Assembly (NCBI RefSeq): GCF_014204525.1
Contig: NZ_JACHLP010000001.1
Location: 682,001 to 746,000, forward strand
Source: Roseateles oligotrophus
GTDB lineage: Bacteria > Pseudomonadota > Gammaproteobacteria > Burkholderiales > Burkholderiaceae_C
Length of the DNA: 64,000 nucleotides
Reading direction: 5' to 3'
Made by a program: the position numbers and the translations under genes
Part shown: positions 1-64,000 of the stretch, piece by piece
Layout: each line of letters begins with the position of its first letter
Numbering within the stretch: position 1 is the first letter of the stretch
The notes under the pieces: model-generated
Told to the model about the DNA's origin: nothing
The model's database searches: none
What the model saw: the letters and a program-made list of their open reading frames with translations, nothing else

Positions 1-703
1 TTTGTTCGGTCTGCGCATTGACGCGCCGGATGTAAAAGCGGGCCCGCTCGTCCTGCTTGCCGCGGTAGAGCACATCGGCCAGGTTATAGGCCACGACCGG
101 GCTGGCGGGGTCGTATTCAAAGGCCTTTTGCAGGCTTTGCTCGGCCTCGAACTGCCGCCCGGCCTTGGCCTCGCAAACGCCCTTGGCCAGCCAGCTGCGC
201 GCGGGCGCGCGGTAACTGCTTTGCGCCAGGGCCAGATCGAACTGGGCCTGGGCCGCCGCCCAACGCTGCTGCTGGCACAGGAACCAGCCGTAGTTGTGCA
301 AGGTGTCGGGGTCTTGCGGATACAGGACGAGGGCGCGGCGGAAGTTCTCATCTGCCAGCTGGGGCTCGCCCATGGCAGCGTAGATCAGGCCGCGCATATT
401 GATAGCCTCGCGCATATTCGGCTTCACCGCCAGCACCTGCTTGATCTCGTCCAGGGCCGTGTTGTACTGACCGCGGGCGAAATAACCGCCCGCCAGCTCC
501 AGGCGCGGCGCGGCGCGGCGGTCGGCCTCGGTCGAATCGAAGTCGGTGCGCGGAGCGCCCCGCTGCTCTTGCACCACCGGCGCGGCGCAGGCCGTCAAAC
601 CCAGAATCACGGCCGCCAGCACGATTCGCCACAAAGGGGCCACCAAAGCCGCAGAACGGGCATGCAAGGAGGAGGACGCGGCGACCGGGATTGGATGAGT
701 CAT
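1..703 (-). CDS. pilW: PilW/PilF type IV pilus biogenesis lipoprotein (3' end outside window)
   Basis: The frame is open from an ATG at 703 to the window edge, about 234 codons, so the C-terminus is missing. The N-terminus carries a hydrophobic stretch ending in a lipobox (LTAC, about residues 36-39), so it should be an outer-membrane lipoprotein. The remainder is TPR-like, with repeated helical pairs and the phrases LHNYGWFLC and ARFYIRRVN typical of PilF/PilW, the pilotin that helps assemble the PilQ secretin. It sits 20 bases downstream of rlmN on the same strand, the usual betaproteobacterial order (ndk-rlmN-pilW). Identity is firm from motif and context; only the C-terminal part cannot be checked. 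Confidence 0.88.
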   Translation of the reverse strand, partial: MTHPIPVAASSSLHARSAALVAPLWRIVLAAVILGLTACAAPVVQEQRGAPRTDFDSTEADRRAAPRLELAGGYFARGQYNTALDEIKQVLAVKPNMREAINMRGLIYAAMGEPQLADENFRRALVLYPQDPDTLHNYGWFLCQQQRWAAAQAQFDLALAQSSYRAPARSWLAKGVCEAKAGRQFEAEQSLQKAFEYDPASPVVAYNLADVLYRGKQDERARFYIRRVNAQTEQ

Positions 704-722
704 GGGCTGGATGTTTTGAGTG

Positions 723-1841
723 TTAAGACGGGCTCGCGCCTTTTACCACTACTGGCGCTCTCACCATACGGATATGGGCTTGGGTGCGGTCCTGCACCTC
801 GCCCGCCAGCTGACCGCAGGCGGCGTCGATATCGTCGCCACGCGTCTTGCGCACCGTCGTCACCAGGCCGGCGTTCAGCAAGATCTCGGCAAAGGCCTTG
901 ACCCGCTCGTTGCTGCTGCGCTTCAGGCCCGAGGCCGGGAAGGGGTTGAAGGGAATCAGATTGATCTTGCAAGCCACCTTGTTGCGCAGCAAGTCCACCA
1001 GCTCGCGCGCCTGCTCCGGCGTGTCGTTGACGCCGTCCAGCATGCAGTACTCGAAGGTGATGAAGTCGCGCGGTGCCTTGTCCAGATAGTGATTGCAGGC
1101 CGCCAGCAGCTCGGCAATCGGGTACTTCTTGTTCAAGGGCACCAGCTGGTCGCGCAGGGGATCGGTGGGCGCATGCAGGGACACGGCCAGGGCCACCGGG
1201 CAGTCATCGCGCAGGCGTTCAATCATGGGCACGACGCCCGAGGTGGAGACGGTGACGCGGCGGCGCGAGAGGCCGTAGCCATGGTCATCCAGCATCATCT
1301 TCAGGGCCGGCACCAGGGCGCTGTAGTTCTGCAGCGGCTCGCCCATGCCCATCATCACCACATTGGAGATGACCCGCTCGCTGCTATTGAGGCGCTTGCG
1401 CAGGCTGTGCTCGGCAAACCAGAGCTGGGCAATGATCTCGGAGGTCTCGAGATTGCGGCTGAAGCCCTGGTGGCCGGTGGAGCAGAAACGGCAGCCGACG
1501 GCGCAACCAGCCTGGCTGGAAATGCACAGAGTGCCTCGATCAGTCTCGGGGATGTAGACCGCCTCGACCGCATTGCCGGCACCGACGTCGAACAGCCATT
1601 TGACCGTGCCGTCGGTGGAAATATGTTCGGAGATCACCGGCAGCGCCGTGATCTGGGCCAGACCCGCGAGCTTGTCGCGCAGCGATTTGGCCAGGTCGCT
1701 CATCTGATCGAATTCAGAGGCGCCTTTCTGATGGATCCAGCGAAAAAGCTGGGTGGCGCGAAAGCGCTTCTCACCCAGCTGCTCACAGTACGCAGCCAGG
1801 CCTTCAAGGTCGAATCCCAGTAGGTTGACTGCTGCGCCCAT
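723..1841 (-). CDS. rlmN: 23S rRNA/tRNA adenine C2-methyltransferase RlmN (radical SAM)
   Basis: This radical-SAM enzyme methylates C2 of A2503 in 23S rRNA and A37 in some tRNAs. The 372-residue product has the cluster motif C-x3-C-x2-C (C113, C117, C120), the upstream conserved Cys (C106) and the mechanism-critical Cys near the end (C342, in DIDAACGQL). The start was placed at [15 protein letters not shown] because family proteins begin there and AGAGGAA precedes this ATG; an in-frame start 54 bases upstream would add an atypical extension. It lies between ndk and pilW on the same strand and is probably co-transcribed with pilW. Confidence 0.95.
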
Positions 1842-1913
1842 GATTTCCTCTTGTGTGCGGCCTCTCAGGCCTTTGAAGCCTCCAGGCCGCGGCACAAGAG
1901 GCGTGTTGCCGAA

Positions 1914-2339
1914 TCAGCGGCTATAGACATTCATGCCGGGGAAGAAGAAGGCCACTTCGGCGGCGGCGGTCTCGGGAGCATCCGAACCGTGCACGGCGTT
2001 GGCATCGATGCTGTCGGCGAAGTCGGCGCGGATGGTGCCCTTCTCGGCCTTCTTCGGGTCGGTAGCGCCCATCAGGTCACGGTGCTTCAGGATGGCGTTC
2101 TCGCCTTCCAGGGCCGAGATCACGACGGGACCGGAGATCATGAAGTTCACCAGGTCGTTGAAGAAGGGGCGTGCCTTGTGCACGGCGTAGAAAGCTTCGG
2201 CTTCGCCGCGCGACAGATGGGCCATCTTGGCGGCCACGATCTTCAGGCCAGCGCCTTCGAAGCGAGCGTAGATTTGGCCGATGACGTTCTTGGCGACGGC
2301 GTCGGGCTTGATGATGGACAGAGTGCGTTCGATAGCCAT
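1914..2339 (-). CDS. ndk: Nucleoside diphosphate kinase
   Basis: Transfers the gamma-phosphate from ATP to nucleoside diphosphates through a phospho-histidine. The 141-residue protein has the standard family length, the N-terminal [14 protein letters not shown] block and the active-site H117 in [12 protein letters not shown]. The ATG at 2339 is preceded by AGGAGAAAACC, a strong ribosome-binding site; a longer in-frame start is not needed. It is the first gene of the ndk-rlmN-pilW run, with a 72-base gap to rlmN. Confidence 0.97.
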
Positions 2340-2377
2340 GGTTTTCTCCTGAAATCTGGGGCTTGGCAAAACCCGCG

Positions 2378-2383
2378 ATTGTA
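2378..2383 (-). promoter_or_regulatory. Possible -10 element of ndk promoter
   Basis: On the minus strand this reads TACAAT (5 of 6 to the sigma-70 -10), 38 bases before the ndk ATG. No good -35 is found at normal spacing, so the call is tentative. Confidence 0.3.
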
Positions 2384-2478
2384 CTGTGTGAAGAAGTCCC
2401 GCTGGCGTCAACGGCAAGCTGCCCTGCCATGCCCACCCGGCAACTTCTTCACGTCTTCAAAGCTTGGCGGGCCCCACC

Positions 2479-4671
2479 TCAGCGATTGCGGCCACCGTAG
2501 CCGCCGCCGGAGCGACCGCCACCACCGCTATTGCCACCTTGGCCACCACGGCCGCCGCCGTTGCGGCCGGTGCGGCGGACGAAGGCATCCGCACCGATAT
2601 AGCCGACCGCGGTCTGCAGCGGATCGGGCTGGCGCGGGCCGTCACCCCGATCGCCGCGGCCACCACGGCCGCCACGATCCTGGCTGCTGCTGCCGCCGGC
2701 ACCGAAGCCGGCAGGGATGCCGCGACCCTTGCTGGTGGCGAAGCGGCGGTCGAAGGTCTGCTCCAGCGGATTGATATTGCGCGGGATGGGTTCGTCGAAA
2801 TCATCGTCCCGGGCATCCGAGCCGCGCTCGCTGGCACGCTCGTTATAGCGATCCTGGGAACGCTCGACCGGGCGATCATTGCCACGATCGGGGCCACGGC
2901 CATTGGGACGCGGGCCCACACCGGCCTGGCGACCATCGGCACGGCGGCCGCGATCCTGGCCACGGTTCGGGCCGCGATCAGCTGCCGCACGCTCGGGGGC
3001 GCGGTCATTGCGATCATTGCGCTCGTTAGCCCGGGGGCCGCGCTCCGGCCGCGGACCACGCTCGGGGCGCTCGCCGCGGTCGGCACGCGGCTCACGGTCC
3101 TCGCGACCCCGACCCTGGTTCTGCTCACCGCCACCAGCCAAGCGACGGATGATCTTCACATCCTCTTCGCCCAGTTCGATCCAGACGCAGCGCTTCAGAC
3201 CGCGCGGCAGCACCACGGTGCCGTAGCGGATGCGGATCAGGCGGCTGACCGTCAGGCCCACGGCCTCGAAGAGCTTGCGCACCTCGCGGTTGCGGCCTTC
3301 GGTGATGACGACGCGATACCAGTGGTTCACACCCTCACCGCCACCGTCTTCGATGCTCTTGAAGCCGGCCTTCTGGCCTTCGATAACGACGCCTTCCAGC
3401 AGCCGCGCCTTCTGCTCGGGCTGCAAGGTGCCCAGCACGCGCACGGCGTACTCGCGCTCCACGCCAAAGCGCGGATGCATCAGCTGATTGGCCAGCTCAC
3501 CGGAGTTGGTGAACAGCAGCAGGCCTTCGGTATTCATGTCCAGGCGACCGACCGACTGCCACTTGCCCTGCTGCAGGCGCGGCAGGTGACGGAACACCGT
3601 CGGGCGGCCCTCCGGATCGTTGAAAGTAACGACTTCCCCGGCCGGCTTGTGATAGGCCAGGATGCGCGGCGCCGGCGGCGAGATGCGCACGCGGATGGGC
3701 TTGCCCGCCACCCGCACATTGTCGCCAAAGGAGATGCGCTGGCCGATGTGGGCAACCTCGCCGTTCACCTCGATCTTGCCGTCGGCAATCATGTCCTCGA
3801 TATCGCGGCGCGAACCGATGCCGGCCTGGGCCAACACCTTCTGCAGCTTGGGCGCATCGGGCTCGGGGGCCAGCACGCGCTTGGTGTCGACGTCCGCCTC
3901 GTCCAGCTCGACCAGTTCGTCGTCTTCGCTTTCGTCCACGCTGGCGTCGAAATCACCCGTCACCACCTCGGCAAAACGCTCGCCGACGGCGGCCAGCGCC
4001 TCGGGTGCAGGCGCCACGGCCTGCTCGGCCACGCGCGGGGCACGCGCTTCACCACCCTCGCCGCCTTCGGCAAAGTCCTTGCGGCCACGGCGGCGATTGC
4101 GATTGCGACTGCGGCGCTCATTGCCCTCCAACGGCTCGCCAGATTCGCCGCGCTCTTCGCCGGCCTCGGCCGCGACCGCTTCGCTGCGCTGGCCTGCATC
4201 AGCCGATTCAAGCGCCTCGGGCGCCAGGGTGAACACGGCTGCCTTTTCGGCACGCGGCGCACGGCGGGCCGGTGCAACGGCCTCAGCCTCGGCTGCGAGG
4301 GGCACGGCTGCCACGGCAGGCGCCGACTCGGCTGCGGCCTCAGCATCCACCTTGGCGGCCGTCTTGCGCGGCGCACGGCGCTTGGGCGCCTCCTGAGCTT
4401 GCTGCGTCTCGGCCACGGGCTGCGGCGCCTCCACGGCCTCTGCCACGACCTCGACCTTCTTGGCCGCAGTCTTGCGGGGTGCACGCGTCTTCACCGGCGC
4501 CGTCACCTCCTCGGCCACGGGCGCAGCCGCCTGCTCAGCTCCCGCCTCGGCGGCGAGCTTGGGCTTGGCCGGACTGCGCTTGCGCTTGGGCGCTGCGGCC
4601 TCGGTCGATGGAGCCTCAGCAGCCGGAGCGGCTGCGTGATCTGCGGTGGAGTCGTTGTCGTTGGAATTCAT
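2479..4671 (-). CDS. rluB: 23S rRNA pseudouridine synthase RluB with long disordered tails
   Basis: Makes pseudouridine in 23S rRNA (E. coli position 2605). The conserved core spans about residues 273-510: an S4 RNA-binding domain ([17 protein letters not shown]) then the RsuA/RluB catalytic domain with D378 in GRLDMNTEG. The core is flanked by about 270 residues of Ala/Glu/Lys/Arg-rich low-complexity sequence and about 200 residues of Arg/Gly/Asp/Asn-rich sequence ending in GGYGGRNR. At 730 residues it is more than twice the E. coli length; such tails occur in other Burkholderiales. Its ATG overlaps the scpB stop (ATGA, 4668-4671), so the two are translationally coupled. Confidence 0.92.
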
Positions 4672-5474
4672 GCGTCGGTTTGCACCTGTTCGGCGGCGTC
4701 AGACAAAGGGTCCGGCTGGGCCGGAAGGGATGCGCCGTCTTCGGCTGGAATTGGCGCGGTAAGGGACTCGGCAGCGGCCGGGTCCGGGCTAAAACTAGGG
4801 CTCGCAAGCTCGGGCTGCGAGGGGACTTCGAGCACTGCCGGCAGCAAAACGGCTGCGGCAGCGGATTCTTCAATATTCAATTCGGCCGGCTCGGCGGCTG
4901 CATCCTCGATCAGGATGCCCTGCAGCCCCGCCGCCTCGCTCAAGGCCTGGGCGGGCGAAGCGCCTGCAGCCTCCAGCTCGGGCAATTGTTCCAGGCTGTT
5001 CAGACCCAGATCATCCAGAAACTGCTTGGTCGTGGCATACAAGCCTGGCCGACCGGGGGCCTCGCGGTAACCAATCACATCGATCCAGCCCCGGTCTTCC
5101 AGTTGCTTGACGATCTGGGTGGACACCACCACGCCCCGTATGTCTTCGATATCGCCCCGGGTCACCGGCTGCCGGTAGGCAATGATGGCCAGGGTTTCCA
5201 TCACGGCCCGGGAGTAACGCTGCGGCTTCTCGGGATGCAGGCGATCCAGGTACTCACGCAATTCCGGCCGACTCTGGAAGCGCCAGCCCGAGGACACGGC
5301 CACCAGCTCAACGCCGCGACCCTCCCAGTCCCGGCTGAGTTCGTCCAAGACATTGCGCAAGGTATCGGGCCCAACGGCGTCGGCAAACAGGCTGCGCATA
5401 TCGCGCAGGGTCAAAGGCTGTTGGGCGCAAATCAGCGCAGTCTCGAGGACGCGTTTAGCATCCTGTGTGTTCAT
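4668..5474 (-). CDS. scpB: Segregation and condensation protein B
   Basis: ScpB is the winged-helix kleisin partner of the SMC-ScpA chromosome-organising complex. Two winged-helix domains are visible (about residues 5-85 and 90-165), including the family block [20 protein letters not shown] and the segment around [19 protein letters not shown]. The last 90 residues are an acidic, Ala/Pro-rich tail. The 268-residue length is somewhat long because of this tail. scpA is not adjacent. The downstream rluB is coupled by a 4-base overlap, a common scpB-rluB pairing. Confidence 0.95.
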
Positions 5475-5642
5475 TGACTTTCGTCATCTTTCCCGATTCA
5501 AACGGGGGTTTGCTGTTCCAGGCCTCTGGCGTCTGGGGCGCTAGCCTAAGTCGTGCTTGACAAGCCAGGAGGCGGGGCTTTGTGCATAGCCGCATGCGCG
5601 GCGGGCTTGATTACCTGATCCTTCAGGCATCAATGCAGGCCG

Positions 5643-5648
5643 ATTGTA
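5643..5648 (-). promoter_or_regulatory. Possible -10 element in the 180-base rluD-scpB gap
   Basis: The minus strand reads GCTACAATC, containing TACAAT, between rluD and scpB, about 170 bases before the scpB ATG. No convincing -35 was found. It could mark an scpB-rluB promoter with a long leader. Confidence 0.22.
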
Positions 5649-5654
5649 GCGCGC

Positions 5655-6695
5655 TCAGTAGGCCACCGGCGGAAGCTCAAAGGGCGGCAGGCCCAACAAG
5701 TCCCAGGCCGATGCCAAATCCTGTGGCAAAGATGCATCAAAGCGCAGTGCCACCCCCGTCACCGGATGCGCAAACGAGAGCCGCGCCGCATGCAGGGCCT
5801 GGCGCGTTAGGCCCAGGGCCGGCACGCCGCCGTACAGCGCATCGGACACCAGGGGATAACCCTTGTAGGCCAGATGCACGCGGATCTGATGGGTACGGCC
5901 GCTGTGCAAGACGCAATGCACGGCCGACACGCTGCGCACCCCCACCTCGCCCAGGCCCAGGGCGTAGACATCGGTGCGCGAGGGCTTGCCGGTCGCCAGC
6001 ACGGCCATCTTGATGCGTGAGATCAGGTCGCGGCGCAGCGGCGCGTCGATGACCAGGGCCTCGGGCACGCGGCCAAACGCCAGGGCCACATACTCGCGAT
6101 GCACCTCGCGGGCGGCGATCATGCGGGTCAGCGCCGTCACCGCCTCCGAGCTCTTGCCCACCATCATCAGGCCGCTGGTGTCCTTGTCCAGGCGATGGAC
6201 GATGCCGGCCCGCGGCAAGGTGGCGGCCGCCGGATGGTGGGCCAGCAAGCCATTCATCACCGTGCCGGACCAATTGCCCGAGGCCGGGTGCACCACCATG
6301 CCGGCCGCCTTGTTAAGCACCAGCACATGGGCGTCCTCATAGACGATATCGAGCGGCAGCGACTCGGCCCGGAAGGCCCGGCTTTCTTCGGTCGGCAGCA
6401 GCACGACCTGCACCTGCTGACCCGCCAAAAGCTTGCGCGAGGCACTGTTGAGCGGCTGGCCATTGACGCTGACACAGCCGCGCTCGATCAGATTCTGCAG
6501 ATGGTTGCGCGAAAACTCCGGCGCCATCTGGACCAGGAAGCGGTCGACCCGCTGGGTATGCCAATCGGCGTCTACAACAGCCTGGCGTGCCTCGGCGCCC
6601 TCGCGGCCGGCCTCGGCGCCCTCCTGATCGGCGCCCCACTCTTCATCGCCGCCCTCCATGGACGCGGTCGAACTTGCAGGCAGGGCCTGAACCAT
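5655..6695 (-). CDS. rluD: 23S rRNA pseudouridine synthase RluD
   Basis: Forms pseudouridines 1911, 1915 and 1917 in helix 69 of 23S rRNA. An S4 domain (about residues 50-110, SRNHLQNLIERGCVSVNG) is followed by the RluA-type catalytic domain with D170 in HRLDKDTSGLMMVG. The first 40 residues are acidic and poorly conserved, so the true start is uncertain; MVQALPA at 6695 is the longest option. It is divergent from bamD across 56 bases, an arrangement conserved in proteobacteria. Confidence 0.94.
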   Translation of the reverse strand: MVQALPASSTASMEGGDEEWGADQEGAEAGREGAEARQAVVDADWHTQRVDRFLVQMAPEFSRNHLQNLIERGCVSVNGQPLNSASRKLLAGQQVQVVLLPTEESRAFRAESLPLDIVYEDAHVLVLNKAAGMVVHPASGNWSGTVMNGLLAHHPAAATLPRAGIVHRLDKDTSGLMMVGKSSEAVTALTRMIAAREVHREYVALAFGRVPEALVIDAPLRRDLISRIKMAVLATGKPSRTDVYALGLGEVGVRSVSAVHCVLHSGRTHQIRVHLAYKGYPLVSDALYGGVPALGLTRQALHAARLSFAHPVTGVALRFDASLPQDLASAWDLLGLPPFELPPVAY

Positions 6696-6700
6696 ATAAT
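6674..6700 (+). promoter_or_regulatory. bamD sigma-70 promoter
   Basis: A perfect -10 (TATAAT, 6695-6700) lies 51 bases before the bamD ATG with a fair -35 (TTGCAG, 6674-6679; spacer 15). It overlaps the rluD start codon. Confidence 0.5.
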
Positions 6701-6751
6701 GAAAGCTCCGTCTTCAGCTGAGGGGGTGTCAAGCACCGCCCTGTAGGGATC

Positions 6752-7591
6752 ATGATAGAAAAATGTGTGAAGCGCCGCTCGGCACCCACGTCCGATGCGC
6801 GTTCAAGGTCGCGTGCGAGCTGGCTCGCCGGCCTTGCCCTGCTGGCTCTGGCCGCCTGTTCCTCGGCGCCCAAAGAGGACCCGAATTCGCAAGCCAGTCT
6901 GGACAAATTGTACGCAGAGGCAAAAGATGACCTCTCGGCCGGCAGTTATGACCGCGCCATCAAGAGCCTGGAGCGCATCGAAGGCCGCGCCGCCGGCACC
7001 CTGCTGGCCCAGCAAGCCCAGCTGGATCTGGCCTGGGCCTACCACCGCAGTGGCGAGCGCGCCCAGTCCATCACCGTGCTGGACCGCTTCATCAAGCTCA
7101 ACCCCTCCAGCCCCGCAATGGACTACGCCCTCTACATGAAGGGCTTGGTCAATTTCAACGAAGACCTGGGCCTGTTCGGCCGCCTGGCCAGCCAGGACAT
7201 CTCCGAGCGCGACCAGCAGGCCTCGCGCGACGCCCTGCTGTCCTTCCGCCAGGTGGTGGAGCAATACCCCGACTCCAAATACGCCGGCGATGCGCGCGTG
7301 CGGGTGGACTTCATCACCAACACCCTGGCCAATTACGAGGTCCATGTGGCGCGCTACTACTACGAGCGCGGCGCCTATGTGGCGGCGGCCAACCGGGCCC
7401 AGCAGACGGTGCAGGAATTCCAGCAGGCCCCGGCCGCCGAGCATGCCTTGCAGCTGATGGTCAAGAGCTATGACAAGCTGGGTCTCGCGCCCCTGCGCGA
7501 CGATGCCCAGCGCGTGCTGGCCAAGAGCTTCCCGAACAGCGCCTACCTGAACCCGAATAGCGAGAAAAAGGCCTGGTGGAAGATCTGGTAA
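6752..7591 (+). CDS. bamD: Outer membrane assembly lipoprotein BamD
   Basis: Essential lipoprotein of the BAM complex that folds outer-membrane beta-barrels. The 279-residue product has a lipoprotein signal ending in LAAC (C36), then a TPR solenoid: LYAEAKDDLSAGSYDRAIK, the block AQLDLAWAYHRSGE, and the BamD signature around YPDSKYAGDARVRVDFI. The charged leader before the hydrophobic stretch is long (about 24 residues), so the start might lie slightly downstream, but the ATG at 6752 has AGGGA in front. Divergent from rluD. Confidence 0.95.
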   Translation: MIEKCVKRRSAPTSDARSRSRASWLAGLALLALAACSSAPKEDPNSQASLDKLYAEAKDDLSAGSYDRAIKSLERIEGRAAGTLLAQQAQLDLAWAYHRSGERAQSITVLDRFIKLNPSSPAMDYALYMKGLVNFNEDLGLFGRLASQDISERDQQASRDALLSFRQVVEQYPDSKYAGDARVRVDFITNTLANYEVHVARYYYERGAYVAAANRAQQTVQEFQQAPAAEHALQLMVKSYDKLGLAPLRDDAQRVLAKSFPNSAYLNPNSEKKAWWKIW

Positions 7592-7612
7592 GCACTCACT
7601 GAACCAGCCCTC

Positions 7613-7644
7613 AAAAAAGCGCGCCGCTGCGGCGCGCTTTTTTT
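7613..7644. terminator. Bidirectional rho-independent terminator
   Basis: Stem GCGCGCC/GGCGCGC (7619-7625 with 7631-7637), loop GCTGC, flanked by A6 and T7. It serves bamD on the plus strand and the convergent helicase gene, whose stop codon lies in the T-run. Confidence 0.9.
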
Positions 7645-9754
7645 ACGCGCGGATATCGGCCAGCAGCTGCAGCCAGTCCAGCGCCTGCTGCTCCTCCGCC
7701 AGGCGGGTCATGGGCGGCAAGGCCTCGCGCAGGCGGCGGCCGTAATTCATCACCGCCATGCGGGGGTCGCACACCACCAGCAAACCACGATCCTGCTCGG
7801 TGCGGATCAAGCGCCCGCCGCCCTGCTTGAGCGAGATCGCCGCCTCGGCAATGAAGTAATGCGCAAACGCATTGCGGCCCGCGGCCTCCAGGCGCTGCAC
7901 CCGCGCCTCGACCAGAGGGTCATTGGGCGGCGGGAAGGGCAGCTTGTCGATCAACACGCATTGCAGCTTGTCGCCGGGCACATCGATGCCTTCCCAGAAG
8001 CTGGCCGAGCCCAGCAGCACGGCGCGCGGGTCGTCCAGAAACTGCTGCAGCAGCTGGCGCTTGGGCGCCACGCCCTGCTGGAGCACGGCGATCTCGTCCC
8101 CGCCCTCCTCAAAGTCCTGGCGCAGCGCGTCGCCAATGCTTTGCAGGGCCCGCAGCGTCGTCGTCAGCACAAAAGTACGCCCACCCAGGGCACGCGCACA
8201 GCGCGCCGCCAGGGCCGCCACCTGGAGCGGATGGTTCGGCTCATTCGGCTTGGGGAAGTTGCGCGGGATGTAGAGCCTGGCGTTCTCCGCGTAATTGAAG
8301 GGGCTGCCGACCCGCAGCACGGTGGCCTCGTCCAGGCCGGCCGGCTCGGTGAACCAGCTGAGGCGCTCGTCGTCGCCCAGCGTGGCCGAGGTGAAGACCC
8401 AGGCCTTGTTCTGCCCTTGCGGGCCGCCGAGCTGCTCCAGCATGGCCTCGCGGATGTCCAGCGGCGACTCCACCAGACGGGCCTGATGCGGGCTCAGATC
8501 GATCCAGCGCACATCGGCCGGCTCGGGCTCCTGGGCAAACACCTCGACCAGCTTGCGCAGTTGCACGGCCCGCTCGTGCAGGCGCTGGAAGTCGGGCGAG
8601 GTCTCGGCCACGGTGGCCAGCTGGTCCACGGCCAGCTCGGTCGTCTCGGCCAAGTCCGCCAGCGCCGCGGCAAAGCCGGGCTGGCCGGCGCGCTCCTTCC
8701 AGGCCAGCTTGAGCATGCCGCGCACTTCCCGGCCGCCCGTGGCCAGGGGGCCGGCGCAGGCCAGGCGCAGTTGGCGGGCGGAACGCTCCAGGCGCGCCTG
8801 CAGGCCTTGCCAGTCCTGCAGGCCACGGGCCTGGGCCAGGCCCAGGCCCAGCACATCCCGGCCGAAGTCCAGCAGCTGGGCCGTGCCCAGCAAGGTGCCG
8901 AGGAATTGCACGCCGGCCTCGGGCAGTTGGTGGGCCTCGTCGAACACCGCCAGGTCCACGCTGGGCAGCAGCTCGGCCACGCCGCTGTCGCGCAGCGTCA
9001 TGTCGGCAAAGAAGAGATGGTGGTTGACCACCACCACATCGGCCTCCATGGCCTCGCGCCTGGCCTTCACCACATGGCAGGCGCGGAAGTCCGGGCATTC
9101 GGAACCCAGGCAGTTGTCGCGCGAGGAGGTCACGAAAGGCAGGACGGGCGAACGCTCGTCCAGGCCCTCCAGCTCGGCCAGGTCGCCGCTGCGCGTCTGC
9201 TGCGCCCAGGTCTCGATGCGGGCCAAGGCCATCACCGAGCGCTTGTCCGGCAGATCCGCGCTGTGCCGCGCATGGCCCAGGCGGTGCAGGCAGAGATAGC
9301 TGCCCCGCCCTTTGAGCAGGGCGATGCGCACCGGCACCTGCAGGGCGGCGCACAGGCGCGGCAGGTCGCGCATAAAGAGCTGGTCCTGCAGATTCTTGGT
9401 GGCCGTGCTGATCAGGGCGCGGCCGCCCGACAGCAGCGCGGGCACCAGATAGGCGAAGGTCTTGCCCACGCCGGTGCCGGCCTCCACCACCAGGGTCTCG
9501 CGCCGGGCGATGGCCTGGGCGACGGCCTGACTCATGGCCAGTTGCTGCTCGCGCGGCGAATAAGCGGGGTCGGCGCGCGCGATCGGGCCGCCGGGCGCAA
9601 AGGCCGCGGCCACCCATTGCTCCAGCTCGCTGGGTGCGGCCGCTTGCGGCGCAGCCTGGTGGGCGTCGAAAGCCTCGATCAGGCCAAAAGGGTCGGCGGG
9701 CGAACCGGCCTGGGCATGCGGGCTGGGGCGGTCGGTGGCGTCTTGGGTTTTCAA
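7643..9754 (-). CDS. DinG/YoaA-type iron-sulfur DNA helicase
   Basis: XPD-like superfamily 2 helicase, probably 5'-3', used in repair or replication-conflict resolution. Visible in the 703 residues are Walker A EAGTGVGKT (residues 91-99), four cysteines spaced like the FeS domain (C155, C215, C220, C226), the DEAH box (272-275), and C-terminal motifs V/VI (LLGSASFWEGIDVPG and QGGGRLIR). The only plausible start is a TTG at 9754; an upstream ATG in another frame stops at once, and the next internal Met is after residue 70. E. coli YoaA is the closest named relative by length, but DinG cannot be excluded. Confidence 0.88.
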   Translation of the reverse strand: MKTQDATDRPSPHAQAGSPADPFGLIEAFDAHQAAPQAAAPSELEQWVAAAFAPGGPIARADPAYSPREQQLAMSQAVAQAIARRETLVVEAGTGVGKTFAYLVPALLSGGRALISTATKNLQDQLFMRDLPRLCAALQVPVRIALLKGRGSYLCLHRLGHARHSADLPDKRSVMALARIETWAQQTRSGDLAELEGLDERSPVLPFVTSSRDNCLGSECPDFRACHVVKARREAMEADVVVVNHHLFFADMTLRDSGVAELLPSVDLAVFDEAHQLPEAGVQFLGTLLGTAQLLDFGRDVLGLGLAQARGLQDWQGLQARLERSARQLRLACAGPLATGGREVRGMLKLAWKERAGQPGFAAALADLAETTELAVDQLATVAETSPDFQRLHERAVQLRKLVEVFAQEPEPADVRWIDLSPHQARLVESPLDIREAMLEQLGGPQGQNKAWVFTSATLGDDERLSWFTEPAGLDEATVLRVGSPFNYAENARLYIPRNFPKPNEPNHPLQVAALAARCARALGGRTFVLTTTLRALQSIGDALRQDFEEGGDEIAVLQQGVAPKRQLLQQFLDDPRAVLLGSASFWEGIDVPGDKLQCVLIDKLPFPPPNDPLVEARVQRLEAAGRNAFAHYFIAEAAISLKQGGGRLIRTEQDRGLLVVCDPRMAVMNYGRRLREALPPMTRLAEEQQALDWLQLLADIRA

Positions 9755-9828
9755 ATCGGGAGCCTGGCTCGAAAAATCATAGTCCCGAGGGCTGGGGGAC
9801 GGTCCAGCATGGCGAGGGGTCAGCTTTC

Positions 9829-10056
9829 TCAGGCCAATTCATCCGGGTCCAACTCCTGCTCCAAGCGCTGGATCAAATCACGCAGGGCCAGGCGGCGCTT
9901 TTTCAGGCGGCGCAGGCTCAACTCGTCCGCGGGCTGGCCCTGGGACTTGGCCAGGGTTTCGTCGGCGGCCAGGCGGTCTATCATCAAATCCAGGTCCGCA
10001 TGCTCCATGCGCAACTCGATCAGGCGGCGCGACAGCGAGTGAAGTTGATCATCCAT
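9829..10056 (-). CDS. Small coiled-coil DUF465/YdcH-family protein
   Basis: A 75-residue, highly charged helical protein (MDDQLHSLSRRLIELRMEHADLDLMIDRL, then LKKRRLALRDLIQRLEQEL). This pattern and length match the YdcH/DUF465 family of unknown function. It is predicted to be a cytosolic antiparallel coiled-coil. It lies 74 bases upstream of the helicase gene on the same strand and may be co-transcribed with it. Confidence 0.8.
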   Translation of the reverse strand: MDDQLHSLSRRLIELRMEHADLDLMIDRLAADETLAKSQGQPADELSLRRLKKRRLALRDLIQRLEQELDPDELA

Positions 10057-10197
10057 AGGGGCAGGTTCGCGGTCGGTGGCATGCGCATATAGCGCCGAAA
10101 TACAACGGGGGCCGCGCTAAGAAGGCGCTGAACGGCGGGACCGAAATCGGGCCACAAACGCCCAGTTCCCCCGGGAATAGCGATTATAGTTTTCGGT

Positions 10198-10965
10198 ATG
10201 ACGCGCACCCCCCCCGGCTTTCGTTTGCTCGCAGCCACCGGCACCCATCGAGGTGACCGCAGCTACCAACAAGACCAAGTAGAAGTGATCAATCACCCGC
10301 GCTACGCCGGCTGCCTGCTGGCCGTGGTGGCGGATGGCATGGGCGGCAAGAGCGGCGGGCGCAAGGCGGCCGACCAGGTCTTGCTGACCGCCCGCCAGCT
10401 GTTCGAGCGCTTTGTACCGGGCGAGGAATCGGCCGCGGACCTGCTGCAACAGCTGATCTCAGAAGCCCATCTGATGATCAAGCTGACCGCCCTCTCGGCC
10501 GAGGAAGAACCGCACAGCACGGTGGCCGCCTTCCTGATCGACGCCGACCGGCGCTGCTACTGGATCCACTCGGGTGATTCGCGCATCTACCTCTACCGCG
10601 GCCATCGCATGCTCAAGCGCACCATGGACCACTCCTATGTGCAGCGCCTGGTCGACGACGGCCAGATCAGCGAACAAGAAGCCCTCAGCCACCCGCAGTC
10701 CAATCTGCTGACCGCCTGCCTGGGCACGGTGGCCGAGCCGCAGACCAGCGTCAGCTGCGTCGAAAGCCTGGAGGTCGGTGACAGCTTGATGTGCTGCAGC
10801 GATGGCCTCTGGCACTATTTCAGCCCCAGCGAAATGGGCCTGGCCCTGAGCACCCTGCCCCCGCGCGAAGCGGCCGAGGCCTTGATCAACAAGGCCCGCA
10901 GCCGCGCCCGGGGCAGCGGCGACAACCTGTCGCTCGCCATCGTCCGCCTGCAAGCCCTGTCCTGA
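10198..10965 (+). CDS. PP2C-type protein serine/threonine phosphatase
   Basis: Metal-dependent phosphatase of 255 residues. PP2C metal-binding motifs are present: the D in YQQDQV (D26), D46 in VVADGMGG, GDSRIYLYR, and the late SGDNLSLAIV block. No membrane segment or extra domain is seen, so it is a stand-alone cytosolic phosphatase. No partner kinase is adjacent. It is convergent with the coiled-coil protein downstream (19-base gap) and divergent from the DUF465 gene across about 140 bases. Confidence 0.88.
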   Translation: MTRTPPGFRLLAATGTHRGDRSYQQDQVEVINHPRYAGCLLAVVADGMGGKSGGRKAADQVLLTARQLFERFVPGEESAADLLQQLISEAHLMIKLTALSAEEEPHSTVAAFLIDADRRCYWIHSGDSRIYLYRGHRMLKRTMDHSYVQRLVDDGQISEQEALSHPQSNLLTACLGTVAEPQTSVSCVESLEVGDSLMCCSDGLWHYFSPSEMGLALSTLPPREAAEALINKARSRARGSGDNLSLAIVRLQALS

Positions 10966-10984
10966 GCAAACCGGACTCAGAGGC

Positions 10985-11692
10985 TCAAGGTTTGGCGGAC
11001 CCCGCGCTGGCGGCTCGGGCCGCAGCAGCCAGCTCGGCAGCCGTCGGCTTGGGCAAGGCCAAGGGAGGAGGCTGCGCACCCCGCTCTTGCTCACGCTGGG
11101 CCTTGCGCGCCTCGGCCTGGGTCTGGCGGCTCTTGATCTGCAGCTCGCGCTCGTGCGTCTGTTGACGGCGCTGCTGGGCAGCGCGCGCGGCGCGCGCCTC
11201 GTCCGCCGCTTTTTGCAGCTCGCGCTCACGCCAATCGGCAGCGGGCTGGCGGGCCGAGCGCAGCTCGCGTGGGACCTGGCTGGCCGGCACGGCGGGCGCG
11301 AGCAAGGCCTCGGTACGGCGGCGCGCCTCCTCACTGGCGAATTCGCTTTGGCGGCGCTGCACATCCTCGCGCTGCGCCTGGGCGCGGGCACGGCGCTCGG
11401 CGGTGTTGAGCGCGTCTTCGCGCGCCTGCAGAGGGCGCAGATCGGCCTGCTTGCGGGCCCGCGCCTCATCCAGGCAGGAGGTGACGAAGAAGCGCGATTC
11501 ACAGACCTGGCTGTCGCGGACGAAGCGGGCCTCGATTTCCTGGCGGGCGCGGCCGAGCTGGGCGCGCTCGGTCTCCGTTTCACCGGCCTGTGCCAAGGGT
11601 GCGAGCAGACCGACCAAGGCAGCCAGCAAGCAAGAGCCAAGCCCTGGGCGAAAGTCCTGGCCCTCGCGTCGGGGCAGAGCATTGAAAGGCAT
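10985..11692 (-). CDS. Secreted coiled-coil protein with a C-x7-C motif, function unknown
   Basis: About 235 residues. An N-terminal signal peptide (LGSCLLAALVGLLAPLAQAG) is followed by an Arg/Glu/Ala-rich helical body likely to be coiled-coil and a Pro/Ala-rich tail. The one distinctive motif, CESRFFVTSCLDEARAR, has two cysteines eight residues apart that could form a disulfide in the periplasm; I recall similar unnamed proteins in Burkholderiales. The ATG at 11692 was preferred over a TTG at 11710 that overlaps the zapE stop, because AAAGGA sits at good spacing before the ATG. It lies just downstream of zapE, probably in the same operon. Confidence 0.72.
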   Translation of the reverse strand: MPFNALPRREGQDFRPGLGSCLLAALVGLLAPLAQAGETETERAQLGRARQEIEARFVRDSQVCESRFFVTSCLDEARARKQADLRPLQAREDALNTAERRARAQAQREDVQRRQSEFASEEARRRTEALLAPAVPASQVPRELRSARQPAADWRERELQKAADEARAARAAQQRRQQTHERELQIKSRQTQAEARKAQREQERGAQPPPLALPKPTAAELAAAARAASAGSAKP

Positions 11693-11706
11693 GCGCTCGT
11701 CCTTTC

Positions 11707-12807
11707 TCAAGTCAGCGAGGTATCCACATCGCGGCGATCCAGCGCCAGATACTCCGAAGACTGCATCTCCTGCAAACGGGACACCGTGCGCGGAAACTCA
11801 TGCGCCAGCGGGCCGTCGGTGTACAGGCTCTCGGCCGGCACGGCGGCCGACATGATCAGCTTGACCCGCCTATCGTAGAGCACGTCCACCAGCCAGGTGA
11901 AACGGCGCGCCTCGCTGCTGAGCCGCGGCGGCATCTCGGGCACATCGGACAGGATCAGGGTGTGGAACTGACTGGCCAGTTCCAGGTAATCGTTCTGCGA
12001 GCGCGGCCCGCCGCACAAGGCATTGAAGTCGAACCAGACCACACCGCCGGCGCGGCGCCGGGCGTGAATCTCGCGGTGCTCGATATGCAGCAGCGGGCTT
12101 TCCTCGCGCGCCTCGGCCAGGGCCTCGAAGGCCGCCGTCAGGGCCCGATCGGCCGCCTCGCCCAGGGGCTGGTGGTAGAGCTCCACATGGTCCAGGGTGC
12201 GACGGCGGTAGTCGAAGCCATTGTCCACATTGATGACCTCCAACTTCTGCTTGAGCAACTCGATGGCGGGCAGGATGCGGTCGCGGTGCAAGCCGTTGGG
12301 ATAGAGCTCGTCCGGCTGGAAGTTGGAGGTGGTGACGATGGAGACGCGGTGGCGAAACATGGCGTCCAGCAGGCGGTGCAGAATCATCGCGTCGGTGACG
12401 TCGGCCACATGGAACTCGTCGAAGCAGATCAGGCGGAAGCGCTTGGCGATGCGCTTGCCCAGTTCCTCCAGCGGGTCGGCAATGCCCTTGAGCTCCTGCA
12501 GCTCGCGGTGCACCTCGCGCATGAACTCGTGGAAGTGCAGACGGGTCTTGCGCGTCAGCGGCACGGCCTGGAAGAAGCAGTCCATCAAAAAGCTCTTGCC
12601 CCGCCCCACCCCGCCGAACATATAGACGCCGCGCGGCAGCGGCGGATGGCGCAGCAGCTTGGTGACGGCATTGCTGCGGCGCGCCTTGTAGTCGGCCCAT
12701 TCGTCCTGGCAGCGCTGCAGCGCCGCCACGGCGCGCAGCTGGGCCGGGTCGGCGCTGTAGCCGCGCTCCTGCAGGGTTTGACGGTAAAGCTCAGTAACGC
12801 TTGTCAT
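11707..12807 (-). CDS. zapE: Cell division AFG1-like ATPase ZapE
   Basis: AFG1-family P-loop ATPase that associates with the Z-ring. The 366-residue product carries Walker A GGVGRGKS (65-72), Walker B LICFDEF (126-132, D130/E131) and the sensor region SIVTTSNFQPDELYPNGLHRDR expected in the family. It lies directly downstream of the lpdA terminator and upstream of the secreted coiled-coil protein. Confidence 0.93.
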   Translation of the reverse strand: MTSVTELYRQTLQERGYSADPAQLRAVAALQRCQDEWADYKARRSNAVTKLLRHPPLPRGVYMFGGVGRGKSFLMDCFFQAVPLTRKTRLHFHEFMREVHRELQELKGIADPLEELGKRIAKRFRLICFDEFHVADVTDAMILHRLLDAMFRHRVSIVTTSNFQPDELYPNGLHRDRILPAIELLKQKLEVINVDNGFDYRRRTLDHVELYHQPLGEAADRALTAAFEALAEAREESPLLHIEHREIHARRRAGGVVWFDFNALCGGPRSQNDYLELASQFHTLILSDVPEMPPRLSSEARRFTWLVDVLYDRRVKLIMSAAVPAESLYTDGPLAHEFPRTVSRLQEMQSSEYLALDRRDVDTSLT

Positions 12808-12824
12808 GCACGGATCCCAAAGCG

Positions 12825-12850
12825 AAAGGGGCGACCCCGGCCGCCCCTTT
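12825..12850 (-). terminator. Terminator after lpdA
   Basis: Stem AAAGGGGCG/CGCCCCTTT (12825-12833 with 12842-12850), followed on the minus strand by TTTCGCTTT. It separates the suc-lpd operon from zapE. Confidence 0.75.
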
Positions 12851-12871
12851 TGATCAATAGCTGTCCCTAGC

Positions 12872-14293
12872 TCAGAAGTTCAGCGTACGCTTGTCCACGG
12901 CCAAGGCCGCTTCCTTGGTGGACTCGGACAGCGAGGGGTGGGCATGGCAGATGCGCGCGATGTCCTCGCTAGAGGCCTTGAAAGCCATGGCGACGACGGC
13001 TTCGGAGATCAGCTCCGAGGCCATGGGGCCGATGATGTGGACGCCCAGGATCTGGTCGGTCTTGGCATCGGCCAGGAACTTGACGAAACCGCTGGTGTCA
13101 CCCAGGGCGCGGGCACGGCCGTTGGCCAGGAAGGGGAACTGGCCCGCCTTGTAGGCCACGCCTTCGGCCTTGAGTTGCTGCTCGGTCTTGCCGACCTGGG
13201 CGATCTCGGGGCTGGTGTAGATGACCGAGGGGATGATGTCGAAGTCCACATGGCCATGCTGGCCGGCGATGCGCTCGGCCACGGCCACGCCCTCTTCCTC
13301 GGCCTTGTGGGCCAGCATGGGGCCGCGCACCACATCGCCGACCGCCCAGATATTGGGCAGATTGGTCTTGCAGTCATGGTCCACCACGATGGCGCCGCGC
13401 TCGTCCAGCTTCAGGCCCACGGCCTCGGGGTTCAGGCCGATGGTGTTGGGCACGCGGCCGATGGAGATGATGAGCTTGTCCACGGCCAGGCTTTGCTCGG
13501 CGCCCTTGGCGTCGGTATAGGCCACGCTGACGCCATTGGCATCGGACTTGACCGCGCCGATCTTGACGCCCAGCTCGATCTTCAGGCCTTGCTTCTTGAA
13601 GATCTTGGCGGCTTCCTTGGCGACCGATTCGTCGACGGCAGGCAGGAAGGCCGGCATGGCTTCCAGCACCGTGACCTCGGCACCCAGACGGCGCCACACC
13701 GAGCCCAGCTCCAGGCCGATGACGCCGGAGCCGATCACGCCCAGCTTGCTAGGCACGCCGCCGACGCGCAAGGCGCCGTCGTTGGAGAGGATGTTCTGCT
13801 CGTCGAAAGGCGTGCCAGGCAGGGCACGGGCGTTGGAGCCGGTGGCCAGGATCACATGCTTGGCGCTGATGGTTTCTTCGCCGGCCTTGATCTCATAAAC
13901 GCCATCCTTGGCGGCGACAAAGCTGCCGCGGCCGTGGAAGAACGTGACCTTGTTCTTCTTGAACAGGTAGAGGATGCCGTCGTTGTTCTGCTTCACGACC
14001 TGGTCCTTGCGGGCCAGCATCTTGGCCACGTCCATCGCCACCTCGCCGGTGGTGATGCCGTGCTCGGCAAAGTGCAGCTTGGCGTGCTCGAAATGCTCGC
14101 TGGACTGAAGCAGCGCCTTGGAGGGGATGCAGCCGACATTGGTGCAGGTGCCGCCGGGGGCCGGGCCGCCCTTGTCGTTCTTCCACTCGTCGATACAGGC
14201 CGCGTTAAAGCCCAGCTGGGCCGCGCGGATGGCGGCGATATAACCGCCGGGGCCGCCGCCGATCACGACGACGTCAAATTGTTTTGTGCTCAT
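12872..14293 (-). CDS. lpdA: Dihydrolipoyl dehydrogenase (E3)
   Basis: FAD-dependent E3 that reoxidises dihydrolipoamide of the 2-oxoglutarate dehydrogenase complex. It has the Rossmann motif GGGPGGY, the redox-active pair C50/C55 in [13 protein letters not shown], the NAD-binding [10 protein letters not shown] block and the C-terminal HAHPSLSE His-Glu dyad. Length 473. The ATG at 14293, after AGGAG with six-base spacing, is preferred to the TTG three bases earlier. It is the last gene of the sucA-sucB-SMR-lpdA operon. Confidence 0.96.
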
Positions 14294-14315
14294 CAAATGC
14301 TCCTGCGCCCACGTC

Positions 14316-14645
14316 TCAGTGGGCGAGCTTGAGGGTGACGACTCCGCCGACGATCATGGCCACGCCCAGGAATCTCCACAGCGTGGCTGCATCGCCAAAG
14401 AACATCACCCCGATCAAAAAAGTGCCGGCGCCGCCTATGCCCGTCCAGACGGCGTAAGCCGTGCCGATAGGGATTTCGCGCTGCGCCATCCACAACAGCC
14501 AACCGCTCAAACCCATGGAGGCGACGGCAGCAACGATGCCGCTGACGCGGTACTCGGCCTGTTGCGAGATCTTGAAGCCCAGGGGCCAACCGATCTCGCA
14601 GACCCCTGCCAGCAGCAGATAGATCCAGGCCGTGGTTTGAGACAT
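14316..14645 (-). CDS. Small multidrug resistance exporter, Gdx/SugE-like
   Basis: A 109-residue, four-helix SMR protein. The conserved membrane glutamate is present in helix 1 ([12 protein letters not shown]), as is the [18 protein letters not shown] block that resembles E. coli SugE/Gdx, a guanidinium/proton antiporter. It is expected to act as an antiparallel dimer in the inner membrane. It sits inside the suc operon, 16 bases after sucB and 22 before lpdA, so it should be expressed with the TCA enzymes. No partner SMR gene and no room for a guanidine riboswitch are seen. A quaternary-ammonium (Qac) role is the alternative. Confidence 0.85.
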
Positions 14646-14661
14646 TGCGCCGACGCGGGGA

Positions 14662-15906
14662 TTAGATGTCGAACAGCAGGCGGGCCGGGTCTTCCAGCGC
14701 TTCCTTCATCGTCACCAGGCCCAGCACGGCTTCGCGGCCGTCGATGATGCGATGGTCGTAGGACATGGCCAGATAGTTGATCGGACGCACGACGACCTGG
14801 CCGTTCTCGACCACGGCACGGTCCTTGGTCGCATGCACGCCCAGGATGGCCGACTGCGGCGGGTTGATGATGGGGGTGGACAGCATGGAGCCGAAGGTGC
14901 CGCCGTTGGAGATGGAGAAGGTGCCGCCGCTCAGATCGTCCAGCGAGATCTTGCCTTCCTTGGCCTTCTGGCCGAATTCGGCGATCTTCTTCTCGATGTC
15001 GGCAAAGCTCAGCTGGTCGGCATTGCGGATGATGGGCACGACCAGGCCGCGCGGCGAACCGACGGCGATGCCGATGTCGAAGTAGCCGTGGTAGACGATG
15101 TCATTGCCATCGACCGAGGCGTTCAGCACCGGGAACTTCTTCAGCGCGGCCACGGCGGCCTTGACGAAGAAGCTCATAAAGCCCAGCTTGACGCCGTGCT
15201 CCTTCTCGAACTTCTCCTGGAACTTCTTGCGCATCTCCATCACGGGCGCCATATTCACCTCGTTGAAGGTGGTCAGGATGGCGTTGGTGGACTGCGATTG
15301 CAGCAGGCGCTCGGCCACGCGGGCGCGCAGACGGGTCATGGGCACGCGCTGCTCGGGGCGGTCGCCCAGGTTGGCGGCCACGGGTGCGGCGACGGCGGGC
15401 AGGGGCTTGGCGACAGCGGGCGCTGCGGCCACGGCAACCGGAGCGGCCACGGCGGGCTTGGCGCTGGCGGCCAGGGCATCGCCCTTGGTGACGCGGCCGT
15501 CCTTGCCGCTGCCGGCCACGTCGGTGGCGGCCAGGCCCTTCTCGGCCAGCAGCTTGGCGGCGGCGGGCATGGCGATATCGCCCTTGCTGCCACCGGTAGC
15601 GGCCGCAGGAGCCGGCACATCGGCGACCACGGCCTTGACTTCGAGCGGGCTGACTTGCGCCGTGCCTTCGGAATCAATACGGGCGATGACTTCCTCGCTG
15701 GCCACGCTCTCGCCGTCGTTCTTGACGATTTGCGCCATCACGCCGGCGCTGGGCGCGGGCACTTCCAGCACGACCTTGTCGGTCTCGATTTCGATCAGGA
15801 TTTCGTCCATCGCCACGACTTCGCCGGGCTTCTTCTTCCAGGTCAGCAGCGTGCCTTCGGACACGGACTCGGACAGCTGGGGGACTTTGACTTCAATGAT
15901 TGCCAT
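14662..15906 (-). CDS. sucB: 2-oxoglutarate dehydrogenase E2, dihydrolipoyl succinyltransferase
   Basis: Transfers succinyl groups to CoA. The domains in order are a lipoyl domain (K44 in [11 protein letters not shown]), a hinge, an E3/E1-binding domain (about 120-160, [10 protein letters not shown]), a second Ala/Pro-rich hinge and the catalytic domain with H385 in the HRIIDG motif. 414 residues, normal length. The start is [10 protein letters not shown] at 15906; the longer frame would add an unlikely leader. Second gene of the operon. Confidence 0.97.
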
Positions 15907-15936
15907 GATGTGAATTCTTTCGGTTCTGAACGCAAA

Positions 15937-15968
15937 CAAGCCCGCGGCACTTCGGCGGCACGGGCTTG
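15937..15968 (-). other. Hairpin between sucA and sucB
   Basis: An eight-base stem CAAGCCCG/CGGGCTTG (15937-15944 with 15961-15968) followed on the minus strand by TTTGCGTT. It looks like a weak terminator or RNA-stability element that could lower sucB-lpdA expression relative to sucA. Confidence 0.5.
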
Positions 15969-15978
15969 GGGCGGTGGA

Positions 15979-18837
15979 TTACTTGGTCAGGATGAAGCCC
16001 TTGAGCTTGCCGAAGGCCTGCTCCAGCAGCGACTTCTGCTGATCCTGGTGCAGATGGGCATAACCGCAGGCGGGCGAGGCCGAGGCCGGACGGCCGGCAT
16101 AGCCCAGCTTCTGGCCTTCGGCCATGTTCTCGTGCACATAGTGCTGCACAAAGAACCAGGCACCCTGGTTTTGCGGCTCGTCCTGGCACCAGACGATTTC
16201 GCTGGCATTGGGGTACTTCTTGAGCTCGGCCGCAAAAGCCTTGTGCGGGAAGGGGTAGAGCTGCTCCACGCGGATGATGGCCACATCGGCCAGCTTGCGC
16301 TCGGCACGCGCCTTGACCAGGTCGTAATACACCTTGCCGGAGCAGGCGATCACGCGCTTGACCTTGGCGCCCTCGATGGCGGCGTCGCGCTCACCGATGA
16401 CGGTCTTGAACTCACCCTTGGTGAACTCGGCCAACGGCGAGGTGGCGTCCTTGTTACGCAGCAGCGACTTGGGCGTCATGATGATCAGCGGCTTGCGGAA
16501 CATGCGCAGCTGCTGGCGACGCAGCAGGTGGAAGATCTGCGAGGCCGAGGTCGGCTGCACCACCTGCATATTGTTGTCGGCGGCCAGTTGCATGAAGCGC
16601 TCCAGGCGGGCCGAGCTGTGCTCGGGGCCCTGGCCTTCGTAGCCGTGCGGCAGCATCAGGGTCAGGCCATTGGCGCGGCCCCACTTCACTTCGCCGGAGG
16701 CGATGAACTGGTCGATCACCACTTGGGCGCCGTTGACGAAGTCGCCGAACTGGGCTTCCCAGATCGTCAGCGTCACCGGGTCGGCCGAGGCGTAGCCGTA
16801 CTCGAAGCCCAGCACGGCCTCTTCGGACAGCAGGGAGTCGATGACGACGAAGGGCGCCTGGCCTTCGGCCACGTTCTGCAGCGGCACATAGATGCCGGTG
16901 TCCCACTTCTCGCGGTTCTGGTCGTGCAGCACGGCATGGCGGTGCACAAAGGTGCCGCGGCCGCAGTCCTCACCCGACAGGCGCACCGGATAGCCCGAGG
17001 CCACCAGGGAGGCGAAAGCCATGTGCTCGCCCATGCCCCAGTCCACATTGATCTCGCCACGGCCCATGGCCGCGCGGTCGGCGATCACCTTCTCGACCAG
17101 GGAGTGGACCTTGAAGGTCTCGGGGATGGTGGTGATCTTCTCGGCCAGACGCTTCCACTCGGTCACCGGCAGCGCGGTGTCGCAGGAGTCGGTCCACTTC
17201 TTGCCCAGATAGGGCGACCAGTCGGTGGCGTACTTGCTCTTGAAATTGGTCAGCACCGGGTCGACGGTGTGGCGACCTTCGTCCATGGCGGCGCGGAAGG
17301 CCTTGAACATATCGTCCGGGCCGCTGGCGCCCAGCACGCCTTGAGCAATCAGCTTGTCGCCGTAGAGCTTGCGGGTGCCGGGATGCTGGGCGATCTTCTT
17401 GTACATCAGGGGCTGGGTCAGAGCGGGGGTGTCCTGCTCGTTATGGCCCAGCTTGCGGTAGCAGATGATGTCGACGACCACGTCCTTCTTGAACTGCTGG
17501 CGGTATTCCAGCGCCAGCTGGGTGCACAGCACCACGGCTTCGGGATCATCGCCATTCACATGCAGCACCGGCGCTTCGATCATCTTGACGACGTCGGTGC
17601 AATACAGGGTGGAGCGGCTGTCGCGCGGGTCGGAGGTGGTGAAACCGATCTGGTTATTGATCACCAGATGCACCGTACCGCCGGTGAAGTAACCGCGGGT
17701 CTGGCCCATGGCCAGGGTTTCCATCACCACGCCCTGGCCGGCAAAGGCCGCGTCGCCGTGCACCAGCACGGGCAGCACTTGCGCACCGGCCTTGTCGCCG
17801 CGGCGGTCCATGCGGGCCTTGACCGAACCTTCCACCACCGGGTTGACGATTTCCAGGTGCGAGGGGTTGAAGGACAGGGTCAGGTGAACCGGGCCGCCGG
17901 GGCTGCTCACATCGCTTGAGAAACCCTGGTGGTACTTGACGTCGCCGGCCGGCAGGTCTTCGGGGGCCTTGTGCTCGAACTCGTCGAACAAGTCCTTGGG
18001 CATCTTGCCCAGGGTGTTGACCAGCACGTTCAGGCGGCCGCGGTGGGCCATGCCGATGACGATTTCCTGCACGCCGGCTTCGCCGCCGCGCTGCACCAGC
18101 TCGTCCATGGCGGCGATGAAGCTCTCACCCCCCTCCAGGGAGAAGCGCTTCTGGCCCACGTACTTGGTGTGCAGATAGCGCTCCAGGCCTTCGGCCGCGG
18201 TCAGGCGGTCAAGGATGTGCTTTTTCTTCTCGGGCGTGAAGCTGGGCTTGGAGCGGATCGTCTCCAGGCGCTCCTGCCACCAACGCTTTTCGTTCTGGTC
18301 GGTGGTGTGCATGTACTCGGCGCCGACGCTGCCGCAGTACGTTTCACGCAAGGCCTGCACGATTTCGCGCAGGGTCATCTGCTCGGCCTTGGTGAAATAG
18401 GTGTTGGTGGCGCTGAACGGAATGTCCATATCGGACTCCGTCAGGTCATAGAAGGAGGTTTCCAGCTCAGGGATGCGCGGGCGCTCGGTGCGCTGCAGCG
18501 GATCCAGATTGGCCCAGCGCGAACCGACATTGCGGTAGGCGGCAATCAGCGATTGCACATGGACTTGCTTGCGGGCGACGGCCAGATCGGCGCCGGAGGC
18601 CTTGTTGCCGAAGGCATTGGCCTTGGCACGCTGGGCGAAGGACTCGATCACCGGCGCATGGGCCACATCGCGCGTATCGCTGCCGTCCGTTGCCGGCACA
18701 TGCTGCAATGCGTCGAAATACGCACGCCAGTTGTCGGGCACGGAGCCCGGATTGTCGAGGTAGGCCTCGTACATCTCTTCGACATAAGGGGCATTGCCCC
18801 CGAACAGGTAGGAGTTAGACCTGTATTGCTGCATCAT
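15979..18837 (-). CDS. sucA: 2-oxoglutarate dehydrogenase E1 component
   Basis: Thiamine-diphosphate enzyme that decarboxylates 2-oxoglutarate, the rate-controlling step of the complex. 952 residues, near normal. Recognisable segments are the N-terminal NSYLFGGNAPYVEEMYEAYL, the central MAHRGRLNVLVNTLGK, the pyrophosphate-binding GDAAFAGQGVV and the C-terminal PHGYEGQGPEHSSARLERF. The start is the first of two adjacent ATGs (18837), preceded by AAAGGTGAG. The upstream leader can pair with that ribosome-binding site (separate entry). Confidence 0.97.
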   Translation of the reverse strand: MMQQYRSNSYLFGGNAPYVEEMYEAYLDNPGSVPDNWRAYFDALQHVPATDGSDTRDVAHAPVIESFAQRAKANAFGNKASGADLAVARKQVHVQSLIAAYRNVGSRWANLDPLQRTERPRIPELETSFYDLTESDMDIPFSATNTYFTKAEQMTLREIVQALRETYCGSVGAEYMHTTDQNEKRWWQERLETIRSKPSFTPEKKKHILDRLTAAEGLERYLHTKYVGQKRFSLEGGESFIAAMDELVQRGGEAGVQEIVIGMAHRGRLNVLVNTLGKMPKDLFDEFEHKAPEDLPAGDVKYHQGFSSDVSSPGGPVHLTLSFNPSHLEIVNPVVEGSVKARMDRRGDKAGAQVLPVLVHGDAAFAGQGVVMETLAMGQTRGYFTGGTVHLVINNQIGFTTSDPRDSRSTLYCTDVVKMIEAPVLHVNGDDPEAVVLCTQLALEYRQQFKKDVVVDIICYRKLGHNEQDTPALTQPLMYKKIAQHPGTRKLYGDKLIAQGVLGASGPDDMFKAFRAAMDEGRHTVDPVLTNFKSKYATDWSPYLGKKWTDSCDTALPVTEWKRLAEKITTIPETFKVHSLVEKVIADRAAMGRGEINVDWGMGEHMAFASLVASGYPVRLSGEDCGRGTFVHRHAVLHDQNREKWDTGIYVPLQNVAEGQAPFVVIDSLLSEEAVLGFEYGYASADPVTLTIWEAQFGDFVNGAQVVIDQFIASGEVKWGRANGLTLMLPHGYEGQGPEHSSARLERFMQLAADNNMQVVQPTSASQIFHLLRRQQLRMFRKPLIIMTPKSLLRNKDATSPLAEFTKGEFKTVIGERDAAIEGAKVKRVIACSGKVYYDLVKARAERKLADVAIIRVEQLYPFPHKAFAAELKKYPNASEIVWCQDEPQNQGAWFFVQHYVHENMAEGQKLGYAGRPASASPACGYAHLHQDQQKSLLEQAFGKLKGFILTK

Positions 18838-19237
18838 CTTCGCTCACCTTTAACCCCGGCTTCCAGGGCATTGGCTGGTTGATAAACCTTCCGCGACACG
18901 GCTCGACCGGTTGGCGGATTGCGACCCGCCTTCGCTGTTGCCAGAAAAGGGGACGGGAAGGACCTGAGTCTAAAAAAAACAGGGGGCACTGTAGCACTTT
19001 TGTCTTAATGGGCCACCCGAAGGCGTCGGGCGGACTGTCGCAGTATCGGAACTACAAGGCATTTCTGAAGCGGCTGCAAGGCGGGCCGGGTCGCTAGCAC
19101 AAGCAGCCTTCCGGGTGAAGTGCTGCATTTGCGCCAGCTCATTCTGCCGCCGAATTGAAGCACCCGGTGCGCACAGGGTAAGCAGCGGGGCTTGACCTAA
19201 ACTGACAGCCTGCAAGCAAAAAAGTCCAGGAATCAAG
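18838..19237. other. 400-base divergent intergenic region
   Basis: Lies between sucA (minus) and the 2OG-Fe oxygenase (plus). It holds the sucA leader described separately. On the plus side there is a TTGACC-like hexamer near 19193, but no matching -10 before the oxygenase. A minus-strand open frame at 18970-19236 has no recognisable content and is not called as a gene. Confidence 0.6.
18841..18968 (-). ncRNA. Candidate structured sucA 5' leader (sucA RNA-like)
   Basis: On the minus-strand transcript, CTCA-ggt-CCTT (18958-18968) is complementary to the sucA ribosome-binding site AAGG-TGAG (18843-18850): eight pairs with a three-base bulge. Between them are local hairpins GGCGG/CCGCC and GGTT/AACC. 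A Burkholderiales sucA RNA motif whose structure involves the Shine-Dalgarno is known from comparative genomics; this leader fits its position and logic, but I cannot run the covariance model. Confidence 0.4.
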
Positions 19238-20080
19238 ATGCAAGTCCAAGTCGTCGACTACCGCGCCCCTGACGCCGCCCGCCTTTTCACCCAGTCATTG
19301 CACGACACCGGCTTTGGCGTGCTGGTCAATCACCCCATCCAGCAAGCCCTGGTGGAGAAGATCTACGCCGACTGGCTGGCCTTTTTCAACACCGACCAGA
19401 AACACCAGTTCCCCTTCTCCAAAGAGCAGCAGGACGGCTATTTCTCCACCGAAATTTCCGAGACGGCCAAGGGCAGCAGCCAAAAGGACATCAAGGAGTA
19501 CTACCACGTCTACCCCTGGGGCCGGGTGCCGGCCGCACTGAAGCCCGATGCCGATCTCTACTACGCCCAGGCCAATGCCTTGGCCGCCGAATTGCTGGGC
19601 TGGGTGGAGCAATTCACACCGCCGGAGATCGCACAGCACTATCGCGAGCCCCTGTCAAAAATGATCGAAGACAGCCGACAGACCCTGTTGCGGGTGCTGC
19701 GCTACCCGCCGCTGACCGGCCAAGAACCCGCCGGCGCCCTGCGCGCCGCCGCCCACGGCGACATCAATCTGCTGACCATTCTGCCGGCCGCCAACGAACC
19801 CGGCCTGCAGGTGCAGGGCATGGACGGGGCCTGGTTTGACGTGCCCTGCGACTTCGGCATGCTGATCATCAATATCGGCGACATGCTGGAAGAGGCCTCG
19901 CAAGGCTATTACCCCAGCACCCAGCACCGGGTGGTGAACCCCACGGGCGAAGGCGCCGGCCGCAGCCGGGTCTCCTTGCCGCTCTTCCTGCACCCGCGCA
20001 ACGAGGTGGTGCTGTCGGACCGCCACACGGCCCACAGCTATCTGCAGGAGCGCCTGCGCGAGCTGGGGGTGAAGAGCTGA
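19238..20080 (+). CDS. Isopenicillin-N-synthase-family Fe(II)/2-oxoglutarate oxygenase
   Basis: Cytosolic double-stranded beta-helix oxygenase, 280 residues. The iron triad is visible as H173-x-D175 (AAHGDINLLT) and H230 (STQHRVVNP), with the 2-oxoglutarate-binding R244-x-S246. The N-terminal domain has the typical TGFGVLVNHP phrase. The substrate cannot be predicted; relatives are often annotated generically as 2OG-Fe(II) oxygenases or as ethylene/giberellin-type enzymes. It is a single gene, divergent from sucA and convergent with the lysR gene, leaving 16 bases between stops. Confidence 0.85.
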   Translation: MQVQVVDYRAPDAARLFTQSLHDTGFGVLVNHPIQQALVEKIYADWLAFFNTDQKHQFPFSKEQQDGYFSTEISETAKGSSQKDIKEYYHVYPWGRVPAALKPDADLYYAQANALAAELLGWVEQFTPPEIAQHYREPLSKMIEDSRQTLLRVLRYPPLTGQEPAGALRAAAHGDINLLTILPAANEPGLQVQGMDGAWFDVPCDFGMLIINIGDMLEEASQGYYPSTQHRVVNPTGEGAGRSRVSLPLFLHPRNEVVLSDRHTAHSYLQERLRELGVKS

Positions 20081-20096
20081 TCAGCGAGTGACGGAG

Positions 20097-21068
20097 CTAC
20101 CCGGGATGCCCCTCGGGCGGTCTGTCACGCAAGTCACTGAGACTCAAGGCCGGGTGGTCTTGCAAGGCAGCCAGCAGATAGTCCACCAGCAAGCGATGCC
20201 GGCCGACCATCTGGCGCCGATCACGGTAGCAGATGAAAAACGCCAGGCTTTGCGCCCGTAGCTGAGGCGTCTTGCCGCGCCGTGTCGACAGAAAGAGCGG
20301 CTTCAGCAAGCCCGCCTCCACCAAGGGCCGGGCGACGAAGCTACCCAGCCGCGTGATGCCTGCTCCGGCAACAGCCATGGCAGCCAGCGCATCGATGTCA
20401 TTGCACAGGGCCACGATTCTGGGTTCGGGTTCAAAATGAACACCATCGCGCTCAAAACCCCAGCGCAGGCGCCGGCCCTCGACGCTGAAGCGATAGCCCA
20501 GGCAGTCGTGCTGGCTCAAGTCCATGGGATCGGTCGGCGTCCCGGCCCGCGCCAGATAGCTGGGCGCAGCACAAAACACCATGGGCAGCTCCAGCAGCTT
20601 GCGGGCCACCATGCCGGGTTTGAGCTGGTCACGGAAGCACACGCTCAGGTCCAGGCCCAGCTTGATGGGATCCAATACCTCGTCCGACAGCAGCAACTCC
20701 AGCTCGATATGCGGGTGCTGGGCCATGAAGCCGGCCAGCAAGGGCGCGATCAAATGCCGGCCCAGCGTCGTGGTACAGGCAATCCTGACCTTGCCCTGCG
20801 GCCGGCCCTGGCTCTGCCCCAGCTCGTCGCGCGCCTGCGCCAGTTGCTCATGGACATCACGCACCCGGGCGTAATAGGCGGTGCCGGCCGGCGTCAGCGC
20901 CATCGCCCGCGTGCTGCGGGTCAGCAAGACGGCGCCCAGCTCACGCTCCAGGCGCGCAATATTCTGGCTGGCCGAGCCGGCAGACAGGCCTAGCAAGCGT
21001 GCGCCTGCGGCAATGCTGCCCGCCTCGACGGCTTTGACGAAACATTCCAGGCCCCGCATATTCTTCAT
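20097..21068 (-). CDS. LysR-family transcriptional regulator
   Basis: 323 residues with an N-terminal winged HTH (LECFVKAVEAGSIAAGARLLGLSAGSASQNIARLE) and a periplasmic-binding-like effector domain starting about residue 90. It belongs to the CrgA/DsdC-like group that often controls a divergent target. The divergent neighbour is the DUF2798 gene, and a perfect 14-base palindrome lies between them. Confidence 0.9.
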   Translation of the reverse strand: MKNMRGLECFVKAVEAGSIAAGARLLGLSAGSASQNIARLERELGAVLLTRSTRAMALTPAGTAYYARVRDVHEQLAQARDELGQSQGRPQGKVRIACTTTLGRHLIAPLLAGFMAQHPHIELELLLSDEVLDPIKLGLDLSVCFRDQLKPGMVARKLLELPMVFCAAPSYLARAGTPTDPMDLSQHDCLGYRFSVEGRRLRWGFERDGVHFEPEPRIVALCNDIDALAAMAVAGAGITRLGSFVARPLVEAGLLKPLFLSTRRGKTPQLRAQSLAFFICYRDRRQMVGRHRLLVDYLLAALQDHPALSLSDLRDRPPEGHPG

Positions 21069-21103
21069 GCATGAATTATCGCGGCCCTCGGTCGATGGGT
21101 TTC

Positions 21104-21117
21104 ACAACAGCTGTTGT
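21104..21117. promoter_or_regulatory. Perfect palindrome between lysR and DUF2798 gene
   Basis: ACAACAGCTGTTGT is a perfect 14-base dyad, 36 bases upstream of the lysR ATG and 74 bases before the DUF2798 ATG. The position suggests the operator of the adjacent LysR protein, which would then repress itself and switch the divergent gene. Confidence 0.5.
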
Positions 21118-21190
21118 CGGCTGGCCCGGGCTGGCTGGGCCGCCCCGGCCTGCCTACAGTAGGCCTCGTCAACACCACACCCAAAACACC

Positions 21191-21448
21191 ATGCCCCGCT
21201 ACCCCGTCTCTTCACGCTGGAAGCTCCCCAAGTCCAGCACCCCTTTCGTCTCGGCCTTTTACATGGCCGGCATCATGGCCTTCTTGATGTGCATGGTCAT
21301 CGTGGCCGCCAATGGCGGCCTGAGACCCGATTTCATCGGCCGCGTGCTCAAGGCCTATGCCCTGGCCATGCCGGTGGCCTTTGTCTGCGTGCTGATCGTG
21401 CGCCCACTGGTGGCCAGGCTGGTGATGGCCAGCGTGAGGGCAGAATAA
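21191..21448 (+). CDS. DUF2798-family small membrane protein
   Basis: 85 residues with two hydrophobic helices (FVSAFYMAGIMAFLMCMVIV and LAMPVAFVCVLIVRPLVARLV) separated by a short polar segment (GGLRPDFIGRVLKAY). This matches the DUF2798 family, which has no known function and is frequently paired with a LysR gene. The start at MPRYPVSSRW was chosen because the upstream codons of the longer frame run through the regulator intergenic region; no strong ribosome-binding site is visible. Confidence 0.8.
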   Translation: MPRYPVSSRWKLPKSSTPFVSAFYMAGIMAFLMCMVIVAANGGLRPDFIGRVLKAYALAMPVAFVCVLIVRPLVARLVMASVRAE

Positions 21449-21464
21449 GGCGGATCAAGCCGCC

Positions 21465-21812
21465 ATGCACCCAACCATCATCCACATTCACACCGATGCC
21501 CCGCCCAAGCCCGCCTGGGGCGCACCCTGCAATGGCTGCGGCCTGTGCTGCTTGAGCGAGCCCTGCCCCATAGGCATGCTGGTCAGCCGCAAGCGCCACG
21601 GCATTTGCAAGGCCTTGCGTTGGTCAGATGAGGTAAATCGCTATGTATGCGGCATGCTGCTGGCGCCCGCCGAGGTGCTGGGCTGGCCCGCGCAAGGCCT
21701 GCTGAGCCGCTGGCTGGCACCCTGGCTGGCGCGGCGCAGCCGGCGCTGGATTGCGGCCGGCCTGGGTTGCGATGCGCACATACAAGCGTTGCCGCAAGAG
21801 CCAGGGCCTTGA
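21465..21812 (+). CDS. Cysteine-cluster (YkgJ/CxxCxxCC-like) protein
   Basis: 115 residues with a dense cysteine motif C-N-G-C-G-L-C-C-L near the N-terminus (residues 22-29), followed by more cysteines (C34, C48, C62). This spacing suggests metal or iron-sulfur binding, as in the YkgJ family. The C-terminal third is Trp/Arg/Leu-rich and could contact a membrane. It follows the DUF2798 gene by 16 bases, probably in the same transcript. Function unknown. Confidence 0.7.
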   Translation: MHPTIIHIHTDAPPKPAWGAPCNGCGLCCLSEPCPIGMLVSRKRHGICKALRWSDEVNRYVCGMLLAPAEVLGWPAQGLLSRWLAPWLARRSRRWIAAGLGCDAHIQALPQEPGP

Positions 21813-21896
21813 ATCCCCGGGCAATCCTCTAGCCGGGCCCCAAGCACACAGGGCTAGCATCGCAGCCTTCAAGTTCCTCATGCAGCAAGGATCATC

Positions 21897-23483
21897 ATGA
21901 CGAAATTCGTTCGGCAAAGCCTTCTTTGTTCAGCCCTGGCACTGGCCGCCGGAATGCCGGCCCTGAACGCCCAGGCCGCCGCGCTGCGCTGGGCCGCGCA
22001 GAACGATATCCAAACCCTGGACCCGCATTCGCAGAACCACGCCACCACCAACACCATCGGCGGCCTCGCCTACGAAGGCCTGACCCGCTACAACGAGAAG
22101 TTCCAGCCCGAGCCCGCCCTGGCCAGCAAGTGGACGCAGATCAGCCCCACGCAAGTGCGCTTTGAGCTGCGCCGCGGCGTCAAGTTCCATGACGGCACGC
22201 CCTTCACGGCCGACGATGTGCTGTTCAGCTTCGGCCGCGTGCGTCAGCCGCAGGCAAATCTGCAGATCTTCGTCAGCGGCATCAAGGAGATCAAAAAGAT
22301 CGACGACTACACGGTGGACCTGCTGCTGGACGGGCCTAACCCCATATTGCTGCGCAATCTGGTCTACTTCCGCATCATGAGCAAGAGCTGGGCGGAGAAG
22401 AACAAGGCCACCAACACCCAGGACTTCAAGGCCAAGGAAGACACTTACGCCTCGCGCAATGCCATGGGCACAGGCCCCTACAAGGTCACCGGCTGGCAGC
22501 CCGACCAAAAAATCACACTGGTCGCCAACAAAGACTGGTGGGACACGAACAAGGGCAATGTCAGCGAGATCAGCTATCTGCCCATCAAGAGCGACGCCAC
22601 CCGCGTGGCCGCCCTGCTCTCGGGCGAGCTGGACCTGCTGACCGACCTGCCCACCCAAGACGTGGCCAAGCTGCGCACCGACCCCAAGCTCAAAGTGCTG
22701 GACGGCAACGAGAATCGCACCATCTTCATCGCCATGGACCAGGGCAGCGAAGAACTGAAGGGCAGCAATATCAAAGGCAAGAATCCCTTCAAGGACAAGC
22801 GCGTGCGCGAGGCCTTGAATCTGGCCATAGACCGCGAGGCCATCAAACGCAGCCTGATGCGCGGCCTCTCGGTGCCCGCCGCCATCATGGTGGCGCCCGG
22901 CGTGCATGGCCACACGGCCGACATCGATATGGCGCCCAAGCAGGACGTGGACAAGGCCAAGAAACTGCTGGCCGAGGCCGGCTACCCGAGCGGCTTCGAG
23001 GTACCGCTGAACTGCCCGAACGACCGCTACGTCAATGACGAAGAAATCTGCCAGGCCGTGGTGGTGATGTGGAGCAAGATCGGCGTCAAGGCCAAGCTGG
23101 CCACCAGCCCCATGTCCCAGCATTCCCAGTTGTTGCAGCGCCTGGACTCGCCGCTCTACCTCTACGGCTGGGGCGTGGTCACCTTTGATGCCCAGTACAC
23201 CTTGCAGGACGTGGTCCACACCAAGACCACGGGCGCCGATGGCAAGGGCAATTTTTCGCGCCTGAGCGATGCCAAGCTGGACGCCCTGGTGCAGGCCATG
23301 AAGGTAGAGGTCAATGTCGCCAAGCGCGACGCCCAGATGCGCGAGGCCTTGCTGCGGGTACGGGACGAGTTCTTCTTCATCCCCATCCACCACCAGGTGC
23401 GGCCCTGGGCAATGCGCAGCAATGTGGAGACCCCACACCGGGCCGACGACCGGCCCGAGCCGCGCTGGACCAGCTTGCGTTAA
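21897..23483 (+). CDS. Periplasmic binding protein, family 5 (peptide/nickel type)
   Basis: 528-residue solute-binding protein of an ABC importer. The signal peptide is FVRQSLLCSALALAAGMPALNAQAA. Family-5 blocks follow: IQTLDPHSQNHATTNTIGGLAYEGL, LRRGVKFHDGTPFTADDVLFSF, AMGTGPYKV and PFKDKRVREALNLAIDREAI. No permease or ATPase genes are adjacent, so its transporter must be encoded elsewhere or shared. The ligand could be a di/oligopeptide or another small molecule. Confidence 0.9.
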   Translation: MTKFVRQSLLCSALALAAGMPALNAQAAALRWAAQNDIQTLDPHSQNHATTNTIGGLAYEGLTRYNEKFQPEPALASKWTQISPTQVRFELRRGVKFHDGTPFTADDVLFSFGRVRQPQANLQIFVSGIKEIKKIDDYTVDLLLDGPNPILLRNLVYFRIMSKSWAEKNKATNTQDFKAKEDTYASRNAMGTGPYKVTGWQPDQKITLVANKDWWDTNKGNVSEISYLPIKSDATRVAALLSGELDLLTDLPTQDVAKLRTDPKLKVLDGNENRTIFIAMDQGSEELKGSNIKGKNPFKDKRVREALNLAIDREAIKRSLMRGLSVPAAIMVAPGVHGHTADIDMAPKQDVDKAKKLLAEAGYPSGFEVPLNCPNDRYVNDEEICQAVVVMWSKIGVKAKLATSPMSQHSQLLQRLDSPLYLYGWGVVTFDAQYTLQDVVHTKTTGADGKGNFSRLSDAKLDALVQAMKVEVNVAKRDAQMREALLRVRDEFFFIPIHHQVRPWAMRSNVETPHRADDRPEPRWTSLR

Positions 23484-23593
23484 GTTAGGGGGAGCCCCGC
23501 CCCTTTCCACAAGTCGCGTGATGCTGGCAGGGGCACAGGCACCTAATCTCGGGCCGCCGATATTGGCTGGCTTTCCCTCCAGAGGTGCCCGAG

Positions 23594-24217
23594 ATGATCA
23601 AATCCAAGGTTTCCCACCATCCTGCCCGACTCCATGGCCTGGCCATGGCCCTATGCCTGGCTGGCCTCGCCTCGACGGCCCAGGCGACCGTCGTGCTCGA
23701 TACTTTCGGCCCCGGCGATACCAGCCCGGGGCTCAATTGGTCGCTGTACCAGCTCAGCGCCGGCACGGGTCAGAACCTTGCCGTCGCCTTCAGCCTGAGT
23801 GCGGCCGCCAAGATCGACAACATCCTGACCTCCATCCAAGGCAGCGGCAGCTTTCAACTGGGCGTGATGGCGGCCTCCGGCACCCTGCCCTCCAACACCT
23901 TTCTGTACTCCACCACCCTGGCCAATCCGACGGCCAATTCGGGCGCAAGCGGCCTGGGCTGGACACTGGGCGCCGGCAACTATTTCCTGACCGCCACCGC
24001 TGACCTTGGCAGCAATGGCACCTGGCAGGGCGGCGGCACGCCAGGTAGCTCGCTTTGGGCCTTCACAAACAACGGCAACTGGTTCAACACCGGCCCTTCG
24101 GATGCGCCCTCGGCACGCATCGAAGTGTCAGCCATTCCCGAGCCCGCCACCTATCTCAGCCTTGCGGCAGGCCTGCTCATGCTGGCCGCCCTGCGCCAAC
24201 GCCGTACGCGGGACTGA
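23594..24217 (+). CDS. PEP-CTERM sorting domain protein
   Basis: 207-residue exported protein. It has an N-terminal signal peptide (LHGLAMALCLAGLASTAQAT), a Ser/Gly/Asn/Thr-rich body and a C-terminal tripartite tag: IPEPATY, a hydrophobic helix (LSLAAGLLMLAAL), then RQRRTRD. This is the PEP-CTERM signal processed by EpsH-type exosortase in bacteria making extracellular polysaccharide. The ATG at 23594 is preferred over a GTG nine bases earlier because AGAGG lies at correct spacing. No exosortase gene is in the window. Confidence 0.88.
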   Translation: MIKSKVSHHPARLHGLAMALCLAGLASTAQATVVLDTFGPGDTSPGLNWSLYQLSAGTGQNLAVAFSLSAAAKIDNILTSIQGSGSFQLGVMAASGTLPSNTFLYSTTLANPTANSGASGLGWTLGAGNYFLTATADLGSNGTWQGGGTPGSSLWAFTNNGNWFNTGPSDAPSARIEVSAIPEPATYLSLAAGLLMLAALRQRRTRD

Positions 24218-24236
24218 TAGCAGTCCTAGCCAGCCC

Positions 24237-25190
24237 TCAGGCCAGCGCCAGCCGCTGGCGGGCCGCCCGGTACTCACGCACCAAGCGGTCCACCAACTCG
24301 GCCGCGGGCACAACGGCATTGACGGTGCCAATGCCCTGGCCACAACCCCAGATGTCCTTCCAGGCCTTTTTGGAGTCGCCGCCAAAGTTCATCGCGCTGG
24401 GGTCGCTCTCGGGCAAGCTGTCGGGGTCCATGCCGGCATTGACGATGGAGCCACGCAGATAGTTGCCGTGTACGCCGGTGAAGAGATTGCTGTAGACGAT
24501 GTCATCGCTATTGCTGTCGACAATCATCTGCTTATAGCCCTCGGCCGCGCGCGCTTCATCGGTGGCGATGAAGGCCGAACCGATGTAGGCGAAGTCCGCG
24601 CCCATGGCCTGCGCCGCCAGCACCGCATCGCCCGAGGCGATGGCGCCCGACAAGGCCAAGGGGCCGTCGAACCACTGCCTAATCTCTTGAATCAACGCAA
24701 AGGGGCTCTTCACGCCCGCATGGCCGCCGGCACCGGCGGCCACGGCGATCAGGCCATCGGCGCCCTTCTCGATGGCCTTCCTGGCGAACTTGTTGTTGAT
24801 GATGTCGTGCAGCACGATGCCGCCCCAGGCATGCACGGCCTGGTTGACATCCTCGCGCGCGCCCAGCGAGGTGATGATGATGGGCACCTTGTACTTGGCG
24901 CAGACTTCCAGGTCATGCTGCAGGCGCTCATTGCTCTTGTGCACGATCTGGTTGATGGCGAAGGGTGCGGCCGGCTTGTCCGGGTTGGCCTGGTTGTAGG
25001 CGGCCAGCTCGGTGGTGATTTCCTTCAGCCACTCGTCCAACTGCTCGGCCGGACGGGCGTTGAGCGCGGGCATGGAGCCGATCACACCGGCCTTGCACTG
25101 GGCAATCACCAGCTTGGGTGTGCTGACGATGAACATCGGCGAAGCGATGATGGGCAGGGGCAGGTTTTGCAGGATGGGAGGCAGGGCCAT
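24237..25190 (-). CDS. Nitronate monooxygenase family FMN enzyme
   Basis: 317-residue TIM-barrel flavoprotein of the 2-nitropropane dioxygenase family. Visible are the N-terminal LPIIASPMFIVSTPKL, the FMN-site segment GADGLIAVAAGAGGHAG containing the likely active His, and the phosphate-binding ALSGAIASGDAVLAAQAMGADFAYIGSAF. It lies 20 bases downstream of the acyl-CoA dehydrogenase on the same strand, so the two probably form an operon; the in vivo substrate may be a CoA-linked or nitro compound rather than propionate 3-nitronate. Confidence 0.87.
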   Translation of the reverse strand: MALPPILQNLPLPIIASPMFIVSTPKLVIAQCKAGVIGSMPALNARPAEQLDEWLKEITTELAAYNQANPDKPAAPFAINQIVHKSNERLQHDLEVCAKYKVPIIITSLGAREDVNQAVHAWGGIVLHDIINNKFARKAIEKGADGLIAVAAGAGGHAGVKSPFALIQEIRQWFDGPLALSGAIASGDAVLAAQAMGADFAYIGSAFIATDEARAAEGYKQMIVDSNSDDIVYSNLFTGVHGNYLRGSIVNAGMDPDSLPESDPSAMNFGGDSKKAWKDIWGCGQGIGTVNAVVPAAELVDRLVREYRAARQRLALA

Positions 25191-25210
25191 GGGAGTTTCC
25201 TTGTGTATGT

Positions 25211-27001
25211 TCAGAAGGCGTCCAGGGGCATGGCGGTGACGCTGTCGGCACCCTCGACGATGGCGTCGCGCAAGCCGCCCGCGCGGGCCAGGATGTGCTC
25301 GGCATAAAAGCGGGCCGTGGCGATCTTGGCGCTCATAAAGGCCGTGTCTTCACCTGCGGTCAGCTTGTCTTCGGCCACCAGCAGGGAACGCGCCAGCTGC
25401 CAGCCGGCCACCAGATTGCCGGCCAGCATCAGATAGGGCACCGAACCGGCATAGGCCGCGTTCGGATTGCCCTTGCCCTGGGCGGAGATGAAGTCCACCG
25501 CGTCCAGATAAGCCTGGCGGGCGGCGCTCAGGCGCTTGAGCACGGACTTGGCGGCCGCGCTGTCGCGCTGGGCCAGCAGGGCTTCCGTGGCCTCGATCTG
25601 GCCGGCAAAGGCGCGCGCCATCTGGCCACCGTCGCGGCTGGTCTTGCGGCCCACCAGGTCGTTGGCCTGGATGGCGGTCGTGCCCTCGTAAATGGTCAGG
25701 ATCTTGGCGTCGCGGTAATGTTGGGCCGCGCCGGTCTCCTCGATAAAGCCCATGCCGCCATGCACTTGCACGCCCAGGTCGGTGACCTCCAGGCTCATCT
25801 CGGTGCTATAGCCCTTGACCAGGGGCACCATGAATTCGTAGAAGGCCTGGTTCTGCTTGCGGGTCTCGGCGTCCGGGTGGTAGTGGGCGGCGTCATAGGC
25901 CGCGGCGGCCACGCTGGCCATGGCGCGGCAGCCTTCGGTCAGCGCGCGCATGGTCATCAGCATGCGGCGCACATCGGGGTGGTGGATGATGGCGGCGCTG
26001 CCGGCCACCGAGCCGTCCACGGGGCGGCTCTGCACCCGGTCACGGGCATAGGCCACGGCTTTTTGATAAGCACGTTCGGCGATCGCGATGCCCTGCACGC
26101 CGACGCCGAAGCGGGCCGCGTTCATCATGATGAACATGTATTCCAGGCCGCGGTTCTCCTGGCCGACCAAGGTGCCGATGGCGCCGCCCTTGTCGCCGAA
26201 CTGCAGCACGGCCGTGGGGCTGGCCTTGATGCCCATCTTGTGCTCGATGGAGACGCAGTGCGCGTCGTTGCGCGCGCCTAGCGACCCATCTGCATTGACC
26301 AGGAATTTGGGCACGATGAAGAGGCTGATGCCCTTCACCCCCTCCGGCGCGCCGGCCACGCGGGCCAGCACCAGGTGGATGATGTTGTCGGCCATATCGT
26401 GATCACCGTAGGTGATGAAGATCTTGGTGCCGAAAATCTTGTAAGTGCCGTCGGGCTGGGGCTCGGCGCGGGTGCGCACCAGGGCCAGATCGGAGCCGGC
26501 CTGGGGCTCGGTCAGATTCATCGTGCCGGTCCAACTGCCGTCGATCAACTTGGGGATGAAGGTATTGCGCTGCTCCTCGCTGCCGGCCGTCAGCAAGGCC
26601 TCGATCGCGCCGTCGGTCAGCAAGGGGCACAAGGCAAAGCTGATGCTGGCGCTGTTCATCATCTCGCCGCAGGCCGCGCCAATCGTCTTGGGCATACCCT
26701 GGCCGCCAAAGGCCGTGGGGTGTTGCAGGCCCTGCCAGCCGCCTTCGGCGAACTGGCGGAAGGCCTGCTTGAAGCCGGGCGAGGTGAAGACCTGGCCGTC
26801 CTTCAGATAGGAGGGGTTCTTGTCGCTCTCGAAATTCAGCGGCGCGATGATGTCTTGATTGAGCTTGGCGCACTCTTCCAGCACGGCCTGGGCGGTATCA
26901 AGGTCGAAGTCGGCAAACTCGGGGATCTGGTTGAGGGCTTGCAGGCCGGCCAGCTCTTGCATATTGAAGAGCATGTCTTTGACGGGGGCGCGGTAAGGCA
27001 T
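25211..27001 (-). CDS. Acyl-CoA dehydrogenase (DmdC/FadE-like long form)
   Basis: 596-residue FAD acyl-CoA dehydrogenase. The N-terminal MPYRAPVKDMLFNMQEL, the FAD segment MNLTEPQAGSDLALVRTRA and the late GGMGFIEETGAAQHYRDAK plus IYEGTTAIQ motifs place it in the long subfamily that includes 3-methylmercaptopropionyl-CoA dehydrogenase. A C-terminal four-helix extension follows about residue 460. The start at MPYRAP has AAGGAGA in front; a longer frame was rejected. It lies downstream of etfBA, to which it would pass electrons, but a terminator separates them. The substrate is not predictable. Confidence 0.92.
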   Translation of the reverse strand: MPYRAPVKDMLFNMQELAGLQALNQIPEFADFDLDTAQAVLEECAKLNQDIIAPLNFESDKNPSYLKDGQVFTSPGFKQAFRQFAEGGWQGLQHPTAFGGQGMPKTIGAACGEMMNSASISFALCPLLTDGAIEALLTAGSEEQRNTFIPKLIDGSWTGTMNLTEPQAGSDLALVRTRAEPQPDGTYKIFGTKIFITYGDHDMADNIIHLVLARVAGAPEGVKGISLFIVPKFLVNADGSLGARNDAHCVSIEHKMGIKASPTAVLQFGDKGGAIGTLVGQENRGLEYMFIMMNAARFGVGVQGIAIAERAYQKAVAYARDRVQSRPVDGSVAGSAAIIHHPDVRRMLMTMRALTEGCRAMASVAAAAYDAAHYHPDAETRKQNQAFYEFMVPLVKGYSTEMSLEVTDLGVQVHGGMGFIEETGAAQHYRDAKILTIYEGTTAIQANDLVGRKTSRDGGQMARAFAGQIEATEALLAQRDSAAAKSVLKRLSAARQAYLDAVDFISAQGKGNPNAAYAGSVPYLMLAGNLVAGWQLARSLLVAEDKLTAGEDTAFMSAKIATARFYAEHILARAGGLRDAIVEGADSVTAMPLDAF

Positions 27002-27031
27002 GGGGGTCTCCTTCTTGTTCAGACAAAACAA

Positions 27032-27060
27032 AGGCGCCGCGACCGTGAAGTCGGGCGCCT
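27032..27060 (-). terminator. Terminator after etfA
   Basis: Outer stem AGGCGCC/GGCGCCT (27032-27038 with 27054-27060) with an inner CGAC/GTCG stem, followed on the minus strand by TTGTTTTG. Confidence 0.75.
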
Positions 27061-27090
27061 GTTGAAATCAAGCGTTAGTGCGGATCTCGA

Positions 27091-28023
27091 TCAGAGTGCG
27101 CTCACCAACTCGGGCACGGCGCTGAACAGATCGGCCTCCAGACCGTAGTCGGCCACGCTGAAGATGGGGGCTTCGGCATCCTTGTTGATCGCAACGATGA
27201 CCTTGGAGTCCTTCATGCCGGCCAGATGCTGGATGGCGCCGCTGATGCCGCAGGCGATATAGAGCTGGGGGGCGACGATCTTGCCGGTCTGGCCCACCTG
27301 CCAGTCGTTGGGGGCATAACCCGCATCGACAGCGGCGCGCGAGGCACCCAGGGCCGCACCCAGCTTGTCGGCCAGGGGCGTCAGCACCTCCATGAACTTG
27401 TCATTGCTGCCCATGGCGCGGCCACCGGAGACGATGATCTTGGCGGCGGTCAGCTCGGGCCTGTCGTTCTTGGCGATTTCACGGCTGCCGAAGGTTGACT
27501 TGCCGCTGTCGGCCACGGCCGCCAGGGCTTCGACGGCGGCGCTGCCACCGCTGGCGGGCGCTGCATCAAAGCCGGTCGTGCGCACGGTCAACATCTTGGT
27601 GGCATCGCCGCTTTGCACGGTGGCGATGGCATTGCCGGCGTAGATGGGACGCTCGAAGGTGTCGGCGCTGATGACCTTGGTCACATCGCTCAATTGGGCC
27701 ACATCGGCCAGGGCGGCGACGCGCGGCGCCACGTTCTTGCCCGAGGCGGTGGCGGGGAAGAGGATGTGGCTGTAGCCGGAAGCCAGGGCCAGCACCTGGG
27801 CGGCCAGATTCTCGGCCAGGCCATCGGCCAGTTGGGCGGCGTCGGCATGCAGCACCTTGGCTACACCGGCGATCTGGGCAGCAGCGGCAGCGGCGGCGCC
27901 GGCATTGTGGCCGGCCACCAGCACATGGACCTCGCCACCGCAGGCCAGCGCGGCCGTGACGGTGTTGAGGGTGGCGCCCTTGATGGAGGCGTTGTCGTGT
28001 TCGGCAATAACGAGAGCAGTCAT
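27091..28023 (-). CDS. etfA: Electron transfer flavoprotein alpha subunit
   Basis: FAD-carrying alpha subunit that takes electrons from acyl-CoA dehydrogenases to ETF-ubiquinone oxidoreductase. 310 residues; N-terminal [19 protein letters not shown] and the C-terminal FAD-domain motifs [30 protein letters not shown] and [20 protein letters not shown]. The start at 28023 is preceded by AGGAGAAAAAAC; the longer open frame reads out of frame through etfB. It follows etfB by 26 bases. Confidence 0.97.
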
Positions 28024-28049
28024 GTTTTTTCTCCTGATTCTTTGCAGTC

Positions 28050-28799
28050 TTAGATGACTTTCGCCTCGTTCTTGAGCTTGTCCACCAGGGCGGCCACATC
28101 GGCCACCTTGATGCCAGCGCTGCGCTTGGGCGGCTCCTCGACCTTCAAGGTCTTGATGCGCGGGGCCACGTCCACACCCAGATCGGCCGGCTTGACCACG
28201 TCCAGCTGCTTTTTCTTGGCCTTCATGATATTGGGCAGGGTGACGTAGCGCGGCTCGTTCAGACGCAGGTCGGTAGTCACCACGGCGGGCAGCTTGAGCT
28301 TGACCGTTTCCAGGCCGCCATCGACCTCGCGGGTCACGGCGACTTCTTCGCCCGTCACTTCCACCTTGCTGGCGAAAGTGCCCTGGGGCAGGCCGGTGAG
28401 GGCGGCCAGCATCTGACCGGTCTGGTTGCAATCGTCGTCGATGGCTTGCTTGCCCAGGATCACCAGGCCGGGTTGTTCCTTGTCGACCAGGGCCTTGAGC
28501 AGCTTGGCCACGGCCAGGGGCTGCAGCTCGGCATCGGTTTCCACCAGGATGGCGCGGTCGGCACCGATGGCCATGGCGGTGCGCAGGGTTTCCTGGCACT
28601 GGGTCACACCGCAAGAGATGGCGATCACCTCGGTGGCCACGCCCTTTTCCTTCAGGCGAACCGCCTCTTCGATGGCGATCTCATCAAAGGGGTTCATCGA
28701 CATCTTGACATTGGCGATGTCCACGCCGGTGCCGTCGCTCTTGACGCGCACCTTGACGTTGTAGTCGACCACTCGTTTGACAGGAACCAGAACCTTCAT
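28050..28799 (-). CDS. etfB: Electron transfer flavoprotein beta subunit
   Basis: AMP-binding beta subunit of ETF, 249 residues, starting [19 protein letters not shown] with GGAG six bases before the ATG. It contains the signature segment [24 protein letters not shown]. First gene of the etfBA operon. Its upstream region carries a TAGAAT -10 (28842-28847 on the plus strand as ATTCTA) and two palindromes, so regulation by acyl-CoA-type repressors is likely. Confidence 0.97.
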
Positions 28800-28814
28800 T
28801 GATGACTCCAAGGC

Positions 28815-28836
28815 TAATTGACGTTAACGTTAGTTA
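28815..28836. promoter_or_regulatory. Operator 1 upstream of etfB
   Basis: A 22-base imperfect dyad with a perfect core ACGTTAACGT; 9 of 11 half-site positions match. It starts five bases downstream of the likely etfB -10, so a bound repressor would cover the transcription start. From memory it resembles LiuR-type sites that control acyl-CoA and branched-chain catabolism. Confidence 0.6.
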
Positions 28837-28884
28837 ATCAGATTCTACGGGCGGCGCAGCCGATTCCGCGAGCGCTCTGCAGAA

Positions 28885-28908
28885 AAAATAGCACGATCGT
28901 TCTATTTT
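28885..28908. promoter_or_regulatory. Operator 2 in the etfB-murI intergenic region
   Basis: A 24-base dyad: arms AAAATAGCACGA and TCGTTCTATTTT match at 11 of 12 positions around the centre ACGATCGT. Its shape is typical of TetR-family operators. It lies 38 bases upstream of the etfB -10 and about 60 bases before the murI ATG. Confidence 0.55.
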
Positions 28909-28969
28909 AGGCATGAAATCGCCGGCACGGCACAGGCTTGTGCGGACAATCGTTAGACTGCCGCACTCA

Positions 28970-29827
28970 ATGAATGCCCTCCCTGCCTCCCCGCCCCCCT
29001 CTCCTCCAGACTCGGCCTTGGCGGCCGGGCCCGCCAGCATCGGTGTCTTCGATTCCGGCGTCGGCGGCCTGACGGTTCTGCGCGAGCTGCGCCGAGTGCT
29101 GCCGCAAGTGCCCATGCACTATGTGGCCGACGCCGGCTACGCGCCCTACGGCCTGCGGACGCCGGCCTCCATCATCCAGCGCAGCGAGGCGGTGAGCGAG
29201 TACCTGATCGCCCGCGGCGCCCGCCTGCTGGTGGTGGCCTGCAATACCGCGACCGCCCATGCGATCGAGGCGCTGCGGCAGCGCTGGCCCGACATCCCCA
29301 TCGTCGGCACCGAGCCCGGCATCAAGCCCGCCGTCGCCAGCACGCGCAAGGGCCGCATCGGTGTCATGGCCACGCCGGCCACGATTGCCAGCGCGCGCTT
29401 TGCCGATCTGATCAAGCGGCATGCGGGCGAGGTGCAGGTGTTCAGCCAGGCCTGCCCGGGCCTGGTGGAGCTGATCGAGCGCGGCGAGCTGGACACACCG
29501 GCCCTGCACCAATTGCTGGCCCAGCTCTGCGCCCCGCTGCGGGCCGCCGAGGTCGACACCGTCTTGATGGGCTGCACCCACTACCCCCTGATACAAGGCC
29601 CGCTGCAGCAGGCCTTGGGCGAACAGGTGCAGTTGCTCAATATCGAATCGGCGGTAGCCCAGCAGGCGGCGCGCCTGTGGCAGCGCCTGGCCGCCGGGGC
29701 CCAGGACCCGGCCGACCCCGCGCCGCCACCCACCCTGCAGACCACCGGCAGCGCCCCGGCGCTGAGCGCTTTTGTGCGCGATGTGCTGGGTTGGGAGGGC
29801 TTGCAAGCCCAGGCCCTGAACATCTGA
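28970..29827 (+). CDS. murI: Glutamate racemase
   Basis: Makes D-glutamate for peptidoglycan. 286 residues. The catalytic cysteines are C91 in VVACNTATAHA and C202 in MGCTHYPLIQG, and the N-terminal SIGVFDSGVGGLTVLREL is classic. The first 20 residues are Pro/Ser-rich and variable. The ATG at 28970 was preferred over a longer frame that begins inside the regulatory region. It is convergent with the yfiR-like gene, leaving one base between the stops. Confidence 0.95.
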   Translation: MNALPASPPPSPPDSALAAGPASIGVFDSGVGGLTVLRELRRVLPQVPMHYVADAGYAPYGLRTPASIIQRSEAVSEYLIARGARLLVVACNTATAHAIEALRQRWPDIPIVGTEPGIKPAVASTRKGRIGVMATPATIASARFADLIKRHAGEVQVFSQACPGLVELIERGELDTPALHQLLAQLCAPLRAAEVDTVLMGCTHYPLIQGPLQQALGEQVQLLNIESAVAQQAARLWQRLAAGAQDPADPAPPPTLQTTGSAPALSAFVRDVLGWEGLQAQALNI

Positions 29828-29828
29828 T

Positions 29829-30365
29829 TTAGCGCACCTCGCGCGCCAGCTTGAGCATCTGCGAGCTCAGCACCAGGCCGCGCCGCTTGGCCTCGGTGTT
29901 ATTGATCCGGAACGCCAGGCCGTTAGGCTCCTGCACCAGGGCGATGACGGCGCCGTCGTGAAAGGCCAGGGCACTCTCGCCCACGATCAGCACCGGTTCG
30001 GCCGCGGCGGCCTCCATCCAGCGCTGCAGATCGGCGCGGTCGCTGAAACCCAGCAGCAGCAACTGGCACTGCCCCACTTGTTGAGGCTCGGTCAGATAAC
30101 GCATGCGCACCTTGCCGACCTCGTGCGCCTTCAGCGCCAGCGCCTGCATGGCCTCCCGCATGCCGGCCTGGCCGGCCAGGCAGTAGGTGAACTCGCGCAG
30201 CGGCGGTGGCGGCCATTGGGTGAACTGGGCAAAGCGGTAAAGGAAGGCAGCCTTGAGCTGGGCGTCCTCCGGTGCCAGCGGCGCGGCGGCCGCCCCAGAC
30301 CCGGCAGCGGCCAGCCAGCCGGCCACCAGGCCCAGGCGCAAACAGCGGGACAGGAGCCAGCTCAT
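29829..30365 (-). CDS. YfiR-like periplasmic protein (DUF4154)
   Basis: 178 residues with a signal peptide (SRCLRLGLVAGWLAAAGSGAAAA) and a DUF4154 body: LKAAFLYRFAQFTQWP, a Cys in FTYCLAGQAG, a Cys in VGQCQLLLLGF, then ILIVGES-like LIVGESALAFHDGAVIAL and the ending LVLSSQMLKLAREVR. In Pseudomonas, YfiR is a periplasmic repressor of the diguanylate cyclase YfiN. Here it is the last of three overlapping genes (ATGA overlap with the TonB receptor gene), with a YfiN-like cyclase first, supporting the same role. Confidence 0.85.
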   Translation of the reverse strand: MSWLLSRCLRLGLVAGWLAAAGSGAAAAPLAPEDAQLKAAFLYRFAQFTQWPPPPLREFTYCLAGQAGMREAMQALALKAHEVGKVRMRYLTEPQQVGQCQLLLLGFSDRADLQRWMEAAAAEPVLIVGESALAFHDGAVIALVQEPNGLAFRINNTEAKRRGLVLSSQMLKLAREVR

Positions 30366-32395
30366 CGGTCGAATCTCCAGCTCAGGCTGATCTGGCCGGT
30401 CCGCCCCGGCTGCTTCAAGGCCAAGCCATTTGGGGACGGGCGCTCGATGCTGCGCACATCGCCAAGGTTGTAGACGCCCAGGCTCAGCTCCAGATCCAGG
30501 CTGGGACGCCACAACAAGGTCAGATGGTTCAGGCCATAAGCCGGTATCGCCAGGCCCTGGTTGACGCGCCGGCTCGCGGCCAACAGCTGCCAGGAAAGCT
30601 GCAGCGCGTCACCGGCCAGGGCCTGGCTGTAGAACAGCTTGAACAAGGCACTGGGCGAATTGCTCAGCCCCTGGCCCGTGGCATCACGGCTGCGCTGCAA
30701 GGACAGGCTCAGGCGAAGGACACTGCCCCGCTGCCAGCGCTGCTCCACATCGAGGTCGCCGCCCACATTGTGCAGATTGACGCGATTCTCGAAGATGGGC
30801 AGGTCCACCCGGTTCTGCTCGATCAGGTCCGCCAGTTTGGAGCGGTACAGGGAAACACGGTACTGCAAAGCAGGCGTGATCGAGTGCACCCAGGAGGTTT
30901 CGAAGGTCTTGATCCGCTCGGGCCCGGGCAGGGGCGCCGCCCAGGACACATTGGTGGCGTACTCATTCAGATTGGGGGCGCGGAAGGCGCTGCCATACAT
31001 CAGCCGCAAGGTGGCGTTTGGCCATCCATTCCAGACCCAGGCCAGGCGCGGGTTGACGCTGGCGTCGCTGACGTTCGAGCTGTCCCGGCGCAGGCCCAGC
31101 AGCAAGCTCTGCGTGGAGCTGAGCCGCCATTCATCCTGGATGAACAAGCCGATGCGGCGGTTGATGCCGTAAAAGGCCTGCAAGGGCGTCTCACCCTCCA
31201 GCCCAACGTCGATCTGCTGCGCCTCGTCGCGCTGGAAATCCAGACCCGCCATCACGCGATGCCCTGCCCAGCGCTGGCTGCTCAGACGGACATCGGCATT
31301 CCACCAGCGCCCGAAGGCCGTCACGGTAAAAGCGTGCTGCCGCTGGGTCTCGGGGTCCTGCCAGGGCCAGCGCTCCTGGTACTTGCTGCGCTTCAGGCTG
31401 AAGCCGGCAAACAGATCCCAGTCCGGCCCCAGGCTGCGCTCGTGGGACAGCGACAGAAAGTCGTTCTCGGTGATCAACTCGCCTTGCTCAAAACGCGGCG
31501 GCGCGGCGTCGGGCACCTCGCTGGGCACGCCCTGCTTCAGCGCCGAACTGCCTCCGCGCAACTGCCAACCTGCGGCATTGAAGCTCGCCAGCACATGCTT
31601 GCCACGAAGCCAGAGCCGATCCCGCTGGGCCGCCTCCAGCTCGGGCGTAAGCTCGATGGGCACGGGGCGATGCTCCTGCTGGATCTGGCTGGCGGCAATC
31701 CAGCCCTCCCATCCGGCTTCGGAGCGATGCCCCCAGCTGGCGCGCAGGCGCTGCAAGCCCGCCGAGTCGCGGCTGGCAAAGGCCTGGGCGCCGGCCAGCT
31801 TGTCGGTCCGTTTGCTCATCACCTGGATCACACCCAGAAAGGCGTTATTGCCGTAGAGGGAGGAACCCGGCCCGGGCGTGAACTCCACTCTTTCGATCAA
31901 GCCCACGTCGACGAAAAACTCCTCGTCGATCTGGCCCGCGTCGTAGACGTTCTCGTTCAGCCGCACCCCGTCGAGCAGGAACAGCAGGCGCGCATTGAGA
32001 TCCCCGGGGCGCCCCAGGCCGCGGGCGCCGACATAGCTGAAGTCATAGCCCTTGGAGACATACAAGCCGGGCATGGCGCGCAGGATGTCGGCCATATTGC
32101 GGAAACCGAAGCGGCTGATGTCCTCGGCCGTGATGACATAGGTGGTGCCAGGCGCCTGCGCCGCACTTTGGGCAAACCTTGAGGAGGTGCTGACCTCCAC
32201 GTCGCGCGGCACCTGGCGCAGCGGCTGGCGTAGCAAGGCCTCCAGATCCATGTCTTGCGGCAGCGACGCTGAACCAGCGTCTGCCTGGCCAAAAGCGGCA
32301 CCCGCCGACAAGGCCAAAACGCAGAAAAGGCTTAGCAGGCCGCTGTGCGAGGGCAGCGGCAGCCGCTGCGCCAAATCCAGACTATTGCGCCGCAT
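30362..32395 (-). CDS. TonB-dependent outer-membrane receptor
   Basis: 677 residues. The signal peptide ends near AGAAFGQA. The plug domain (about 40-165) has TTYVITAEDISRFGFRNMADIL, GLYVSKGYDFSYVGARGLG and LLFLLDGVRLNENVY. The rest is a 22-strand-type barrel ending in SLSWRFDR. The start at 32395, with GGAGG seven bases upstream, overlaps the cyclase gene by 14 bases, and its own stop overlaps yfiR by four. That coupling suggests it works with the c-di-GMP pair, perhaps as an outer-membrane sensor, instead of or as well as importing a ligand. The ligand is unknown. Confidence 0.88.
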   Translation of the reverse strand: MRRNSLDLAQRLPLPSHSGLLSLFCVLALSAGAAFGQADAGSASLPQDMDLEALLRQPLRQVPRDVEVSTSSRFAQSAAQAPGTTYVITAEDISRFGFRNMADILRAMPGLYVSKGYDFSYVGARGLGRPGDLNARLLFLLDGVRLNENVYDAGQIDEEFFVDVGLIERVEFTPGPGSSLYGNNAFLGVIQVMSKRTDKLAGAQAFASRDSAGLQRLRASWGHRSEAGWEGWIAASQIQQEHRPVPIELTPELEAAQRDRLWLRGKHVLASFNAAGWQLRGGSSALKQGVPSEVPDAAPPRFEQGELITENDFLSLSHERSLGPDWDLFAGFSLKRSKYQERWPWQDPETQRQHAFTVTAFGRWWNADVRLSSQRWAGHRVMAGLDFQRDEAQQIDVGLEGETPLQAFYGINRRIGLFIQDEWRLSSTQSLLLGLRRDSSNVSDASVNPRLAWVWNGWPNATLRLMYGSAFRAPNLNEYATNVSWAAPLPGPERIKTFETSWVHSITPALQYRVSLYRSKLADLIEQNRVDLPIFENRVNLHNVGGDLDVEQRWQRGSVLRLSLSLQRSRDATGQGLSNSPSALFKLFYSQALAGDALQLSWQLLAASRRVNQGLAIPAYGLNHLTLLWRPSLDLELSLGVYNLGDVRSIERPSPNGLALKQPGRTGQISLSWRFDR

Positions 32396-33719
32396 GCGCA
32401 GCCCTCCGAAAAGTGTTCTTGCCCGCGCGTTTGGCCGCATACATGGCCGCATCGGCGGCGCGCAAGAGATGTGGCGCGTCCATCTCCTCGGTCGGGCAAA
32501 AAGCCAGGCCTATGGTGGCGCCTACAGGCATCAGATGGCCGCCCATCATCATGGGTTCCTGCACCGCAGCGATCAGGCGTTGGGCCAGTTGCTCGGCCAC
32601 CGCCTCGTTCGGCAAGGCCGGCAGGATCAGGGCGAACTCGTCGCCCCCCAGCCGGCACAGCACGTCGGCATTGCGCAAGACCTTGGACATGCGGCTGGCC
32701 ACCTCGCGCAGCACGGCGTCCCCCACCTCATGCCCGTGCTGATCATTCACCGCCTTGAAATTGTCCAGGTCGATGAACATCAAGGCCATCAAATCGGCCT
32801 GCTGGCAGCTTTGCAGCACATGGCGCTGCAGCGTCGATTGGAAGAACAGGCGGTTGGGCAGCTGGGTCAGGCTGTCACGATGGGCCAGTTGCTCGAACTG
32901 CTGGCCGGCCTGCTGCTCCAAGCGCACTCTCTGGTTCAGCTCCGCCTGGCCGATCTCAACCCGCTCCAGCATCTGATTGAAACGCTCGCTGAGGCGGCCG
33001 ACCTCGTCGGGCCCGTGCACCTGGGCCCGGCGGCTGTAGTCCTGGCTCAGCGCGACCTGCTCGGCCAGCACCGACAGCTCCACAATCGGCGCCAGGGCGC
33101 GGCGCTGCACCCAGCGCAGCAAACGGCCCGCCTGCCAGATCGCCAGCGCGACCAGCAGGGCCGACAAGGCCACCATGCGCAGCACGGCCAGCTGCACGGC
33201 TTGCAGGCTTTCCTTCATATAAAGGCTGCCCACCCGCTCGCCCTTGAGCTTGATGGCGACCCAGACCTCCACGTCCTTGAGATGCCTGCGCTTGAACACA
33301 TCGGCGCCCGCCAACTCGGCCGGCACGGCGGGCCAGGCCCCTACCTCCTCAAGCGGCCACTGCACAAAAGGCATGGCAGACGCATTCAGCACCCGGATCG
33401 CGCGCACCTCGCTGGTTTTCGACAAGATCGACACCTCGGTGATCGCCGCGGCCTTGTCCTCGAACACCAGCGTGGGTGCCAGGCTATTGGCCAGCAGCTG
33501 TGCGCTGCGCACCGCGGCCTGAGCCTGCAGCGTACGGGCCGCAAACAAGGAGGCGCCGGCAATCAAGGCAAAGGTCAGCAGCATGGTGACCGACAGCACC
33601 TGCAGATTCAGGCGGGTCAGGCGCAGCACCAGGGAGTCCGCCCCTGCGGCGGACCTGCGCTCGGCTAAATCGGGCAGCGGCGATGGGGAAGACGGCGGGG
33701 GCGATGAGGTTGGAGCCAT
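32382..33719 (-). CDS. YfiN-like membrane diguanylate cyclase
   Basis: 445 residues. TM1 (about 38-62), a periplasmic domain of about 115 residues (CHASE8-like: LANSLAPTLVFEDKAAAITEVSIL), TM2 (about 178-196), a HAMP region (PDEVGRLSERFNQML) and a GGDEF domain with an intact catalytic GGDEF (358-362) and an inhibitory-site R-N-A-D (349-352). This architecture is that of YfiN/TpbB. The start at MAPTSSPP was preferred; the longer frame is Arg-rich and begins in the intergenic hairpin region. It is followed by the coupled TonB receptor and YfiR-like genes. Confidence 0.88.
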   Translation of the reverse strand: MAPTSSPPPSSPSPLPDLAERRSAAGADSLVLRLTRLNLQVLSVTMLLTFALIAGASLFAARTLQAQAAVRSAQLLANSLAPTLVFEDKAAAITEVSILSKTSEVRAIRVLNASAMPFVQWPLEEVGAWPAVPAELAGADVFKRRHLKDVEVWVAIKLKGERVGSLYMKESLQAVQLAVLRMVALSALLVALAIWQAGRLLRWVQRRALAPIVELSVLAEQVALSQDYSRRAQVHGPDEVGRLSERFNQMLERVEIGQAELNQRVRLEQQAGQQFEQLAHRDSLTQLPNRLFFQSTLQRHVLQSCQQADLMALMFIDLDNFKAVNDQHGHEVGDAVLREVASRMSKVLRNADVLCRLGGDEFALILPALPNEAVAEQLAQRLIAAVQEPMMMGGHLMPVGATIGLAFCPTEEMDAPHLLRAADAAMYAAKRAGKNTFRRAAHAAQ

Positions 33720-33733
33720 AGGCCTTGCAACAG

Positions 33734-33756
33734 GCGGCCCGCACCATGCGGGCCGC
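33734..33756. other. Perfect nine-base hairpin between regulator and cyclase genes
   Basis: GCGGCCCGC, loop ACCAT, GCGGGCCGC. No T-run follows on either strand, so it is not a standard terminator; it may attenuate read-through from the regulator gene into the cyclase operon or stabilise mRNA. Confidence 0.5.
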
Positions 33757-33822
33757 AACACAGCGGTTCTATCACGCCGGCCTCCATCGCGTCCGCTCGA
33801 ATATCGCGGCACAAAGACGGCT

Positions 33823-34470
33823 TCAGCTCGCGACCAGGCCGTTACGGATGGCGTAGACCGTCAGTTCGGAGTTGTTCGCCAGGGCCAGCTTCTCCAGCAC
33901 CCGGGCGCGGTAGACGCTGACGGTCTTGGGGCTGAGCATCAGCTCCTCGGCGATGTCGGACAGGCGCTTGCCCGAGGCAATCATCACCAGGGTCTGCAGC
34001 TCGCGGTCGGAGAGCTTTTGGTGCGCCTGCTCGGCGGCCGGCGCGGTCAGGCTTTCCACCAGCATCTGGGCGATCTCGGGCGTCACGTATTTGCGCCCCT
34101 GGGCCACGGTGCGCACCGCCTGCACCAGCACCTGCGGGTCGCCGCCCTTGTTGACATAACCATAAGCTCCAGCGCGCAGGGCACGGATGGCGTACTGGTC
34201 CTCCGGGTACATGGAAACGATCAGGGTGCGTATCGTCGTGCCCTCGTCCTTCAAGACATGCAGCACATCCAGGCCGCTGCGACCCGGCATATTGATGTCC
34301 AACACCAGCACATCGCAGCCCGCATTGGGGCCCAGATCGCGCAGCAGGCTGCGCAGCTCGCCGTAGTCGCCGGCCTCGCCGATGACCTCGATATCGGCCA
34401 CGTCGGACAAGGTGTCGCGGATGCCGCGCCGGATCAGCGCATGGTCATCGCAAAGAATGACCTTGATCAT
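33823..34470 (-). CDS. NarL/FixJ-family response regulator
   Basis: 215 residues: a receiver domain with D9/D58 (LVLDINMPGRSG) and K-containing GYVNKGG, then a LuxR-type HTH (LSDRELQTLVMIASGKRLSDIAEELMLSPKTVSVYRARVLEKL). It overlaps the upstream kinase by four bases (ATGA), so they form a two-component pair. Confidence 0.93.
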   Translation of the reverse strand: MIKVILCDDHALIRRGIRDTLSDVADIEVIGEAGDYGELRSLLRDLGPNAGCDVLVLDINMPGRSGLDVLHVLKDEGTTIRTLIVSMYPEDQYAIRALRAGAYGYVNKGGDPQVLVQAVRTVAQGRKYVTPEIAQMLVESLTAPAAEQAHQKLSDRELQTLVMIASGKRLSDIAEELMLSPKTVSVYRARVLEKLALANNSELTVYAIRNGLVAS

Positions 34471-35609
34471 AGTTGCCCCCAGGCGGACGGATCATGGCCG
34501 GCCTCGGCCCCCAGCTCCAGGCCGGCGTCCGGGCCCTGGTCCTGAAGAGGGACGGAAAGAATCAGGCTGACGCCCTTGTTGTTCGTGCTCAAGTCCACCC
34601 AACCTCCTACCGTTGCCGCGCGTTCATGCAGACCGCGAATTCCAAAGCTGCGCGCCTTTGCCAGAGCACCGGGCGCTATTCCCTGGCCATTGTCACTGAG
34701 CTCCAGGGTCAAAACCCCCGAGTCCACGCTCAACTCGATGTCCACCCGGCTAGCATTGGCGTGTTTGGAGACATTGGTCAGCGCCTCCTGGGCCGTGCGA
34801 TAGGCCACCAAGGGCACGCCCGGCGGCAGCTGCATCTGCTCGTGGCTGGTACGCACCGTGGTGGCGATGCCGGTGCGGCGCTCAAAACGCGCCGCCATCC
34901 ACTGCACCGCCGCCACCAGGCCTTGCTCCAGAATGGCCGGCCGCAGGTTGTGCATGATGCGCTGGCTGGCCTCGATGGCCGAGGTCACCGTCTCCAGCGC
35001 CGACTGCACCCGCTGCTGCACGGCGGCATCCTTGGCATGCCGGTTGATCCAGGCCAGGTCGAACTTCAGCGCCGTCAGCGAGCCCCCCACATCGTCATGG
35101 ATCTCGCGGGCGATGGCCGCGCGCTCCATCTCGATGCTGGTCTGCAAATGCCCGGCCAGCTCGTGCAGGCGCTGTTTGGACTTGAGCAGCTCCCGGTCGG
35201 CCTCGATACGGGCGCGCTGCGATTCACTCGCCTCGATGGCATGCAAGAGCGCCGGCGCCAGGCGCGCCAAGTCTTTTTTAAGCAGGTAATCCGAGGCGCC
35301 GGTGCGCATGGCCGCCACCGCCGTGTCCTCGCCAATCTCGCCTGAAACCAGGATAAAGGGGAGCAAACGGCGGCTTTCCTTCAGCATGTCCAAGACCACC
35401 AGGCCCGAAAATCCGGGCAGGTTGTAGTCTGAAACGATGGCATCCCAGGGCTGGGCCAGGGCGGCGCCAATCTCGGCCAGGGAATCCATGCGGACCAGCT
35501 CCAGATTGAGGCCGGCCCGGCGCAGCTGGGCCATGATCAATTGGTGATCCAGCTCGGAATCTTCGACATGCAATATGCGCAATTTGCGTTCGGCGTTTGG
35601 ACTCGACAT
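34467..35609 (-). CDS. Soluble sensor kinase with N-terminal receiver domain (HisKA_3 type)
   Basis: 380 residues. An N-terminal receiver domain (D61 in IVSDYNLPGFSGL) is followed by a short coiled-coil linker (about 125-160), a HisKA_3 dimerisation domain with H171 (REIHDDVGGSLTALK), and an HATPase_c domain with an N box (AYRTAQEALTNVSKHA) and a G box (LSDNGQGIAPG). No membrane segment is present, so the input is cytosolic, probably phosphotransfer from another kinase to the receiver. Start at MSSPNAERKL. Coupled to the NarL-type regulator downstream. Confidence 0.9.
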   Translation of the reverse strand: MSSPNAERKLRILHVEDSELDHQLIMAQLRRAGLNLELVRMDSLAEIGAALAQPWDAIVSDYNLPGFSGLVVLDMLKESRRLLPFILVSGEIGEDTAVAAMRTGASDYLLKKDLARLAPALLHAIEASESQRARIEADRELLKSKQRLHELAGHLQTSIEMERAAIAREIHDDVGGSLTALKFDLAWINRHAKDAAVQQRVQSALETVTSAIEASQRIMHNLRPAILEQGLVAAVQWMAARFERRTGIATTVRTSHEQMQLPPGVPLVAYRTAQEALTNVSKHANASRVDIELSVDSGVLTLELSDNGQGIAPGALAKARSFGIRGLHERAATVGGWVDLSTNNKGVSLILSVPLQDQGPDAGLELGAEAGHDPSAWGQL

Positions 35610-35919
35610 GGCCCGAAGTATGCCGGTGTTGCGTGAAGGCAGCAGAGCATGGCAAACACGCCTGCGGAAAAGCCAGCCAAAACACCGTCGATTCCTGGGC
35701 TTATCAATGAGGGCCGACTCGATACTTCGGCTCAAACACACAAATAGACTGCTTCTGCCCGCTTTGTCTTGTCGACAGCCGAAGCAGAAATGCCGAAGAT
35801 GCCATACAGCAAATGGTCAATCCCTATCTGTCCGGCTGCTGCCCTTTCAGCGGGGCATGGCTTGAGGGTCAAGGTCCAACAAAAAGGGCCGACATCGGTT
35901 CAACAGGCGTGGAGCAAAA
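35610..35919. other. 310-base intergenic region between kinase and chemotaxis operon
   Basis: Divergent promoter region. The plus-strand side holds the sigma-28 promoter described separately. I see no further gene, terminator or strong dyad except a short TGTCGACA. Confidence 0.6.
35869..35895 (+). promoter_or_regulatory. Sigma-28 (FliA) promoter of the chemotaxis operon
   Basis: TCAAGGT (35869-35875), 12-base spacer, GCCGACAT (35888-35895) compares well with the flagellar sigma-28 consensus TCAAGTT-N12-GCCGATAA (6/7 and 6/8). It ends 24 bases before the first chemotaxis ATG. Confidence 0.6.
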
Positions 35920-36381
35920 ATGCTGATGAATGAAACGCAGGAACCTCCCGATCAAGGGATGCTGCCGTTGCTCGCCGCAGCGGAGATCCAAGATCATCTG
36001 ATGACGGTCACCAATGATTTGGAACGCCTGCAGCGCCTGCTGGACGATGCGGGCGAGGCGCTGTCCGAACATTTCTACAGCGCCTCCAACCATGTCTCGG
36101 CGCTCAAGCGCCGGGCCGACGAAGCCTCCAGCGCCGACAGCGCCACGCTGCAAAAGGTGATGGAGCACATCGCCGGCGCCATCACGGCCTTGCAGTTCCA
36201 GGACATGGCCACGCAACTGATCGCCCACACCAGCCAGCGCCTGCGCAACTGCGCCGACCAACTGGCTCGCGACACCTTTGGCGATGATGAGGACGGCACC
36301 GTCGTGGTCGAGATCGCGCCGCTTCGCCCTAACCCTGTAACCCAGGACGAAATGGACGCGGGCTCCATCGAATTGTTCTAA
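35920..36381 (+). CDS. Small CheZ-like chemotaxis phosphatase
   Basis: 153-residue, mostly helical protein. Two features point to CheZ: the segment FQDMATQLI (residues 93-101), which carries the D-x3-Q catalytic spacing of E. coli CheZ (FQDLTGQVI, D143/Q147), here D95/Q99; and the C-terminal end QDEMDAGSIELF, similar to the CheY-binding tail of CheZ (QDQVDDLLDSLGF). It is shorter than the 214-residue E. coli protein. It is the first gene of the operon, next to cheY. GGAG sits five bases before the ATG at 35920. An alternative view is a generic chemotaxis helical-bundle protein without phosphatase activity. Confidence 0.72.
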   Translation: MLMNETQEPPDQGMLPLLAAAEIQDHLMTVTNDLERLQRLLDDAGEALSEHFYSASNHVSALKRRADEASSADSATLQKVMEHIAGAITALQFQDMATQLIAHTSQRLRNCADQLARDTFGDDEDGTVVVEIAPLRPNPVTQDEMDAGSIELF

Positions 36382-36430
36382 AGAGCCTAGCAAACTTACC
36401 GAAATCAGCTTGATACCCGGAGAGATAACA

Positions 36431-36793
36431 ATGCACTCAATTCTTGCTGTGGACGATTCGGCCTCGATGCGCCAAATGGTCTCCTTCACGCTCAAAAACG
36501 CTGGATTCAACGTCGTTGAAGCGGTGGACGGGCAAGATGCCCTGGAGAAATCCAGCACCCGTGACTTCGATCTTGTGCTGACCGACCAGAACATGCCCCG
36601 CATGGACGGCATCAGCCTGACCAAGAAGCTGCGCGACAACCCCAAGTTCAAGACCACACCCATCCTGATCCTGACCACCGAGTCCAGCGATCAGATGAAG
36701 CAAGCCGGCCGTGCCGCCGGTGCAACGGGTTGGCTGGTCAAGCCCTTCGATCCGGCCAAGCTGATCGAAGTGATTGGCAAGGTCATTCGTTGA
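36431..36793 (+). CDS. cheY: Chemotaxis response regulator CheY
   Basis: 120-residue stand-alone receiver domain. It has acid-pocket D8/D9, phospho-acceptor D52 (LTDQNMPRMDG), T83 and K104 (WLVKPFDPAK). No output domain, as expected for a flagellar-motor-binding CheY or a single-domain relay. The ATG at 36431 follows GGAGAGATAACA. Second gene of the operon. Confidence 0.93.
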   Translation: MHSILAVDDSASMRQMVSFTLKNAGFNVVEAVDGQDALEKSSTRDFDLVLTDQNMPRMDGISLTKKLRDNPKFKTTPILILTTESSDQMKQAGRAAGATGWLVKPFDPAKLIEVIGKVIR

Positions 36794-36834
36794 GACCCTG
36801 TCCCGCCCATTTTGGAACTAAATTGGAGTAAGGC

Positions 36835-38970
36835 ATGGGAGAAATGACTTCCGAAGGCGCAAGCCTGAGCGCAGGGATTGACCTGAGCCAGTTCTATCAA
36901 GTCTTTTTCGAAGAGGCGAGCGAGAACCTCGACAATATGGAACAGCTGCTGCTGAACCTGAACGTCGAGACCGCCGACGACGAAGAACTCAACGCCATCT
37001 TCCGCTGCGCCCACTCCATCAAGGGCGGTGCCGCGACCTTTGGTTTCGGCGATGTGGCCGAGCTGACCCACCAGATGGAGACGCTGCTGGACAAGCTGCG
37101 CCGCCACGAGCTGGCCCCCAACTCCGCCATGGTGGACACCTTGCTGCAGTCGGGCGACGCCTTGCGCGCTCAGCTGGGCCGTCACCAAGGTTCGGGCGCT
37201 GCCGCGGTGGACACCTCCGAGCTGCTGGCCAGCATCCGCGGCTTTGTGGACGGCGAGCAAGCGGCGCCGCCTGCCGCGCCCACGGCCGCAGCGGCGCCAG
37301 CGGCCCCGGTCGAAACCGCCCCGGCCCCGGCCCCCAAGTCTGGCAAGCCGGCCGCACGCGTGCTGGAGTTGCAGGTCGGCCCGCTGACCGATTTGAGCCT
37401 GGCCGACAATCTGGTCGAGCTGTTCAAGGAAATCACCGACCTGGGCACCATCGAGCCCCTGGACGCCGGCATGTCGGCGGACGGCGTGCGCCGCTTCAAG
37501 GTGCTGACCAGCAGCAGCGACAGCGATCTGCTGGATTTGTTCACCTTCCACGTGGCCCGCGAGCAGGTCAAGCTGCTGCCCTTCGGCCCCGGCTTCGGCT
37601 TCCATGACGGAGCGCCCGGCGCCCCCGAGGTCCAGCCGGAGAACAAGGATCTCGGCTACGGCTTCTTCGACAATGCCCCCGGCACCCCCGAGGCAGCCCC
37701 CGCCGGCACCCAACTCAAGGTGCAGGCCAGCGAGGAGGCCAAACCGGTGGCCACCGTTGCCAAGCCGGTGGCCAAGGCCGAGGCCAAGCCGGCCGCCGCC
37801 GGCATGGACCAGTCCACGCTGCGGGTCTCCATCGAGAAGGTCGACCAACTGATCAATCTGGTCGGTGAACTGGTGATCACCCAGGCCATGCTGGCGCAGA
37901 ACAGCCGCGATCTGGCGCCGGGCCTGTACCAACAACTGGCCTCCGGCCTGGCGGACCTGGAGCGCAATACCCGCGATCTGCAGGAATCGGTGATGTCCAT
38001 CCGGATGATTCCGATGTCCATCGTCTTCAACCGCTTCCCGCGCATGCTGCGCGACCTGGCCGCCAAGCTGGGCAAAAAGGTCGAACTGGTCACCCAGGGC
38101 GAAGCCACCGAGCTGGACAAGAGCCTGGTCGAGAAGATCACCGATCCGCTCACCCATCTGGTTAGAAACAGCTGCGACCACGGCATCGAAATGCCGGCCG
38201 AGCGCCTGGCCCGCGGCAAACCCGAGCAAGGCACCATCACCCTGGTGGCCTCGCACCAGGGCGGCTCCATCGTGATCGAGGTGCGCGACGACGGCAAGGG
38301 CCTGAACCGCAACAAGCTGATCCAGAAGGCGCGCGAGAAAGGCATTGACGCGCCCGACTCCATGACCGATGCCGAGGTCTGGGGCCTGATCTTCGCGCCG
38401 GGCTTCTCCACCGCCGATGTGGTGACCGATGTGTCGGGCCGCGGCGTGGGCATGGACGTGGTCAAGAAAAACATCACGGCCCTGGGCGGCACGGTGGAGA
38501 TCGATTCCGCCGAAGGCTATGGCATGAAGGTCTCGGTGCGCCTGCCGCTGACGCTGGCCATTATGGACGGCATGAGCGTGGGCGTGGGCGAGGAGGTCTA
38601 CATCCTGCCGCTGTCCTCGGTGGTCGAGTCCTTCCAGGTGCAGGCCGACACCATCAAGACCGTGGCCGGCTCCGGCCGCGTGGTCGAGGTGCGCGACGAG
38701 TACATGCCGGTGATAGGCCTGGAGCACATCTTCAATGTGCCGCGCTTCGACTTCGAGCATGTCTCTTCCATCATGGTGGTGGTCGAGGCCGAGGGCGGCC
38801 GCGTCGCCCTGCTGGTGGACGAGTTGCTGGGCCAGCAGCAGGTGGTGGTGAAGAACCTCGAGGCCAATTACCGCAAGGTCACCGACGTCTCCGGCGCCAC
38901 CATCATGGGCGATGGCCGGGTGGCACTGATCCTGGACGTGGGCAGCCTGGTGCGTCGCTCCAGGCACTGA
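36835..38970 (+). CDS. cheA: Chemotaxis histidine kinase CheA
   Basis: 711 residues. HPt (P1) domain with H60 in CAHSIKGG; a second module around 165-260 (VLELQVGPLTDLS and following) between Ala/Pro-rich linkers; the P3 dimerisation domain from about 325; HATPase with N box VRNSCDHGIE (about 442) and G box DVSGRGVGMDVVKKNI (about 531); and a C-terminal CheW-like regulatory domain (about 570-705). It phosphorylates CheY (and CheB) in response to receptor arrays. It follows cheY by 41 bases. Confidence 0.96.
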   Translation: MGEMTSEGASLSAGIDLSQFYQVFFEEASENLDNMEQLLLNLNVETADDEELNAIFRCAHSIKGGAATFGFGDVAELTHQMETLLDKLRRHELAPNSAMVDTLLQSGDALRAQLGRHQGSGAAAVDTSELLASIRGFVDGEQAAPPAAPTAAAAPAAPVETAPAPAPKSGKPAARVLELQVGPLTDLSLADNLVELFKEITDLGTIEPLDAGMSADGVRRFKVLTSSSDSDLLDLFTFHVAREQVKLLPFGPGFGFHDGAPGAPEVQPENKDLGYGFFDNAPGTPEAAPAGTQLKVQASEEAKPVATVAKPVAKAEAKPAAAGMDQSTLRVSIEKVDQLINLVGELVITQAMLAQNSRDLAPGLYQQLASGLADLERNTRDLQESVMSIRMIPMSIVFNRFPRMLRDLAAKLGKKVELVTQGEATELDKSLVEKITDPLTHLVRNSCDHGIEMPAERLARGKPEQGTITLVASHQGGSIVIEVRDDGKGLNRNKLIQKAREKGIDAPDSMTDAEVWGLIFAPGFSTADVVTDVSGRGVGMDVVKKNITALGGTVEIDSAEGYGMKVSVRLPLTLAIMDGMSVGVGEEVYILPLSSVVESFQVQADTIKTVAGSGRVVEVRDEYMPVIGLEHIFNVPRFDFEHVSSIMVVVEAEGGRVALLVDELLGQQQVVVKNLEANYRKVTDVSGATIMGDGRVALILDVGSLVRRSRH

Positions 38971-39015
38971 GCCCCGAGTTCTGAGTTGTAGGTATCCAGG
39001 GAATAGAGGTTAGCG

Positions 39016-40851
39016 ATGAATATGAGCGCAATGCTCCGGCAGTTCAGCATCCGCACCCGCATGATTGGTGCGATTGCGATGGTGCTGTCACTGCTGTTGG
39101 TGGTCGGGGGCGTGGGTCTGTTTGGCATGCGAGCCATGCATGACCTGACGCAGGCATTCAAGGAACAGACCATACAGACCAGCCACCAAATGCACAATTT
39201 GGTGCAGTCCATTGGCGATATGCGGCGTTTTGAGAAAGACATTCTCATTGCCTATCAATCGCCCGACTCGGCCCGCGCCTATCAGCAGCGCTGGGATCAG
39301 ACGCTGCAGCAATTCGGCAAGGCCGCCAAGGATCTGGCGAGCCACCAGCCCGAGACCAAGAGCCTGGCCCTGGACAAGATGAGTGCGCTGGTCGAGGGCT
39401 ACGCGGGCAAGGCCGCACCGGTTTTCAAGGAAATCATCGGCGGCCATGTGGACAGCGTTGGCTCGGCCAACAAGCAATTGGAAAGCGCCAAGGCGGACAT
39501 CCAGGCGGCCCAGCAGTTGGTGGACGAGTTGTCCAAGCAGTTGGATACCAACACCAACACGGCCCTGGCCAAGGCGCAGCAGACCGAAGACCGGGTGATG
39601 ACGGCCTTCATTGCCATTCTGCTGATCAGCGCCGTGGTGGTCATTCCGCTGACGCTGCTGAATATGCAAAGCATCTGCAAGCCCCTGGCCGACGCCGAGG
39701 ACCTAGCCCAGGCCATCGCGGCGGGCGATCTGACCAAGACGGCCATCGAGGTCGAAGGCCAGGACGAGGCCTCGCATCTGATGCGCTCCCTGCAGAATAT
39801 GCAGCACGCGCTGCAAACCCTGGTGGGCCAGCTGCGCACCTCGGCCGACAGCATACGCACCGCTTCGGTGGAGATCGCCACCGGCAATCAGGATCTGTCG
39901 GGCCGCACCGAGCAGACCGCCTCGAATCTGCAGCAAGCCGCCTCCTCCATGACCCAGCTGACCGGCACGGTCAAGCAAACGGCCGACTCGGCCCGCACCG
40001 CCAATCAACTGGCCAACTCGGCCTCCGGCGCGGCGGCCAAGGGCGGTGAGGTGGTGGGCCAGGTCGTCTCGACCATGGACGAGATCAACACCAGCTCCAA
40101 GAAGATCAACGACATCATCGGCGTCATCGATGGCATCGCCTTCCAGACCAATATCCTGGCCCTGAACGCGGCGGTGGAAGCCGCCCGTGCCGGCGAGCAA
40201 GGCCGCGGCTTTGCCGTCGTGGCCAGCGAGGTGCGCAGCCTGGCCCAGCGCAGCGCCGAGGCCGCCCGCGAGATCAAGACCCTGATCGGCGCCAGCGTTG
40301 AGCGGGTGGAAACCGGCTCCCGCCTGGTGCAGGAGGCCGGCGAGTCGATGACGGACATCGTCACCAGCGTGCAGCGCGTCTCCGACATCATTGGCGAGAT
40401 CACCGCCGCCGCCAGCGAGCAAAGCGACGGCATTGCCCAGGTCAACCAGTCGGTGCTGCAACTCGATCAGATGACGCAGCAGAACGCGGCCCTGGTGGAG
40501 GAATCCGCCGCGGCGGCCGAAAGCCTGAAGGACCAGGCCGAACGCCTGGCCGAAGCGGTCGACAAGTTCAAGATCAATAGCGGCAGCGCTGCCGGCAAGC
40601 ACAGCTTTGGCGGCAGCACGGTCACGCGCCCGGCCACCAGCGTGGGCGCTTCCAGCAGCCACGCCGCCGCCAAGCCCAGCCTTGCCGGCAACGCTGCGCC
40701 AGCCATCAGCAAGCCAAACTTCGCACCCGCCAAACCGGCACGCAGCAGCGCGACTGCCACGGCCAGCAGCGCGGCCAAGCCGCCCAGGTCCGAACCCGTC
40801 GCCCGCAGTGTCCCGGTCGCGCAGGCCGAAGGCGACTGGGAATCGTTTTGA
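39016..40851 (+). CDS. Methyl-accepting chemotaxis protein with four-helix-bundle sensor
   Basis: 611 residues. TM1 (about 16-37), a periplasmic four-helix bundle of about 160 residues (4HB_MCP type), TM2 (about 195-216), HAMP, and a signalling hairpin with the tip [23 protein letters not shown]. The C-terminus is an Ala/Lys/Pro-rich linker ending in GDWESF, matching the CheR/CheB tether pentapeptide (NWETF in E. coli). AGAGG precedes the ATG at 39016. The ligand is unknown; 4HB sensors bind amino acids or organic acids. Confidence 0.94.
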
Positions 40852-40904
40852 ACAAGCGCTCACAACCCCTGCTCCTTCCATCCCGTACACAAAAGAGGTA
40901 AGCC

Positions 40905-41435
40905 ATGGAAACCGTTAGAGAAAACGTGCCGGCAATCCGCCAGGAAGTTGCCAATCTGACCCTGAAGGGCCACACGCCTTCCAGCGGCGAATACCTGACT
41001 TTCCGCCTGGGTGCCGAGGAATATGGCATCGACATCCTGAAGGTGCAGGAAATCCGCTCCTACGAGCCGCCCACCCGCATCGCCAATGCGCCCGACTTCA
41101 TCAAGGGCGTGGTCAATCTGCGCGGCGTCATCGTGCCCATCGTGGATCTGCGCCTCAAGCTGGGCTGCCCCAGCGCCGAGTACAACAGCTTCACCGTGGT
41201 GATCGTGCTGAACGTCAAGAGCCGTGTGGTTGGTGCCGTGGTGGACTCGGTCTCCGATGTGCTGGAACTCAACCGCGATGCGATCCGCCCCGCGCCCGAG
41301 CTCAGCTCGGCGGCCGTCGACACCAGCTTCATCACCGGCATCGGCACGGTCAGCGAGCGCATGTTGATCCTGATGGATATCGAAGGATTGATGAGCAGCG
41401 CCGACATGGGTTTGATGGACTCCCTGAGTCTCTAA
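40905..41435 (+). CDS. cheW: Chemotaxis coupling protein CheW
   Basis: 176 residues, a CheW-fold scaffold joining receptors to CheA. Core motifs are [26 protein letters not shown]-type [15 protein letters not shown] and [16 protein letters not shown]. The first 28 residues are extra. RBS GAGGTAAGCC before the ATG. Placed between two receptor genes. Confidence 0.96.
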
Positions 41436-41550
41436 GCCCCTTCCTCGCCGGTGCCTCCCGCGCCTTGATGGGCGCGGGCATTCTTCCGTACATCTGTATC
41501 CGGCCCACAGTCCAGGGCCCCGCAATGATTCGTCGGATAGGGATCTCTTC

Positions 41551-43683
41551 ATGGCATCTGGTGCAAGTTCGATTGCCCGCCGCGTTTCCGTCACCGGCTT
41601 CGTGGCCCTGGCATCGGTTCTGTTGGCGGTCAGCGCCGTCGTCGGCGTCCTGCTGACTCGTGTGGCCCATGAACGGGTGGTGACCTGGGTGGGCGACAAG
41701 GCCGAGTCCCTGGTCGATGCCATGCATGCCATGGACGAGACCTCCCGCATCCTGGTGGAGAAGAACTACGGCTCCTTCCGCCAGGAATTCGGCCCCAGCT
41801 TCACGCTCGACGAGGCCACGGGCGAATTGCGCGACTGGGGCCCCAAGCTCAACGGCAACACCACCCAGGTCGACAAATTCTTCAGCAATACCGGCGGCGT
41901 GGCCACGGTGTTTGCGGCCAAGGGCGACGACTTCGAGCGCATCACCACTTCGCTGAAGAACGCCAAGGGCGAGCGGGCCATGGGCACCCTGCTGGGCAAG
42001 CAGCACCCGGCTTACGCCAACGTCTCCGCCGGCAAGCCTTTCTCGGGCCGGGCCGTCCTGTTCGGCCACCCCTTCATGACCTATTACGACCCCATCAAGA
42101 ACGATGGGGGCAAGATCGTGGGGCTCTTGTTTGTGGGTTTCGAGCTGAGCGCCTTCGAACGCGCCATCGACGCGATGGCCGGCCGCGCCAAGTTCTTCGA
42201 CACCGGCGGCACCTATGTGATCGATATGAACAAAGACCCGGCCAAGGCGGTCTTCGTCTCCCACCCCACGGCCAAGGGCAAGCTCGTCAGCGAGTTCATG
42301 CCCGACTTGGCCAAAACCCTGGCCGAGCATGGCGAAGCCGACACAGCCTACTGGGCCGACCCGCCCAATGTGCTGGGCACGCCGCGCAATGACAATTTCG
42401 CCGTGGTCCGCAAGAGCGGCAAGACGGGCTACTGGGTCATCGCCCAGGTCTCGCGCGGCGAGGCCATGGCCTCGCACTGGGCGACCCTGGTGCCCTTCTG
42501 GGGCATCTTGCTGCTGACCACCGCGGGCCTGGGGCTGGGCCTGTTCTGGATGATGCGCAACTGGGTGGCCAAGCCCTTGAACGAGCTCAACGCCGCCATC
42601 AGCGCGATCGCCCAGGGCGATCTCTCCCAGGCCGTGCACAGCGAGCGCAATGACGAGATCGGCCTGCTGATCAAGCAGACCGAATCCATGCGCAGCCGCC
42701 TGGCCGACACGATTGGCGTGGTGCGCCACTCGGTCGACTCGGTGGGCACGGCCAGCACCGAGATCGCCTCGGGCAATCTGGATCTGAGCCATCGCACCGA
42801 GCAGACGGCCGCCAGCCTGCAAGTGGCCTCGGGCTCCATGAGCGAGCTGACCAGCACCGTGCGCATGACGGCCGACTCGGCCCGCAGCGCCAATCAGTTG
42901 GTCAGCACCGCGGCCGAAGCGGCGGCCAAGGGCGGCGAGGTGGTGGGCCAGGTGGTGGCCACGATGGAGGCGATCAACAGCAGCTCGCACAAGATCAACG
43001 ACATCATCGGTGTCATCGACGGCATCGCCTTCCAGACCAATATCCTGGCCCTGAACGCCGCCGTAGAAGCGGCGCGCGCCGGCGAGCAAGGCCGCGGCTT
43101 CGCGGTGGTCGCCAACGAGGTGCGCTCGCTGGCTCAGCGCAGCGCCACCGCGGCCAAGGAAATCAAGACCCTGATCGGCGCCAGCGTGGAAAGCGTGGAG
43201 GCCGGTTCGCGCCAGGTGCAGATGGCGGGCGCGTCCATGAGCGACATCGTCAGCAGCGTGCAGCGGGTGCAAAGCGTCATCGCCGAGATCACCACCACCA
43301 CCGCCGACCAGAGCGATGGCCTGGCCCAGATCAATCAATCGGTCGTGCAGCTGGATCAGATGACGCAGCAGAATGCCGCGCTGGTGGAAGAGTCCGCCGC
43401 GGCGGCCGCAAGCCTGCAGGAGCAGGCGCAGCGCCTGGTCACGGCGGTGGGCATCTTCCATCTGGCCGCCGATCAGCAGCTCAAACACGCGGCGCCCACC
43501 GCCAAACCCAGCAGTTCCGGCAACCCGATCAAGGCTGCGGCGAGGCCCGGTTCACCGGCCCACAAGGCCGCCCAGCTCATACGCAAGGCGGCCCAGCCCT
43601 CCCCGGCACCGGCCCCCAAAGCGCAAACGGTCCCGAGCCAATCCAGCGCCGCGGCCGGTGAAAGCGATTGGGAAAGCTTTTGA
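41551..43683 (+). CDS. Methyl-accepting chemotaxis protein with Cache3-Cache2-fusion sensor
   Basis: 710 residues. TM1 (about 12-33), a large periplasmic domain (about 35-305) of the single-Cache Cache3-Cache2 fusion type, seen in [36 protein letters not shown] and [22 protein letters not shown], then TM2 (about 310-332), HAMP and the signalling hairpin. The tail ends SDWESF. The N-terminal ATG at 41551 follows AGGGA. A role in sensing small organic acids is common for this fold but not shown here. Confidence 0.93.
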
Positions 43684-43755
43684 ATCCGGCCACCACCACC
43701 AAGCCTGCGCGCCCCGCCCAGCCCCTCAAAACCTTTTCTGCAACAGGAGTCGCTG

Positions 43756-45789
43756 ATGTTTGACTCGATCAAGACCCGGCTGATCAGCCTGAGCATTGCC
43801 GTCGTGGTGTTCACCCTGTTGGCGGCCACCACCGCGAACTACATCATCGTCCGCAACCATACCCAGTCCCAGGTGCTGTCCAGCCTGAACGAGTTGGCCA
43901 CGGCCCGCGGCGCCTCCATCGCCCAGTGGGTCAACACCCAGCGCAATATCGTCACCGCCATCCTGCCCACGGCCAAGATGGCGGAGCCCGTGCCCCTGCT
44001 GATCCAGGCGGCCAAGTCGGGTGAGCTGCAGTCGGCCTATGTCGGCCATGCCAACAAGCGCATGTTCTTCAATGTGGACGAGCCCCTGCCGCCGGACTAC
44101 GACCCGACCAGCCGCCCCTGGTACACCCTGGCCGCCGCCAGCAATGGGCCGGTGCTGACCGAGCCCTATATGGACGCCTCGCGCAACCAATTGGTCGTGA
44201 CCTTCGCGCTCGCCGCCAAGGAAGGCAGCAGCACCAAGGCCGTGGTCGCTTCGGATGTCTTCCTCAACGAGGTGGTGGGCACCGTCAAGGCCATCAAGCC
44301 CACGCCCAATGGCTTTGCCTTTCTGGTCTCCAACAAGGGCGTCATCATTGCCCACCCGGACAGCAAGCTCTCGCTCAAGCCCGTCACCGAGCTGGCCGCA
44401 GGCCTGGACGCCAAGGCCTTGACGCAACTCCAGGAGAGCGGCGCCAACTGGCAGGAGGCCCGCATCGGCGAGGGCGATTTTCTGCTGCGCGGCGTCGCCA
44501 TCCCGAATACCGACTGGGTGCTGGTCGCCGCGGCCGACAAGTCCGAGGCCCTGCAGTCCCTGAGCGCCCTGCTGCGGGCCGCGGCCGTCGTGCTGCTGGT
44601 GGTGCTGGTGCTGGCCGTCGTGCTGATGACCACCGTGGTCGCCACCCTGATGCGCGGCATCGACCGCATCCGCGCCGCCCTGGACGAAATCAGCGCCGGT
44701 GGCGGCGACCTGACCCAGCGCCTGCCCGAGGTGGGGCGCGACGAGCTGTCCCGCATCGCGGCCTCCTTCAATCTGTTTGCCGAGAAGATCCAGCACATCC
44801 TGCTGGACGTGCGCTCGGCCAGCAACTCCATCACCACCGCCTCCACCGAGATCGCCATCGGCGCGCAAGACCTGTCCCAGCGCACCGAGCAGACGGCCGC
44901 CAATCTGGAAGAGGCCGCCTCCAGCATGGAGGAGCTGACCGGCACCGTGCGCCAGACGGCCGACGCGGCCCTGACGGCCAATCAGCTGGCCTCCTCGGCC
45001 TCCTCGGCCGCGGCCAAGGGCGGCGATGTGGTCAACCAGGTCGTCCGCACCATGGACGAGATCAACACCAGCTCCAAGAAGATCAACGACATCATCGGCG
45101 TCATCGATGGCATCGCCTTCCAGACCAATATCCTGGCCCTGAACGCGGCCGTGGAAGCGGCGCGGGCGGGTGAGCAAGGCCGCGGCTTTGCCGTCGTGGC
45201 CAGCGAGGTGCGTTCGCTGGCCCAGCGCAGCGCCGAGGCGGCCAAGGAGATCAAGGGCCTGATCGGCGCCAGCGTGGACCGCGTGGAGGTCGGCTCCAAG
45301 CTGGTCGAGGCCGCGGGCGCCTCCATGACCGACATCGTCTCCAGCGTGCAGCGCGTGACCGACATCATTGGCGAGATCACCGCCGCCGCCAGCGAGCAAA
45401 GCGACGGCATCGGCCAGGTCAATGGCGCCGTCGTGCAGCTGGACCAGATGACACAGCAGAACGCGGCCCTGGTGGAGCAGTCCGCCGCCGCCGCCGAAAG
45501 CCTCAAGGATCAGGCGCGCCGCCTGACCGAGGTGGTGTCGGTGTTCCGCCTGGGCAGCGATGAGCGCCCGCCCAGCCGCTCCACACCCTCACCCTCGCCC
45601 ACCGCGGCATCAACCCCCTCGCCCGCTTCGGCCGCCAAGAGTTTCAAGCCCAGCGGCTTCAAGCCCGCACCGGCCAAGGCCAGCCCACCCAGGCCGGCGC
45701 CCAGCCCCAAGGCCGCCGCGCCCGCAGCCGCTCCGGCGGCAGCCAGCGCGGGCAAGAACGATGACGAGGGCGACTGGCAGTCCTTCTGA
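43756..45789 (+). CDS. Amino-acid-type dCache_1 methyl-accepting chemotaxis protein
   Basis: 677 residues. TM1 (about 8-30), a periplasmic double-Cache domain, TM2 (about 275-297), HAMP and the signalling hairpin, tail GDWQSF. The membrane-distal Cache module carries all residues of the amino-acid-binding motif at exact PctA spacing: Y115, R120, W122, Y123, Y138, D140 and D167 (PctA Y121, R126, W128, Y129, Y144, D146, D173). It is therefore predicted to bind L-amino acids. The start has CAGGAG at good spacing. Last gene of the operon. Confidence 0.93.
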
Positions 45790-45823
45790 GCGGCCTCGGA
45801 CCGGAGCCTCTTCCCTCAAAAAG

Positions 45824-45848
45824 AAAGAGCCGCAGCTTGCGGCTCTTT
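45824..45848. terminator. Convergent terminator
   Basis: Eleven-base stem AAAGAGCCGCA/TGCGGCTCTTT with loop GCT, followed by T-rich sequence. It ends the chemotaxis operon and also serves the convergent permease gene. Confidence 0.85.
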
Positions 45849-45856
45849 TCATTTCC

Positions 45857-48421
45857 TCAGCTGGCCTCGCGCAGCGACTGCATCACCGGCCTTTGCAGCA
45901 CGCCGCGCAAGCTCCACCAGCCCGCCAGCTGGGCCAGCAAGGCGCCGCTAACGAGGCTCATCAGCGGCACCCAGAGGTTCAGCTGCCAGGCGAAGCCGAA
46001 CACAAAATGCGCCAGCACCGCGCCCAGACCCACCGCCACCGCACCGGCCAGAAAACCCGCCAGAGCACCCACCCCCAGCAGCTCGGCCCGCTGCACCTGG
46101 GCCAGCAGCTGGCCGCTGGCGCCGAGGGCGCGCATCAGGGCGAATTCGCGCGTACGCGCCTCCCGCGTGCTGCCGACCGAGGCCAGCAGCACCAGCAGGC
46201 CGGTGGCCAGGGTGAAGGCAAACAGCAGCTGCACCGCCTGGATGACCTGATCCAGCACGGCCTGTACCTGGTTCAGCTGGGCCGAGACATCGACCACGGT
46301 GATATTGGGGAAGTCCCGCGCCAGCTCACGGTCCAGCGGCGCAGCACCGGGCACGAGGGGTGAGCGATAGGCCGCCACGAAAGTGCTGGGCAGATCCGGC
46401 ATGCTGGCGCGCGGGAACAGCACGAAGAAGTTCACCCGCATCGAGGACCAATCCACCTTGCGCAGGCTGCTGATGCGGCCGCCCACCGTCACGCCGGCCA
46501 CGTCGAAGCTCAACTGATCGCCCAGCTTCAGGCCCAGGGTCTGGGCCAGGCCTTCTTCCACGCTCAGGCCCTCGGCCTCGTTGGGCTGCCAGGCGCCCTG
46601 GGCCAGCTGATTTTGCTCCGGCAGCGTGGCGCTGTGGCTCAGATTGAACTCGCGCTCCACCAGGCGCTGAGCCCGCTCATCCTTGAAGGACTGCGGCTTG
46701 ATCTCCTGGCCGTTGATGCTCAGCAAGCGGCCGCGGATCATGGGGAACCAGTCATAACGCTCCACCCCATGCTGCTTGAGCTGGGCCTGAAATGCGGCGC
46801 CCTGATCGGGTTGAATATTGATGACGAAGCGATCCGGCGCATGCTTGGGCGTGGCGCTGCGCCAGCTGGAGATCAGATCGGTACGCAGCAAGACCAGCAA
46901 GGCCAGCGCCAGCAGGCCCACGGCCAGCGAAGACACCTGAACCACCACAAAACTGGGCCGCGCCGCCACCTGGCGGGTGGCCAGCAAGAGCCAGCGCGGC
47001 GCGCCGCTACCGTTCACGCTCAGCGGCACCAGGCGGCGCAGCAGCAGCACGGCGGCCCAGGCCAGCAGGGCAAAGATTGCCACCGCCAGGGCAAAGCCGC
47101 CGGCCGCGATCAGGCCCAGCAGCGCATCCCCCGCCAGCACCACCAGGATGGCGGCAAAGCCCAGCACCCCGGCGGCCAGCACCAGCAGCGAACCCGCCTT
47201 CAAGCCGCCCAGATCGCGCCGTATCACCCGCAAGGCCGGCACCGAGGCCAGTTGCAGAATCGGCGGCAGGCCAAAGCCCAGCAAAAGGCTCAGGCCCAGA
47301 CCCAGGCCCATCAGCGCGGGCTGCCAGCCCGGCGCCGGCAGGCTGACATCGAACAAGCCCGACAGCAAGGCCACAAAAGCGTAGTGCAGGCCCAGGCCGG
47401 CCAGCACGCCCAGCCCGCTGGCCAGCAGGCCGGCGCTGGCGAACTCCAGGCCATAGGCCCAGGCGATGCGGCGCTGTGGCTGGCCCAGCACGCGCAGCAT
47501 GGCGCAGTCGTCCAGATGGCGGTTGGCAAAATCGCGCGCCGCCAAGGCCACGGCCACCGCGGCCAGCAGGGCCGACAACATGGCCACCAGCTTCAAAAAC
47601 TTGGTGGCGCGGTCCAGGGTCTGGCGCATCTCGGGGCGGCCGGTTTCCAGCGAATCCAGGCGCATGCCGCGCCAGCCGGACTTTTCAATCAAGGCATTGG
47701 CCTGCCGCACAAACTGCCGAACATCGGCGTTAGCGCCCTCGGTCGAAGCGGCCAGGGCCAGGCGGTAGCTAACCCGGCTGGCCGGCTGGATCAAGCCGGT
47801 GGCGGGCAGGTCCTCATCCGCCAGCATCAGGCGCGGGGCAAAGTTCAGAAAGCCCGCGCCCCGGTCGGGCTCGCTGGCGATCAAGCCGGCCACCCGCAGG
47901 CTGGCATCGCCCACCAGAATGGTCTGGCCCACATGCAGATTCAAGGCCTCCAGCACCTGGGCATCGGCCCAGACCTCGCCCGATTTGGGCGCGCCGACCT
48001 TGCGCCCGTCCGTCAGCAGCAGGCTGCCACGCAGAGGATAGGCCCCGCCCACCGCCTTGATGGCCACCAGGCGGCTCTGCCCGCCCGCCGCCTCCGGCGC
48101 GCGCGCCATGCTGGGGAAATTGACCATGCGCGCCTGCCGCAGGCCCAGGCCGGTGGCCAGGCCGCTCAGCTCGGCCGGCGTGGGCTGGTCGCTGACCAGC
48201 ACCGCATCGCCGCCCAGCAACTGGGCCGCATCGCGGCGCAGGCCGCCATCCATGCGGTCCGACAAAAAGCCCACGGCGCACAAGGCCGCCACCGCCAGGC
48301 CCACGGCCAGCATCAGCAGGCGCAGCTCGCCGGCCCGCCAATCGCGCCAGAGTTGGCGCCAGGCCATCAGGATCACGCCCGGCGGGCGGGGCGGGGAAGT
48401 CGAGGCATGGGAAGCATTCAT
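45857..48421 (-). CDS. Large FtsX/MacB-type ABC transporter permease (YbbP-like)
   Basis: About 854 residues with two FtsX-like modules: an N-terminal membrane helix (RLLMLAVGLAVAALCAVGFL), a MacB-type periplasmic domain, a cluster of helices in the middle (FLKLVAMLSALLAAVAVALA and following), and a repeat at the C-terminus. The arrangement matches E. coli YbbP, the permease of the YbbA-YbbP complex. No ATPase gene is adjacent, unlike ybbAP. The start is uncertain: ATG 48421, a GTG nine bases upstream, or the MAWRQLW Met at 48367. Substrate unknown. Confidence 0.85.
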   Translation of the reverse strand: MNASHASTSPPRPPGVILMAWRQLWRDWRAGELRLLMLAVGLAVAALCAVGFLSDRMDGGLRRDAAQLLGGDAVLVSDQPTPAELSGLATGLGLRQARMVNFPSMARAPEAAGGQSRLVAIKAVGGAYPLRGSLLLTDGRKVGAPKSGEVWADAQVLEALNLHVGQTILVGDASLRVAGLIASEPDRGAGFLNFAPRLMLADEDLPATGLIQPASRVSYRLALAASTEGANADVRQFVRQANALIEKSGWRGMRLDSLETGRPEMRQTLDRATKFLKLVAMLSALLAAVAVALAARDFANRHLDDCAMLRVLGQPQRRIAWAYGLEFASAGLLASGLGVLAGLGLHYAFVALLSGLFDVSLPAPGWQPALMGLGLGLSLLLGFGLPPILQLASVPALRVIRRDLGGLKAGSLLVLAAGVLGFAAILVVLAGDALLGLIAAGGFALAVAIFALLAWAAVLLLRRLVPLSVNGSGAPRWLLLATRQVAARPSFVVVQVSSLAVGLLALALLVLLRTDLISSWRSATPKHAPDRFVINIQPDQGAAFQAQLKQHGVERYDWFPMIRGRLLSINGQEIKPQSFKDERAQRLVEREFNLSHSATLPEQNQLAQGAWQPNEAEGLSVEEGLAQTLGLKLGDQLSFDVAGVTVGGRISSLRKVDWSSMRVNFFVLFPRASMPDLPSTFVAAYRSPLVPGAAPLDRELARDFPNITVVDVSAQLNQVQAVLDQVIQAVQLLFAFTLATGLLVLLASVGSTREARTREFALMRALGASGQLLAQVQRAELLGVGALAGFLAGAVAVGLGAVLAHFVFGFAWQLNLWVPLMSLVSGALLAQLAGWWSLRGVLQRPVMQSLREAS

Positions 48422-48537
48422 GCCCGGCACTGTAGCGACTCCCGGCCCCGGCGCGACTCGTCATGCAAAAAGCCTGAACGCCGTGTTCAGGCAAATGCCA
48501 CCCATCGCACAAGCGAGGGGCGTCCAATCATGGAGCC

Positions 48538-49410
48538 ATGACAAAAACTCCCCACTCCTTCCCCCCTTTATTCATCTCCCACGGTTCCCCCATGACCGCG
48601 CTGGAGCCCCGCGAAGCCGGCCGCTTCGTGCAGCAACTGGGCCAGGCCCTGGACCAGCAATTCGGCCGGCCACGCGCCGTGCTGGCCTTGTCGGCGCACA
48701 GCTTGTCGCGCGCTCCTGTGCTGCTGGCCGGCCCGCGACACCATGCCGTCTACGACTTCGGCGGCTTCGACCCCAAGCTGCAGACCCTGCGCTACGACGC
48801 CGAGGGCGCGCCCGAGCTGGCCCAGCAAATCATGACCCTGGCCGCCCAGGCCGGACTGCCCATGCACCAGCTGACGCAAGGCGGGCTGGACCACGGCATC
48901 TGGACGCCGCTACGCTACATCTACCCCGAGGCCGATGTGCCCGTGCTGCCCCTGGCCTTCAGCCCCCGGCAAAGCCCGGCCGAGCAATACGCTCTGGGCG
49001 AGTTGCTGGCGCCCTTGGCCGATCAAGGCGTGCTCATCTTGGGCAGCGGCAGCCTCACCCACAATCTGGGCCTGGTGTTCGGCCAGGGCCGGCCGCCCGC
49101 CATTGATGCCGCGGAAATCCCTGCCTCCGCGCAATTCCGCGAATGGATGCGCGCCCGTGCCGCCGCCGGCGACTGGCAAAGCCTGCAGGCCTACCGCAGC
49201 CAGGCGCCGCACGCGGCCGAGATGCATCCGACCGACGAGCACCTGCTGCCCTTCTTCATCGCCGCCGGCGCGGGCGGCCGCAGCGAGCCAGCCCTGCGCC
49301 TGCATGCCAGCCTCACCTTTGGCTCCCTGGCCATGGACGCCTACGCCTTCGGCGACTCAGCCCCTCGCCTGGCCGCGGCCCTGCAAGGCGTGGAAGAACG
49401 CACCCTATAA
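48538..49410 (+). CDS. ygiD: LigB-family extradiol dioxygenase (DODA/YgiD type)
   Basis: 290 residues of the 4,5-DOPA dioxygenase family. Candidate metal/active-site histidines are H15 (FISHGSP), H54 (LSAHSLS), H119 (LDHGIWTPL) and H175 (GSGSLTHNL). Usually the second motif reads SAHW; here it is SAHS. In bacteria the physiological substrate is a catechol, often unknown. Its TAA stop lies inside the -10 of the tRNA-Gly gene. Divergent from the permease gene. Confidence 0.87.
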   Translation: MTKTPHSFPPLFISHGSPMTALEPREAGRFVQQLGQALDQQFGRPRAVLALSAHSLSRAPVLLAGPRHHAVYDFGGFDPKLQTLRYDAEGAPELAQQIMTLAAQAGLPMHQLTQGGLDHGIWTPLRYIYPEADVPVLPLAFSPRQSPAEQYALGELLAPLADQGVLILGSGSLTHNLGLVFGQGRPPAIDAAEIPASAQFREWMRARAAAGDWQSLQAYRSQAPHAAEMHPTDEHLLPFFIAAGAGGRSEPALRLHASLTFGSLAMDAYAFGDSAPRLAAALQGVEERTL

Positions 49411-49411
49411 T
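49406..49411 (+). promoter_or_regulatory. -10 of the tRNA-Gly promoter
   Basis: A perfect TATAAT that contains the ygiD stop codon, followed by the GC-rich discriminator CCGCGCC typical of stringently controlled stable-RNA promoters. The -35 is weak. Confidence 0.55.
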
Positions 49412-49421
49412 CCGCGCCACT

Positions 49422-49495
49422 GCGGGTGTCGTTCAATGGTAGGACTCTTGCTTCCCAAGCAAATAACGTGGGTTCGATTCCCATCACCCGCTCCA
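49422..49495 (+). tRNA. tRNA-Gly(CCC)
   Basis: Acceptor stem GCGGGTG/CACCCGC, D-arm with TTCAATGGTAG, anticodon loop TTCCCAA (CCC), T-arm GTGGGTTCGATTCCCAT, discriminator T and encoded CCA. The first pair of the anticodon stem is a C-A mismatch. It decodes GGG. The last 19 bases are repeated downstream. Confidence 0.93.
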
Positions 49496-49534
49496 AACCA
49501 ATGCCTCCGGCCGCAAGGTCGGGGGCATTGGTTT
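49495..49534 (+). terminator. H1 of unit A: terminator-like hairpin directly after the tRNA
   Basis: Eleven-base outer stem AAACCAATGCC/GGCATTGGTTT (49495-49505 with 49524-49534), an inner stem CCGGCC/GGTCGG and a GCAA tetraloop. The equivalent in unit B is 49685-49724. The T-run is short (TTT), so this may act in tRNA 3'-end processing as well as termination. Confidence 0.6.
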
Positions 49535-49573
49535 GAAGTGGGCGTTTGGGCTGAGACCCACCGGGGGTTCGCT

Positions 49574-49598
49574 CAAGACAGTCCAGTGGACTGTCTTG
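49574..49598 (+). other. H2 of unit A: 12-base perfect dyad
   Basis: CAAGACAGTCCA, one central G, TGGACTGTCTTG. Unit B (49763-49787) reads CAAGACATGCCA/TGGCATGTCTTG: two positions changed on each arm and pairing kept. Confidence 0.8.
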
Positions 49599-49640
49599 GA
49601 CGTTGCGCAGCAACGGGCCGAGGGCTTGCCCCGAGGCCGA

Positions 49641-49662
49641 GCAACAGGCCTGAGCCTGTTGC
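49641..49662 (+). other. H4 of unit A: nine-base hairpin
   Basis: GCAACAGGC, loop CTGA, GCCTGTTGC. In unit B (49830-49851) the stem is identical and only the loop differs (CCAA). Confidence 0.75.
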
Positions 49663-49917
49663 GAGCATTCCCATCACCCGCTCCAAACAAAAGCCTCCGG
49701 CCGCAAGGCCGGGGGCTTTTGTTTGGGGTGGGTGTTTGGGGAGAGACCCACCTGGATTCGCTCAAGACATGCCAGTGGCATGTCTTGGACCTTGCGCAGC
49801 AACGGGCCGTGGGCTTGACCCGAGGCCGCGCAACAGGCCCAAGCCTGTTGCGAGCATTCCCATCTTTGCGCCAAAGCAGAGCTTCACCCCAACAACGACT
49901 CTTGAGAGGCCCACCCC

Positions 49918-51456
49918 ATGCTGACCGGCGAACTCCGCAACCAAGTTGACGCCATCTGGAACGCCTTCTGGTCCGGCGGTATTTCCAACCCCATGGAGGT
50001 GCTGGAACAAATCACCTACCTGCTCTTCATCCGCCGGCTGGACGACGCCCACACGCTGGAAGAGTCCAAGGCCCTGGTACTGGGCAAGCCCATGGCCAAG
50101 CGCATCTTCCCGGAAGGCGCCGATGCCAAGGGTCGCCCTTACGACGACCTGCGCTGGTCGCGCTTCAAGCACTTCGCCCCCAGCGAGATGCACACCGTGG
50201 TCGGCGAGCATGTCTTCCCCTTCTTGCGCAGCATGGGCGGCGATGGCTCCACCTACTCGCAGCACATGAAGGACGCGCGCTACACCGTCCCCACGGCCGG
50301 CCTGCTGGCCAAGGTGGTGGACATGCTGGCCGGCCTGCCCATGGACGACCGCGACACCAAGGGCGACCTCTACGAATACATGCTTGGCAAGATCGCCAGT
50401 GCCGGCCAGAACGGCCAGTTCCGCACGCCGCGCCACATCATCCAGCTGATGGTGGCACTGACCCAACCCAACCCAAAAGACAGCATTTGCGACCCGGCCA
50501 GCGGCAGCTGCGGCTTCCTGGTGGCGGCAGGGGAATACCTGCGCGAGCAGCACCCCAAGCTGTTCAACGACGCAGTAGCCCGTGAACATTTCCACCACGG
50601 CATGTTCAACGGCTACGACTTCGACAACACCATGCTGCGCATAGGCTCCATGAATATGGCCCTGCACGGCGTCGATAACCCGGACATCCGCTACAAGGAC
50701 TCGCTGGCGCAAGACCACGCGGGCGACGAAGAGAAGTACAGCCTCATCCTCGCCAACCCGCCCTTTGCCGGCAGCCTCGACTACGAGAACACCGCCAAAG
50801 ACCTGCAAGCCATCGTCAAGACCAAGAAAACCGAGCTACTCTTCCTGGCCCTGTTCCTGCGCCTGCTCAAGCCCGGTGGCCGCGCCGCCGTCATCGTGCC
50901 GGATGGTGTGCTGTTTGGCTCCAGCAAGGCCCACAAGGCGCTGCGGCAGATGCTGGTGGAAGAGCAGAAGTTGGACGGCGTAATTTCGCTCCCGGCCGGT
51001 GCCTTCAAGCCCTATGCCGGCGTCTCCACCGCCATCCTGCTGTTCACCAAGACCAACTCGGGCGGCACCGATACCGTGTGGTTCTACGACATGCAGGCCG
51101 ATGGCTGGAGCCTGGACGACAAGCGCCAGCCGCTGCTGGATGAGGGCAGGCTTGGCGTTAGCCCGGCGCAGGCATTGAGCGAGGCCGAACACGCCAAAAA
51201 TAACCTACCAGATGCACTGACCCGCTGGACTCAGCGCGGTGGCAGCGAGCGTGAGCGCCCGCGCACCGCGCAGAGCTTCTGCGTCCCCAAGACCGACATT
51301 GCGGCGCAGGGCTACGACCTCAGCATCAATCGCTACAAGGAGGTGGTGCATGAGGTGGTTCAGCATGAGCTTCCGCTGGAGATTCTTGCCGGGCTGAAGC
51401 AGCTGGAAGCTGATATTCAGGCGGGCATGGCGGAGCTTGAGGGGATGTTGAAGTGA
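49918..51456 (+). CDS. hsdM: Type I restriction-modification methyltransferase subunit HsdM
   Basis: N6-adenine methyltransferase of a type I system, 512 residues. An N-terminal HsdM_N helical domain (LRNQVDAIWNAFW), a SAM-binding motif (CDPASGSCGFL, 191-201) and the catalytic NPPF (280-283) are present. The C-terminal helices end in a coiled-coil that contacts HsdS. It forms HsdM2S with hsdS, whose GTG start overlaps its stop. First gene of the defence island, 54 bases after the tRNA repeats. Confidence 0.96.
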   Translation: MLTGELRNQVDAIWNAFWSGGISNPMEVLEQITYLLFIRRLDDAHTLEESKALVLGKPMAKRIFPEGADAKGRPYDDLRWSRFKHFAPSEMHTVVGEHVFPFLRSMGGDGSTYSQHMKDARYTVPTAGLLAKVVDMLAGLPMDDRDTKGDLYEYMLGKIASAGQNGQFRTPRHIIQLMVALTQPNPKDSICDPASGSCGFLVAAGEYLREQHPKLFNDAVAREHFHHGMFNGYDFDNTMLRIGSMNMALHGVDNPDIRYKDSLAQDHAGDEEKYSLILANPPFAGSLDYENTAKDLQAIVKTKKTELLFLALFLRLLKPGGRAAVIVPDGVLFGSSKAHKALRQMLVEEQKLDGVISLPAGAFKPYAGVSTAILLFTKTNSGGTDTVWFYDMQADGWSLDDKRQPLLDEGRLGVSPAQALSEAEHAKNNLPDALTRWTQRGGSERERPRTAQSFCVPKTDIAAQGYDLSINRYKEVVHEVVQHELPLEILAGLKQLEADIQAGMAELEGMLK

Positions 51457-52583
51457 GTCGCGCCCTACAACTGTCTGATGTTTGTGAAATCACCATGGGG
51501 CAGGCTCCCGACGGTGAAAGCTACAACGACCAAGGGGATGGCCTTCCACTCATTGCAGGTGCGGGGGATTTCGGAGACCTGCACCCGAAAGTCAAAAAAT
51601 TCACTACGGAAGCGTCAAAGGTCTGCGAAAGCGGGGATATTGTTCTCGGAATCCGAGCCACTATTGGCGAAAAGGTCATTGCCGATGGTCGCTACTGCTT
51701 GGGGCGTGGCGTTGCTGGCCTGCGCGCAGGTCCTGACCTGAATGCACGATACCTGTGGCACTGGCTAGCCCACGTCAACCCTCTGCTGGTTTCAAAAGCA
51801 CGAGGTGCCACGTTCCTACAAGTAAATCGCGGGGATATTGGTGAGCTACCGATTTCCCTCCCACCCCTCCCCGAACAATGCCGCATCGCCGCCATCCTCG
51901 ACAAAGCCGACGCCCTGCGCAACAAGCGCCGCGAAGCCTTGGCCCAACTCGACCGCCTCGCACAGTCGATTTTTGTGGAGATGTTTGGGGATCCGGTAAC
52001 GAATCCAAAAGGGTGGACAGTCGTTAAATTTGGCGAAGTTGGGAATCTAGACCGAGGGGTTTCAAAGCACAGGCCGAGAAACGACCCAGCACTTCTCGGC
52101 GGGAAACATCCACTCATACAAACGGGGGACGTGGCCAATTCCGGTGGCTATATCCGCACTTACGCGAGCACCTATTCCGATATTGGCCTTCGACAAAGCA
52201 AGCTCTGGTCTCGCGGAACACTCTGCATCACCATCGCTGCAAACATTGCCAAGACTGGCATCTTGACGTTCGATGCCTGCTTCCCAGACAGCGTTGTCGG
52301 TTTTACTGCGAACGACGAGGCGACCGTTGAGTACGTGCGGGTCTGGCTCTCTTTCTTGCAGAAGACGCTTGAAGAAAATGCTCCTGAGTCCGCGCAAAAA
52401 AATATCAACTTGGCCATCTTGCGTGGTCTTGACATTCCTCTCCCGCCTATCGAGTTGCGTGAGAAATTTGGCCAAGCACTTCGGTCACAAATGAAACTGG
52501 CTGGTTCGAGTGAAAAGTCTGCGAAGGAGTTGGATGAAATGTTCGCATCCCTCCAACACCGCGCCTTCCGGGGAGAACTCTGA
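51453..52583 (+). CDS. hsdS: Type I restriction-modification specificity subunit HsdS
   Basis: 376 residues with two target-recognition domains (about 1-138 and 187-325), each followed by a conserved helical spacer: LPPLPEQCRIAAILDKADAL and LPPIELREKFGQAL. Together they define a bipartite DNA target that cannot be predicted here. The start is GTG, overlapping the hsdM TGA (GTGA). Base composition is visibly less GC-rich than the flanks, typical of horizontally exchanged specificity genes. Confidence 0.93.
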   Translation: MSRALQLSDVCEITMGQAPDGESYNDQGDGLPLIAGAGDFGDLHPKVKKFTTEASKVCESGDIVLGIRATIGEKVIADGRYCLGRGVAGLRAGPDLNARYLWHWLAHVNPLLVSKARGATFLQVNRGDIGELPISLPPLPEQCRIAAILDKADALRNKRREALAQLDRLAQSIFVEMFGDPVTNPKGWTVVKFGEVGNLDRGVSKHRPRNDPALLGGKHPLIQTGDVANSGGYIRTYASTYSDIGLRQSKLWSRGTLCITIAANIAKTGILTFDACFPDSVVGFTANDEATVEYVRVWLSFLQKTLEENAPESAQKNINLAILRGLDIPLPPIELREKFGQALRSQMKLAGSSEKSAKELDEMFASLQHRAFRGEL

Positions 52584-52589
52584 TACCCA

Positions 52590-52836
52590 GAAAACATCAA
52601 TGAATTCAAAGACTTGACTGATGCTACCCTCGTCAATGAGGGTAGCAAGGCAGGCCTTCATCGCGCGCTCACGTGTCGCAAGAACCGGAAAACATCGCCA
52701 CGTTGGCGTGATATGTCGCCCGCGACGACACAAGATGAGGACATGTCGCCAAAACAAGAAAACATCGCCATGATTTGACCGTTTGATCGGCATGATGTAG
52801 CCTTGAGAGCAACGTTCGTCACAACAGGGATACATA
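52590..52836. repeat. Intergenic region with short direct repeats between hsdS and the regulator
   Basis: 253 bases without a gene. GAAAACATCGCCA occurs at 52688-52700 and 52758-52770 (70-base spacing), with a partial copy GAAAACATC at 52590-52598. ATGTCGCC occurs at 52713-52720 and 52743-52750. A nine-base hairpin GCTACCCTC/GAGGGTAGC (52623-52646) lies just after hsdS. The repeats may be operator sites for the downstream wHTH protein, or the remnant of an insertion-sequence end. Confidence 0.55.
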
Positions 52837-53451
52837 TTGAGCACGCTTGCCGACCTGCTGCTCGGCCAACACCGCCGACGGGTGCTTGCCATCCTGCTGC
52901 TCAATCCGCAGACCTCGCTGCATGTGCGCGAGCTGGCACGGCAGACCGGCAGCCAGCCGGGCACGCTGAACCGCGAACTCACCAAGCTGGCCAAGGCCGG
53001 CGTGCTGCTGCAGCAGCGGGTGGGCAACCAAGTGCATTACCAAGCCAACCGCGCCTGCCCCGTGTTCGATGAACTGGCCGGGCTGCTGCGCAAGACTTCG
53101 GGCATGTCGACGGTGCTGGCGGATGCGCTGGCGCCCTTTTCTGGGCGCATCCGGTCGGCGCTGGTGTTTGGCTCGGTGGCGCGCGGCGAAGAGACCTCGA
53201 CCTCGGACGTTGACGTACTCATCCTGGGTGAATTGGGCTTGGCCGAGGTGGTCGAGGCCTTGCACCCCTTGCAGGACAACTTGCGCCGCGAAATCAACCC
53301 CGTGGTTTACCGCCCCGCCGACTTCCTCGACAAGCTCGCCTCGGGCAACACGTGGGCCAAAGAGGTCGTGACCAAGCCCAAGCTCTTCCTGATAGGAACC
53401 GCCGATGACTTTGCAGAATTTGTTGGCCATCCAGCGTCTGCTGGCGTTTGA
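52837..53451 (+). CDS. wHTH-nucleotidyltransferase (MNT-type) protein
   Basis: 204 residues starting at TTG. An N-terminal winged HTH (SLHVRELARQTGSQPGTLNRELTKLAKAGVLLQQ) and a C-terminal minimal nucleotidyltransferase fold with GSVARGEETSTSDVDVLIL (G112-S113, D124, D126). MNT proteins are often the antitoxin of HEPN toxins. The next gene overlaps by 47 bases and encodes a HEPN-like protein, consistent with a MNT-HEPN pair. The HTH suggests autoregulation through the repeats upstream. Confidence 0.83.
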   Translation: MSTLADLLLGQHRRRVLAILLLNPQTSLHVRELARQTGSQPGTLNRELTKLAKAGVLLQQRVGNQVHYQANRACPVFDELAGLLRKTSGMSTVLADALAPFSGRIRSALVFGSVARGEETSTSDVDVLILGELGLAEVVEALHPLQDNLRREINPVVYRPADFLDKLASGNTWAKEVVTKPKLFLIGTADDFAEFVGHPASAGV

Positions 53452-53845
53452 AGCCAGCCGCGGCGACATCCAGCGCCTGCTGGCAGCAGCGGAGCGCAAC
53501 CTCGCCGATTCGGCCGTGGACGCCATCAGCCCTGAGAACCGTTTCGATGCGGCCTACAAATGCATCATGCAATGCGCCATGGCTGCCCTGTGGGCCAATG
53601 GCTACCGCACTTCCACCAGCCAGCCGGGCCATCACCAGACCGCCATTCAAAGCCTGACCCTGACCATCGGCCTCGATGCCAAGACCATGGTGGTGCTCGA
53701 CACCTTGCGCAAGCAGCGCAACGTCAGCGATTACGACGGCGACCCCATCAGCCCTTCGTCCGTCGAAGAGTGCCTGAAGCAGGCGCAAGCGCTGCTGCGG
53801 CGGCTGAAGGCTTGGCTGGCTCAGCAGCGACCCGACCTTGCCTGA
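53405..53845 (+). CDS. HEPN-like (SAV_6107-type) partner protein
   Basis: 146-residue all-helical protein overlapping the MNT gene by 47 bases in another frame. The segment LRKQRNVSDYDGD (about 101-113) resembles the HEPN signature, but the usual catalytic His of R-x4-6-H is absent and an Asp (D109) stands near that place. Related SAV_6107-type HEPN proteins also have RN..DY. It is therefore likely a non-RNase member, or one with a divergent active site, paired with the MNT protein. Confidence 0.72.
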   Translation: MTLQNLLAIQRLLAFEASRGDIQRLLAAAERNLADSAVDAISPENRFDAAYKCIMQCAMAALWANGYRTSTSQPGHHQTAIQSLTLTIGLDAKTMVVLDTLRKQRNVSDYDGDPISPSSVEECLKQAQALLRRLKAWLAQQRPDLA

Positions 53846-53870
53846 TGACTCATACGATGGCGGACAACTC

Positions 53871-54977
53871 ATGAACTGGCAACCCGAACAGCCCTTCAAC
53901 ACCTTGCCGCACTTGCCCACCGCTGAGGTGCTGGAAACCCGCGCCGTGCTGAAGGCCTGCATCCCGGCACGGGCAGCCTTGGCCGCACTGAATCAGGCCG
54001 CCGCCCTGATGCCCAACCCGGCCATGCTGGTGAACACGCTGCCGATGCTGGAAGCGCGGGACAGTTCGGAAATCGAGAACATCGTCACCACGGCAGACCG
54101 GCTGTTCCAGTACGCAGATGCCGCAGAACAACAGGCCGACCCCGCCACCAAGGAAGCCCTGCGCTACCGAGGTGCGCTGTACTGGGGTGCGGCTTCGCTG
54201 ACCCAGCGGCCACTCTCCACGGCCACGGCGGTGGAGGTGTGCCGGCAAATCAAGGCGGTGGACTTGGACGTGCGGCGCACACCGGGCACGCAACTGGTCA
54301 ATGACCGCACGGGCGAGGTGGTCTACACCCCGCCGCAGGGCGAGGCGCTGCTGCGTGAACTGCTGGCCAACTGGGAACGCTTTCTGCACAACGCCACCGA
54401 CATCGACCCGCTGGTGCGCATGGCGGCGGCGCATTACCAGTTCGAAGCCATCCACCCCTTCGTCGATGGCAATGGCCGTACCGGCCGGGTGCTGAACCTG
54501 TTGTTCCTCGTGCAGGAAGGCCTGCTGGACCTGCCCATCCTCTACCTGAGCCGCGCCATCTTGCGCAGCAAGGCCGACTATTACCGGCTGCTACGCGAGG
54601 TGACCCAGACCGGCGCGTGGGAGCCGTGGCTGCTGTTCATGCTGCAGGGCGTGGAGGAAACGGCGCAGTGGACCACCGCCAAGATTTTGGCCATCAAGCA
54701 ACTGGCAGACCACACCGCCCAGCATGTGCGCGAACGCCTGCCCAAGCTCTACAGCCGCGAACTGGTGGATGTGATTTTCGAACAGCCGTACTGCCGCATT
54801 GCCAATCTGGTCGAGCGTGACATCGCCCAGCGTCAGGCCGCGTCACGCTACCTGCATGCGCTGGCCGAATTGGGCGTGCTGGAGGAGCGCACGGTGGGCA
54901 AGGAAAAGCTGTTTGTGCATCCGCACCTGCTGCGCCTGCTGGGCAGCGAGGGGCACGACTACGACCGCTACGCCTGA
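53871..54977 (+). CDS. Fic-domain AMP transferase with N-terminal inhibitory helix
   Basis: 368 residues. The Fic motif HPFVDGNGRTGR (H195 to R206) is complete, with the catalytic His. An N-terminal inhibitory motif S-S-E-I-E-N (65-70; E69 the inhibitory Glu) marks class II autoinhibition. A C-terminal winged-helix region (about 285-360) follows. The start MNWQPEQPF was chosen over a TTG 33 bases upstream. The predicted activity is AMPylation of proteins, target unknown. It lies between the HEPN-like gene and hsdR. Confidence 0.92.
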   Translation: MNWQPEQPFNTLPHLPTAEVLETRAVLKACIPARAALAALNQAAALMPNPAMLVNTLPMLEARDSSEIENIVTTADRLFQYADAAEQQADPATKEALRYRGALYWGAASLTQRPLSTATAVEVCRQIKAVDLDVRRTPGTQLVNDRTGEVVYTPPQGEALLRELLANWERFLHNATDIDPLVRMAAAHYQFEAIHPFVDGNGRTGRVLNLLFLVQEGLLDLPILYLSRAILRSKADYYRLLREVTQTGAWEPWLLFMLQGVEETAQWTTAKILAIKQLADHTAQHVRERLPKLYSRELVDVIFEQPYCRIANLVERDIAQRQAASRYLHALAELGVLEERTVGKEKLFVHPHLLRLLGSEGHDYDRYA

Positions 54978-55029
54978 AACCAGCAGCAAAGTCTGGTAGC
55001 CAGCGGCACACATCAGGGGGAAGAAAACA

Positions 55030-58000
55030 ATGAGCAATTTCGCGTTCCTGCAAGCCGAATGGAGCTTCCTGCACGAGGCCGCCCACCGCGCCGAGCAGGC
55101 CGTCTACAGCGACCCGCGCACGGCCTGCTTCTACGCGCGCCGCGGCCTCGAATTGGGCGTGGCATGGCTGTACGCCCATGACAAGGCTTTCAAGGTTCCG
55201 TATCAGGACAATCTGAGCGCCTTCATCTTCGAGCCCAGCTTCCGCCAGCAGGTGGGCGATGCGTTGTTCACCAAGGCCAAGCTCATCAAAGACCTTGGCA
55301 ATATGGCCGTGCACAGCCAGAAAAAAGTGCTGGAGAGCGATGCGCTCTCGGCCACCCGCGAGCTGTTCCACTTCTGCTTCTGGCTGGCGCGGCGCTATGG
55401 CCGCATGGCAAGACCTGACCCCGGCCTGAGCTTCGCCCCAGCGCTGCTGCCCAAGGTGGCCGCCACGCCGGCCCTGACCCAGCCGCAGCTGCAAAAGCTC
55501 TCCGCCGAACTGGCCGAGCGCAATGAGGCGCTGGCCCTGCTGCGCAACGAGAAGGCCGCGCTCGACACCGAATTGCAGCAACTGCGCGCCGAGGTGGCGG
55601 CGGCCAAGCAGGCCAATGCGGCCGAGCCGGACACCCACGATTACTCCGAAGCCGAGACCCGCAAGGCCTATATCGACCTCTTGCTACGCGAGGCGGGCTG
55701 GAACCTCGACCCGGCCAAGAACTTCGAGATTGAAGTCACTGGCATGCCCAATGGCGAGAACAAGGGCTATGTGGATTACGTGTTCTGGGGCGACGATGGC
55801 AAACCGCTGATGCTGGTGGAGGCCAAGCGCAGCACGCGCAGCCCCAAGGTGGGCCAGCAGCAGGCCAAGCTGTATGCCGACTGTTTGGAGGCGATGTACG
55901 GCCAGCGCCCCGTCATCTTCTACTCGAACGGCTACGAGCACTGGATGTGGGACGACAAGGCCTTTCCGCCGCGCGCCGTGCAGGGCTTTTACAAGAAGGA
56001 TGAGCTGGAGTTGCTCGTCCTGCGCCGCAGCAGCCGCAAGAAGCTGGCCGAGGCGCCCGTCAACCCCGCCATCGTGGAGCGTTACTACCAGACCCGCGCG
56101 GTGCGCCGCGTGGGCGAGACCTTCGAGGTGGACCACCAGCGCAAGTCCCTGCTGGTGATGGCCACCGGCAGCGGCAAGACCCGCACCGTCATCGCCTTGG
56201 TGGACGTGCTGATGCGCAGCAACTGGGTCAAGCGCGTGCTGTTTCTGGCCGACCGGGTGGCACTGGTCAATCAGGCGGTCAATGCCTTCAAGAAGCATCT
56301 ACCCGACGCGGCGCCGGTCAATCTGGTGAGCGAGAAGTCCACCGAGGGCCGGGTCTTCGTCTCGACCTACCCGACCATGATGGGCCTCATCGACGAGGCG
56401 CAGGACGGCCTGCGGCGCTTCGGCGTCGGGCACTTCGACCTCATCGTCATCGACGAGGCACACCGTTCGGTCTACCAGAAGTACCGGGCCATATTCGATT
56501 ACTTCGACAGCCTGCTGGTGGGGCTGACGGCCACGCCCAAGGACGAAATCGACAAGAACACCTATGGGCTGTTCGACCTCGAAACCGGCGTGCCCACCGA
56601 TGCCTACACGCTGGAACAGGCCATTGCCGATGGACACCTGGTCAGGCCCATACCTATCTCGGTGCCGCTGAAGTTCCAACGCGAGGGCATCAAGTACAGC
56701 GACCTCAGCGACGACGAGAAGGAGCAGTGGGACGCCCTCGAATGGAACGAGGAAGGCACGGTGCCCGACGAGGTGGACGCGGCCGAGCTGAACCAGTGGC
56801 TGTTCAACACCGACACCGTGGACAAGGCGCTGCAACTGCTGATGACCCGCGGCCACAAGGTGGCGGGTGGTGACAGGCTGGGCAAGACCATCGTCTTCGC
56901 CAAGAACAACGGCCATGCCGACTTCATCGTCGAGCGCTTCAACCTCAACTACCCGCAGCACAAGGGCCACTTCGCGCGCGTCATCACCTACAAGACCGAG
57001 TACGCGCAAAGCCTCATCGACGATTTCTCCAACAAGGACAAGATGCCGCACATCGCGGCCTCGGTGGACATGTTGGACACGGGCGTGGACATCCCGGAAG
57101 TGGTCAATCTGGTCTTCTTCAAGATGGTCAGGTCGAAGACCAAGTTCTGGCAGATGGTGGGCCGTGGCACGCGCCTGTGCAAAGACCTCTTCGGCCCCGG
57201 CGAGGACAAGCGCGACTTCTACATCTTCGACTTCTGCGGCAACCTCGAATTCTTCAGCCAGAACCCGGAATTCAGCGAGGGTGCGAGCACCGAGGCGCTG
57301 TCCACCCGGCTGTTCAAGGCTCGGCTGCAAGTCGTCCTCGAACTCGACAAGAAGCTGCAGCAAGGCGTGACCGAGGGCGAGCCACCGCCCTATGGCGGCC
57401 ACCCCTCCGTGCAGCAACTGCGCGGCGACATCGCCACGATGCTGCATGAGAAGGTGTTGGCGATGAACGTCGATAACTTCGTCGTCCGTCCGCAGCGCCG
57501 CTTTGTGGAAAAGTTCGCCAAGCCCGAGGCCTGGGCCGCGCTGGGCGCCGATGAGGTCGAGGAACTGAACACCAAGCTGGCCGACCTGCCGTCTGCGCTC
57601 ACCGACGACGACGAAGAGGCCAAGCGCTTCGACATGCTGGTGTTGCGCACCCAGCTGGCCATCCTGCAGGCCAAGCCCGAGTTCGCCTCGCTGCGCGAGC
57701 GCATCCAGCGCATTGCCGTCGAACTGGAAGGGCAGATGGCCATCCCGGCCATCAAGGCCGAGGCCGTGCTGATTCAGGCGCTGGGCAGCGATGAATGGTG
57801 GGAAGGCGTGACCGTGCCCATGCTGGAAACGGTGCGCAGACGGCTGCGAGCACTCATCAAGCTCATCCCCAAGGGCCAGAAAAAGGTGGTCTACACCGAC
57901 TTCCAAGACGAGTTGGGCGAGGCCTCGGTCATCGACCTTCCGCAGGTCACGGCCGGCCTCAACATGAGCAAGTTCAAGGACAAGGCCCGTGTCTTCCTGA

Positions 58001-58428
58001 AAGCCCACGAATCGCATTTGTCACTGCAGCGGCTCAGGCGCAACCAGCCGCTGACCGCGACCGATTTGGACGAACTGGAAAAGATGCTGCTGGAGGCCGG
58101 CGGCACCCCGGCACTCATCAGCGAGGCCAGCGCGCTGAGCCATGGGCTGGGCCTGTTCGTGCGCTCCTTGGTCGGCTTGGACTTTGAAGCCGCAATGCAG
58201 GCCTTCAGCGAGTTCATCAACGGCAGCACGGCCACCCCGAATCAGATTGAATTCATCAACCTGGTGGTGCAGGAACTGACCCAGACCGGCGTCATGGCGC
58301 CGGGCCGATTGTTCGAATCGCCGTTTACCGACGTGAATGCCCAAGGGCCGCTAGGTGTCTTCCCGCCGGCCAAGGTGACCCAACTCCTTGGCGTGTTAAA
58401 TCACATCCGCGAACAAGCGGCCGCCTGA
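55030..58428 (+). CDS. hsdR: Type I restriction endonuclease subunit HsdR (EcoEI type)
   Basis: 1132 residues. An N-terminal DUF4145-like region (about 1-120), a coiled-coil (about 150-195), a PD-(D/E)xK nuclease (D249 and E264-x-K266 in LMLVEAKRS), SF2 helicase motifs: ATGSGKT (378-384) and DEAH (475-478), then the EcoEI-type C-terminal domain. With HsdM and HsdS it cleaves unmodified DNA after translocation. Full length, no frameshift. It follows fic by 52 bases. Confidence 0.95.
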   Translation: MSNFAFLQAEWSFLHEAAHRAEQAVYSDPRTACFYARRGLELGVAWLYAHDKAFKVPYQDNLSAFIFEPSFRQQVGDALFTKAKLIKDLGNMAVHSQKKVLESDALSATRELFHFCFWLARRYGRMARPDPGLSFAPALLPKVAATPALTQPQLQKLSAELAERNEALALLRNEKAALDTELQQLRAEVAAAKQANAAEPDTHDYSEAETRKAYIDLLLREAGWNLDPAKNFEIEVTGMPNGENKGYVDYVFWGDDGKPLMLVEAKRSTRSPKVGQQQAKLYADCLEAMYGQRPVIFYSNGYEHWMWDDKAFPPRAVQGFYKKDELELLVLRRSSRKKLAEAPVNPAIVERYYQTRAVRRVGETFEVDHQRKSLLVMATGSGKTRTVIALVDVLMRSNWVKRVLFLADRVALVNQAVNAFKKHLPDAAPVNLVSEKSTEGRVFVSTYPTMMGLIDEAQDGLRRFGVGHFDLIVIDEAHRSVYQKYRAIFDYFDSLLVGLTATPKDEIDKNTYGLFDLETGVPTDAYTLEQAIADGHLVRPIPISVPLKFQREGIKYSDLSDDEKEQWDALEWNEEGTVPDEVDAAELNQWLFNTDTVDKALQLLMTRGHKVAGGDRLGKTIVFAKNNGHADFIVERFNLNYPQHKGHFARVITYKTEYAQSLIDDFSNKDKMPHIAASVDMLDTGVDIPEVVNLVFFKMVRSKTKFWQMVGRGTRLCKDLFGPGEDKRDFYIFDFCGNLEFFSQNPEFSEGASTEALSTRLFKARLQVVLELDKKLQQGVTEGEPPPYGGHPSVQQLRGDIATMLHEKVLAMNVDNFVVRPQRRFVEKFAKPEAWAALGADEVEELNTKLADLPSALTDDDEEAKRFDMLVLRTQLAILQAKPEFASLRERIQRIAVELEGQMAIPAIKAEAVLIQALGSDEWWEGVTVPMLETVRRRLRALIKLIPKGQKKVVYTDFQDELGEASVIDLPQVTAGLNMSKFKDKARVFLKAHESHLSLQRLRRNQPLTATDLDELEKMLLEAGGTPALISEASALSHGLGLFVRSLVGLDFEAAMQAFSEFINGSTATPNQIEFINLVVQELTQTGVMAPGRLFESPFTDVNAQGPLGVFPPAKVTQLLGVLNHIREQAAA

Positions 58429-58438
58429 CTCTGCCCAT

Positions 58439-60157
58439 TCAGTCCGCGCGCAGTATCCGCCCCGGCTGAATCTGCTTCAGCGCGGCCGGGTTGTCCGTCA
58501 GCCACTCGGCCATGGCGTCGATATCCACACCCAGGCTGACCCGGTCGCGGCCTTGGCGCAGCAGGCTGTGGCCGTCGCCCCCATCGGCCATGAAGTTGTT
58601 GACCACCAGGCGGTAGGCTTTGTTCTCGTCCAAGGGCTGGCCGTCGACCCTGATGTCTTGCAGCTGGGCCACACCGCCCGCACCGACCTGCCAGCGGTAG
58701 CGCAGGCTGCTGGAGACCTGCAAAAAGCGCGGCGGTGCATCGCCCTTGGGCAGTTGGCGCTGCAGCAGCTCGCGCAGCTGGGCACCGCTGAGCGTCATCA
58801 CCACCAGCTCGTTGGCAAAGGGCTGGATGGCGAAGAGATCGCTCATGGTCACCATGCGGTCGGCTTCCACCACCAGGTCAGCGCGAATGCCGCCGGGGTT
58901 CATCAAGGCGATATCGGCCGGGCCGCGCTTCTTGGCGTAGGCCAGCTGGGAGTCGGCAATCAGATTGCCCAGGGTCGAATCACCAAACGGCGCCTTGGCA
59001 CCGCGCGCCGCCCCCTGGTCGAGCTGGGCCACCGGCTTGTTGCGCACCGCCGCCGTCAGCTCGGCCGCGCGCTGCACCAGGGCCACAAAAGCCGGATTGG
59101 GCGTGTAAGCCGACTGCAACACCGGATGGTTGACGGCTTCGGCGGAGAGTACCCGATGGGCGGCATCCAGCTGCAGCCGGCTCTCGGTCACCCAGCCACC
59201 GTAGCTGCCGGCCTGTACCAGCAGGCGGCCGTTGATCTTGCAGGTATAGGCCTGATGGGTATGGCCGCTGATGATGAGGGCATAGGCGGGGTCCAGGCGC
59301 TTGGCAATGTCCACGCCGCGGCCTTGCAGGCCGGGGCATTCGTAGCTGGCATCATTGGCCGCGCCCGGGTGGCTGGCGCCTTCATGCATCACCGCCACCA
59401 GCAGCTGGGCGCCTTCTGCCCGCAACTGAGGGACCAGGGCATTGAGGGTGATGGCCTCATCGGCAAAGCGCAGGCCCTGGATGCTGCGCGGCACTACCAC
59501 CGAGGGCGTGTCGCGGGTGATGGCGCCCACAAAGGCGATCTTGACGCCGCCCACCTCCTTGATCACATGGCTGGGCAGCAAGGGCTTGCCGGTGTTGGCG
59601 TCGAGCAGATTGGCCGCCAGATAGGGGAAGCCCGGGCCCTTGAAACCGGGCCAGGCGCAGCCCTCGCCCGGGCATTCGCCGCGCGCCTTGCGCAGCAGCT
59701 CCGGCAGGCCGGAGTCCAGCTCATGGTTGCCCAGGGCACTGGCCGCCAGATCCAGCTCACCGAGGGCGGACAGGGTGGGCTCATCGCGCAGCAGCGAAGA
59801 CAGCTGGGGCGAGGCCCCGATCAAATCGCCGGCCGCGACAAACACCGAGTGCTCGCGACCCGCGCGCAGCTTTTGCATGGCGCTGGCCAGATAGGCCACG
59901 CCGCCGGCAGCCTGGGGCTTCACTTCGCCGGTTTGCGCGTCCGGCAGACGGGGCATCAGGGGCGTGGGTGATTTGGGCTGGATATGGCCGTGGAAATCGT
60001 TGATCGAAAAAATGCTCAGCTCACGCGCCACCGCCGGTGCGCTGCTCGCACCCGTGGCTTCGGGGCGGCTGGCACAAGCCGCCAGCAAGGACAGCAGCGC
60101 GAGGCTGGCGAGGGTCTGAGCGCACGGGAAACGGTGGTTTTTCGGCAGTTGCAACAC
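58439..60157 (-). CDS. 5'-nucleotidase/2',3'-cyclic phosphodiesterase family lipoprotein
   Basis: 572 residues. The lipobox is LAAC (C28), so the protein is anchored to the envelope and faces the periplasm. An N-terminal metallophosphatase domain (IFSINDFHGHIQ, AGDLIGASPQ, GNHELDSG, SGHTHQAY) is followed by the 5'-nucleotidase substrate domain (about 360-572, FANELVVMTLSGAQLRELL, NNFMADGGDGHS). Likely roles are salvage of extracellular nucleotides. The start is a GTG at 60157 with GGAG six bases before; a TTG three bases later is also possible. Convergent with hsdR. Confidence 0.92.
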   Translation of the reverse strand: MLQLPKNHRFPCAQTLASLALLSLLAACASRPEATGASSAPAVARELSIFSINDFHGHIQPKSPTPLMPRLPDAQTGEVKPQAAGGVAYLASAMQKLRAGREHSVFVAAGDLIGASPQLSSLLRDEPTLSALGELDLAASALGNHELDSGLPELLRKARGECPGEGCAWPGFKGPGFPYLAANLLDANTGKPLLPSHVIKEVGGVKIAFVGAITRDTPSVVVPRSIQGLRFADEAITLNALVPQLRAEGAQLLVAVMHEGASHPGAANDASYECPGLQGRGVDIAKRLDPAYALIISGHTHQAYTCKINGRLLVQAGSYGGWVTESRLQLDAAHRVLSAEAVNHPVLQSAYTPNPAFVALVQRAAELTAAVRNKPVAQLDQGAARGAKAPFGDSTLGNLIADSQLAYAKKRGPADIALMNPGGIRADLVVEADRMVTMSDLFAIQPFANELVVMTLSGAQLRELLQRQLPKGDAPPRFLQVSSSLRYRWQVGAGGVAQLQDIRVDGQPLDENKAYRLVVNNFMADGGDGHSLLRQGRDRVSLGVDIDAMAEWLTDNPAALKQIQPGRILRAD

Positions 60158-60746
60158 AGGAATCTCCGAGGAACGAGGGCCGGCAAAGGCAAGGGGCGGC
60201 GGATCTTAACGCCGGCCTGAAACACCTGCCGCGCACCCGGCCAGGCCCGCTGGACGGCGGCCAAGGCTGGACTGTCGCCTTGGCGCGACACCCCTCATCC
60301 GGCCTCGGATGTGTCACCGAACTTGCATATTCCTAAATGAAAATTGCAGGTGTCCAGGTTTCGCTGGGTGTCGCTTGGGTAAAGCACGGGGACCGAAAGA
60401 TTGACCCCCGCCCTAAAGTAAGCCAGTGGAAGCCGAGCAAAAAACAGGCGGGCCCGTCCCAAGACGCGCTGCTCACCTGCCCAGCCCGGCAACCTGAGAC
60501 AAAAACTCCCGAGATTTGCAGCTGTTTTGCCCTGAAACCGGCGTCCGCAAACGTTGGCGCCGGAGGGTGGAGACGGCTTTCGAAGAGTTTCAACAAGAAC
60601 ATCGACAGGGCGCTTGGCAATTGGGGCGCACCGCAGTTTCTAGGTTCTCAGCGCGGGAATGGCCAACAGCAAACGTTTGCTCTTGCGCTGGGATCAGCAG
60701 TTTTGGTTTTGGCGTTTTTACGTGTTCGCTTTGAGGAGCATTCGAC
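60158..60746. other. 589-base intergenic region upstream of the Oar-type receptor
   Basis: Divergent region between the nucleotidase and receptor genes. It holds a perfect 14-base palindrome (60668-60681), listed separately, and a six-base hairpin CCGGCG/CGCCGG near 60540-60565. Open frames on both strands (for example plus 60337-60750) show no family features and run into the receptor start, so they are not called. Confidence 0.6.
60668..60681. promoter_or_regulatory. LacI-family-like operator
   Basis: AGCAAACGTTTGCT is a perfect dyad with the central CG and GCAAACGTTTGC core seen in LacI/PurR-type operators. It lies 65 bases before the receptor ATG, a plausible place for a repressor or activator site. 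Confidence 0.5.
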
Positions 60747-63700
60747 ATGAGCAGGCAAGATTCAGGGTTTTCAATTTTTTCTAGAACCGCACTCAGCGTG
60801 GCGGTGGCCATTGTTGCGGCCGCGCCCGCGATGGCGCAAAACACCACGGCCGCCATCGGTGGTCGCGTGTTAACGGCCGAGGGCAAGCCCGTGGCCGGTG
60901 CCAGCGTTGTCATCCTGCACCGCGAGTCGGGCTCGGTGAACAATCTGCTGACGGACAACGAAGGCCGTTACTCCACCCGCGGTCTGCGCGTGGGCGGTCC
61001 CTACACCGTCACGGTGAGCAAGGGTGCCGACAAAGATGTGCGCAACGACATCTATCTGCAACTGGCCGAGAGCCTGAACCTCGACATCACCGTGGGTGCC
61101 AATGTGCTGGCCACCGTGGTGGTGACCGGCTCCAATGCGGCCGGCGCCAAGATCAATAACAGTAATATGGGCGCCAACACGGCCGTCAGCCGCAAGGAAT
61201 TGGACGCCTACGCCTCGATCGCCCGCAGCCTGCAGGACTATGCCCGCGTCGACCCCCGCCTGGCACAGACCGACAAAGAGCGCGGCGAGATCTCGGCCCT
61301 GGGCCAGAACGCCCGCTTCAACACCATCACCATCGACGGCGTCCGCACCAACGACACCTTCGGTCTGGAGGGCAATAACCTGCCCACCATCAAGCAGCCG
61401 ATCTCCATCGATGCCATCGAGGCCGTGCAGGTCAATCTGTCCAATTTCGACGTCTCCCAACAAGGCTATACCGGCGCCAATATCAATGCCGTGACCAAGT
61501 CGGGCACCAACGAGTTCAAGGGCAGCGTCTACTACGTCTACCGCGACGACAAGCTCTCCGGCAAACGCTTCAACCGCACGAACGAGAGCTTTTACGACGC
61601 CCCCGCCTTCAAGGAAGACACCAAGGGCTTCACCCTGGGCGGCCCCATCGTCAAGGACAAGCTGTTCTTCTTTGCTTCCTACGAAGACTTCAAGAGCACC
61701 CGTGCTGCCCCCACTTTTGGCCCGATCGGCAGCGCCATGACCAATGTGGGCATCACGCCCGCCCAGATCGCCGCCGCCCAGGCCGTGGCCCAAGGCTATG
61801 GCATCGACATTGGCAGCTCCGAGACCACCGGCACCGAGGTGAAGGTGAAGGACTACCTGCTCAAGCTGGACTGGAACATCAATGCCCAGCACCGGGCCAA
61901 TCTGCGCTTCGCCAAGACCGAGCAGGCAGAGCCGACCTATGCCGGCTTCTCGCCCACCGCCTTGTCGCTGAGCTCCTACTGGTGGACCCAGAAGAAGACC
62001 ATCCAGACCGTGGTCGGCCAATGGTTCGCGGACTGGACCCCAGACTTCTCCACCGAGTTCAAGCTGTCCAAGCGCGACTACGACAGCGTGCCTCAGAACA
62101 ATATCGATCTGCCCCAGATCCAGTTGATCTATCCCTCAGACGCCACCTACAAATCGGACCGCACCCTGTTCTTCGGTACCGAAAACAGCCGCCAGTTCAA
62201 TGTCTTGCGCACCAAGACCTGGGACGGCTACTTCGCCGGCACCTGGAATCTGGACGACCATGAGTTGAAGTTCGGCGCCGACTACAGCAGCAACGACACC
62301 TACAACGCCTTCTTGCAGAACACCAAGGGCAACTACAGTTTCCGCGGCACCGATCCGGCAGCACTGTGGAAGGCCGGCATTCCCAGCGGCTATGCCGTCC
62401 AACTGCCTCTGGCAGGCAAGTCCCTGGAAGATGGCGTGGCACAGTGGAAGCTCAACAATGTGGGCTTGTTCGTTCAGGACACCTGGACCGTCAACCGCAA
62501 CCTGACCCTGACCGCCGGCCTGCGCCTGGATCGTGCATCCACGCCCGACTCCCCGATCTACAACGCCAAGGCCCAGGCCGCATTCGGCTACGACAACAGC
62601 CAGACCATCGATGGCCAGACCCTGGTCCAACCGCGCTTCGGTTTCAACTATGCCTTCAAGGGCCTGGAACAGAAGAAGGCGCAGCTGCGCGGAGGCTTCG
62701 GCCTGTTCCAGGGCTCGGCGGCCAATGTGTGGCTGTCCAATCCCTACTCGAACTCGGGTGCAGCCACCGCTACCTTCAACTGCGGGGCAACCACGACGCC
62801 TTGCGCTTCGACCAAGTTCACCACCGACACCAACAACCAACCCCAAGTAGCCGGCCAGCCCCCGGCTTTGAACGTCGACATCCTGTCGCCCGGCCTGAAG
62901 CAGCCCTCGGTCTGGAAGTTCAATCTGGGCCTGGACACCGAACTGCCCTGGGCCGGCTTGGTCGCTGGCGTGGACCTCTTGTCCACCAAGACCAAGGACG
63001 GCATTTACTACCGCCACCTGAATCTGGGTGCCCCGGTCAATACCGCGCCTGATGGTCGCGAGATGTACTACAACGCCGCGGGCCAAAACGTGAACTGCTG
63101 GGTCAACGGCGACTCCACCGCCACGACCGGTTGCGGCGCTCAGGCAAAGAGCAACCGCGACAAGAACTTCAACAATGTGCTGCTCGCCGAGCGCACCAGT
63201 CAGGGCGGCGGCAATGCCCTGACCCTGCAGCTCTCGCAGCAGAACCAGGGCTGGTCCTGGTCCACCGCCTACACCCGCACGGCCGCCAAGGAAGTCAGCC
63301 CCCTGACCTCCTCGACCTCCAGCTCCAACTACGGCAACCGCGCCGTCTTCAACCCCAATGAAGACGTCAACGCCACCTCGGCCACGCTGATTCAAGACCG
63401 CGTGTCCGCGACCGTGAACTGGTCCAAGGCCTTTGTGGGCAAGTACAAGACGACCGTGGGTCTGATGTATGAGGGTCGCACCGGCAAGCCCTATAGCTGG
63501 ACCTTCAAGAACGATATGAACGGTGACGGCTACGCGGGCAACGACCTGATGTACATCCCCAGCGCCCCCGGTTCGGGCGAAGTGATCTTCCGCGGCACCA
63601 AGGCCAGCGGCATGAGCGCCCAGGCCGCCGAGGACTTGTTCTGGCAGGTGGTGAACAGCAACTCGGACCTGAGCGCCGCCAAGGGTGGCGTGATCGGCCG

Positions 63701-64000
63701 CAATACGGCTCGGTCCAAGTTTGCCAACAACTTTGACCTGCGCCTGAGCCAAGACGTTCCTGGATTTACCTCCAGCCAGAAGGGCGTGATCACGCTGGAC
63801 ATCCTGAACTTCGGTAATCTGCTGAACAAGAACTGGGGTCGCATCGACGAGATTGGCTTCAACTCGGGTGGCGGCAACGGTGGCAACCGCCGCGGCTTCG
63901 TCAACTTCGCCGGCATCCAGAACGGCAAGTACGTCTACAGCGTGGTCGGCCCGGATGACTACGAAACCCGCCAGAACAAGGGCGAGTCGCAGTGGGCCAT
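60747..64000 (+). CDS. Oar-type TonB-dependent receptor (3' end outside window)
   Basis: 1084 codons are open and run off the end. A signal peptide (TALSVAVAIVAAAPAMAQ), then a carboxypeptidase-regulatory-like domain (about 31-115, GGRVLTAEGKPVAGASVVI), a plug region (about 125-240, QNARFNTITIDGVRTNDTFGL and TKSGTNEFKGSVYYVYRDD), and a barrel. The Oar family imports large or hydrophobic ligands or exports proteins; in Caulobacterales and Xanthomonadales relatives are linked to carbohydrates. AGGAG precedes the ATG with eight-base spacing. The LacI-like palindrome upstream supports a sugar-responsive role, as an inference. Confidence 0.9.
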   Translation, partial: MSRQDSGFSIFSRTALSVAVAIVAAAPAMAQNTTAAIGGRVLTAEGKPVAGASVVILHRESGSVNNLLTDNEGRYSTRGLRVGGPYTVTVSKGADKDVRNDIYLQLAESLNLDITVGANVLATVVVTGSNAAGAKINNSNMGANTAVSRKELDAYASIARSLQDYARVDPRLAQTDKERGEISALGQNARFNTITIDGVRTNDTFGLEGNNLPTIKQPISIDAIEAVQVNLSNFDVSQQGYTGANINAVTKSGTNEFKGSVYYVYRDDKLSGKRFNRTNESFYDAPAFKEDTKGFTLGGPIVKDKLFFFASYEDFKSTRAAPTFGPIGSAMTNVGITPAQIAAAQAVAQGYGIDIGSSETTGTEVKVKDYLLKLDWNINAQHRANLRFAKTEQAEPTYAGFSPTALSLSSYWWTQKKTIQTVVGQWFADWTPDFSTEFKLSKRDYDSVPQNNIDLPQIQLIYPSDATYKSDRTLFFGTENSRQFNVLRTKTWDGYFAGTWNLDDHELKFGADYSSNDTYNAFLQNTKGNYSFRGTDPAALWKAGIPSGYAVQLPLAGKSLEDGVAQWKLNNVGLFVQDTWTVNRNLTLTAGLRLDRASTPDSPIYNAKAQAAFGYDNSQTIDGQTLVQPRFGFNYAFKGLEQKKAQLRGGFGLFQGSAANVWLSNPYSNSGAATATFNCGATTTPCASTKFTTDTNNQPQVAGQPPALNVDILSPGLKQPSVWKFNLGLDTELPWAGLVAGVDLLSTKTKDGIYYRHLNLGAPVNTAPDGREMYYNAAGQNVNCWVNGDSTATTGCGAQAKSNRDKNFNNVLLAERTSQGGGNALTLQLSQQNQGWSWSTAYTRTAAKEVSPLTSSTSSSNYGNRAVFNPNEDVNATSATLIQDRVSATVNWSKAFVGKYKTTVGLMYEGRTGKPYSWTFKNDMNGDGYAGNDLMYIPSAPGSGEVIFRGTKASGMSAQAAEDLFWQVVNSNSDLSAAKGGVIGRNTARSKFANNFDLRLSQDVPGFTSSQKGVITLDILNFGNLLNKNWGRIDEIGFNSGGGNGGNRRGFVNFAGIQNGKYVYSVVGPDDYETRQNKGESQWA

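Follow-up and report, generated by a model that had tools for sequence, protein, structure and literature searches.

A multihairpin insert at the T-loop position in tandem units behind tRNA-Gly(CCC) of Roseateles oligotrophus, with like inserts in tRNA arrays and palindromic repeats

Repeats that begin within a tRNA gene are known from the tyrT locus of Escherichia coli, where they are termed rtT (RF00391) and are annotated, in strain K-12, as the sRNA RttR. The tail at tyrT-tyrV of K-12 is AATCCTTCCCCCACCACCA (19 bases); three matches to the Rfam RtT model lie 178 bases apart behind tyrV, and a fourth lies between tyrT and tyrV. Each unit there reads as tail AATCCTTCCCCCACCACCA, spacer, inverted T-arm GGGGAAGGATGAGAAGCTTCGA, and then AAGGTTCG, 68 bases, and AATCC. 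Passages in two papers describe rtT as released from the tyrT transcript (PMC4986893) and RtT as up-regulated in the cold in Thioalkalivibrio (PMC8092127), and in a passage of a third, BIME-type attenuators upstream of gatY, rbfA, and cvpA in E. coli are said to resemble rtT (PMC2965389). Comparison of an E. coli unit with phages gave one matching record, a Salmonella record annotated as RtT RNA.

Genes for tRNAs are also the targets of integrative elements, which use 3' parts of the tRNA and duplicate its 3' end; tRNA tails are classic att sites. Short, noncoding hairpin DNA is represented in bacteria by REP and BIME sequences, which are thought to move in trans with RAYT proteins (Y1 HUH), and in eukaryotic organelles by the mitochondrial repetitive hairpin-forming elements, which are small mobile hairpin elements. 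Among REPs, those with a CGTC tag include CGTC-1, which is dRS3 of Neisseria; according to one paper, no dedicated transposase for them was known in 2013 (Di Nocera et al. 2013, PMC3733652).

In this study, we analyzed a stretch of 64,000 nucleotides from R. oligotrophus (contig NZ_JACHLP010000001.1, positions 682,001 to 746,000), referred to here as the window. An earlier sequence-only reading of the window had described, immediately behind tRNA-Gly(CCC), two units of about 190 bases that each open with the last 19 bases of the tRNA gene, together with the start of a third, and had compared them with rtT. The tRNA-Gly(CCC) gene is the sole tRNA found by ARAGORN within the 64-kb window. Both units open with ATTCCCATCACCCGCTCCA, the final 19 bases of that gene, and their lengths and spacing are 190 and 189 bases, as described; as direct copies they are 88% identical over 89 nt and 90% identical over 111 nt. 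The third start is present, but it is only a 9-base stub. The features of the locus, in window coordinates, are as follows.

49422 to 49495, plus strand: intact tRNA-Gly(CCC) gene (ARAGORN; Rfam tRNA, 60.6 bits)
49477 to 49666, plus strand: unit 1, 190 bases (direct repeat D1/D2)
49477 to 49495, plus strand: tail R, the last 19 bases of the tRNA gene, from T-loop A58 to CCA (sequence, ARAGORN, repeat search)
49496 to 49534, plus strand: terminator-like hairpin t of unit 1, with a weak T run (fold and sequence; not called by the terminator scan)
49536 to 49562, plus strand: altered copy, in inverted orientation, of the T-arm/acceptor strand of the tRNA, in unit 1 (73% complementary as inverted repeat I1)
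49566 to 49571, plus strand: GGTTCG, 5' half of the second T-loop and left border of X1 (sequence; the R1 match starts at 49566)
49572 to 49666, plus strand: insert X1, 95 bases, four hairpins (folds, border reading)
49574 to 49598, plus strand: hairpin A of X1, H2 of the sequence-only reading (inverted repeat I6)
49602 to 49614, plus strand: hairpin B of X1, with a GNA triloop, GCA (folds)
49616 to 49638, plus strand: hairpin C of X1 (fold)
49641 to 49662, plus strand: hairpin D of X1, the earlier H4 (fold)
49667 to 49855, plus strand: unit 2, 189 bases (direct repeat D1/D2)
49667 to 49685, plus strand: tail R repeated, forming the right border of X1 (sequence, repeat search)
49686 to 49724, plus strand: hairpin t of unit 2, terminator-like, with a T-rich stretch behind it (sequence; inverted repeat I2)
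49725 to 49751, plus strand: T-arm of unit 2, inverted and altered (up to 49739 by inverted repeat I2, the remainder by eye)
49755 to 49760, plus strand: GATTCG, left border of X2 (R1 match 49755 to 49810)
49761 to 49855, plus strand: insert X2, 95 bases (R1, R2, border reading)
49856 to 49864, plus strand: third-tail stub, 9 bases, ATTCCCATC, right border of X2 (sequence)

Each unit runs from a tail beginning at A58 through a hairpin and an inverted T-arm to GGTTCG, the insert, and the next tail (GGTTCG^[X]^tail, where ^ marks a border). Since the later tails are preceded by the other half of a T-loop (GGTTCG in unit 1, GATTCG in unit 2), what follows each inverted T-arm can be read as a spare T-loop of the form TTCG [95 bases] A. 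The 95-base insert, here called X, folds into hairpins A to D, with the link GGAC joining A and B; both window inserts lie between TTCG and A and have the order A, GGAC/GAAC, B, C, D that characterizes X elsewhere. The folding energy of 49477 to 49864 was -248 kcal/mol versus a shuffled mean of -165 (z of -13.6; 0 of 100 shuffles as good). The paired changes between units that had been described for H1 (the terminator-like hairpin) and H2, and the restriction of H4 variation to the loop, were all found: H1 has two paired changes, H2 differs at two adjacent pairs, and H4 differs in the loop only. H1 also carries a one-sided change (GGTC versus GGCC) that the description had missed. A promoter scan of 49200 to 50100 found nothing, and a terminator scan of the same interval gave two terminator-like sites (0.9 expected), both on the minus strand; the likeness of the plus-strand hairpins to terminators is therefore one judged by eye only.

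In layout, the likeness to rtT that the sequence-only reading had proposed is borne out, as are the 178-base spacing and 19-base tail that it had given for E. coli, both of which were verified at K-12 tyrT/tyrV. In both cases, the units stand in tandem directly behind a tRNA gene and begin with its last 19 bases, an inverted, altered T-arm (GGATGAGAA..) follows, and GGTTCG^X^AATCC carries hairpin B, then CCCGAAGGG, then hairpin D. Unlike the window units, rtT adjoins tRNA-Tyr and has a 178-base period, and E. coli hairpin A is short; the comparison covers the unit outside the region from the tail to the inverted T-arm. The primary sequence of the window units falls below Rfam detection: the Rfam RtT model scores the E. 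coli units at 132.9 to 137.5 bits, and the window is unmatched. At gathering thresholds, Rfam found the tRNA (and sucA elsewhere) but no RF00391 in the window, and at E <= 10 over 49400 to 49920, it gave no RtT, only the tRNA and 22 matches below gathering, many of them microRNA-type hairpins. A covariance model built from seven short inserts with their T-loop flank, and free of E. coli and window sequences (R2), found four of four E. coli units and nothing else in a 2-kb stretch (28.9, 21.5, 20.7, and 17.5 bits); however, chance matches to R2 in the 64-kb window reached 27.1 and 24.9 bits. Because these ranges overlap, the case for kinship with rtT is made by the position, the border, and the order of parts in combination, not by score alone. 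The likeness to rtT ascribed to the attenuators was followed up on three K-12 stretches (gatY; cvpA; and pnp-rpsO-truB, without rbfA); R2 found nothing in them, and the Rfam call at gatY-fbaB was naRNA4.

Within the genus, the unit is patchy. The LigB-domain gene that stands upstream of tRNA-Gly(CCC) in the window was seen, followed by this tRNA, in 13 of 17 same-genus genomes, the remaining four falling outside the synteny check, and a unit lay within 400 bases of the syntenic tRNA in 1 of these 13 relatives (G004), which has one full unit and the start of a second; another of the 13 (G017) offers only about 200 bases behind the tRNA. It is the entire unit, rather than X alone, that the relatives lack at this place. 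Absence of the hairpins from relatives, which the sequence-only reading had named as a refutation, thus holds within the genus: 12 of the 13 lack the unit, so it is not a conserved gene there. In the R. oligotrophus genome itself, which has 59 tRNA matches, 39 tRNA contexts were checked, and a tail repeat unexplained by a following complete tRNA was seen at this tRNA only (1 of 39). R1, a covariance model that was built from 15 sequences and covers hairpins A and B together with the GGTTCGCTC flank, matched this genome above 25 bits at the two units only. Two weaker matches (24.3 and 22.8 bits) were considered as X and rejected, being copies of a different palindrome. That palindrome, AGTCCACAGGACT.....TGTCCGGG, has two copies in the genome (G000:C2:582611-582643, L061/L310; G000:C12:25487-25536, L060/L311) and resembles hairpin A of X. 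A DNA search of the genome for dispersed copies returned just the two units and two reverse matches from the palindromes of unit 1, and blastn of both units against plasmids and phages gave no match.

Beyond the genus, the search of related genomes that had been suggested for the unit did find it behind tRNA genes. With the part outside the tRNA as a DNA query, 18 of 399 family genomes, the source genome included, matched at E <= 0.001, although three of the weakest matches (L050, L051, and L052) look like chance in coding sequence. At E <= 0.01, R1 matched 39 places in 28 of the 399 genomes and in 19 of 141 genera, its own genus included. The upstream tRNAs that ARAGORN identified at family loci were Gly(CCC), Phe(GAA), Ser(GGA), and Ser(GCT); several family loci had no ARAGORN tRNA, and some of these retain a tRNA tail by eye. 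In the class, R2 matched 14 of 369 genomes at E <= 0.01, again with the source genome included; its rows L246, L248, and L249 look spurious. By eye, the rtT layout recurs in the class behind tRNA-Ser, tRNA-Arg, and tRNA-Pro genes, in two cases with a 178-base period (G469 and G604). Across the family, the class, and E. coli, the tRNA genes followed by like inserts are those for Gly(CCC), Phe, Ser(GGA), Ser(GCT), Arg, Pro, and Tyr. Unit periods can be set side by side: 178 bases occurs in three lineages, with tRNA-Tyr (E. coli, L235), tRNA-Ser, and tRNA-Arg (G469, L241/L253; G604, L242/L254), while the period is 189 to 190 in the window and 183 in G061 (L090). The last locus has two units but no ARAGORN tRNA in a 3.7-kb stretch and is an orphaned trailer array.

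We hand-collected 53 elements with typed anchors, counting identical copies once: 34 in trailers, 4 in E. coli, 5 in tRNAs, 1 in a tRNA 3' half, and 9 in CGTC-type palindromes. One N-containing element was left out of the helix counts, and the second unit of L090 was missed by its anchor. X, a cluster of usually four hairpins, is 56 to 108 bases long in these 53; in T-loops it lies at TTCG^A. Departures from the hairpin order are L037, which lacks C; L042 and L049, which have another C/D part; and array forms with a weak D. Because R1 and R2 include T-loop flank, their matches lean toward the T-loop setting. A flank-free pattern (GCTC, gap, GGAC, hairpin B) was run on public genome contigs and viral contigs and gave at least 139 matches in at least 131 stretches (at least 120 from genome contigs and 11 viral). 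Among the 139 matches listed, 6 passed the hairpin test and 133 failed; all six passing elements lie in a T-loop, and none comes from the 11 viral stretches. Five of the six were already known (G004, G061, G116, G290, and G307), and the new one interrupts a Cys tRNA of Silanimonas. Among the titles and abstracts listed for rtT/tyrT, T-loop insertions, tRNA arrays, and tRNA palindromes, none described a T-loop insert of this kind; most subscription journals lay outside that search.

Some of the lower R1 matches place the insert inside tRNA genes of dense arrays. Exact removal of CTC...GAGC restores an ARAGORN tRNA for Gln (G307), Tyr (G232), Phe (G106), Ala (G428), and Cys (Silanimonas, L140). 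In the excision test, which was scripted with ARAGORN run across the join, 7 of 31 rows were exact cuts, representing 5 distinct inserts, and 24 were other cuts; ARAGORN is thus permissive, and recovery of a tRNA alone proves little. Firmer evidence comes from empty sites: in the G232 array, the tRNA genes for Phe and Cys are uninterrupted at the very point that X occupies in other copies. At other places, G232, G106, and G428 carry intact isoacceptor genes for Tyr, Phe, and Ala(TGC), and their interrupted copies are therefore dispensable. By model match, with context judged by eye, the insert core also lies reversed in the T-loop region of array tRNA-Asn genes (L095, 3499 to 3550, minus strand; L140, 1911 to 1962, minus strand).

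A further setting has no adjoining tRNA. In R2 rows from G741, G679, and G586, an X-like core, GAAC-B-GGCCCGAAGGGCGAGCG.AGCGAGT, splits a palindrome that has the form CGTCATTCC...GGA^ATCCAG; the case of G586 is less clear. A 30-base core pattern, allowed up to 3 mismatches, hits G741 at ten places and the control at 0; of the ten, one (L272) is in coding sequence and looks fortuitous. An inverted partner palindrome free of the insert was located by script for 3 of the 10, and by eye four others (L266, L268, L269, and L271) seem to have such a partner. The palindromes of G741 and G679 fit the description of CGTC REPs in PMC3733652; this is our reading of that description and not a statement of that paper. 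CGTC REPs are, like the hairpins of X, small palindromes, and on this reading they provide a second insertion setting of X in G741 and G679; however, X is a multihairpin body inside such a palindrome and not itself a CGTC REP. By eye, no CGTC or GTAG tag on a single 20- to 40-bp palindrome was seen at the borders of X1 or X2. X also differs from REP and BIME sequences in having a fixed T-loop site and no GTAG tag that could be seen, and we know of no defined T-loop site for the mitochondrial hairpin elements.

The sequence-only reading had taken compensatory changes as an indication that structure rather than sequence is kept, and the paired changes extend across 15 aligned inserts. Helices A and B are paired in 97.7% of 260 cells; 12 of their 18 base pairs have changed on both sides, and one-sided changes occur in 0 of 260 cells. 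The covariation score was reached by 0 of 500 shuffles, and the number of pair types by 86 of 500. The pairs are also unusual in kind. When X elements and tRNAs alike were folded as RNA at minimum energy, G.U made up 12 of 807 inner-helix pairs in X versus 40 of 554 in 59 tRNAs and 13 of 250 in 22 stretches that immediately follow tRNAs, and 97 of 136 X hairpins had 3-base loops (55 of them GNA) versus 22 of 136 in tRNAs (GNA, 3 of 136), comparisons for which the nominal p value overstates the case because the elements are related. Outermost helix pairs were G.U in 28 of 136 cases in X versus 13 of 136 in tRNAs, and the CGTC subset showed no G.U depletion (3 of 44). A stricter formulation, that X stems are wholly free of G.U, proved too strong: 40 of 968 pairs are G.U, 28 of those outermost. 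Stable GNA triloops occur in single-stranded DNA, and template switching between the arms of a palindrome can give wobble-free covariation without selection. Covariation alone is therefore no proof of function, which weakens the argument drawn from it by the sequence-only reading. To judge from the sequences, Watson-Crick swaps with few G.U pairs fit DNA palindromes, including arm correction by template switching, better than selection on RNA.

These observations bear on what the units are. A functional trailer RNA, as for rtT, would be cotranscribed with tRNA-Gly, freed by 3' processing, and regulatory, in the stringent response or attenuation. The layout shared with E. coli rtT and its annotation as the sRNA RttR, its release from the tyrT transcript and the cold up-regulation in Thioalkalivibrio as described in the passages noted above (PMC4986893; PMC8092127), the strong fold of 49477 to 49864, and the covariation in helices A and B all speak for such an RNA. 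We nevertheless consider it unlikely, given that X is found without an adjoining tRNA and within other tRNA genes, that the unit is patchy among relatives, that inner-helix G.U is low, and that Rfam RtT is unmatched at the locus even at E <= 10. With a terminator-like hairpin before X in each unit, transcription of X would presumably need read-through, although the plus-strand scan did not call that hairpin. The earlier view of the units as primarily an RNA class is thus not supported, given the presence of X inside other tRNA genes and in tRNA-free CGTC-type palindromes and its few G.U pairs. That the locus belongs to an "independent or wider class" stands in its second half, with matches in other genera and families; the first half is not supported, because insert, site, and layout are common with E. 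coli and other loci, though the score against E. coli overlaps chance. Taken together, the data suggest that the locus is one setting of an insert also present in rtT, tRNA arrays, and CGTC-type palindromes, rather than an independent trailer RNA.

The tail copies could also be attL and attR of a prophage or ICE integrated by a tyrosine recombinase, tRNA tails being typical att sites. A phage integrase gene lies behind tRNA-Gly(CCC) in a genome of the same family (G021, L020), so this tRNA is also an integration site; a DUF6538 protein is encoded behind it in G008 (L009), and a type I restriction-modification operon follows the window units. The units share with tRNA-targeted integrative elements the use of tRNA 3' parts and the duplicated tRNA 3' end, but they carry no integrase, and at 379 bases the two together are too small for an integrase gene; the borders of X (TTCG^CTC...GAGC^A) have no repeated crossover core, and X recurs with a like hairpin order elsewhere, CGTC palindromes included. 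We regard an integration remnant as improbable. It is harder still to see X as a tiny T-loop intron (position 57/58), self- or protein-spliced, even though its position is exact, the exons are otherwise intact, and excision restores five tRNA species: the interrupted Tyr, Phe, and Ala array tRNAs have intact isoacceptors elsewhere, which makes splicing unnecessary in G232, G106, and G428; at trailer loci with an ARAGORN tRNA, the tRNA is whole and X stands behind it; X is also found in CGTC palindromes; and no catalytic core was recognized in it. A plain tandem duplication of the region 3' to the tRNA, local to this lineage, with hairpins arising by chance or as terminator debris, would suit the 88 to 90% identity of the two units and the single other examined genus genome with a unit at this tRNA, yet it can scarcely be credited in view of like-bordered matches in 19 of 141 sampled family genera and in other families of the class.

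We favor, as the probable explanation, that the units are copies of a miniature nonautonomous DNA element that inserts beside GA/ATCC in palindromes. The body of X (A, link GGAC/GAAC, B, C, and D) would insert at TTCG^A of a T-arm, next to GA/ATCC, and also at GGA^ATCCA, the similar-looking end of CGTC-type palindromic repeats, apparently with no target-site duplication, a single A being ambiguous. A duplicated tRNA 3' tail would let a chromosomal tRNA tolerate X, with the intact tRNA upstream and X in the spare T-arm, and unequal exchange could then multiply units in tandem, giving the rtT layout. The tail duplication may thus be a condition for survival, rescuing an essential tRNA. We infer that X moves as DNA, probably as a single-stranded hairpin, with an enzyme supplied in trans, for which an HUH/Y1 transposase of the RAYT/IS200 kind is a guess; any trailer RNA would be a by-product or a later use. 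The proposal does not account for the order of events behind the inverted T-arm. No mobilizing gene for X was found: Y1_Tnp occurs in 9 of 12 X-bearing genomes and is absent from 3, so a Y1 transposase is only a candidate, and in R. oligotrophus its Y1_Tnp lies on contig C6, with the window on C1. No fresh insertion of X was seen among the elements compared.

More tentatively, X may represent an unnamed class of miniature mobile DNA, with GNA-rich perfect hairpins that move single-stranded and enter tRNA T-arms (TTCG^A) across beta- and gammaproteobacteria; rtT would be a fossil of it, and tail duplication would be the host's or the element's means of keeping the tRNA working. If the DNA-element reading is right, it would explain the odd structure of the E. 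coli tyrT repeats, which begin at tRNA base 58, and a one-locus curiosity would become a family that has many tRNAs as targets. Hairpins that covary behind a tRNA gene would not need to be RNA genes, and CGTC-type repeats would gain an insertion partner with a defined site, so that the enzyme behind both would become searchable.

Other features of the window lie beside or apart from the units. Directly behind them, at 49918 to 52583, is an HsdM and HsdS gene pair (type I restriction-modification); an hsdM match was absent at 22 of 22 tRNA-Gly loci compared, up to about 1.5 kb behind each tRNA. A 329-amino-acid open frame at 48935 to 49924 on the plus strand takes in the last part of the dioxygenase gene along with the tRNA and the two units; it has no Pfam match and is probably spurious. 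At 18841 to 18924, on the minus strand, Rfam identifies a sucA RNA motif (87.8 bits).
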